A DNA stretch of 64,000 bases from Hypomesus transpacificus (lineage: Eukaryota; Chordata; Actinopteri; Osmeriformes; Osmeridae): contig NW_025813700.1 in assembly GCF_021917145.1 (NCBI RefSeq), positions 124,001 through 188,000 on the forward strand, in the 5' to 3' direction. A program made the position numbers and the translations under genes. Positions 1-64,000 of this stretch are shown in pieces (the stretch's first letter is position 1; the number at the start of each line of letters is the position of its first letter). The notes under the pieces are model-generated. The model was not told the DNA's origin. It was given only the letters and a program-made list of their open reading frames with translations, and did not search any database.

Positions 1-387
1 TAGATCCATCCATCCACACTCCCCTGCCCCACTGGCTGCCAAAGAGAGACAAAGCAAGATGTTGTAGAGGGACTCTTAAACACTACTCCACCAGCGGATG
101 AATAAATAATGGAGGGATGGCGGCAAGGAGGAGGGGTGGAGCGCCGGGTCGAGGGGGGCGGAGGGACGGGGTGGGTTAGCGATGGCGAGGGGGGGGTAAC
201 GGATACACCGATGGCGGTGTCAGCTGTCCCCGGTAACATGAATTAGTCATTTAAGGGTTGTAATGGAGTGAACCACGGCCAGACAGGAGCCGGCCACACC
301 ACGCCAGACCGAGTGTCAAGGAAGGAGGCGGTCGCTCTGCTGGGAGCTACCAAGTGGAGCGACTGGGACTTGGGGTTGGGCTTGTCG

Positions 388-795
388 TGACAGAACACAC
401 ACACACACATGGAGACAATAAAGAGGATGCACACACGTTTGTTTGTGTGTGTGTTTGGCCTTGTGGTGACGGGACACACACACACACATTGACACAGTAA
501 AGAGGATGCACACACGTTTGTTTGTGTGTGTGTTTGGCCTTGTGGTGACGGGACACACACACACACATTGACACAGTAAAGAGGATGCACACACGTTTGT
601 TTGTGTGTGTGTTTGGCCTTGTGGTGACGGGACACACACACACACATTGACACAGTAAAGAGGATGCACACACGTTTGTTTGTGTGTGTGTTTGGCCTTG
701 TGGTGACGGGACACACACACACACATTGACACAGTAAAGAGGATGCACACACGTTTGTTTGTGTGTGTGTTTGGCCTTGTCGTGACAGAAAACAC
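388..795. repeat. 79-bp minisatellite with CA and GT arms
   Basis: The word AAGAGGATGCACACACG recurs every 79 bases (about 421, 500, 579, 658 and 737), giving roughly five near-identical copies. Each copy holds a run of CA followed by a run of GT, so single strands could fold on themselves. The repeat keeps long open frames in all three minus-strand frames, which have no coding meaning. Confidence 0.9.
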
Positions 796-1571
796 ACCCA
801 CACAACAAAAAGGATCCAGGCACAATTTCCCTTTTATTGTTCTCAGTGTCAGAGCCTGTCTTGGTTTGGGTCCAGCTCATCACTGGGTCACCTTGAGCTC
901 AGCCTCACTGTGTTTACTAAGTGGACCCCCACGGAATCTACGACCTTCATCGGAGGAGAATACTCCGCTTGGAATTCTTCATTCCGAGGTTTGTTCCCTG
1001 TTCTGTCTTTCTGTCCGTGTCTCGCGGCGTGATTGGATTCCCCTGGGTTTTTCAACATGAGCTCAGGTTGGATCCGGGGGTGTCGAGTATCTGTCGTCTT
1101 TGGTGACGCCGCACGTTAGCACAGGCTGTGCAAATAAAACACGATTGCGATTAAACTGCTCCATTCCCGAAGTTTTGGCTGGGCGACCTCAGTTTGCCCA
1201 AAACACCCCCCCCACACCCCCCGCTACGCCCCCCCCCCACCCCAGACAGAACACACAACCAAACCCATCCATCACGGCGACAGACAGACAGTCTCGCCAC
1301 GCCATCCTTACCGCAAAAAAACACACACGCCCCATTAAGCCAATCGTCCGAGCTCTAAGGAGAGCTTTGTCCAATCAGGGCCCCTGAGTGTATCGGGTGA
1401 CTGCGGGCTGGGGAAACGCGCGAGGCGTCGCGCGGGCACTTAGCTTGTGTTACATAAGGGTTCATATCTGATGTCCGGCTGGCCCGCGTTTGTCCCTCTG
1501 ACTGTTGCTGACTGATGGGATCTTGGAGGGCCTCACGCGGCGAGAGGCCCTGTCAGTGACACCTCGGAGAG

Positions 1572-1717
<146 letters not shown>

Positions 1718-1984
1718 AGGTAGAGAAAGTGCCAGGTAGAGGGGAGGGAGAGAGAGAGATATGGATGGAGAAGCTGGGAGGGAGAGAAGTGCGGGGGAGA
1801 GCGGGAGAGAGAGAGAGAGAGACAGAGAGAGAGGGAAGGGAGGGAGACTCACAGACAGACATGCGGAGAGGGCTTCAGGGACGACAACGTGATATGTGCG
1901 TTTGGGGGATTGGGGGAGCTCTTGATTTGCCAGTTAAGGTTTGCTGGTTCTATGTCCTCTTGGTTCAACCTCGTCTGTTGGACT

Positions 1985-2405
1985 AGATTGTAACCCTAGA
2001 CCTCCCTGTTCTAACCCTACCCCTCCCTGTTCTAACCCCACCCCTCCCTGTTCTAACCCCACCCCTCCCTGTTCTAACCCCACCCCTCCCTATTCTAACC
2101 CTACCCCTCCCCGTTCCATCACTAGCCCTCCCTGTTCTAACCCTAGCCCTCCCTGTTCTAACCCTACCCCTCCCTGTTCTAACCCTACCCCTCCCCGTTC
2201 CATCACTAGCCCTCCCTGTTCTAACCGTAGCCCTCCCTGTTCTAACCCTACCTCTCCCTGTTCTAACCCTACCCCTCCCTGTTCTAACCCTAGCCCTCCC
2301 TGTTCTAACCCTACCTCTCCCTGTTCTAACCCTACCCCTCCCTGTTCCAACACTAGCCCTCCCTGTTCTAACCCTACCCCTCCCTGTTCTAACCCCACCC
2401 CTCCA
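1985..2405. repeat. 21-bp minisatellite, CTGTTCTAACCCTA core
   Basis: About twenty copies of a 21-base unit with the core CCCTGTTCTAACCCTA. Variants swap CTACC, CTAGC and CCACC, and three copies carry CGTTCCATCACTAG instead. The core contains TAACCC, which resembles the telomere repeat, but the period is 21, so this is an ordinary minisatellite. Confidence 0.9.
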
Positions 2406-4380
2406 CAGTATTTACAGTGGTAGTCACAGCTGCTCCAGTTGAGGACTGGAGCCTCCATCTGTGGCCCTGCAGCACAGACTGACATCTGCACTGCACTTTG
2501 CCCAGTCTCTGCTAGAAGGGGATATTTATGTGTGACAGGGCCGTCTGGCCTGCTCTCAACATCCATCACCAGGTCGTTCCTCACTCTTGTCCACCCCGCT
2601 CGGGGTGAGCCTACCTGGGCCTAGCAGGGCCCCCCAACCCCCTTACAGGTGACCTTGTGGAGATGGATGGGCCGGCCGGCGGGCTCCCGGCGCCCTCACC
2701 TCACACCCGCGTTCAATTATGGATGTGGCGTAATGCCTGAGAGATGGCGTGTGTGATCTGAGAGGCCTCAGCGGAGTGCGGTGAAAGGCGTTAGCGGCTA
2801 GCTGAGTGTTAGCGCCAGATTGTGTTGCTGAAAGCTACTAGGTGAATAAATCACAGACGGTGTGCCGTCCAGATAGTCCTTTATCTGCCTCTGTTACAAG
2901 ATAGCAGTACACAGTATAACACAGAGCAGGCCTGGTAAAGGGGGGTGCCAATTAAAGCCCACGCGTATAATTATCCCAGGCCCTCGATCTCTAACAGTGC
3001 GCTGAGGTAACTGGTGTAAGGGTAGCAGGGAGGGTCACATTGCTCAGCTCAGAGACAGAGCTGGTGGCAGGATGAGGAGTTAGCATTGGCGAAAAATGTC
3101 CTTGTCATCCATTTATATTTTGTCGCTGAGTTGAAAATACCTCCTCCATTGCAGTGGAGGATGAGGGTGTGGGGGTGTGGGGGTGTGGGTGGGGAGGCGG
3201 TTCTATCACCGTGACAGGGCCGTGGATGGATGGACGGAGAAGGAGGAAGAGATTATCCACATTTATTACAGTAGAGCAAATTAAAAAGAGGAGGTCATTA
3301 CTTCTCTCTTCCAGGACAGAGGTTCTAAATTTAGCTCCTGGCATGATAGATGTCTGCAGTCTCCCGTGGGTGGCCAAGAAGGGGGCGCTCTGGACCCCCC
3401 CCCCCCCCCCACACACACACACACGCCCCCCCCCTCCCCCCCACCCCCCCCCTGCTCATCAAAAACACAGGGAAATATGGAGTGGTTTATAGCATCCAGC
3501 CCACTTAGAAAACAAGGCCATCCCCATTGTTGTTCAGGCAAGGCAATATTGGGTTTTATACGTTTATGTATTTAGCAAACCGCCGAGAACGAGCTGCTCA
3601 CTGCAAAGAATATCGCAAGTAATATCCGCAAAGAATATCTAAAGAAGTTCCAGAGGGCAACTTCTCTCATGAATAAACTTGATTGGTATTTTTTGCTGAT
3701 GCGGTTCCACAGTTTTCTCCCTATCTAAGAGTGTAGCACTGGAAAGAAAATTCACCCTTTGTGTGTCTGATCCTCCATTTTCTTCACATTACATTCCCTT
3801 AATAATATTGAAACATATTTAGTCAGCATGGAGGTTTTGCCACACATCTTATAGCACAGTTACTATTCCCTGACCTTTTACTGGAAGGGGAAAGCAATGA
3901 TTACTGTCCTTAAGAACAGGAAGAGGAGTCCAAGTTTACTGTTAAAGTCCTGTTTGATAGCTTACCAATTACACTCGCAACTTGCTTCAGGCAAAAGCAA
4001 AACACTCTGCAGAGGTGCAGGGGGCTGTTGCGTGTAGCTGTTTAGTTCCATGTCTACGTGCGTTCTAGAAAAGGCCCACTCGCTCGTCGTGTGGTATTTC
4101 CGGTGGTAATACAGCGAGCCGTTTGAGCAAGGTGAGAGAGGAGCGTTGCGTTGGGGAGAACGATAGCCGATGGGCCTGTCTGTTATTACCGTCCCTCACC
4201 TTTCTGTGCACCTGAGCTCCGACGTGCTCCAGACAAATTTAGCATGCATCATGATCTTCCTGCACGGATGAGATTATGTTCTCATCATACGCACAGCGAA
4301 TGAGATCCGCACCCCCCCCCCCCCGCCCACCCCCGCCCACCCTCTTACGTAAATGATACATGACACTAAATGAGCACCAC

Positions 4381-4700
4381 GGCAGCTAGTGAGAAACTAT
4401 GACTCTAATCATGAAAAAACTAACAAGATCATAAAGAGAGTTAGAGGGAGAGCGAGTAAAAGAACGAAAGGCAGAATGTTATTTTTTTGTTAAATAACTG
4501 CTCTATAAATCACAAGAACAACAGCATTTGTGATGCCAAAGTTATACTGCAATTTACAGTAATCAATTAAGAAAGTTATGGAGTTTGCATAATGATAAGC
4601 GCATATCACACAGACAAATGACACTCAAAGGTCTTTCCATTAAATTGAATTGGTACCTTTTAGTTTCTGTATGATTTACACAAAAGACAAAGACTTGCCT
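4381..4700. other. AT-rich, non-repetitive block; possible conserved non-coding element
   Basis: This block stands out from the repeat-rich, GC-rich flanks. It is unique-looking, AT-rich, without long open frames, and holds an octamer-like TTTGCATAATGA near 4585. That is the look of many vertebrate conserved non-coding elements, but without an alignment the call is only a suggestion. Confidence 0.2.
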
Positions 4701-6629
4701 CAAGGACTTGCCTCAACTTACCCCACGATTCCCAGAATATTTCAAATTGTAGTTCTTTCTAGCCCTCTTCTATAATACATTACCCAGACGTCTGAAGGAC
4801 TACAAATGAGTGTAGCTAATCCATTAGAGGCACCAGGCCTTCTTGGGAGAAGAGGGAGAGCGATGAGGATTTTATTTTTACATGAGGCCCACGCCGCCGC
4901 CGCGCCACGTATCGCATGTCATCCGCCGTGAAAAGAAGGGATGAGAGACGAGGGGCGAAGGAGGGAGAGAGAGTGGCCGAGCGAGAGCATGGATGAGGAT
5001 GGGGGTGGGCATGCGACCTGGGAGAGGAACAGGAGGAGGAGGGTAGAGGGAGGGGGACAGTGCAGGTTTAGGGGGCCTTTCAGCAAGATTATGGGAGGTG
5101 TGCGCAATCATGATCCCTTGGAGGTCTGGGGGGATGAATACTTCAATGATTGAAACAAAAAACAACCAATAGGTGAGGCTTGAAGAACTGGGGGGTCAGG
5201 GGTGGGGTGGGGGTTATCCCATATGTAGGACAGGTAAGTCCATTCCAGCTCCTCTGTGCAGTCATCGCAATAAACCGACCCTACGTCCGATAAACTGTTG
5301 TGATTGGCCCGCCACTTCCTACGCCGACCACGCTGCAGGGTTTGTGAGACAATGTGTCCCGGTGACTGTTGTCATGGGGAGAACCCGATTGACAGGGCGA
5401 GAGGTCCGCATCCGGTCAGTAACCGTGCCTGTCTACGTTACGGACGGTGACGCAGGCCTGGTCACAGAAGCCCCGAGGAGGGAGGAGTTCTAGAGGAGGA
5501 CGGCACTTTGGTTTTTGATTGCATTATGTCCAGACGAGTAACCTGATCACAGTGGGATCGCTAGCACCGCGGATGACCTAACCCAGGACACGTGACCAGT
5601 TGAGGAGCGGTTAGTCTGGTGGGACACCAAAACCCTCTCTCTTTCTCACATTCCCACTTACGCTTGTCTTTCCCCCTCTCATAGCCTTTACACTCTCACC
5701 CTTACTTTAACATCTTCCATTCTTTCTTATTTGTTCTTTAATTCTTTAACTCTTTAACTATTAACAGTCTGTTCAACCAGGCAGTGCAACACACACCCTG
5801 GTCCTCATGACTCTCTCCCCAGTCTGTCCGTCTCTCCGACGATTCAGCTGAGAGCGTCTCGATGACCTTGACTTCCTGCCCCCCCCTCCCCACAGCGTCT
5901 CCAGCACCCTGATTGGCAGCTTGCCATCCCGTCGGAGTCTCTGACTGGCAGGTAACCCGGCCCTTCCTCTTTCCGTGATTGGCGGTTTGCGGACCGAAGG
6001 CCACTGCAAATCAGCCGTGTCCCTCACTCATGCTCTTCCCCAGGTGTACTGTCGGCAGAGCCGGCGGAGCGGAGAGGTCTCAAGCTGATTTCGATAACAG
6101 CTGGGGAAAGCTGTCTCTACAGCTTCAAAAAAGAGCCTTGCCTACGCAACGTGTTACCCAATCAGGTTAGGGTACTGGAGCAGAGCACACACTTAGAAAA
6201 GAGAGAGGATTCTTTTGCGACTATCTTACTTACTGTAATCTGTTTACTTCTATTCTAGTTTGTCTGCAGAAATTTCTGGTGTAGTTTTGTGAGAAGGCCG
6301 TCCTTAAAACCAAACCACCTTTTCAGGTGTTGCCAATGTCACGGTAGGGGACCTCTTCTGCTGTGTGGAAAATGAAGGTGAAGCTCTCCTGTCTGGGTAA
6401 ACACTGTCATCTAGAGGACAATGAGGCATATGGCAGATTAACCGGAAAACACTTTATTGTCGATAGGGGGAAAAAAAGATTTAATTCAACAATTATCCAA
6501 ACAGTATCACACATTATTTACATAATCAAGTCAAGTAGATGGTACACTATATAGTGTGATAGTGGTCACACTTACCATTTAATGTGGGTCTCCCTGTTAC
6601 CTACAGCATAGTTTCACTCTTGATTGTCT

Positions 6630-7090
6630 CCTGCTCAAGTTCAAGTTCAAGTCAAGTTCAAATTTGTCAGATGCACAGAACAACACAAGGTTAGACTGGG
6701 CACTGAAATTCTTAAGACAAGACAACGCAAGCACCTGACATAACATAACATTTAAGTACACGGAACAAATTTACATCTATGCTGAGCTTAGATAAGTGAA
6801 CTTCCTGAATATACAGATAGCAATAAATAAACGACTAAACTAACCCTAACACTAAAACTTCTAAAATTACAGATAACAATAAATAGTACGCTATACTAAC
6901 CCTAATGCACAAAAAAACCTGTTTCAACCCTATAACCTATCTAACCTAAGTGGAGTACAGTGCAATAGTGCAAATTTGCAGATCAGTGACTACCTCAATG
7001 ACCAAACAGGAGGCTGGTGGCGAGGTACAGTGAGGTACAGTAGTGCAATGTTACTGAAGCAGCATCAGGTGCTTCAGTAGATCTCTTACT
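6630..7090. repeat. Probable old dispersed repeat
   Basis: The stretch begins with direct repeats of CAAGTTCAAGT (6636-6660). It has a duplicated segment containing ACAGATA(A/G)CAATAAATA and ACTAACCCTAA (about 6816-6860 and 6870-6905), and then the words GTGCAATAGTGCAAA and GAGGTACAGT. Such words are typical of transposon tails in fish genomes. I could not name the family. Confidence 0.35.
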
Positions 7091-7303
7091 AGAATATGGT
7101 TTGTTGCACTGAAAAGCTCTTCCAGTCTTTGAATGGGGTATATGTTTAAGAATCTCTTGTCGTTTCTATGAGTTCATGTTACTGATTTTACCATGGGACA
7201 ACTGTATGTAATCAGTGATAGAAAGGTAAGAAACACATTGGAAGATCTTGAACATAGGCTAATTTAATCTGTTTAGACCTGGACACACAATGTATCCATA
7301 TAT

Positions 7304-7330
7304 TTTATTGATTTAACATTCCTTTTTATT
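7304..7330 (-). terminator. Candidate poly(A) signals for the SAMD9-like/FIIND/CARD gene
   Basis: TTTATT on the plus strand, that is AATAAA on the minus strand, occurs at 7304-7309 and 7325-7330. These are the nearest canonical signals I found downstream of the CARD exon stop at 8456 and would give a 3' UTR of about 1.1 kb. Nothing else confirms them. Confidence 0.3.
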
Positions 7331-8181
7331 TATGGTGATGTACAATTAGTGCAAGTAGAGAGAACAGCAAAATATAACGGTGTCAACGGTTTTTACTCTC
7401 CACACGAAGCATCTTTAAGGTTTTCCTTAAAAAATAAATAGATTGTTTGGTCCATAGTATGCCAAGGTTAACCAAACTGACAACAGAACATTGATTTTGT
7501 CTTAATAATGTGACGATAAAGGTCTGTTTCAAAATCCTCAATCCAGGTTTATAAAGACGTATTTCCGCTGCCAAACGTAATTAGATTCATAAATGTTGTA
7601 TCTCTTAAAAAAATACATATTGCTGTGCAGGCTGTTTGATAAAAATATCTCTATTTACATTTGCCTGAGTGATGTACTGATTGTGCACATACGTACAACC
7701 AATGATCAAGGACTACACATGTAGTCACAGTATTAAAAAATATCTTAATATCAGTGAAACAATAACATAATCTCAACTACAATATTCCATAACTCATCTG
7801 ATAAGACAGTGATACAACAACATCATCTTGTCAAGTAAAACATTGTAAACACACAGAGGTACAGTCTGTGTTTCAAGACAGTGCAACAAGAAGATATGTA
7901 CAAAATACAACATTCACAAAAATGTACAGTTACAAGATTTATCATGAAGTACAGTGCTTTTAAAAGGAGCCTGGGTGCCCAATTATCATACTTGTAAACA
8001 ACAAGACCAGATTTTGATTCATTTATGCAAACAAATGCTAAAAAAGTACTTTCTTCCTTGTTTGGCTACAGTTGACCATTTACTGCTTTTTTCAAACAAG
8101 ATCCCTCTATTCAAGACATCTAAACCCATTTAAAGCTATTGAATTAAGAAACACGTATCTTTGTCTCTCCACCCGACACAC

Positions 8182-8363
8182 AATGTTGCAGCAACATACT
8201 GGCAATGTTGCAGCAACATACTGGCAATGTTGCAGCAACATACTGGCAATGTTGCAGCAACATACTGGCAATGTTGCAGCAACATACTGGCAATGTTGCA
8301 GCAACATACTGGCAATGTTGCAGCAACATACTGGCAATGTTGCAGCAACATACTGGCAATGTT
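8182..8363. repeat. 22-bp tandem repeat with a palindromic core
   Basis: Eight to nine copies of a 22-base unit, almost perfect. Each contains TGTTGCAGCAACA, whose arms TGTTGC and GCAACA are exact inverted repeats around one base. The array starts about 90 bases downstream of the CARD exon stop codon, so it should lie in that gene's 3' UTR. The transcript would carry a row of short hairpins. The array also creates spurious open frames in several phases. Confidence 0.95.
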
Positions 8364-8455
8364 GCTACAACGCTGGGTGTCAACTTACCCGGGTATTTTG
8401 CATAACCTGCTATCTGAAATACCCTCCAGTTATATATACAAAACAAACATCCTAC

Positions 8456-8739
8456 TTACGAATCCATCATCAGTGACTCAATAAGGTTAGGATTGTGTGT
8501 CTGAAGCACTTTGAGAAACTCCCTTTCCACTTTTTCTCCCTTGAATCCGACGGCATCCAGCAGTTCCCTTGTTCGTTGTTGATCAACTTTTATGGCCTTG
8601 ATGTTGGAGTACTGTTCGTTGCTGATTATTTTTTGTGAAAACAAAATATCAGCCATCGGTAATACATTTTTGGTATATTGTATGAGAGTAGCAAAGTGCT
8701 TCTCTACGAACCCTACTGGAGGAATTGTTGGCCCCTGGT
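8456..8739 (-). other. C-terminal CARD exon
   Basis: This 284-nt exon (2 + 282) encodes 93 residues with FVEKHFATLIQYTKNV, ISNEQYSNIKA, RELLDAV and FLKVLQTHNPNLIESLM. They line up with the six-helix CARD of NLRP1 and fish caspase-1/ASC partners (FVDxHRxxLIxRVxxV, LSxEQYxxVxA, LKExHPHLI). The acceptor CGCAG at 8740-8744 joins in phase to the 42-nt exon 9 (8862-8903), which is a short linker. The stop is TAA at 8456-8458. Confidence 0.85.
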
Positions 8740-11700
8740 CTGCGAATACCACAATATGTTAGTTTTTGTTTATAAAACACAGGTATAATATATAATTCAC
8801 AAGATAAGTATGTCATAATGGTAAACATTTAAATGGAAAAGGTATTTGTATATTGACTTACAATTATACGAGACATCACTCTCTCCTTGCATAAAGAGGT
8901 GATCTGAAAACAATTAAATTAAGTTAATTGGAGGATTTTGATATACAGAGAGTAACCAAAGACAACCCTTAAAATGATCAATTAACAACGACTGAACACT
9001 GAGAGACTGTCACTTTTTGCAGTCTTATTAAACAATCAAATACTAAACAGTCAAAATGTTCGTCTTGTATGTGTTACCTTGTTTTGTATCTTGATACTAT
9101 TCATTGCTTGATTCAATGACTAAGAAAACCTAAGGCACATACACACATTTTATATTCGGTATTCGTCATTTGTCCTATTGACTGAGACAGTAGTTCAAAA
9201 AGGAAACTTTAGATGGAAATAGCTGCATTACCGTATTTTACGGTAAATAAGCCGCACCCCTTCAGAATGTACAATTTATGTTTGTAAGTCTGAGTGCACG
9301 CCGCACCGGGATATAAGCCGCACTTTATAAATTCACAACGCCATCGTTGAACAATTCGCTTCGAAATATAAGCCACACAAGCACAAGAAAATTGTAAAAT
9401 TGGAGTACAAGCCGCGGCTTATTTTCCGTAAAATACGGTACTATAAAAGTGTTGTGGTTCAATACATTACTATAGAGAAAGAAATAAACTCAGATCCACA
9501 ATTTACACTTTTTTGGGGCAAATGAAGCCTGTGCAGGTGAAAACAAGATAGAATTAACTGAATAGAAATGGTTTGTTAGATCAGCATCTGTTTGTTTCTG
9601 ACCTTTATGAATGCTTGCTTTCCATACAACTTCCATTTCATGCTTCAACTCGAGAACAATGTCAGTGTTTAAATTCTCCAGACGAATCATAAAAAAGCTT
9701 GGTGTGGTGTTGGATGATCTCAACTTTATTCTCTGGTGAAAGAAAGTGATGGAGAATGTTCAAGACACAGACTTTAAACACTTTATATGCACAATGACAC
9801 TTTACCATATTTGCGCACTATGTTCCAAATTTGTATTTTTGTATTTTTATATTCATATTATAGCTATTTTATACTTATATTTTATTTTACATACATTTCC
9901 CCTTAGTATTAGTTAGTTAAACATTGTTAGACTTTGTACCTTTAGTATACTTAGACTTGTTTAAACTTACACCACTTATTAAGCTGTGTTCCTATGGATG
10001 CACCTTCCTGCCATAGTAAATTCCTTGTGTGTGCAAACTTTCATGGCGATTAAAACCCCTTCTGAAGCAATACATTTTAACTTGTAACTTTCAACAAAGT
10101 AGTGTTGTCAAATTGTAATCTCATATTGTTGACAAGACATGATGACATTTTGGAACCGAGAAGGCTCTGATGTCTAAAAACGAATCTAAATAAGGTCTAT
10201 TAGATGTTGTTCCATTGTACATCTAGTATCCAAAGATAAGAATTTTAGGCATGATGACCGTGTTGAAGTACAATATAAACTTGCTATAGAGATACAAGCT
10301 TAGTGACCTGCCACATTACTTATCATATAATAATACAATAATGAACATATAATAATAATAATAATAATGCAATATCATAAAATAATAGAATTTCTACCTC
10401 TGGAGTAACATGAGCTTTGCATGTGTTTTCCAAGCTGAACCAACTTTTTATCTTCAGGGATTTTTCTGGTCTTGGAACAAGGATCCTTTTACTTTTTTTT
10501 TCTTTTTCCTCTTGCTTCTCTACAGCCTGCAAAATCAGCAAGGGTTCACAGAAATAGTTGGACACGACTTTTCAAGAAGAAAGTTGGTCAAGTTAATCCG
10601 TTAGCATTAAGGCTTACACACTTAAATTTATCAATTCTGCATGCATAACATAGCTACTATTACTGCATTAATGGCCTGAATGTCTCAACAATCCATATCT
10701 GCATATGGCGGGTTGCGTGGTTCCTGACACTGGTACAAGGCCTTTCTGTTATTAATTAAAATGTGCATCTTACTGTTATTATAGAGCAAAAGTGCTGTTT
10801 ATATGAAGTCAACATTATTTTACCCAGCTCTCACCTCAACAAGAGACGGATCACTGGGAAACAGATATATACGTAGAATGTGTCCCGAGAGATAGATCAT
10901 AAGTTCACAGTGCACTTTATATTTCCCAAATCTCAAGAGAACACCTTTTGGAGAGAAGGAGGGTTGAAGAAGCTTGGCATGGCAACAGGTAGCTTCATCC
11001 ACTTTCTCAATAGATGTTCCACTTTCCTCCACATGCAGAATTCTCATTTCGCTCTTAAGGGAAGGGTTACTACCTTAAAAAATAAGATTGGAGAAACATA
11101 TATATTTTTAACAATGTTGCTGTGAGTTTGTATCATATTGTTTATTTATCTGATTTACATGCCTTCCCTTACTTAAACAGGCAAAATGTGGCAGATGGAT
11201 TTCTTCCAGTTGACCTGATTTAATAGTAATGTCCATTAATGGGCCACCTTGTATGTATTGCAATGTTTCCAAAAAAGGACTGTAGGTTGTCCAGTTGCAG
11301 TAGTGGTATTGAAGTGTGACATCACTCTTGCACACCCAGCGAAGACCAGAGGCTGTGCACTCATATTGCCCTCTTTGGTTCCAGTGACTAACAATAATTA
11401 AGAGAAAACAGTATGTTTCAATAGAAAATGTAATGATAAGATGCAATACAGGGTACTGTGGATCAAACTTTTCTCTGGGTTTATAATATTACTGTCAAGT
11501 TAACTATTAAAATCTAGCAGTAAATAAAATTACCAGTGTAATCTCACTCCTGCCTCTGTAATCACTATAGGGTTAACTTTAGTCCAATGGTTGGAGTCCT
11601 ATAGAAAAGCAATACAAAATTGCAATGATACATCAAGATTAGGCATCTGAGTTCAAAATATCAGCAAAAATAGTAGTATTTACCAACACAGACCTAGTTT

Positions 11701-14700
11701 TTTTTATTTAAGATTTTATACAGTAACTCACCTTTACAAGATCACAGGTGTCACATATTCTGGAAATATCTGACACTGGATAATCACAGTAGGAAAACAG
11801 CAATTTTAAGATTTGTTTTACACTGACCTTTTTAAGGTCAGGTCATTTGTACAGGTACTCACATTGGCTTTTTATAGCCTGTGAACAGGTCGTGGAATTG
11901 CTGCACCCACTATTGGTTTTCTCTATGGCTTTAATTATATAATATATGAAGTAAGCAACAGTACAGAAAACACTATGAGTATATTTACATTTCCTTTACA
12001 TAATCCCAACACAGTGTGTGACTCAGTATTGAGTTAGTCAAAACTTACCCATGTCGTTTTTGCTTGAAGTGGCCGGTTGAACTGGTTTTGACTGATGTTC
12101 TGTGCTGTACCTTATATTAAAAGCCATCAGGCCACTAATGTTGAAGCCCAGAAAAAATGAAATGACACCAGGCCTTGGCACACTGGCTTGTTTGTGGGGA
12201 CAAACCTCAATTTCTTGGCCTGCCACACATACAAATGTTTTATGGTCTCTGGAAACTCCTTGGACACGAAGTAGGATATCCTGAATAGATGTTTGTTTCA
12301 GCATATCCCCATCACTTCGTCTGCCAGTCTGACTTGTTTTCAGCTGTTCACGTATGTGGTCGAGCTTTGATTTGTGAACTAATTTATTCAATCCAGCACC
12401 TCTACCAAGGTAGAACAAGGGAACAAGTTCCCTAGATTGTAAGTAGATCTTGTATTTTTTCTCAAAAGCTTGCCTCATTGGTCCGACATACTTGTTAAGG
12501 TTGATGTTATTCTGTCCTTGCACATTTTCAGGCCAAAATAATAGCAAAACAAGCAGGTAAAACTCAGGGGTATGGTGTTTTGCCATATCTTCATCCATGA
12601 ATCTCTGAAGGATGGTTTTTAAATCTGTTAGGGGTACTCCCTCAGCTTCATTGCTTAGGATGATGTTGGCCAGGATGTAATTACAGGCAACATCTTCATC
12701 TTCAGGCATTCCTTGAAACAATTTTTTCCACAACTCAGTGATTTCATTCAAGCTTGATTGTTTGCCATTTTGATTGAGGATGGAGAACAATCCAGGAAAG
12801 GTGGATGCCCTTTTTTCTTTCAGCTTCTGTAGTGGTCCAGCATCTTCCTTACTCGACAAACTGGTGTACTTGCTGTAGCAATCCATAATTTCTGGCCTTA
12901 AGTATGGTGGCTCATTTTCTGAGTTCATTGGGTCTGAGTAAGTGAGGTAACTATCAAAAAATTCACATTTTGTATGAACCCCATCTTTGAGATCAGTGAT
13001 GACAGATTTGTACTTCGGTAGGTTTATGTTCTTTAACAGTTCTGTGAGCTGTTGGGATGAAATGGCATGTGTTAGAATATCTTTCCATTTTGGGTGAAGG
13101 TTTGTGAGTGAATCGTGGACAATTTTTGCAACTTGTAGATAGCCAAAAAGCCCTCTATTGTTGAACACTTTTGTGATGTTTTCATCCAACATGTTGTTCA
13201 CTTCCTTTTCTGCTAAGTCCTCTTCTTGTTTAAATGCATTGATGGCTTTCTCTGCAATGGTCAAAATGTCTTTCTCCTTTAGTCTTTTTATAGCTTTGTT
13301 CAGGTGGTTCTTGTGGACTTGTCCTAATGTATCAGCAATGAATGAATTGGTGGGCACTCTCTCTTTAGCTTTTAGAGCCCATTCCTCAGCCTTACCAAAG
13401 TCAGTTGTCCTGCTGTAGTAGAATCTAGCAAGTGATTGGGGGTAGAATGGGTCATATTTGAATGTCTCAGAAGCATTTTTCAACACAACTATACAAGTGC
13501 TGATGTCCTCGTTGTTTTCAATATCTATAATTAGCCTGGAAAACCTTTCTTTGCCATCAGCGGTTCTCTCTCTCTTGGTGAGCAGGTCCTTGAAGAACTG
13601 CAAAAGTGATGGTTGGATTTGTTTTCTGCATAGATACTGCAAAAACTTCAGTGTGGCTGTGCTTCTTTTAACACCAATATCAGCCAATAACTCAACAAAC
13701 TGATGTGCAAGAACTGGGTGTGCAATGCGGACACACTTGTATTTGCCACCTTGTTTAGAGAATGTAACAATAAACTGTCTGAAAGGCTGAATAATCTCTT
13801 CAAATGATAGGCCTCGATCATCAGCACAAAAATTATTGTGGAAAGATTCACAAACTGACTGTAAAAGATAGGAGCCAGGGACATATGAACATATCAGGGC
13901 AATAAATGCAAAGAGTTTAGTCCTGTGAGATGATTTGTTTCTTTTAAGGTATCCAATCATTTCTTTCCCATCATTTGAACACATTATACTTTCCACATGC
14001 CCTCTATCAAAATTGTGTCGGATTATATCAAAGCTATGAAAACGTCCTGGCTGTTCTCTGTGGTGGCTTTGAATGTGTTTTTCTTTGGCAGCAAAGTAGC
14101 CTTCTTCTTTGGTAGTGAGTTCTGAGCATAAGGAGACATCATCATGGTCATCCGAAATAAAGATCATGCGTTTGCATTTTAAAATGATGACAACGGGGAT
14201 GTTGGCATTTATCTCCTGTTCTGCTATTTCTTTGATGATGCTCTCTTGTAAAGAGTATCTCGTGTGTTCATTGTCTTGGAGAAGCAGTACAGTAGTCTGG
14301 TGGTTAAGTCCACCCTCTTTGAAAAGTTGAATGACTTGTTTGGCAATAGTTCTAGTATCTAAGAGAGGATCTTTTTGTACTGGTTTGCCAGTGACCAATT
14401 TGTCACAGGAAGGGTCTATAAGGACGGCACACCTAAGCTTTTTTCTTAGATCCCACAGTACTTGCATTGCCAGAGTCGTCCCACCAGTACCTGGTTGGTG
14501 CAAAAGCTTTGTGGCAGTGACACTCAAATCTGCTTGTAGCTGAAATTTGATTTGTTTTATCAACCTTTTATAACCCTCTCTCTTGATGTGATGTGTCGCC
14601 TGTTCTTCAGCCGTTGAAGATTCGTTAATATCACCCAGATAAAAGTTCATCCAAGTTGGTGGAGCCCCCTTGTAAAAATCGGATTCTGCCTTCAAAGCTT

Positions 14701-14839
14701 CCGCAGATTCAATTTGCTCACCTTCAAACTGATTTGCACATAATATGTCTAAAAACGAAAGAGATTCTCTGAATTCACTCTTCAGAGGTATTTCACCCCC
14801 TCCTTCTGTGGGCAGGGTTGGAGTATCCGTTGCAGCCAT
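8456..14839 (-). CDS. SAMD9-like NTPase fused to FIIND (ZU5-UPA) and CARD; predicted inflammasome-type sensor
   Basis: Ten exons, listed 5' to 3' on the minus strand: 14839-12049, 11922-11863, 11775-11732, 11598-11534, 11387-11173, 11073-10835, 10526-10398, 9732-9603, 8903-8862, 8739-8456. All have GT/AG borders and compatible phases, giving 3999 nt and 1332 residues. Residues 1-930 match the C-terminal half of SAMD9/SAMD9L. They include the family's lysine-less P-loop HQPGTGGTTLA at 114-124, a hydrophobic strand VLLLQDN near 174, TPR-like helices around 460-515 (QSLARFYY, DTLGQVHK), and an OB-like end at about 850-912 (RPGVISFFLGF). The SAM, AlbA and SIR2-like parts of full SAMD9 are absent. 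Residues 951-1224 form a FIIND, and 1247-1330 a CARD. The start ATG has A at -3 and G at +4. SAMD9 proteins are antiviral, growth-restricting factors. FIIND-CARD tails in NLRP1 and CARD8 are freed by N-terminal degradation and activate caspase-1. Using both in one protein is my inference. Two separate genes are possible but less likely. Confidence 0.85.
9231..9438. mobile_element. MITE with 27-bp terminal inverted repeats, TA duplication
   Basis: The left end CCGTATTTTACGGTAAATAA and the right end reading inward TTATTTTCCGTAAAATACGG are near-perfect inverted repeats, flanked by TA on both sides (9229-9230 and 9439-9440). The inside repeats the word AAGCCGC and has no coding capacity. It lies in the intron between the last UPA exon and the short linker exon. 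A Tc1/mariner-type target (TA) is suggested, but the family is not certain. Confidence 0.75.
9603..11775 (-). other. FIIND module (ZU5 + UPA) with intact autoproteolysis site
   Basis: Exons 3 to 8. The ZU5 half opens with SDISRICDTCD and GVRLH, then YECTASGLRW and GGPLMDITIKSG, and closes with EEIHLPHFACL. This is the pattern of fish FIIND proteins. Exon 6 holds RILHVEESG and then LLQPSFSPKGVLLRF. Numbered on the full model, the cut would fall between F1098 and S1099, and H1072 lies 27 residues before S1099. In human NLRP1 the pair is H1186/S1213 and in CARD8 H270/S297, both 27 apart. The UPA half runs through exons 6, 7 and 8 (YKVHCELMIYL, AVEKQEEKE, FFMIRLENL). Cleavage would leave a non-covalent N fragment and a 234-residue UPA-CARD fragment. 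Confidence 0.85.
12049..14839 (-). other. Exon 1: SAMD9-like NTPase-TPR-OB module (930 codons)
   Basis: A single 2791-nt exon carries the whole SAMD9-like part, as is usual for SAMD9 and SAMD9L, whose coding sequence is one exon. It ends in a phase-1 donor, ATGG followed by GTAAGT, at 12049/12048. If the intron is retained, the frame adds only Lys-Phe and stops at 12038-12040, which would give a 933-residue SAMD9-like protein without FIIND or CARD. The last about 20 residues before the donor (rich in Ser, Pro, Gln, Thr) look like a linker. Confidence 0.85.
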
Positions 14840-15939
14840 ACTTCCTTGTCTTCTTAAACTTTATTGACAAGTAGGCCTTCTCCGTGCACATCAGAGCAAC
14901 AAAGTCAGAACATTTTGCATAAAAGCATTGTCCAAACCCACCTGCCTGTGTTATTGTTTTTTGACATCCAAATCTAAGGGAAAACAAATAGAAAGATATA
15001 ATATTTCTCTTAGTTTGCAATGTATACAGATAAGATTTTTCACTTAACATTTCTCTGAAATAAAACACACAAATATGTTCAGTGCTAGTCACACTATGTT
15101 TGTCAAAAAAAGGTTTTAGATGACCTATTATATTCAGTCTGGCACTGTATACGGCTGTTCTATCCTGGTAGGGTGTGGCTGACATATACAAACTACTTAT
15201 TAACATATTGCCTTGGTAACTTTAACAGACTTTACTGCATCAAGTCAATAATTATCTATCGTACAGTGTTACTAAGATAAGTTACAGTATTTCAATTCTT
15301 TAAAATAGGCACAATATGCTGTTTTTTTTTTTTTTACACAAACTGATATGAGTCACCAAAGACAGGCTGTGACAGGTCAGATATTAACGGTATGCTTCAT
15401 AATCTGTCCTGACCTGAGAAAATGGAATCATGGTAAACTCAACAAAGATACCTCCTTAAAGATCAGTTACCATCAAAGAGTAAAGTTATATAGCTAAAAC
15501 AATTATGGTTCAAAAACTCACCGATATTTTTGAATCGATTTAAATCCTAGTACAATCCTCAGCAGGTGGTATGTCTGAAATATGAACGCGGAAAATAGAG
15601 GAATAACGTAGTCCCGGTTCCAGGGACACCATCGGATAGAATTTCAGGAAATAGACCTTTTATACAACTTCCGTATTTATTCTTCCTCTGTCCAGGGGGG
15701 TGTTACCAGAGCCATAGAAAAAGAGAGTTGCGACACTTCCATAGACTCCCATTGTTATCAAGGAATGCGGAAGTAAAGCGTGTCTCACGCGACCTATAGT
15801 TCCAAACATTGTATTTTCCACCGTTGAACCCCATTCATTTTCAGTGTCTCTGAAGCAAGTTAGCTGGTATGACTGGGTAAGGCAAGAGGGTGCTTAGCAA
15901 AGAACTAACAGGATGGTTGACGGGGTCAAAAAGTATCGG

Positions 15940-15945
15940 TTTATT
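15940..15945 (-). terminator. smyd4: Poly(A) signal of smyd4
   Basis: TTTATT on the plus strand reads AATAAA on the minus strand, 100 bases after the smyd4 stop codon. The position fits a short 3' UTR. Between here and the start of the SAMD9-like gene (14840-15939) I see no coding exon. The stretch should hold that gene's promoter and any 5' UTR exon. I found no clear interferon-response element in it. Confidence 0.6.
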
Positions 15946-16044
15946 GAACAATATGTATGTATAAAAACGCATACAAAAACAAACAATGACAAAATAACAT
16001 TTGAATTTGAGTTCCTGAAGGAAGCGAGTGCAAGTGTGTGTGTG

Positions 16045-19000
16045 TCAGAACACGTCACAAAGGCAGTCCTCCATGGCCTGGAGCTCCTGCAGTTCGGGGC
16101 AGTGTTCTCCAGAGTGGAGGGAGAGGAGGCGCCTGGCTCTGGGGATGATGGAGAGAGCGGGGGCAGGACACCCTCTGGTCAGGTGACCCCCAGGAAGGAC
16201 AGAGGCACAAGAAAGACAGTTTGAGTCGTCATCGGCACAGAAACCTGGGGAGTCAGGTGTCTGAGCGGTTAGGGAATCGGGCTAGTAATCAGAAGGTTGC
16301 CGGATCGATTCTCAGGCTGTGCCAAAAGACGTTGTGTCGTTGGGCAAGGCACTTCACCCTACTTGCCTAGGGGGGGAATGTTCCTGTACTTACTGTAAGT
16401 CACTCTGGATAAGAGCGTCTGCTAAAATGACTAAATGTAAATGTAGAAACACACTAAATCACCCAAACAAGTAAAAAACAAATACACCAAAACGACTATT
16501 ATCTCTACTTTACAGCCTCAGTTGGATATGAATAAGAACCGAGGGATCTTTTCCTCAAGGGAATGAGAGGTGAGCACACACCCGTTGAAGTGCAGCTGGG
16601 CCAGTTTGAAGAGCTGACGTCCCACTTCGATGCTGTCCTCTCCATACTGGGAACCCACCGCTACCACGCTCCTCTCAAGCTGGGAGGCAGCCCGTCGCCA
16701 GTCGCCTACACACACACACACAGAACAAAGTCACTACTAGACACACACACACACGTACAAGCACAGAGCAGTCACTACACACACACACACACACACACAA
16801 CACAGTCACTACACACACACACAACACAGTCACTGCACACACCCACCCAGGCACATACATAAACACACACACAAGCGCACACACACTCAGTTCTCACCCA
16901 TTGTGGCGTACGCTCGGGCCTTAGCGTCCGCCAGCTGCCCCTGTAGTGGGTGAGTCTCTCCCAGGAACAGACCAGACCGAGGCCCCGCCCTCTGTAAAAC
17001 CCCCAGGGCCTCATCTGAGACAGGGGGAGGGAGAGAGAGAGGGGGAGAGAGGAGGGGGAGGGAGAGAGGAGGGGGGAGAGACGGGAGGTGGATGGAAGGT
17101 AAGATAGAACACACATGTTGGAAGATCAACTGGTATACCAACCCCTGGTTACATTAATTAAAACCACTGCAAACAGGGTCAGATGGCTGAGCGGTTAGGG
17201 AGTCGGGCTATTAATCAGAAGGTTGCCGGTTTGATTCCCCTCCGTGAAAATGACGTTGTGTCCTTGGGCAAGGCACTTCACCCTATTTGCCTCGGGGAGA
17301 ATGTCCCTATACTTACTGTAAGTCGCTCTGGATAAGAGCGATGACTAAATGTAAATGTAAATGCAAACCACTGCACCCAAACAACAAACACACCCACGCA
17401 CACACCTGGCCTGTCTTCCTCCATGAGTTCCACAGCCTTCTCCAGCCGAGCCTTGACCTCCTTCAGCACGAAGTCCAGCTCCACCCCAGACACACGCTGA
17501 CCGCAAAGACACACACACCACGCTCCGCCGTCCTTAGTGAGAGGCTGAAACACACACACACGCCTGAGTCATTTTCTTGCGAAAGAACAAGTGTATCCAC
17601 TACTTCAGGGATGATCGTCAACGTGATCACTCACCTTTAGAGTCTCCTGGCACTTCCCACACTTTAACCCCGTGTCTGACCCCGACCTTTCACCCCTGAC
17701 CTCTGAATCCTCCTCCAGGCTGCAGGCCTCACAGGCGCACAGGAAGTAGTACTGCTCCTGCAGGAGGCGCCGGCGCTCCGACACCTTCATCCTGCTGCTG
17801 TGAGGCCCTGCGAGGGACGAGGGAGAGGAGGAGGTCAACAGGACTACAACAGGAAGACTACAACAGGAAGACTACAACAGGAAGACTACAACAGGAAAAC
17901 TACAACAGGAAGACTACAACAGGAAGACTACAACAGGAAGACTACAACAGGAAGACTACAACAGGGAGTACATGCTGCCACCTACTGACAAGTAAAAACG
18001 GATACAAAAGAGGCTTGCAGGAAAAGGCACAGATAATCAAACAGACAGTAAAACAGCCAGTCAGACAGTAATTCAAACAGCCAGTAACACAGCCAGTCAG
18101 ACAATAATTCAAACAGACAGTAAAACAGCCAGTCAGACAATAATTCAAACAGACAGTAAAACAGCCAGTCAGACAATAATTCAAACAGCCAGTAAAACAG
18201 CCAGTCAGACAATAATTCAAACAGACAGTAACACAGCCAGTCAGACAGTAATTCAAACAGACAGTAACACAGCCAGTCAGACAGTAATTAAAACAGCCAG
18301 TAACACAGCCAGTCAGACAGTAATTCAAACAGACAGTAACACAGCCAGTCAGACAGTAATTCAAACAGACAGTAAAACAGCCAGTCAGACAGTAATTCAA
18401 ACAGCCAGTAAAACAGCCAGTCAGACAATAATTCAAACAGACAGTAAAACAGCCAGTCAGACAGTAATTCAAACAGACAGTAACACGGCCAGTCGGACAG
18501 TAATTCAAACAGACAGTAACACAGCCAGTCAGACAGTAATTCAAACAGACAGTAAAACAGCCAGTCAGACAGTAATTCAAACAGCCAGTAAAACAGCCAG
18601 TCAGACAATAATTCAAACAGACAGTAAAACAGCCAGTCAGACAGTAATTCAAACAGACAGTAACACGGCCAGTCGGACAGTAATTCAAACAGACAGTAAC
18701 ACAGCCAGTCAGACAGTAATTCAAACAGACAGTAAAACAGCCAGTCGGACAGTAATTCAAACAGCCAGTAAAACAGCCAGTCAGACAATAATTCAAACAG
18801 ACAGTAAAACAGCCAGTCAGACAGTAATTCAAACAGACAGTAACACGGCCAGTCGGACAGTAATTCAAACAGACAGTAACACAGCCAGTCAGACAGTAAT
18901 TCAAACAGACAGTAAAACAGCCAGTCGGACAGTAATTCAAACAGCCAGTAAAACAGCCAGTCAACCAGCCAGACCTCTTCTGACCATAGCAGTGCAGGAT

Positions 19001-21286
19001 CTCCTGTCCCCGGGAGACGTCTCTGGAGGCTCTGACGGTGACGGTGACTCCACAGCCAGCCGTGGCGGCGGACTCTGGTTCTGGAGAAGGCGGGCCGGTC
19101 CTGGCTCCAGTGGCGAAGGCCAGGCTGGTGTTGGGGCTGCAGGAGTGGTTCAGGACGCTCAGCGTGGGGAACATGGCCGTGGCGATGCGGACTTCCTCGG
19201 TGGACTGCACCGCTGAGTCACCTGTCAGAGAGAGGCCCGAGGGTCAGAGGGTAAGGGTCATTCTGAGGGGGTCGTAATCTTTGACCTTGTGGCTCCCAAT
19301 GGGGTTTGAATGAAGCGAATGGAAGCATACTGATAGTGGGTCAAATCAACAAACGGCTCGGACTCACCCGTGTTTATGAGCGCGCTCACTGCTTGCGCAT
19401 TACACCTCAGCTGGAACATATGCCGCAGAACTACACTTCCCAGAAGGCTCAGCTCCGGAGCCCAACCCATTGGCTTTTTCTTGTCCTCTTCACCCTGTGA
19501 TTGGCTGGTACACTTCCTGCTCTCTGAGGAGTTCCAGGAAGCAGGTGGAGGACCCGCCTTGCTGAGCTTTTGGAACAGGGTTGCTATGGTGACTGCGTAT
19601 AGATAGCGCAAGCTGGGGGTGTGGCTACTCAGGTGTGGAAGAAGGTGGTAGACACTCTGGTAGGAATCCCCATGGTAACAGGTAAACGGATCACCTCCCG
19701 CATCTCTGTCAGTTGACGTGCTGGTACTGGACACAGGGTTATCCCTTCCTGAGATTGGTTTAGAGCCGTTATCCTGGCCTCTTATTGGCTCCCTAGCCGC
19801 CTGTACGTCCTTAAGTCCCGCCTTCAGGGCCAACCTTAGAGCCAGCTGTGACATCACGCCCAAAGCCCTGAGCTCTGCTCCTATTGGACACTCCCAGCGA
19901 TGATGCTCCTCCCAGGCTGCTCTCCTGCACCGATAGGAACAGTAGCGGGCGTAGCTGCACCCCTCACAGGGCACAGGGCTCACAACCTCACACAGACACC
20001 GGTGGCAGTGCCTGTCCTCCGTCCCAAACACGCCCCTTCTCTCCCGCCCTCCCTCTGCCCCCTTCAGTCTCTCCATCCCAGGGATGAGCACACAGCCGTA
20101 GGCCCGGTCCTCCAGAATCACATCTCCGGCCGCCTTTCCCTCAGTGGCCACCAGGTGTCGCCCTTTCCCCGGGCTAAAACGCACAGAGAAGCCGGGGGAG
20201 AGAGAGGACACGGGCCCAGTCCCAGGTGGACACTGGGGCAGGTGAGTTTGCTTCTCCTCTGTACCACCTGCCCCCTCCTCGTCCGGGGTTCCCGGGTCTG
20301 CTTTGTGCTGGAGGTGGTTGAGGCACAGCGTGCGTCGCTCGTGTAGCTTGTGACGCAGGTGAGCGGGGTAGCCATGCTCCAGCGCCCTGTCGATGTCCTC
20401 AAGGCAGTCCTTTACGACAGGGGGAAACAAGAAAATGGAACAGGAACTACACACAAACACACACACACACACACACTCACACACACCAGCTTACCTGGTG
20501 GTGCTGGAGGTAGAGCAGGGCAGCAGAGCGGTTGGCGAAGCAGAGAGAAAGCTGCTCGGAGCGCTGCGAGGCCAAACACACACCCTGGGGTACAGCACCG
20601 AGAAGGAGACGAGTAAGAACACCGTCAACATCAGGTGTGTGAATGCTGGGCTTGAAACGAAGGTGTGCACATATGGTCCAGATCGGAGTATAGGGGATAG
20701 GTTTAGCTCAGGGGTTGAGTCGTTGACTGCAGATTGTCACGAGGTTGCAGGTTCAATTCTCCCCCTCCTGTTCCCCCATCCCTTACCTGAGAATAGTGCA
20801 GGGCAGCAGCATTGTAGTCTCTGGTCTTGAAACTGGCATTGCCATTCTCCCTGCACTTAGCTGCACGCTCTGGGTCCTTCTGGACAGGGTAGTCCCTCGA
20901 CACGCCTGACAGAAAGTTTAAGTCCTCCTGACTGGAAAATATTGAGTCTTGAGAACACTGAGATTTTCAGACACATTAAACAGTTTGTTGCAGTGATTGG
21001 CAGGTGATAAGATGCTGGCCCTTGCATGCCCTTGTTTTGCAAGCATGCTGGCCTGACAACAAAAGCCTATAGATCATTTTAATGAGAGCAACCAAACTAT
21101 TGATCTGCTCTATTCATTCTGGCTAGCTAGAACATGCTAGTTAGGTACTCACTTTATTTGTGACAGGGCAAGCTCAAAAACTTGATCTATCTCCGACAGA
21201 CTTGAAAACCATTCAGTTTGATTAGGGTCGAGTTGTGTCCACTTCTCTTCAACATGCTTTTGCCATTTTATACATGGAATATCCAT
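16045..21286 (-). CDS. smyd4: SET and MYND domain protein 4 (lysine methyltransferase family)
   Basis: Ten exons on the minus strand: 21286-21153, 20931-20787, 20584-20495, 20409-19368, 19221-18985, 17807-17635, 17544-17406, 17014-16898, 16705-16582, 16174-16045. All phases agree, giving 776 residues (human SMYD4 is about 800). The start MDIPCIKWQKHVEEKW matches the human start MDLPVDEWKSYLLQKW. N-terminal TPR helices lie at about 60-135 (CRENGNASFKTRDY, CFANRSAALLYL). The SET domain starts at about 204 (GKGRHLVATEGKAAGDVILED) and is interrupted by a MYND zinc finger at about 258-297 (CHRCLC, CEGCSYARYC, HHRWEC). It resumes with NHSCSPNTS and GQEILHCYG, and a post-SET cysteine cluster follows (CACEAC, CGKC). 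C-terminal TPR-like helices end in ELQELQAMEDCL. About 25 Pro/Ser/Gly-rich residues are inserted between NHSCSPNTS and TVTVRAS, which I do not recall in mammals. It is head to head with rpa1. Confidence 0.93.
16250..16446 (+). mobile_element. tRNA-derived SINE, copy 1 (smyd4 intron 9)
   Basis: The head resembles a Leu-type tRNA, with an A box (TGTCTGAGCGGTTAGGG) and a B box (ATCGATTC). A body with TTGGGCAAGGCACTTCACCC follows, then the tail CTCTGGATAAGAGCGTCTGC ending in ATGTAAATGTA. It is inserted antisense to smyd4. Confidence 0.9.
16706..16890. repeat. (CA)n-rich minisatellite
   Basis: CA runs broken by the word CAGTCACTAC recur in the smyd4 intron between exons 8 and 9. The long open frames it creates on the minus strand have no coding meaning. 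Confidence 0.85.
17018..17095. repeat. Purine-rich GGGAGAGA tract
   Basis: An almost purely purine stretch directly upstream (on the minus strand) of smyd4 exon 8. On the transcribed strand it is the polypyrimidine tract before the acceptor at 17015. Confidence 0.8.
17172..17364 (+). mobile_element. tRNA-derived SINE, copy 2 (smyd4 intron 7)
   Basis: Same family as copy 1. The 11-base word AAACCACTGCA is present on both sides (17161-17171 and 17365-17375), a clear target-site duplication. In the tail GATAAGAGCG is followed directly by ATGACTAAATG, so eight bases usual in the family (TCTGCTAA) are missing. Confidence 0.92.
17836..17966. repeat. 14-bp tandem repeat
   Basis: About nine copies of ACTACAACAGGAAG, one with GGAAAAC, at the 5' end of the smyd4 exon 6 acceptor side (intron 5). 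Confidence 0.92.
18037..18965. repeat. 36-bp minisatellite with 180-bp higher-order period
   Basis: About 26 copies of a 36-base unit built from CAGTCAGACAGTAATTCAAA and ACAGACAGTAAAACAGC. Variants (AATAAT/AGTAAT, ACAGAC/ACAGCC, AAAACAG/AACACAG/AACACGG, AGTCAG/AGTCGG) recur every five units. The 120 bases starting at 18421, 18601 and 18781 are identical. It fills most of smyd4 intron 5. Because 36 is a multiple of three, the minus-strand frame running out of exon 5 stays open through the whole array. Confidence 0.95.
20690..20770 (+). mobile_element. tRNA-like SINE head, different family
   Basis: TAGGTTTAGCTCAGGGGTTGAG (A-box-like) and GAGGTTGCAGGTTCAATTCT (B-box-like) are spaced as in a tRNA. 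No acceptor-stem closure and no SINE tail of the common family follow. It lies in smyd4 intron 2 and is probably a 5' SINE fragment, not a working tRNA gene. Confidence 0.5.
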
Positions 21287-21595
21287 TTTGTGATACAGAT
21301 TGTTATCCAGCTAGCTGCTCTAACTCAAGTGTACTGTCTGCAGCCCAAAGATGTTGGCGCAGCCGGGAACAGGGTACGCGCAGTTCAGGAAGCTGCGTTC
21401 TCGGATACTGCAAACATATAGTAGACATCTTGGCTCAAGTGACACTGAAATCACAATGTAAATTCATCTGTTGAGGCTCAAAATACACCCGTAGTTTCTA
21501 CAGGAAATGAGACCACGAAGCAGAAACGTAATTGAATCTCGCGTGTTTTGAGAAAAAAGCATAACAAGTCCCAACATATCTTCTAAAAGACAAGC
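21287..21595. promoter_or_regulatory. Bidirectional promoter between smyd4 and rpa1
   Basis: Only 309 bases separate the two start codons, which face away from each other. The stretch has CpG-containing words near 21356-21410 (GCGCAGCCGGGAACAGGGTACGC, shortened here to its ends) and no TATA box that I can defend. The head-to-head arrangement is the same as human SMYD4-RPA1 on 17p13.3, so a shared, conserved promoter is likely. Confidence 0.6.
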
Positions 21596-24500
21596 ATGGA
21601 CGTCAGGCTTAGTGAAGGAACGATAGAGGTAAGTAATAACAAGTTGGCTAATATGAGTAAAAATGCTGTCTGAGCGCACTGAGTAACTATTTGTAGGTTA
21701 TTTGTTAGGTTGTTGTGGTTTCATAGATAAACTCACTGTTCTAAGACAGCTAGCCAGTTTAGCTGCGGTGCCGACGTTGTCTACAAATGTAGCAACTAGC
21801 AAGCAATTACTTGAAGGGAGAATTTGTGCTACACTAACATTCTTGGTAAAATAATAATATCCACCTACAGAATCTACCAACACAAAATACAAATTTATAA
21901 ATATGATGTCGTTGGTTATGTGTGGTTAGCATGTCAACATTGCTGTACTATATATATACAAATGTATGTATATTTGTTTTCTTGAAGGCTATAAACGAAG
22001 GCACCTGTATTGCCAATGCTTTACTACAGGTCGTGGTAAGTGTTTTATCTTTACTCTACATTGCTGTCTTGTCAGCATTATGGGAGACTGTTGTGTCTGC
22101 TTGTATCCCAAACAGGGATTGTTATGGTTCCAAGAATCATAACACGTGGCACCCTAAGAAGTGAGAAGAGAAGTTGCCATGGGTAACCGCTGGGAACGCT
22201 CTTAATTGAAGCCCTGTTGTTGGGTTACTTTTGATTTTGGGATCTATGTTCACTCATGGGAAGAAGTAAGGACTAAGAGTGACAGGTCAAGCTGACCCAG
22301 CCAGAGGAGTAAGCAGGAACACACATGTCGGTCTCATTGAGGGGATTGCTGATTGGCTGAGCAGAAGGGGGTGAACTTGGGGTTGGGGTGAAAAGGGAAC
22401 ATGGAGAGAGGTATTGAGCGGACATCAGAGATAGTGAGTGCACATGCATGTTGGCTTTATCGAAGACCGGTTGGCCTTGGCCAAACGTGGGAAACAATAT
22501 ATATAGAACAGTGGTTCCCAACCCTGGTCCTCGGGACCCCCTGTCCTGCATGTTTGAAATGTGTCCCTGCTTCAACACACCTGATTCAAATGATGGTCGT
22601 TAACAGGCTTCTGCAGAGACAGATAACGACCCATTCATTCACCACTGATCTAGAACATTGTGAAGTCATAGCATGCAGGGCGGGAGATTGTCCTCATATC
22701 AAGCTATATAATAGGAAGTGTCTTGTGTGAAAGACTGCTTTCTGTGTCATATGCTACCATGTGCTGCATTGCTCAATAAACCATCAAGCCACCTTGACTT
22801 TGAAAGATATTCCGTCTCCGAATCTATTTTTGACTAAATCCTTCTGAAATAAAAACAGCAGGTCACTGCAACATTGTGAATCAGCTGGTGGGTTAACTGA
22901 CCCGGGTTATGTTACATAACCTGCTTTCTGGAATACCCCCAGTGTCAAAAGGGCCTTGTCATGACTCAGTTACACCCCATCCATGTTCCTCCTTGTCCTG
23001 CTTCTCAGAACCTGCGTCGGATCGATGGGCCCCCTACCCGCTATCGCCTCATGATGAGTGACGGCCGACACTCCTTCTCCTGTGAGTCCCCGCCCCCCCT
23101 CACCCCCCCTCATCCCAGCCGTCAGCAGGATGTTGACACACGGTGTTTGAGCCTAACGTGTTGGTCTCTTTCCTTCCTGTGTGTGCGTGTGTTTGTGTGT
23201 GTGTGTAGCCTTCATGCTGGCCTCCCAGTTGAACCGTTTGGTTGACGAGGGTCATGTGGAGATCCACTGTGTGTGCAATGTGAAGAAGATGGCCACGAAT
23301 ACAATCAAAGATGGGAGGTAGGCGTCTGTCTGTCTGACTGACTGTCTGACTGTCTGGTCATCAGTCCATCCATCCATACTATACTGTGTCTGTCTATCTG
23401 TCTGTATGTTCATCCATGTGTCCATCCATTCAAACTGTGCTGTGTCTGTGTGTGATTGCGTTCCAGACAAGTGGTGATAATCCTGGAAATGGACGTGGTG
23501 AAATCAGCGAAGGACATCGGGGGGAAGATAGGAGTGCCCACTCCCTACCTGGGCGGTAAGATCAGGTCCACTTTCACGGCCATCAAGAAATACAGGAAGT
23601 GACCCGTCTGGAGACTGCAGGCTGAAATTGCATGCTCACATTCAGCCGTGCGGTGTGGGGGTATTTTTACCATGGTGATTCATCCCACCCCCCCACAGGG
23701 CAGACCAGCTCTCCCCAGAAGGCTGACCAGACCCCCCCTCCTCCTGCTCGGGCTCCTGCCCCTCCTCCTGCTCGGGCTCCTGCCCCTCCTCCTGCTCGGG
23801 CTCCTGCCCCTCCTCCTGCTCGGGCTCCTGCCCCTCCTCCTCCAGCACCTCCACACAGCCCCCATACTGGTGAGGATTCAGTACTGCAGGGTCGGGGTAT
23901 TCGCTTAATGTAACTTGGAGACAGGGCTCGCAACTCACTTGTGTTCCTCAATGTCCTAGTGCCGTCCCGAAGTGCAATATGAACTGTCCCAAACTGAACT
24001 TGACCCGTCCAAAAATGTAAATTCTTGTGTTTTTGACATTCTGACATGGGTCTAGGTTATTTTCAACACTACTTAAGTCATTCGTGGGGGTCAAATCAAT
24101 TTCAAAATTTCAATGTAAACACATACACTATAGAATACACAATTTTCTTGCTTGTTTCATGGTGGTACTAACACAATTCTTGTGGTCGCCGGCAAATAAC
24201 ATTTCAGGAATTCAATTGGAATTTTTAAATACCATTGATATTCATGAAAGCACACATGCCAGTAACAATGGTTATCCCTTTCGTTGCCGTTGTGAAAAGT
24301 GATGTCTGGTCAGTGTGAAAAATACTATGCTCAAGACTGACCAACAGGGGGCGCTATTTCCACACAAACTGCACTGTAGTGCCTGTTCACCATGTGGTGG
24401 TCGCTGGCAAATTACATTTCAGGAATTCAATCGGAATTTTCAAATCACATTGATATTCCTAAAAGCACGCATGCCCATTTCACACAAGGAGAGCAAATGT

Positions 24501-27500
24501 GCCTTTTAATAGAATTAAAATACATTAAAACTACCCGTTTTAATAAACGTATGCAAGACAGGTTTAATGTCTATGATATTCACAACCCTTCCCTATAATG
24601 AACATGATGACACTCGATGATAACAAGTTCAGCTCAGCTTAGTTGCGTCTATGTCCTAATAATTAATGTCTTTATCTGTACTCTGCCATGCACCTTTTTA
24701 ATGCAATTTAAAATGTCCAGCTAGATTCGAATAGATTGCCACAGATACCCGCAGATGTGACCATTTATAAGAAGCCTATTGCAAGTCATTTCATGCACAC
24801 GATGGCCCAGATTAGGGCTATCATCTGCATGGGAAACTTTTGATTGGAGGATGATTGTGACTGTCTCTTGAAGGTTACCCTTGATTTAATAGCCCAAGCC
24901 TGGCCGGAGATGGGCAGTGCATTAGCACAGTATATCAAGTGTCCAAGAGGCTATTTGTAAACGTATCTCACTGTAGATACAGCTGACTGCAGGCTGCTAG
25001 CGTGTTCGAACCGCCACATAGAGTGTAGTCCCACTCAGGGGTTAGCTAACGAGTGGGTGTATTCTCACTGCCCTTGTGTGGTTGTGTGTGTTTATGTGTG
25101 CGTGTGTTTTGCGAATTCACACACAAAAAAAAACCTTGTGTGTGGGCTGGCTCTCTCTCCCCGAGGTTCAAGGTTTCAGCCGTAGAAATCTGCTGTTTTG
25201 GAATCTGCCGGGGCGACCCCCGAGAAGTGTGTGCTCTCCTTGTGCGTTACGCGATTCGGAATGCGCGGGTGGGCCTCGGGGTTCAAGGTTTTGGAAAGAA
25301 ACGGCACCGTTGTGTAGTGAAGGCCTTTGTCAGGGGAGGAGGAGACTTGAGGGGCTCCTGAATGGGGATGGGCACAGGCAGGTCGATGAAGCAGCAGTCT
25401 GCCAGGCATCCCCCTCCCTCCATCCCTCCCTCCAGTACCTAGAACAGTACAGGAGATCCCTGTGCCCTGGATCCTGCTGTGCCAGATAATGGCTGCAGTG
25501 GTCGTGCCTCGACACTGAACACTGAACACATGTGAAGAGGCTTATGAACCGGGCGCGGTGGATTCAGTCCATCTCCTCCTGTATGTCTGTCTCTCCTGTC
25601 TCTGCCCTGTTCCCTCTCCCTTCCTCTGTCCGCTCCTGGCTCCTTTCTCTCTCTTTCTCCCCTCTCTCCCTTTCTCTCTCTCTCTCTCTCTTCCTCTCTC
25701 TCCCTCGCTCTCCCTCCCGCCATCACGGTAACGTGTGTATGAATATTGATGTTAATTATCCCCCGTCTGAAAATAGTTGCTCTATCGGTGATTTCCCACA
25801 GGAAAACATTCATGACACACACACACGCATACACACTGACACGTCCACCAGACAGTATGAAAGAGCTGAGGGGTTTGTTGTGATCAGCAACAAGAGCCTT
25901 AACCAGGGGGGGGGGGACACACTCCATGGAATTGGGCGCCTTCTTTTTATATCTCTGCCAATTTCCCTCTGCCGTTTGGCACGGATGATCCTCCGTGCCA
26001 AACTGGGGCAGGGTGTGGACTACATAATTTACACGTTAGCCCAACTGAGGGAGCCGCAGGGGCCGTTGTCAGGCATGGCCAGCTGAAAAACCTTTTCTCT
26101 CCCACTACGGGCCCGGGGAAGTGTAAGCGTTTGGGGCATCTCGCTCTCGTTTTTTGTAATCCTTCGTATCTTCCCAGCGTCGGGAATCCTCTCGGGGGCT
26201 CATGGGAGTTGTAGTCCAGTTGTTAACCTGCTGTGTGTTTCCCACTCTGTTTCCCACTCTGTTTCCCAGCAGCCTCCTCTTCGAGGGGGGGCTACGGCAG
26301 AGGCTACGGCAGGGGGAAGAAGACGGCGTCTGTGGGTCCCTTGTCCCCTGGACCGTCCCCAACCAAACCGGACAAAATGGTCCCCATCGCCAGCCTCAAC
26401 CCGTACCAGACCAAGTCAGTGCCTGTGTTTTGTCGGTGTCCATTTGTGTGTAAAAACAGGAGGCAACCGAGAGAAAGAGGGGAAAAAAAGTACTTTTAAT
26501 AGACAGGGAGAACCCCCCCATGTATTTCTGATTAACCGTCTAGTCTCTCGTCTAGTCTAGTCTCTCGCCAGTCTCTCGTCTAGTCTCTTGTCTTCATCGA
26601 GCACCGCTGTTAGTTGTCGTGCTCGCCTGGTTCCGCACAGCTCCACCCTCGCTCTCACCACCCTCTCCAACCCCTCCAGCGCTTCCGCTTGTGTCCTCTC
26701 TCTCTCTCTCTCTCCCTCCCTCTCTCCTCCTCGTCATGGCCCACGGTGCTCCAGCAGGGTGGAGACGGAGCCAAACTCAATATTGTCTTTACGGTCCGGT
26801 CAATTTGAAGCTTCGTTTTTTTTTTTTTAGGGGGGGGGGGTTTTAGAGCTACGAGGCAGGGGAATGGAGAACCGTCCAATAAAAACGCTACTGCTGGGCG
26901 GACCGGTGGCACCCATAACTCAAGCTGCTCGGAACTGCTGATGAAACGGAATCCGAGTAGCCTACCCATGAGGCCTTCCTTTTATTTTGTTTCTTTGTGT
27001 GTGTGTGTGTGCGTGTGTGCGCGTGTGTGCGTAAGCTCCAGCCCTCACACTTTGCTAGTATACAGTTTTGCATAACGTGCGGATTTGCTGTGCGTGTGTG
27101 TGTGGGTCTGCACAGTGTGAAAGGGACACGCATTCTCTTCCTCGGCTTCTTTTCTCCCCCCCGCGTGTAATTGCGTCCACAGCCTGGTGTAATTGGCTTT
27201 TAGCCACTGTAAAACTCGCTGCCGCCGCCTTATCCACGTTGAGCAGGGAGAGAGGTTTACGCAAGGCCAGCAGCAGCTCGCATGATAGGGATTTAATTGC
27301 TGGCTGAGTTATGGTATGAATATCCCCCCCCCCCCACACACACACACACACACCCTCCCTCCTCGCTCTCATTTACCAGCGCAGTAAAACAACACTCCCG
27401 CGTCAATTGAACCGCCTTGTCATTCGATAACGGTAAAAAAACGAAACAAAAAAAATGGCGCGTTGTCGCAGTGCCCGGCAGGTGTTGGCGAATGTACCTG

Positions 27501-28547
27501 AGAAGTTCCGTGAACGAAGCGACATCCCTTTTTTTGGGTGTGAGGGAGAGGAAGTTTAAAGGACCGACGCCGTGACGCATCCTGTTTTTCTTGGGAGTAT
27601 TCTTCTTTTTGTTTGTTCAGCGTGGAGGCGGGGTGGGGGGGGGGTATAGGGGGAGGATGTGTGCGATGTTGGCGAGTGCTTGTAGATATCCCCTCCTCAT
27701 TGGAAGCAGGTGTTGTCAGAGCAGGGAAACATCTAGAACTTGCAGGACAGTGGGTCCCGAGAACCAGGGTGGAGAAACACAAGATCCAGCGGATGGCACT
27801 TCCAGTGTGAATGTGCCAGGGATTGGGGAAGGGAGGTCTCTAATTGGTGCTGTTTCCCCCCCATCTCCTCTCTCCCATCACCTCCCACGTCATCTCTCCC
27901 CAAACCCCTGGCCCCTCCTCCTCACTCCCCAACCCCGTGGCCCCTCCTCCCCTCCTGTGGCCCCTCCTCCTCTCTCCCCTCCCATGGCCCCTCCTCCTCT
28001 CCCCCTGGCCCCTCCTCCTCTCCCCCTGGCCCCTCCTCCTATCCCCCTGGCCCCTCCTCCTCTCCCCCTGGCCCCAGGTGGACCATCAGAGCCCGGGTCA
28101 CCAACAAGAGTTCCATCCGCACCTGGAACAACTCCAGAGGAGAGGGCAAGCTCTTCTCCTTCGAGATCGTTGACGAGAGCGTGAGTACCCTGTGTGTGAG
28201 AGACAGAGTTTGTGTGCGTGTGCGTGCGTGTGTGTGTGTGGGCGTTTAATTACCCTAGTGGTGGACTCAAAGTCCAGAAGTTGTGTGGACCCGACATATT
28301 TTTGGGCACCAGTTTCAGTCTTGGCGGTCCTCACAAGAATAGTTCAACAAGACTGTGTGTGTGTACCAAACCGTTTCTCCTCTGCTGAAACAGAATTGGT
28401 CGTCATGATTGTGGCACATCTGTTGTCCCGAGCCTCTCTTACATTGATTCGTTCTCTATTGATTTCACTTAAACACTAAATGTTTTGTGGGGAGACGGTC
28501 CCTCTGGGCTGGTTAGTGAGTTTGCTTTTCTGTGCTTAACGGACTCT

Positions 28548-28593
<46 letters not shown>

Positions 28594-30074
28594 TTGGCAG
28601 GGGGAGATCCGGATCACAGCCTTCAACAAGGAGGTGGACAAGTTCTTCTCACTGGTCGAGGCAGGAAAGGTGAGTGTGTGTGTGCCCCGGGAGGATGAAC
28701 GCAGGAGGGACTCTCTCTGGGGCTCTGGCGTGGAAGCAGAAGGCCAGACCTGGGGACTCTCTCTGGGGCTCTGGCGTGGTAGTAGAAGGCCAGACCCTGG
28801 AGAGGAGGCCGGTGCATTCAGCTGCCTCCCCCACACCTCACCGTGTGGACTGGAGGATGGAGGGAGCGAGATGTGGAGAGAGAGATATGGAAAGGGGGTT
28901 AATGAGAGAGAGGGGGGGGTGTGTGAGAGAAAGAGAGATATGGGGAGAGAAAATGAGAGGGGGGAGGCGAGAGAGGGAGGGAGAGAGAGAGGGAAAAAGA
29001 TAAGGTGGAAGAGGGCACGGGAGAGAGGGAGAGAAGGAAGGAAGGGATGAGGGAGTGGTAAATGAAGACGTGTGCTGTGCAGATTGAGTTTAAATTGGCC
29101 TGTTTAGCCGTCTCGCTCTCTGTCACCTCTATTTTCTGCCGCATTAGCGACTTGATGATGCTGATATGACACCTCCAGCTGTCAGGGCCCCAGGTTTTCC
29201 CTAGCCCGACCAAAACCTCAGTAGAAACCTCCAGCCCTGTGTTATCAAACCTGACCCCGTCATAACGAAATAATAATATCATCAAAATACAACTTCAACG
29301 AAACCATGACATAACCTTAATTAAGCTAACATTTAAGACGTGCTGTTTACTTTTCCACTCTTTTCAGGGCTGTCATCTTGGTTGTATGCCAATTCATGCA
29401 ATAAAATATAGCCAACGATAGTTTTTAAAATGTTTTTGGCTCGCTTCAATGTGAGAATAGATGATGGTACGCTATGCTTTCATCAATCAACTTAATGGTC
29501 TTGGGGTGCATGGACAATTAAGGTTTAAGACATTGTGTCTCCCTCCCTCTACCTCCATCTTCCTCTCCTCCCCCTGTCCTCCTCCACTCCTCCATCCTGC
29601 TTTTCCTCTCCCCTCCTCCTCTCCCTCCCACCCCCTCCTCTCTCTCCCACCCCCTCCCCTCCTCCTTTCCTCTCCCCTCCTCCTCTCCCCCCTCCTCCTT
29701 TCCTCTCCCCTCCTCCTCTCTCTCCCACCCCCCCCTCCTCCTTTCCTCTCCCCTCCTCCTCTCTCTCCCACCCCCCGTCCTCCTTTCCTCTCCCCTCCTC
29801 CTCTCTCTCCCACCCCCCCTCCTCTCCCCTCCTCCTCTCCCCCCCCCCTCCTCCTCTCCTCTCCCCTCCTCCTCCCTGCAGGTGTACTACATCTCCCGGG
29901 CAACGCTGAAGGTGGCCAACAAACAGTTCAACCCCTTGAAGAACGACTACGAGATTTCCCTCCACGCCGACTCCTCCATCCTGCCCTGCGACGACAGCCG
30001 GGAGGTCCCCATCGTGCAGTGCCACTTTGTGCCCATCGCGGAGCTGGAGAACCGAGACAAGGACGCCATCCTAG
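21596..30074 (+). CDS. rpa1: Replication protein A 70-kDa subunit, 5' part only
   Basis: Ten coding exons: 21596-21628, 21988-22035, 23009-23081, 23209-23317, 23467-23555, 23699-23869, 26270-26414, 28078-28180, 28601-28669, 29882-30074. They are in phase and give 344 complete codons. The start [11 protein letters not shown] matches human MVGQLSEGAIA. The RPA70N domain follows ([26 protein letters not shown]). Then comes a linker with four PPPARAPA repeats and a Gly-Arg stretch, [15 protein letters not shown], and DNA-binding domain A ([35 protein letters not shown]). RPA binds single-stranded DNA in replication and repair. Human RPA1 has 616 residues. DBD-B, the zinc-binding DBD-C and the C-terminus are missing here: no further exon is found before or after the 500-N gap at 31774. 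The gene body is intact as far as it goes, so I read this as an assembly break and not a pseudogene. Confidence 0.93.
22507..22615 (+). mobile_element. hAT-type MITE fragment
   Basis: CAGTGGTTCCCAACCCTGGT, then CGGGACCCCCTGTCCTGCAT and CTTCAACACACCTGATTCAA, are the left part of a short non-autonomous element very common in teleosts. The matching right end is not clear. It lies in rpa1 intron 2. Confidence 0.7.
23732..23843 (+). repeat. rpa1: Coding 24-bp tandem repeat in rpa1 exon 6
   Basis: Four copies of a 24-base unit encode PPPARAPA in the flexible linker between RPA70N and DBD-A. Copies are identical at DNA level, so the expansion is recent. The exon (171 nt) keeps consensus borders and phase. 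The other two frames and the antisense also stay open across the array, which explains several spurious long frames here. Confidence 0.9.
24168..24480. repeat. Two diverged copies of a ~90-bp segment
   Basis: The words GTGGTCGC(C/T)GGCAAAT and CATTTCAGGAATTCAAT occur at about 24181-24290 and again at about 24398-24475, with ATTGATATTC and AAAGCAC(A/G)CATGCC in both. The segments are about 216 bases apart in the same orientation, in rpa1 intron 6. Either a local duplication or two units of an unnamed repeat. Confidence 0.7.
27680..27785 (-). mobile_element. hAT-type MITE fragment, opposite orientation
   Basis: GCAGGGAAACATCTAGAACT, GCAGGACAGTGGGTCCCGAG and ACCAGGGTGGAGAAACAC are the reverse complement of the element seen at 22507. 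It lies in rpa1 intron 7 and is diverged and incomplete. Confidence 0.6.
27905..28076. repeat. Pyrimidine-rich 21-bp tandem repeat before rpa1 exon 8
   Basis: About six copies of a unit containing CCCCTGGCCCCTCCTCCTCT lead directly into the acceptor CCCCAG at 28072-28077, so the repeat supplies the polypyrimidine tract of this intron. Confidence 0.85.
28548..28592. repeat. (GT)n microsatellite
   Basis: A pure GT run just upstream of the rpa1 exon 9 acceptor (TTGGCAG ending at 28600). Confidence 0.95.
29530..29880. repeat. 350-bp polypyrimidine tract
   Basis: Repeated CTCCCCTCCTCCT and CTCTCTCCCACCCC units run without a break into the acceptor CTGCAG of rpa1 exon 10. Purines are almost absent on the plus strand, so an intramolecular triplex is possible. 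Confidence 0.9.
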
Positions 30075-30537
30075 GTGAGGGGAGTCAGGGGGTGGGGAGG
30101 GGAGACGGAGGGAGGGACGGAGGGCGTGTTGGCAGAGGCAGGGAGGGAGCGAGAGAGGGGAGAGGGCGAGAGAGGGAGGAATGAGAGAAGGAAATGAAAG
30201 GAGAGAGGGGACGGAGGATTGTGGAGAACAGAAGGAAAATAATATGGGGGAGGGGGAGGGGGGGGAGAAATGAGTATAGGAACATCATATTCTTGATTCT
30301 CTGTACTTTAATTGGAGGCCATTAGCTGACGCGCTGTGATCCGCCAGTCTTCAGGCCTCCCACGATTATTGTAATTTTCCATAAATGATTAACCCATGTG
30401 TGGAAATGTGCGCTTCAAATCCAGGAGAAGAGAAGTGGGGGAGGAGGGAAGGGAGGAGAGGGGAGGGAGGTGGAATTAGTCGGCAACCTTGAAGCCTATA
30501 GATTATTTTGTGCTCGGCGGTGTCATTACTAACTAGA

Positions 30538-30571
<34 letters not shown>

Positions 30572-30978
30572 GGGGAAGGAGGGGGAGGGAGGGAGGGGGG
30601 AAGAGAGAGTCACTCCGTCATTTTGGACAGACGATGTGGAGAGATGACAGGAGCTCATTCCGCAGTTTGTTCTGATAGTTTAGTTGGTTGGAGGGGTGGG
30701 GTGAGGTGGGGTGGGGCGGTGCCAGCTCTTAATTATAAGTTAAGTGTGAGTCCAGAACTCTGGCAAACAATACCATGACAACGGCTAGAGATTTGGAGGA
30801 CACTCACCTGCCCCAGACTGGGCCCTTCACTTCCACTGTACAAGTCACACTCGCGCACACACACACACAGAGTTGTCCATGACAGACATGTGATGGTGCT
30901 CCAGACTGTGTTGACAGGTGAGGAGTGTCGGTCTCTGTCTCTCTCTCTGCCCTTTTTCTGCCCCCTCTCTCTCTCTCC

Positions 30979-31018
<40 letters not shown>

Positions 31019-31773
31019 GTCTCGTTTCTTCTCCCCTCTTTTTTAATCTCTCTGCCAGTTACTGTTACTCCTTCATTTCCACTCTTTCAGTGGCCCTCTT
31101 TCTCTTCTGTCACTCACTCCCTATCTCTCTCTCTCTCTGTCACTCTCTCTCTTTTACACTGTTTCTTCTCCCTCCTCTCTCTCTCTCTCTTTGTTAAATA
31201 GGGGATTATAACATGGTAATGAGAACTGTCACTCTGTTCCCATGACGATAATGGAGTTCAGAGGTGGATGACATCGTCTCAATCATAATGGAATTACCGC
31301 AGGCTGTATTAGAACAGGGAGGGGGAGGAGGGAGGGGGAGGAGGACAGAGAACGAGACGCGCCGAGAATGAGGCGGGAGAGGCGGAGATTAGCAGACACT
31401 TGGAAAAGTCGAGAAACCGCGTCCAGGGAGGGTGAGAGAGAGGGAGGGATGGTAAAGTTCCAGGTCGTGTGCACCGCCGCTACAGCGCCGCCGGCTTGTT
31501 GCTGTTGTGGCACCCGCGCGTTGACTGGAGGGTGAAGTCACCGGACAGCAGACGGCCAGGGAGACGGGCTGTCACTGAAAGTGGACCCCCCGCTTCCACT
31601 TTCCTGCCCTGGGTAGTGGCTTCAGATGAGGGCTGAGATGGGGAGAGCCGTAGTTAGTACGGTCACTTTTGATTGTCACGGCCTGTGGTGTGACGCTTGA
31701 TCTGCTCTCCTCTCTCTGGTCTGTTCCTCTCCCTTCTCCTCTCCTCTCTTCTTTTCTCCTCCTCCCCTCCTCT
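30075..31773. other. rpa1 intron 10 start, no further exon
   Basis: No exon of DBD-B is recognisable between the donor at 30075 and the gap. The stretch holds purine-rich DNA (30085-30270), a unique AT-richer block (30285-30425) that could be a conserved non-coding element, a run of 30 G at 30541-30570, CT arrays at 30935-31015 and 31110-31190, and CpG-bearing sequence at 31340-31560. Confidence 0.6.
30541..30570. repeat. Run of 30 guanines
   Basis: An uninterrupted G30 preceded by GAGAG and followed by more G-rich sequence. Such a run can form a G-quadruplex, and its true length is unreliable in most sequencing methods. Confidence 0.9.
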
Positions 31774-32273
31774 NNNNNNNNNNNNNNNNNNNNNNNNNNN
31801 NNNNNNNNNNNNNNNNNNNNNNNNNNNNNNNNNNNNNNNNNNNNNNNNNNNNNNNNNNNNNNNNNNNNNNNNNNNNNNNNNNNNNNNNNNNNNNNNNNNN
31901 NNNNNNNNNNNNNNNNNNNNNNNNNNNNNNNNNNNNNNNNNNNNNNNNNNNNNNNNNNNNNNNNNNNNNNNNNNNNNNNNNNNNNNNNNNNNNNNNNNNN
32001 NNNNNNNNNNNNNNNNNNNNNNNNNNNNNNNNNNNNNNNNNNNNNNNNNNNNNNNNNNNNNNNNNNNNNNNNNNNNNNNNNNNNNNNNNNNNNNNNNNNN
32101 NNNNNNNNNNNNNNNNNNNNNNNNNNNNNNNNNNNNNNNNNNNNNNNNNNNNNNNNNNNNNNNNNNNNNNNNNNNNNNNNNNNNNNNNNNNNNNNNNNNN
32201 NNNNNNNNNNNNNNNNNNNNNNNNNNNNNNNNNNNNNNNNNNNNNNNNNNNNNNNNNNNNNNNNNNNNNNNNN
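31774..32273. other. Assembly gap (500 N)
   Basis: Exactly 500 unknown bases, the usual placeholder for a join of unknown size. The left edge is a CT-rich tract and the right edge begins CACTCACACC. The rpa1 gene is open at the left edge and never resumes on the right. Confidence 1.
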
Positions 32274-34484
32274 CACTCACACCCTCTCGAGGTTGAAAAT
32301 GAAGCAAAGCGGAGAGATGAACTTTCTTTCTCTCTTCAAGGACGATAAATAATTCCCTCATATCCCTGTATCCTCTTTTCATAACTCATCTCCCCCATCC
32401 CGTCATAAAATGTAGAAGAACTCTTCCCCTCTCTGTTAAGTTTCATGGCAGTTGGCTAGGAGACAGAACAGAGCTCACATAATCATCTTAATAAGCCGTG
32501 GCAGAGCCAAATAACTTGACTCATTTCTTCTGACATTTCGAGAATAAAGTCAACAAACGGGACCATAATATTGACACAGTCATTGACGACAAAGAGATGG
32601 CCTGAGGATTGTTTGTTGTTGGTCGTGGCAACGACACATTCGAAACAGCGAGGGAGAAGATGTTTCTAGAAACTCAAATAAGCAGTCAAATAAACCAGTC
32701 GGGAGAACCTCAGGACAATTTTATCTAGTCCTCTCAATCCCGAAGTTCAGTGTTTTAGGCGAAACGTGGGGCACCATGATCAAATTACAGGTTGGCCCTT
32801 GCTTTAACGAAATGCCTGTTCCAAGAAGTAACAATCAGACTGATAAAAACCTTTATTTCCCACCCTCGCCTTCCAGTAGACCCAGTCAAGTTAGACAACC
32901 CTATTTGCAGTAAATCAGCTAAGCATGCTAGTGACATCAGCTAACGCTGAAAGCCAACTCAAACTCTAACCCTTCAGTACAGGGCCTCTTTCCCAGGATG
33001 ATTGGAGTTCACTGTGTGAGGTTCATTGGTAGATAATTGCGTTTGTTACTTGACGTCTGGGAGTAATGTGATACTGGGAGAAGATCAGTACATGGGCTCA
33101 GAATAACAAACTCTCCACGGCATTCAATTCCTCCAACGAGTAAGACGATAGGCCAATTTCACATGGATTAAACCGTTTTATTTGTGTTTTTATATTGTTT
33201 TGTACCGCAACACCAACAGAAATGTACACAGCTTTACTTCTCGAACAGAAACATGACCGAAACCGTGTTTATTTTGAAAACTGGACATTTCCACCACCGA
33301 GCACATCATCGTAAGCCCAAAAGCTCGCGACACACACACACAGCAAGCTCATGTTAACACACAGCAAACTCATGTTCCACCGGCTCTCAATGAAGAGCTC
33401 TATTTTTAGCGCAGCGAGAAGCAGACTATGCCATCAGCGGGCAGTAAAAGCGGGCCCATGCAGGCGGAGCCCACGGAGGGCTCGGGCAGCGGGGAAACTG
33501 ATAAACACACATCTGACTGGGCGCTCGCACGGCAGCCCACTTGGGGTTGGTCTTCTGTTGGCCGCCGACGTGCCAGAACAGTGGGTTAACAAGCGGAGTG
33601 GTTGAACTCACGTTGGCACACACGTGTTGGTGCGTGCGTGCGCGTGCGTGCGCGTGCATGAAGCAGACCTCTTCAATAAATGCAATTAGTGGCCGACTCA
33701 CTCAAGACCGGTAGGGCTGTTAACATCCACTGGAGAGCACTAAAAGAGGGAGGGAGAGAGGTGAAGGAGATGGATAAAAAGATAGAGAGAGAGGGGGGAG
33801 GGTAGGAAGGAGAACATGCTATTGATTGACACCCTGACCTTTTCTTGAGTCTGTGTTCACCGATTGGTGGGAGATGGGGCCTGACTGGTGATGCATGCGC
33901 CGGGCATTTTCAATATGAGAGCAGCACGGACTGTTGTCCTGGCAAAGTGGAAAAGCACCACACACACGCACCACATACTCAGACACACACACACATACAC
34001 ATTGGCCTTGGAATGGGGGTGGTGATTGAAGGAACATGGTGACGCCAGAGAGGGTTAGGGGGCGTTTGATTCGACTGTAAAACCACAACTAAGGCATTTT
34101 GTGTGTGCGTGTTTGGGGGACTGGGTGGGGGTGAGGGTGGGGGGGGGGGCAGCAACAGAAACCAGGAGAGAGGGGGGTGGGGGTTCTGTCTGTGGTTAAA
34201 GCTTTTGCCAATAACACCGACTTGCAGATCTATATTTGAAGCACATAATAAATAGCCTGTCAATTCCCCAAAGGGATGCGGTGGGGAGAGATGGAAGGAG
34301 GACGGGGCGGAGGGGTGGGCGGAGGAGAGGAGAGGAGAGGGGGATGGGATGACCATGAGATACAGCAAGAAAAGGAATGAAGCCAAGAAGAAGGGAAAGA
34401 GAGGGGATTCAGATCCGACGGAAACGTAGATGGAAAGAAAGGATGAAAAGGACTGGGCCAATGGGAGTTGAAGTTTTACATAGA

Positions 34485-34620
<136 letters not shown>

Positions 34621-35138
34621 GACAGAGAGAGAGGAGAAAAGGAGGGGAAAGTTGAGCGCTCCTGCAGGGCAGCCGGGGAGGAAGGAGATGTGGTCGTGTT
34701 CGGTAGCAGCTCCATGGGATGATTATGAGTCTTCATAAGGGAAGCACTCTGGGGAACGGCCCTAATTACGGGTCAGAGAGAGAGCACTGGCCGTCTGTCA
34801 AACTGTCAACGAAACACACACACACACACACATAGTACACACATCTACAAATACTCGTACGCGCACATACATGCTCACACAGGCATGCAGGCGAATCCAA
34901 AAGACAAACCGATAGGCCCACACGCCGTCGCAGGGATGAACCTCCGCCCGTCACACTCACAGATAGGGCGCTGGCTCTCTGTCAGAGCGTCAGCTAAACA
35001 CATGGCGTGAATACGCGCATGCCACACACACTTCAACCGCAGCACCTGGCAGAGCTGCCAGAGAGAGGGGAAAACAGCACACACAGCGGGATGACCTTTG
35101 GAAGAGGAAAAAAAGGGTGGAAGAGAAACGGAGAGAGA

Positions 35139-35245
<107 letters not shown>

Positions 35246-35747
35246 AATGGCTTCCAGCTGATGCCATGGATGGAAACCGGGAAACCAATGCCATTTGTGT
35301 CTTTTGGATGGAACCTGACACGGCGGAAAAGACGCTGGCATCCGAACGAGCGCGTCCTCCGATCGCCAGGGAAACATTCGCCGGCCGCACGACCGCCGCG
35401 CGTGGTGGTCGGAACGGCGACGCAGGAAAACTAGACGTTGAAAACATCCAGACCTGCCCGCGCCGGTTTGTTTAATGGCGGTCTCTGAGTAACGAAGAAC
35501 GGGGCGGGGCCTGAAAGGACCAAGGTTTACGAACTCCCTCCGCTGACCAAACCACTGTTGAATTTTAGAACCAGTGAGTGCACCTGTTTGGTCGGTCTGG
35601 TTGCACGGGTCAAACTCAGTCTCATTAGAGCTGTTTATCAACACACAAAACCAAGGTTGGCATGTGAACTCTATAAGAAGGCCCTCATCCAGCCTTGTCC
35701 CATCAAACGAGCCTTCCTGTTTGATGTCAAAAAGAGAGGGAGGGGGC

Positions 35748-35857
<110 letters not shown>

Positions 35858-38800
35858 ATGAATGGAGGCCTGTGAGTCAGAGGGTGGGTGTGACAGCGGA
35901 GAGATGGGTGTCAGTGTGCGGTCGGTTGTGTTGTGGTGATCATGCTGACTAGGCTATTTAGACCCTCCCCTCTCCTGTCGCCAAAACCCCCCTCCCTTCT
36001 CGATAGCCTCCTCTCCTGTCTCTCCAAGCCCCAAAACGATAACCCTTCTCTATAAAGTTCCTTCCTATCTCCGATTTCTAAAACCCCATCCTCTGTCACC
36101 TCCTCTGGATGATATATCGGCAACTATGCCGTCCCCGTTGCATTCTGTTCCCTGGGTTATTTATAGTACACCTCGGATAAAGCCCCTTCACGGGTCTATT
36201 TCTATCCAAGGGGACGGCCAGAGAGGTTGTGAGATATTGGGGAATATAGACATAAGAGGACGGGGGCTCATGCAATTGAGTGTGGGTGGTGAGGGGGGTG
36301 GTGGAGGGGGTGGAGCTGGGGCCTTGGACGACTGTACAAAATCCTCCCTATTCCCTCCTGTAAGTTATTGCCTTTGTTTACCCTGAGAAGATACAGAGTG
36401 AGTGAATCAGCCGGGGTCCACAGGCTGTGGAGGCACCCAGTCTGAACTCACGACACCACCGTGTGTTTTTGCTGCACTGCGCTATGTAACGGTGTTATAA
36501 AACACTGATTCCGACAGGCACCGCTGAATCTGGCGGCGTCTGTGAAGACGCCGGCCAACATGTGAGACTAAAGCGATTAGAACTCCACATACTGTATGCT
36601 CCCTCCCTCCCTCTCTCTCCCCCCCCTTGTCTATTCCAAGCCCTGGGACTGCCCCCCAGCATCCCCCCAGCGTCCCCCCCAGCGTCCCCCCCAGGGTCCC
36701 CCCCAGCGCTAACGTCCTTCTCCACGCCTGCAGAGATCCCATGGTCCTCCAGTCCAGGAGCAGTGCAGTCTGAGGGGGGGCGCCCTGCCAGGATACCTGC
36801 TGGGAACCGAAGCTAAAGGTGACCCCCACCAAAGGTGGAACCCGAGTTTGGAGGGGGCATAGGGGGGGTGGAGGGAGGGGGCCGGAGGGGGGGTGGAGAG
36901 AGGGGGCCGGAGGGGGGGGGTGGAGGGGGGGAGCTATGGAAAGCTGGGCCCAGGACAGGAGGTCAAATGCGGGTGTGGGTGTGACTCCGGATGAGGGACA
37001 GTGGATGAGGCATGCAGGATTAGGCACAGCGGTAATATCCTCTCTGTGTAGACGGTCTGTGCTGTATAGATGGTCAACAGAAGCAAATCAACTCATGTGG
37101 TGCAGTAATTGCATGGTTTCTGGCGGACTCTGCTTTCCCCAATAGTGAAGCTGTGATTATTTGTCGTTGCCTTATTGGCCACTGACAGACTGTAAAAGGC
37201 CTGGCATGGCTGTTGCTAATGACGTAACCAAGCATGAAATTGTGTTTTAGACAGCGATCTTCACGCTTTCCCTAAATGACCTTTTCATGTACAGCAGGCC
37301 TCTGTCACAGGGGAGAAATGGTTACCCACTGACTCTAAGAGGAAGACGCAAACCTATGTGTGTTCAAAATGTTAACTTGGAGCGTTAAGGTCTGTAGTGG
37401 CGATTTCATTTTCCTTCATGTGAAGAATTAGTATGTCAATCCTTGGCCAACAGTGACCCCTGGTGGCGGGTATAGGAATAACATTCTGGCTCATTAACAA
37501 GCTGAAATGTTATATTTAAAATTTCAAAACGCCATACAGTTAAGGCTTGTCAACACAAATGGCTCAAATTAAAATGGTCAAATGTAGCAGCATTTTCCAA
37601 AAATGTTCTTTAAGAACAAAAACTTTATTGTAATAAATCAACATAATCATACCTTAACTAGAGGTTAAGGAGGTTAGGTATTGACAATGCACCAAGCCAT
37701 TCAAGTGGGGGAACGTTGACCTGAAAGTCACAACAACAACAAAAACTGTAGAAAAATGTTGAGTGTTCATTTTATGAATGGGACTTTCAATTTTGTTGCA
37801 TCATCAACAAATCTCCAAATGTAAATTCTAGAGTCAGAGAATGTATTTGTGACATTGCTGCATGAGGTAAATGAAAATAATGCTTTTACTTTGAAAATAC
37901 TTAGAAGTACATGACACTACAGTTTATACTGTCAATCTCACTTCCTCAATTGACTGAATGGATATAGAACCAAGCCCAAAAGTGGTCGCTATGACACCCA
38001 CCTGGTTTGCCCAAGATAACCCACAACATCACAAGACCACTGTCACAGCAAAAAGTTTGAGATTACATGAATTCATTTTTTTTTTTGTGGTTACTAACCT
38101 TTAACCTACACACACACTTAGACATTCTGTATATTGCCTGGTTGTTGCTAGTTGAACTGTGCAGTTGTGCCTAATGCTATATAAAGCAAGTCACGTGAGT
38201 CATTGTATGTACTCCCATAAAAAGATGATCACAAAATCAGAGCCCGCGTTATGTGGGCTAGAATCGACCATAATACATTTTTTGAAACATACATTTTAAA
38301 TTGAAGTTTCAATGTAGGTTTATATATTCTTTGGTTCATTCACACAACAGTATAGACCAAGTCCCAAGAAATTGACAAATGTACACATCAGTCAACAACC
38401 AGCTTGCAAGAAAGCTGAAAGTAACATTCTTAAAAATAAAAATGATCAAATATACACTTCACAAAAAAACTCTTAAAAAAAACTTATTTGCATATGTAAA
38501 AAAAAACTAATCACTGTATAAAATTAACTTCTAAGCAATCCAAAGATGTATGTTGCTAATGTAAGTTTTGTAATTTCCTTCTTTGGGAAACAATTATTAC
38601 TGTACATTATTACTTATTTGAAGAAATTATACCAAGAAACCCTGGGAAAACTATGCTCACGGATGTAAATTGCAGAGGTATTATGTTTTAAAGAAAATAG
38701 GTACTATTTTTTAAATAGGTTGAATTCTCATGTCATATTGCAAGGTATGTGTATTGCACCGAAGGACTCCATTTCATGTACAGACTTCACCTTCACGTAA

Positions 38801-39174
38801 ACCCTGAATCTGTTCAGGTATTGCTGGTGCATTCCAGATTCCTTTCCTTTGAATCCACATTGCTTTGCTTCTTCCTTGTCTATATAACTACCGCAGCCTA
38901 CATTTCCAGATAAAATTAACAAAAAGCTTCGACTGAATTGCAACAGTCAACGATAAGACAAACACGCATACACACCACGCACAAACAGTCATCTTATGAC
39001 TGTTTGCCACAAGATAAACACTGTGTCTAAACGAGTGTTCCAGCAATAACATTCCCCTGCAATTGATAGTCAGGCTGCTCAGAGGTTTATGAATCCCTGA
39101 ACAGGAAGAACAACTGTCGAACAACTACCGATGTTGCCGTCTTTCCATGTTTCCATGGGGGAGCTCAGCTCAGC

Positions 39175-42100
39175 TCAGGCCAGGGCAGGGTTGGGGCTCT
39201 CCTCCTCCCCTGGGATGAGAGCCTCCGTCTCCTTGGCCTCCCCGGCCTCCTCCGGCCCCAGCAGTGCCACTGCCCTGTGGGCGAGGACAGACAAGAACAC
39301 GCGGCCAATGAGAAAGCAAGGAAAGAAAAACAGAAGCGTGCAGATGGGTGTTGGGTTCCAAACCTGTTTGAACAGGCAGAAGTGTGCAGATGGGTGTTGG
39401 GTTCACACCTGTTTGAACATACAGTGTCGTTAATGAGGTATGGGCTGTGAACCAGGCAGACGGCCAACGCCGATACTCTCCTCCGCGTGACTGCTACCTC
39501 GCTCAGGAGCCCTCACATGCTGTCGGGCCCTTTACTTCCCTGCTGACTCAGCATATTCTGTGCACTCTCACGCAACATCGATATATGCTTAAGCTGTGTC
39601 TCAGAGCCTGGTCCTAAATGGTCAAGTTTCTTCTATTCTACGAGTTTCCTCCAGGTGGCCTTCCTTTGTTAGCTTTGCTTGAGCTATACCGATAGTTAAT
39701 AGACAGCTTCTGACAAAGATGTTCAGTTTTTTTTTTATTTATTGTATCCTGTTATGTCTGGTTTAAAAGTTCAAATTGAGAGAGGAAAAGAAGAGCTGTA
39801 TAGCTCAGCCATCATTACTGGTGTCAATGTAGATTGAGAAAAGGGAAGAAGGGAAGGAGGAGATGAGACTATTGAGAGGTCACGGAGGCTAGAGGTGAGG
39901 AATGCAGACATGCCCCCTTTCCTGAGTCCTCAGACCATAGCTGGCATGACAAGGCATTTTATTGTGTTGCTCAAATGGTTCACACACACACACACACACA
40001 TCTAAACAAACACGGAGCATGACTCGTCGGTTTGGTTTGAAGCTGAAAATAGCCCTGAGCTATTCCCAGATTAAGATTGATGATCTAGAAATGGAGCCCA
40101 GACCGTGTCTATACAACTACATCGACAAGTCCAAACTGGTCCTAGACCAGAACTTACTCTTGAATGTTTTTGCCAAACATGGTCCCAGATTTGGGTCAGG
40201 GAGATTTCCCAATCACATGAGACGTCAGGTGTGCAGTAGAACTATCGGTCACTTAGGCTCATTGGTCACACGACACACAAGGCATTTTCATTGCACCCAT
40301 GGGATCTCTAACACTGTGGTACTAAGACATCACTAAGCTAGAAACACTGTCAGGGTGCATTGATTTGACCCTACCGAACACACACACACACACACCAAAG
40401 AAGACGAAACTAGTGCGAACGCAGCAGCATAAAGCATTACTGATAACCCCCATCACATACCACACACGTTATCAGGACAACAGAGTTCTTTCGGAGTCCA
40501 AAACATATATCCTCTGGCCGGCGACTCGGTAAAGCAGTCCAATAGCAAGAGGAATGGCGAGGGGCCAGGGGCTAGACTCACCCCAGTAGTGCCATGGGGA
40601 CGAAGCACAGGCCGGACGCCAGCAGGAAGCTGAAGCCGGGGTACCAGGCCACGGTGGCGGCGTAGAGGCTGCTGAACACGGCGAAGGCCACGTTTCCGCT
40701 CAGGCTCTCCACAAAGGCCACACATGCAAAGAGGGCCCCTGCATAGGGAGGCCAGGATGACACACACACACAGCATGTAGACACACACACAACATACACA
40801 CACACGCATAGGACATACACAGACACAGACCATATACACAGGAAAGAGAAAGAGAGGGGACTGTGAGACAAACGTCTATAACTGTGGTAGGCGTTATGTA
40901 AACGCTGTTTACATATCACGGGAGGGCTGTTGACTCAGCAAAAACATATGAATGTTTGCCAATATTCCACGATAGAAAAAATGCAATATGCATGCAGGTT
41001 GGTGAGAAACCTTTTAGTGTTGGATAAAGAATTCGATCTATTGAGCTCTTACCCAACAAAGGAACCATGTTCACTTGATATTAATGGTGAACAGACAAAC
41101 ATGTTGTGCAATGTGTAGATTTTTTAACAAAGCACCACTTGAAGTTTAGGCAGGCGGGAGGAGGAAATGTCATGCTGAACTGAACACCGGGAAAACCAGT
41201 TCTCTCATGTATAACTTTCATTTGATATCCACCAACGCTTGTCCTTTCAACATGTTCTGAAGTGGCTCTTTTCGAGTGGAGAGGTTTGGAAGTGGAGCTC
41301 TTGGGACATGCTGTACTGGCTGTGGACGAGCGAGGTTAAGAGACAAACTCGCCCCCTCACCTTGCTCGGCCTTTGACACGATCTTGGACATCATGGATCG
41401 CAGGACGGGGAAAGGCATGATAGCCAGGAGCATGGGAATCCTCACTGTGGAAAAGCAAACCAAAGAGTCACCCGGTTAAACCCCTCTATCGACCATTTAG
41501 CCTGGAGAGAACGTCATGGGCAATCGCTATCTTCAAATGTACACAGTGAAGAACCGACCGAAAGGTTTTTCAACAAATGATGGTCGTTGGCTCCAATTTG
41601 TTAACGCTAACAATAACAGGGTTTCTGATATGAGCCTCAATTTAATCTGTTCTTATCTTATCACCTTTCACAGTCAAGTAATCACATAATGCAATAGCAA
41701 CAAAAGCTCATAAACTTCACCAGAATGTGTAAATATGGCGGCTGGCCAGTGAGATTTATTAATCTGCTATGAAGTAAAATGGTGTTCATTTATTATCAAC
41801 ACTCGCAATATAAGATTATATTTTAAATCTACAATTTAGCAGAGTCTGTGTAGCAATTAATAGTTATTATCATATTACATCATATGTTTACATAATTCAG
41901 CACCTCATGTGACACTATCAACATCATTAAATGTACCTATCTAGTTGAATAAAGGTTGAATACCAAAATAATAGCAATTGATTCGTAATCGTACTGCAAC
42001 AATTTAGCAAATCGTTTATGCAGCTTCTGTTCCTTACCCAGGAACATCATGAGGGTGGTTTTGGCGAAGGCGACCAGCGCCATGCCAATCATCACGGACA

Positions 42101-44160
42101 GTATCCCTATCAGGATGATGACCAGGCTGGGCGTGCCGCAGCGCGAGAACACAGCCAAGCCCACGTAGCTGGTCAGGAACACCGTGGTGGCCAGCGCCGA
42201 GCCGTAGCCAATCAGGATCTCGTTCCAGCAGAGCGGCTCGTTCAGCTCGTAGAGCGTGATGTTGGAGAGCCCGCCCCTGTTGGCGAAGGAGAAGGTGGTG
42301 AAGACAAGGAGGAGGAGGACCAGGAGGGTGTTCCGCCTCCCGCTCCCCGCCGCAAACATCTGGAAGATGCCGGAAGCGAGCCTGCGGAACGCCGTGCAGC
42401 GAGGGGTCCCGTCCTCGGCGGCGGCGTCGTCGGGGGGTGCCTTCAACGTCTCCTCCAGGACGACGACGGCGTACAGCAGGTTGAAGCACTGGAAGACGGC
42501 GGACACGCAGAAGGGCCAGTTAAAGCCCGCCGCTCGCAGGAAGTATCCGGTCGACAGGGACGCCACGCCCGACAGCAAGCCGATCACCATGTCGATGGCC
42601 CCCATGCGCAGGGTCTTCTGCTGCCCGTCCTCACACAAGTCGGCGATGTAGGAGAAGCAGCCGCCAAGGAAGGTTCCGGAACCCCCGAACAGGGCGCTGA
42701 CCAGCGACGAGCCGATGAGGAGGTAGAGGTTGAGCTCGAAGAACGACACGGCCAGGAAGGACAGCGTGTAGATCAGAGAGCCGATCAGGGGCATGACGAT
42801 GGCGACCTTGCGCCCCCGACGGTCGCTGTAGGTCACCAGGATGAGGGTGACGACGAGGGAGGGGATCATGGAGAAGAGCTCGGTGTAGAGGGAGAAGAGA
42901 GAGGCGGCCTTCTGCACTTCCTAGGGACGAGCGACAACAACAAGCAGTGACACTTCTGTAGATAGGGTCTCCGGGGTCTATATCTAGGGGATGCAAACTT
43001 GTAGTTCATTATCTATTCACTCTTACCCTAACTAGTTGTTGGTCTGGCTTACGGTTAACGAAACCAGTGTGACCCAAAGGCTGTGAAAGCCCGAGCAATG
43101 GCCCGTGCAACACATCCCTCAACAGAAAAACCCCCACTGTCTTTACTTATACAAAATCTGGTTTAGTTACACAAAAAGAAGAAGTATAACGGAAGAAAAA
43201 TGGAAGTGTTGTGAAATGTCGATTTGTATTTAACAGCAAATGGACAAAAATAATAGTTCTACAGAAAGGGAAACAAGCCTTCCTCTACACCTAAACAGAT
43301 GCTTGAGGTCCATTTTCAAATCTAAGCTACATTACACAACAAAGTACACCTGGTTAAATATATACACCTGTTTATACATGGTTTCATACATGTTGGAACA
43401 CGTCACGTGGGATCATTCTGTGTATCTCTCTACAAATGCATGTGACTTCATCCATGTGGTCAGAGCTAAACCAGAAGAAATATAAGCTTACAGTATCGAT
43501 TCATAGCTTCATACAAGTCAGACCTGTACCTTGGACATCATATGCTTCCATTTACTGCTAATAGAAAAGTTTAGTTATAGCGCTGCTGTGGCATCTTATC
43601 AATGCCTGTTTGTCCTCAGTAGAATCTAATAATGCAGACTGAACGAGGCATAAAACCCTTTATAACTTATTTTTATAGTTGATGGTGTTGTGCTGGATAA
43701 GACCTGGATGTGGGACGTCCTCAGTGCTGATATATCAGACCAATGAATAAGCATGTTCATTTATATATGTGTCCTTTATGGCTGACGCTATGGGTGAGCA
43801 GAGATGCTGACAAGCACACGTTAATGTGTTCAGGAACTGCTGAATTGACTCTTTTTCAAATCCACGCAAAAAACATCTAACAAGAACATGTACTTTTACT
43901 TATTTACGTGAATTTGCCCCCTTCATAACTGATCTACAGATAGATATATAACCGATCCACGGTTTATGGCAAACCTCATGGTGACTTGAGTGGTTGCTGG
44001 CGTTTGCAGAACATCTGGAGGTGTTGTCCGAGACAGGGTAGGTGGTGTTGGTCAACTCTTGCCATAGTCGCCTATACACATACTGTGGCACCAGTGGATA
44101 GACCAAAAAACTTGCAAAGCCGTAGAAAGCAACAAGGGGCTCCACCAAAAATAGTCCCAT
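39175..44160 (-). CDS. slc46a3: SLC46A3-like lysosomal/plasma-membrane MFS transporter
   Basis: Five exons on the minus strand: 44160-43975, 42920-42038, 41444-41361, 40738-40582, 39274-39175. Phases agree, giving 469 residues (human SLC46A3 about 461). The start MGLFLVEPLVAFYGF parallels human MKILFVEPAIFLSAF. The in-frame codon upstream at 44176 is TTG, so 44158-44160 is the start. After membrane segment 1 come PQYVYRRLW and a luminal loop with several N-glycosylation sites (NTT, NTS, NAS, NHS). Then follow the MFS signature-like YSDRRGRKVAI, the conserved YELNEPLCWNEILIGYGSAL, RSMMSKIVSKAEQG, and ATVAWYPGFSFLL. A short acidic cytosolic tail (EALIPGEEESP) ends the protein. The human family member SLC46A3 acts at lysosomes, and reported cargo includes muropeptides and antibody-drug catabolites. 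SLC46A1 and A2 are alternatives, but the C-terminal motifs fit A3 best. The gene faces away from synj1. Confidence 0.85.
39338..39423. repeat. Short tandem duplication in the transporter's last intron
   Basis: GTGCAGATGGGTGTTGGGTT followed by CCTGTTTGAACA occurs twice, about 44 bases apart, just upstream (minus strand) of the last exon. Confidence 0.85.
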
Positions 44161-46414
44161 CTTTTCGGGGGGTGTCAAATAATACAGTTCTAAAAAGAAT
44201 TAGCTGTTGAAGAAAGGGGGTCAAGTATTAAATACCATTTTAATACTATTTTAACTTTAAAGGTTAAAATATTTCTGGTTGTAGATCATGTTTGCATTAT
44301 CAGTTACACGTCACGACACTTCGACAATAGTAAAGCTTTTCTTGTTAAAATATATATTTTAAAATAAAGAAAACGTTGTCCTGTATGTCAAAATAACCCA
44401 AATAAGACTGTAATGTATGCAAATTCTTACGAGAACAATAGAGAACGAAAATTATTTACTTATTATCCTAAAAGTGCATCAAAATCCAATGTCAACTGTT
44501 GACATGAGCTAGTTAGGCTTTACCATGTTTATATTGGGTAACACAACAGTAACTCCCTTTGAAATCGTTGGCCCCTTTTTGTATATATTTTGCAAAAGAG
44601 AGACAAAGGTGAAGATATGAATCACCTCACCTTTTAGATCGACATATCTCAGATGGTGGTGATCCGTTCACACGAAACGTCTTTTTGATTATTCAATTGT
44701 ATGCTATGGATACCTCTGTTTTCATAAAACTGTGTAGAGGTCCAATCCACCACTTATGAAACGTTTATTTCCTGAGTCCCGCCCTAAAATGTACGTGATA
44801 GGATAAACTGCAAATTGGGCGTACCTCCATGTGGTCAAGCCCCTTCCATAAGTTGGAGGCAATGTCAATCACATGAATTGGTTGGAACATTTTGTTCGTT
44901 TTGTCTTTATATTATTTTCTACTGTCCATAACCTAATACTGAACTGGTTATCATGTTACGTTTTTATAAGCAATCAAAATTTAACGGGAAGTAAAATATT
45001 TTACCAAATAATTACGTCATGGCGCTTTAGTTAGGATAGTGTTCACTTATATTACGATACTTACGGTAGCGCAAAGAGGGTGCGTTCCTGCCACCGACTT
45101 TGCGTCGGAATGTACCACTGCAGGTGGGAGGGGATTATTGTTATCACTTGGGTCAAACTGAAAAACCCGGTGGGGTAGATACGGTAAGACGTCTAATGTC
45201 CTTTCTCAAGGATTTACGAAATAACAAGCATTGGTTTGAATATTTATATGATAACCAGTTCTCGTTGCAGTTTTGCCGTTTTAAGGCAAGTGTTCATCGA
45301 CGACTCCAACTGTAAAAGCTGACACTAACGTAGAGGGATGGAGACGAGGAAATGGCCAGCTAAGCCATCCAGCTAGTAAATTTGCTTGAAGGATTGAGTA
45401 CAGTAGCTCGACAGCTAGAGCAAGTAGTCTAAAGAGCTAGATAGCTTGCTAACATATTGGTTATTTGCTACGTCAGCCATCTATAATAGTAATTAGGAAT
45501 GCTCTATAACTTGTCAGCAAACGAGCAAGACTACTGTAGCTAGCTATTTCAAAAAACCTTTATTATTGAAATCTGCTCTAGATGATTACTGTGTGACGAC
45601 TAATATGTGTCTTAGCTAGCTAACGTGTAATGTTATGTTATGTTAGCTAGCAATCTAACGTTGGCAAGGCATACAAGACCGAAGCGTTTAAAGATACACC
45701 TGATACAACATTCATACGGTGCTTGGACCATAGCTGGGTTACGGTTAGTTAGCTAGTTAATAAGATCCCTGTGTTAATGTTGTCTGTCAGCAGTTGTCTG
45801 TATTGCACAAGTTCTGACAGCTCTGTTTTTGCTATCAGTGATGTTTGTGTCGTTCCTGAATTAAATGTGATGCGAATATTTACAACGTTATTGACATACA
45901 GCTTTCATTGGCTAGTACAGCGATGATGAGGAGGGTTGGGGACAGACTAGATCGGCAAGTCGTGACTATTGGGATGGGGGGTTTCGGCCTAGCTAAATGC
46001 AGACCCTAACCAAGATAGAATTGGTCTGCGGAACTAACCCGATCGAGATCTCGGCTGGCTCTTTTAATATTATGTGACACTAAATCAGACGCGTCAGGGC
46101 TGTTCGCATTATCGTTTGTCATCTTCCAATTGAACTGCAAGTAGATTTTTCTGTTGCTGTGTGTGTAACTAGCCCCATCTTTGAGCCTCTTCCTATGTAC
46201 ATCCACTTTGTGGGCTCGGTCTTTTTAGAGCCGCTGAAATCTCAAACATATAAGCATCATTGTGTTCTACACCGTATGGAACAGAACAAGTGCTGTAGCT
46301 GCCAGTGAACAATAAATGCAACAAATTGATCGAAATCAATATTGTCACAACGCATTCATCGAAATGTCACGTCTCAGCATTGCACTCTTGTCCTGTTCCC
46401 CATGTCTCCCGCAG
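44161..46414. promoter_or_regulatory. Intergenic region between divergent slc46a3-like gene and synj1
   Basis: About 2.25 kb without a coding exon between two genes transcribed away from each other. It is AT-rich near the transporter. It should contain both promoters and a non-coding first exon of synj1, since the synj1 start-codon exon is preceded by an acceptor (CCCGCAG ending at 46414). I cannot place the first exon; a CpG-bearing block near 45060-45120 is one option. Confidence 0.45.
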
Positions 46415-46447
46415 GTGTAATATAGGTTATCTCTTCTCGGATCTACA

Positions 46448-64000
<17,553 letters not shown>

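Follow-up and report, generated by a model that had tools for sequence, protein, structure and literature searches.

A SAMD9-like core joined to a FIIND-UPA-CARD tail in Hypomesus transpacificus: a candidate releasable inflammasome sensor of teleost fishes

A gene on the minus strand of the window (the whole 64,000-nucleotide stretch of Hypomesus transpacificus DNA analysed), between positions 14839 and 8456, is predicted to join the core of a SAMD9-like protein to a FIIND-UPA-CARD tail. Our preferred reading, which we hold by a modest balance of the evidence, is that it encodes an effector-swapped, inducible cytosolic sensor, in which the SAMD9 core is kept, the N-terminal SAM, tRNase and SIR2-like parts are gone, and FIIND-CARD serves as the output. 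The gene is composed of the following exons:

Exon 1: 12049..14839, minus strand; start codon and SAMD9-like core (NTPase, TPR, OB), residues 1-930, in a single open frame
Exon 2: 11863..11928, minus strand; optional 60- or 66-base cassette with acceptor 11922 (preliminary description) or 11928; donor read-through gives a 958-aa isoform
Exon 3: 11732..11775, minus strand; linker ahead of FIIND, 10/15 residues identical to P0001
Exon 4: 11534..11598, minus strand; linker, then start of ZU5, from Pfam and alignment
Exon 5: 11173..11387, minus strand; FIIND (ZU5) with HLPH at 1051-1054; PF13553; matched in the genome-wide FIIND search
Exon 6: 10835..11073, minus strand; end of ZU5, predicted catalytic His1072 (11035-11033), F1098/S1099 (10957-10952) and start of UPA
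Exon 7: 10398..10526, minus strand; UPA; PF23679, residues 1112-1221
Exon 8: 9603..9732, minus strand; UPA; PF23679
Exon 9: 8862..8903, minus strand; UPA-CARD linker, 12/14 residues identical to P0001
Exon 10: 8456..8739, minus strand; CARD and stop codon; PF00619; 47/94 residues identical to P0003

The ten-exon fused frame of the preliminary description was borne out by rebuilding, with GT/AG borders on all nine introns, matching phases and one 1332-residue frame whose sole stop is at its end. At the first junction, the donor at 12049 was kept while the acceptor at 11922 was not; it is probably 11928, since this acceptor together with retention of intron 2 gives a 958-residue translation that reproduces, letter for letter, the named H. 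transpacificus isoform P0002. P0002 stops in intron 2, ahead of FIIND, and is the sole Hypomesus-named protein among the listed matches. Skipping the 60 bases of exon 2 preserves the frame and gives 1312 residues, and of the 20 residues encoded by this exon 2 are aligned in P0001 and 4 in P0003, none of them identical; by its sequence, exon 2 is cassette-like. With an optional exon 2 and two acceptors, the predicted full-length versions have 1312, 1332 or 1334 residues.

The exact correspondence of P0002 to an intron-2-retained translation, the lack of a Hypomesus-named full-length protein among the matches listed and the existence of stand-alone FIIND-CARD proteins in other fishes would fit a main product that is the short SAMD9-core isoform, the FIIND-CARD exons being rare or separately started. 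This is improbable, given that none of the 23 tail matches listed is Hypomesus-named and their identity is never above 47%, that many species have full-length relatives, and that conservation is as high in exons 3-9 as in exon 1. Identity to Osmerus amounts to 255 of 288 aligned residues for exons 3-9 and 772 of 862 for exon 1, as would be expected for one constrained protein; the Osmerus model is without CARD, and only 17 of the 94 exon-10 residues align, in a different frame. Among the full-length relatives, P0003 has 1317 residues and the whole layout in one uninterrupted frame on a 4474-base contig, which is probably a transcript. A chimeric gene model or an assembly error was ruled out, the same layout being found on separate contigs of many species.

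Residues 8-910 match residues 492-1448 of the human SAMD9 chain (E about 1e-73), and the tail, which matches rat and human NLRP1 and CARD8, carries FIIND at 986-1108 (PF13553, E 1.5e-37), UPA-FIIND at 1112-1221 (PF23679, E 2.6e-21) and CARD at 1249-1328 (PF00619, E 1e-10), all three above the curated Pfam cut-offs. These matches are taken as real because their E-values are far past chance and the same order recurs in homologues. The predicted model of the Osmerus orthologue matches SAMD9 9zjr (Foldseek, E 1.5e-39) and the rat NLRP1 FIIND 7crv_B (TM 0.76 by target). NACHT and LRR have no match in Pfam, the NACHT-N-terminal-helical family being sub-threshold (E 0.057). The P-loop, HQPGTGGTT at 114-122, has GGT and not GKT, with the upstream His present, and the SAMD9 family has been defined by a GGT/S P-loop that replaces GKT/S and by this upstream His (PMC5445408). 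Of the initial label of a SAMD9-like NTPase, the core homology stands, but the enzymatic part calls for caution: with the family GGT in place of GKT, the core may bind nucleotide without hydrolysing it. A STAND-type nucleotide-binding domain followed by TPR and OB domains would represent the retained SAMD9 regulatory core.

The SAMD9 match begins at chain residue 492, and the SAM, AlbA_2/tRNase and SIR2-like parts are therefore not covered; for SAM, Pfam gives nothing even at E 10, and the core begins after just 7 residues. The silence of Pfam on AlbA_2/tRNase is uninformative, as Pfam likewise overlooks it in another gene of this genome, the C4 paralogue, in which phmmer finds SAMD9 chain residues 19-489 (the tRNase and SIR2-like region). 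Missed upstream SAMD9 exons were ruled out, since a tblastn search of the window, extended by 10 kb in both directions, with the N-terminal 490-500 residues of four paralogues gave nothing significant (best E 0.60), and since the first residues of 95 of the 120 listed homologues already align to the core. Within the SAMD9 family, AlbA_2/tRNase and SIR2-like parts are lost in some members, and SAM occurs in vertebrate members, though not in all. Shared with human SAMD9 and SAMD9L are the core, from just past the SIR2-like part to the OB domain, the GGT-type P-loop with its upstream His and an Arg equivalent to R837, but the smelt protein is without SAM, tRNase (AlbA) and SIR2-like parts and gains FIIND-UPA-CARD.

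The same genome holds five other SAMD9-like loci and a short fragment on C30; in the fetched stretches, about 490-500 residues precede the core in four of these paralogues and about 265 in L029. Their presence could point to a regulator, not a sensor, whose tRNase-less core would mix with and restrain the longer paralogues, the tail being a by-product or damper. We regard this as very unlikely: identity to the paralogue cores is only about 25-30%, which makes mixed oligomers doubtful, and the conservation of the tail would need another reason. No further SAMD9-FIIND fusion was detected at E 1e-3 in 14-kb stretches around the eight other FIIND places (seven loci and a weak one on C6).

The FIIND carries the residues on which self-cleavage of NLRP1 and CARD8 depends, although conserved residues are no proof of cleavage. 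In the alignment, the site falls on NPSFSP in NLRP1 and on SPSFSL in CARD8, the smelt PSFSP being that of NLRP1, and H1072 shares an alignment column with the histidine of the NLRP1 'AHF', which we take to be H1186. Self-cleavage of CARD8 and NLRP1 is reported to require Ser-297 and Ser-1213, respectively, of an SF/S motif (PMC3210808). Among 49 FIIND-bearing SAMD9-like homologues, which are partly non-independent (isoforms and same-species paralogues are counted, and P0011 is a fragment end uninformative for His), the His column holds His in 45, F-S is found in 38 and both in 37. The other 11 without F-S comprise 4 fragments or misaligned proteins and 7 real-looking changes, which include IFH in P0050, EFF in P0043 and DLS in P0007.

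Under the sensor reading, a self-cut between F1098 and S1099 would yield two parts that remain associated, core-ZU5 (125 kDa) and UPA-CARD (27 kDa); degradation of the core part, or a change in its state, during infection would then set UPA-CARD free to oligomerise via UPA and CARD and to recruit ASC and thereby an inflammatory caspase, leading to death of the cell by pyroptosis. The release of UPA-CARD upon degradation, as first suggested for this gene, appears anatomically sound, since the FIIND keeps the NLRP1/CARD8 self-cleavage residues and the fusion occurs in other teleosts. A further suggestion, that viral interference with the SAMD9 part by poxvirus inhibitors acts as the trigger, is weak, because the C7-family inhibitor M62 is reported to bind the first 385 residues of SAMD9 (SAM and tRNase; PMC13245274), a region missing from the smelt gene. 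Zebrafish NLRP1, the CARD of which cannot directly bind PYD-bearing caspases, is reported to signal via ASC (PMC9978379). As for inducibility, samd9l is given among the type I interferon-induced genes of a salmonid cell line, though this need not be the paralogue studied here (PMC6612602), and a SAMD9L-like gene stands at -1.38 in a table of sea bass nodavirus infection (PMC10706053), which is counted against the preferred reading.

FIIND is present in 49 of the 120 listed SAMD9-like homologues, 18 of which also have CARD, and the FIIND + CARD layout is seen in pike, salmonids and perch-like fishes among the listed matches, with characins added by further search; a proteome search for single fish proteins joining SAMD9 core, FIIND and CARD thus finds many teleost cases. 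As in the smelt, the core is followed by FIIND-UPA-CARD in P0003, Umbra pygmaea P0004, Esox lucius P0005 and Danio rerio P0047 (63%, 52%, 52% and 36% identity, respectively); P0003-P0005 align from residue 1, and the CARD of P0047 is under the Pfam cut-off. Danio aesculapii P0021 has a PYD where the smelt has CARD, and the FIIND of P0007 is very different from that of the smelt. The layout was initially thought to be undescribed, but a report from 2017 already notes FIIND and CARD in SAMD9 proteins of fishes, the exact domain order not being set out in the available part of it, and databases hold many such proteins. Several salmonid and other homologues bear the name si:ch73-252p3.1, for which no literature was found among open-licence PMC papers. 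Its recurrence in teleosts makes the layout look like a real gene type and not a one-off.

CARD is also found without FIIND in 12 of the 120 listed homologues (precomputed domain column), and lies C-terminal of the core in all three such cases checked (P0068, P0071 and P0102). Together with the seven real-looking site changes, this suggests that release is not the sole wiring of core to CARD. The same two observations, along with the asymmetric dimers of human SAMD9 in the PDB, agree with induced proximity without release, in which the core would oligomerise like STAND proteins and cluster the attached CARDs directly, FIIND cleavage being dispensable or a means of tuning. We consider this unlikely, yet the most plausible of the alternatives, as the retention of both catalytic residues in far-apart lineages would be unexpected were cleavage unimportant.

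A single monophyletic FIIND class is supported neither by the core tree nor by the tail tree, both made with FastTree and having long branches. The tree of the core has 122 rows, with 6 left out for a short core match; on it, the FIIND label needs 24 changes and is absent from one 4-row clade and from one 15-row clade (13 with none, 2 with CARD only), many of the 'none' rows being isoforms or fragments. The SAMD9 label needs 11 changes in the tail tree (133 rows, matches with fewer than 150 aligned positions left out), and P0006 and P0007 look like tail exchanges.

With NLRP1, the predicted protein shares a STAND-type middle, a C-terminal ZU5-UPA-CARD, the PSF/SP site and the aligned His, but a SAMD9 core replaces NACHT-LRR and PYD is absent. 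It shares ZU5-UPA-CARD and the self-cleavage motif with CARD8, whose N terminus is short and disordered, whereas the smelt protein has a 930-residue core at this end. The immune GTPases Gbp3 and Gbp4 of zebrafish are drawn with CARD and FIIND domains as well, and Gbp4, whose CARD is C-terminal, acts in an inflammasome (PMC4932187), but their core is a GBP GTPase unrelated to that of SAMD9.

More tentatively than the reading of the smelt gene itself, these proteins could form a separate, old teleost class of releasable inflammasome sensors, in which a tRNase-less SAMD9 core acts as a guard and sheds a pre-cut UPA-CARD upon infection-driven degradation or activation. If so, a single STAND core would have exchanged its effector end, and the defence output would have gone from translation arrest to pyroptosis. 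A nuclease-based reading would be wrong for the FIIND class with a short N terminus, which lacks the nuclease. Coupling of UPA-CARD release to the SAMD9 core would turn caspase activation into a simple readout of the signal to which that core responds, and would carry functional degradation, as known for NLRP1 and CARD8, over to a further type of sensor domain.

The ten exons of the window gene, as proposed in the preliminary description, were rebuilt on the minus strand with GT/AG borders at nine of nine introns (2385 bases in total), and the joined frame of 1332 residues claimed there also holds, its sole stop being terminal. A SAMD9-like core encoded by exon 1 (residues 1-930) is followed by a tail in which Pfam places three domains.

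Pfam domains of the tail
Residues 986-1108, FIIND
Residues 1112-1221, UPA-FIIND
Residues 1249-1328, CARD

Against solved structures, residues 8-910 match chain residues 492-1448 of human SAMD9 (E about 1e-73), and the tail has matches to chains of NLRP1 and CARD8. In Foldseek, the AlphaFold2 model of P0001, the Osmerus orthologue (1170 aa, lacking a CARD; mean pLDDT 80), matched SAMD9 9zjr (E 1.5e-39) and the rat NLRP1 FIIND 7crv_B (TM 0.76 by target). The P-loop reads GGT with an upstream His, as in the SAMD9 family; mapped by eye on printed alignments, the SAMD9 Arg of R837A, a loss of function according to a PDB title, corresponds to R224, and R685-G686 to K57-G58.

Read-through of intron 2, after exon 1 is joined to 11928, reproduces by translation exactly the 958 residues of the Hypomesus transpacificus isoform P0002, which terminates upstream of the FIIND; no full-length protein is named for this species among the matches listed (the best 120 of 303 homologues and two further homologue listings). 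Exon 2 is cassette-like: the frame stays open when it is skipped (1312 residues), and 2 of its 20 residues are aligned in P0001 and 4 of 20 in P0003, a relative with the whole layout, with no identical residue in either. About 90 bases beyond the stop codon lies a perfect 22-base tandem repeat (8181-8365, 8.4 copies), probably within the 3' UTR, whose unit includes the palindrome TGTTGCAGCAACA. Other features are found elsewhere in the window.

Other features of the window
About 17.9-20.5 kb, minus strand, presumably a SET/MYND (SMYD4-type) gene
18029-18963, 36-base repeat, 26 copies, among the frames of this SET/MYND-looking minus-strand gene
41937-42920, frames resembling what we take to be a folate-transporter-type (SLC46) protein
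52760-52813 and 55309-55362, two UnaL2 LINE 3' elements
59114-60500, frames resembling a presumed inositol-phosphatase (synaptojanin-type) gene

The fusion recurs in other fishes. Among the best 120 of 303 homologues, the precomputed domain column gives a FIIND (PF13553) in 49, and 18 of these also carry a CARD, counts that include isoforms and same-species paralogues; single fish proteins with core, FIIND and CARD, for which the preliminary description had proposed a search, exist. The named species of the 18 belong to Umbra, Esox, Oncorhynchus, Salvelinus, Coregonus, Siniperca, Seriola, Epinephelus, Channa, Pholidichthys, Sparus, Dicentrarchus, Menidia and Plectropomus, and a second homologue listing contributes Colossoma, Metynnis and Astyanax as carriers of the layout. 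P0003, 63% identical to the window protein, takes up 1317 codons (3951 bases) of a 4474-base contig; since about 520 bases remain, against 2385 for the nine smelt introns, this contig would most simply be a transcript. In P0001, 772 of 862 aligned residues are identical to the smelt protein over exon 1 and 255 of 288 over exons 3-9, and 17 of the 94 exon-10 residues are aligned, because the Osmerus model is there in a different frame, without the CARD.

The predicted self-cleavage site (H1072, F1098|S1099) reads PSFSPKG in smelt, PSFSPLG or PSFSPMG in NLRP1 and PSFSLMG in CARD8 when aligned, and cleavage would yield pieces of 125 kDa and 27 kDa. The second serine of the SF/S motif is reported as essential in CARD8 and NLRP1, whose processing is also influenced by conserved Glu and His residues (PMC3210808). 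In a MAFFT alignment of the 49 FIIND-bearing homologues (from the best 120 of 303), the His column holds His in 45, including P0011, where it is the fragment's end, F-S is present in 38, and both occur together in 37. Four departures from F-S come from fragments or misaligned rows (P0011, P0025, P0059, P0092) and seven look real (P0007 DLS, P0027 TFT, P0029 IFL, P0043 EFF, P0048 ARS, P0050 IFH, P0079 HLS), while P0026 keeps F-S with Lys in the His column. Among the 23 shorter FIIND proteins listed, the His column holds His in 19 and F-S is present in 22.

In human SAMD9, the SAM, AlbA/tRNase and SIR2-like parts precede the NTPase, and the effector is the tRNase, at residues 156-385 (PMC13245274). 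The smelt genome carries five other SAMD9-like loci and one short fragment; in fetched stretches ending 1500 bases before the match, about 490-500 residues lie ahead of the core in four paralogue loci and about 265 in another (L029). One paralogue, on contig C4, matches SAMD9 chain residues 19-489, and also the 230-residue chain 7ksp (E 4e-30), taken to be the tRNase domain of SAMD9. Pfam missed this domain in the C4 paralogue, and its silence on the window protein therefore proves nothing. The window gene starts at chain residue 492, at the end of the part present in the C4 paralogue, and the N-terminal parts of four paralogues gave no significant match in the window and 10 kb on either side (best E 0.60). 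In 95 of the 120 listed homologues (best 120 of 303), the alignment to the core likewise starts with their first residues.

In the core tree (122 rows), FIIND-bearing members fall in several separated groups, the FIIND label requiring 24 changes, and FIIND is absent from two starred clades, one of 4 rows and one of 15. In the tail tree (133 rows), the smelt tail groups with those of Osmerus, P0003, Esox, Umbra, one Salmo trutta SAMD9-like protein and five Coregonus NLRs. Given these groupings, the core-FIIND link looks old in the fishes grouped with smelt, with later losses or repeated gains. Occasional exchange of tails also seems to have occurred, the clearest case being Oncorhynchus masou P0007, whose core is close to the smelt gene and whose very different FIIND, with DLS at the site, suggests an exchanged and possibly uncleaved tail. 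In clupeiform and other fishes, FIIND-CARD tails are also carried by NLRs, GIMAP-type GTPases and one caspase; a case already published is that of zebrafish Gbp3/Gbp4, with another core (PMC4932187). Among unusual layouts, Alosa pseudoharengus P0149 combines two FIIND stretches and UPA with a caspase (Peptidase_C14) domain and a CARD, the FIIND module being joined to the protease itself; Astyanax mexicanus P0144 (814 residues) has two FIIND and two UPA stretches, then one CARD; in Danio aesculapii P0021 part of the core is repeated at the N terminus and a PYD replaces the CARD at the C terminus; and Maylandia zebra P0008 has two tandem cores.

The cleavage residues are present, and beyond this we infer that the protein is most likely a self-cut sensor whose pieces would be held together non-covalently until degradation or a change of state of the core frees UPA-CARD, which would signal via ASC as zebrafish NLRP1 does (PMC9978379). 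UPA is reported to promote filament formation by CARD8 and NLRP1, and DPP9 to restrain NLRP1 (PMC7794386, PMC8081665). The main rival is induced proximity, in which oligomerisation of the core would drive signalling; it draws support from the SAMD9-CARD proteins without FIIND among the best 120 of 303 homologues. Expression evidence is sparse and points both ways: interferon induces samd9l in salmonid cells (PMC6612602), while a SAMD9L gene stands at -1.38 in a sea bass nodavirus table (PMC10706053), the paralogue being specified in neither. The presence of FIIND and CARD in fish SAMD9 proteins was already described in 2017. The sole paper found on SAMD9 with FIIND among open-licence PMC papers, PMC5445408, assigns FIIND to the DEATH superfamily of domains; self-cleavage is not mentioned in the available passages of its main-text Findings. 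New here are a complete layout that retains the cleavage chemistry, a tRNase part that is cleanly lost, and a testable reading in which one effector was swapped for another.
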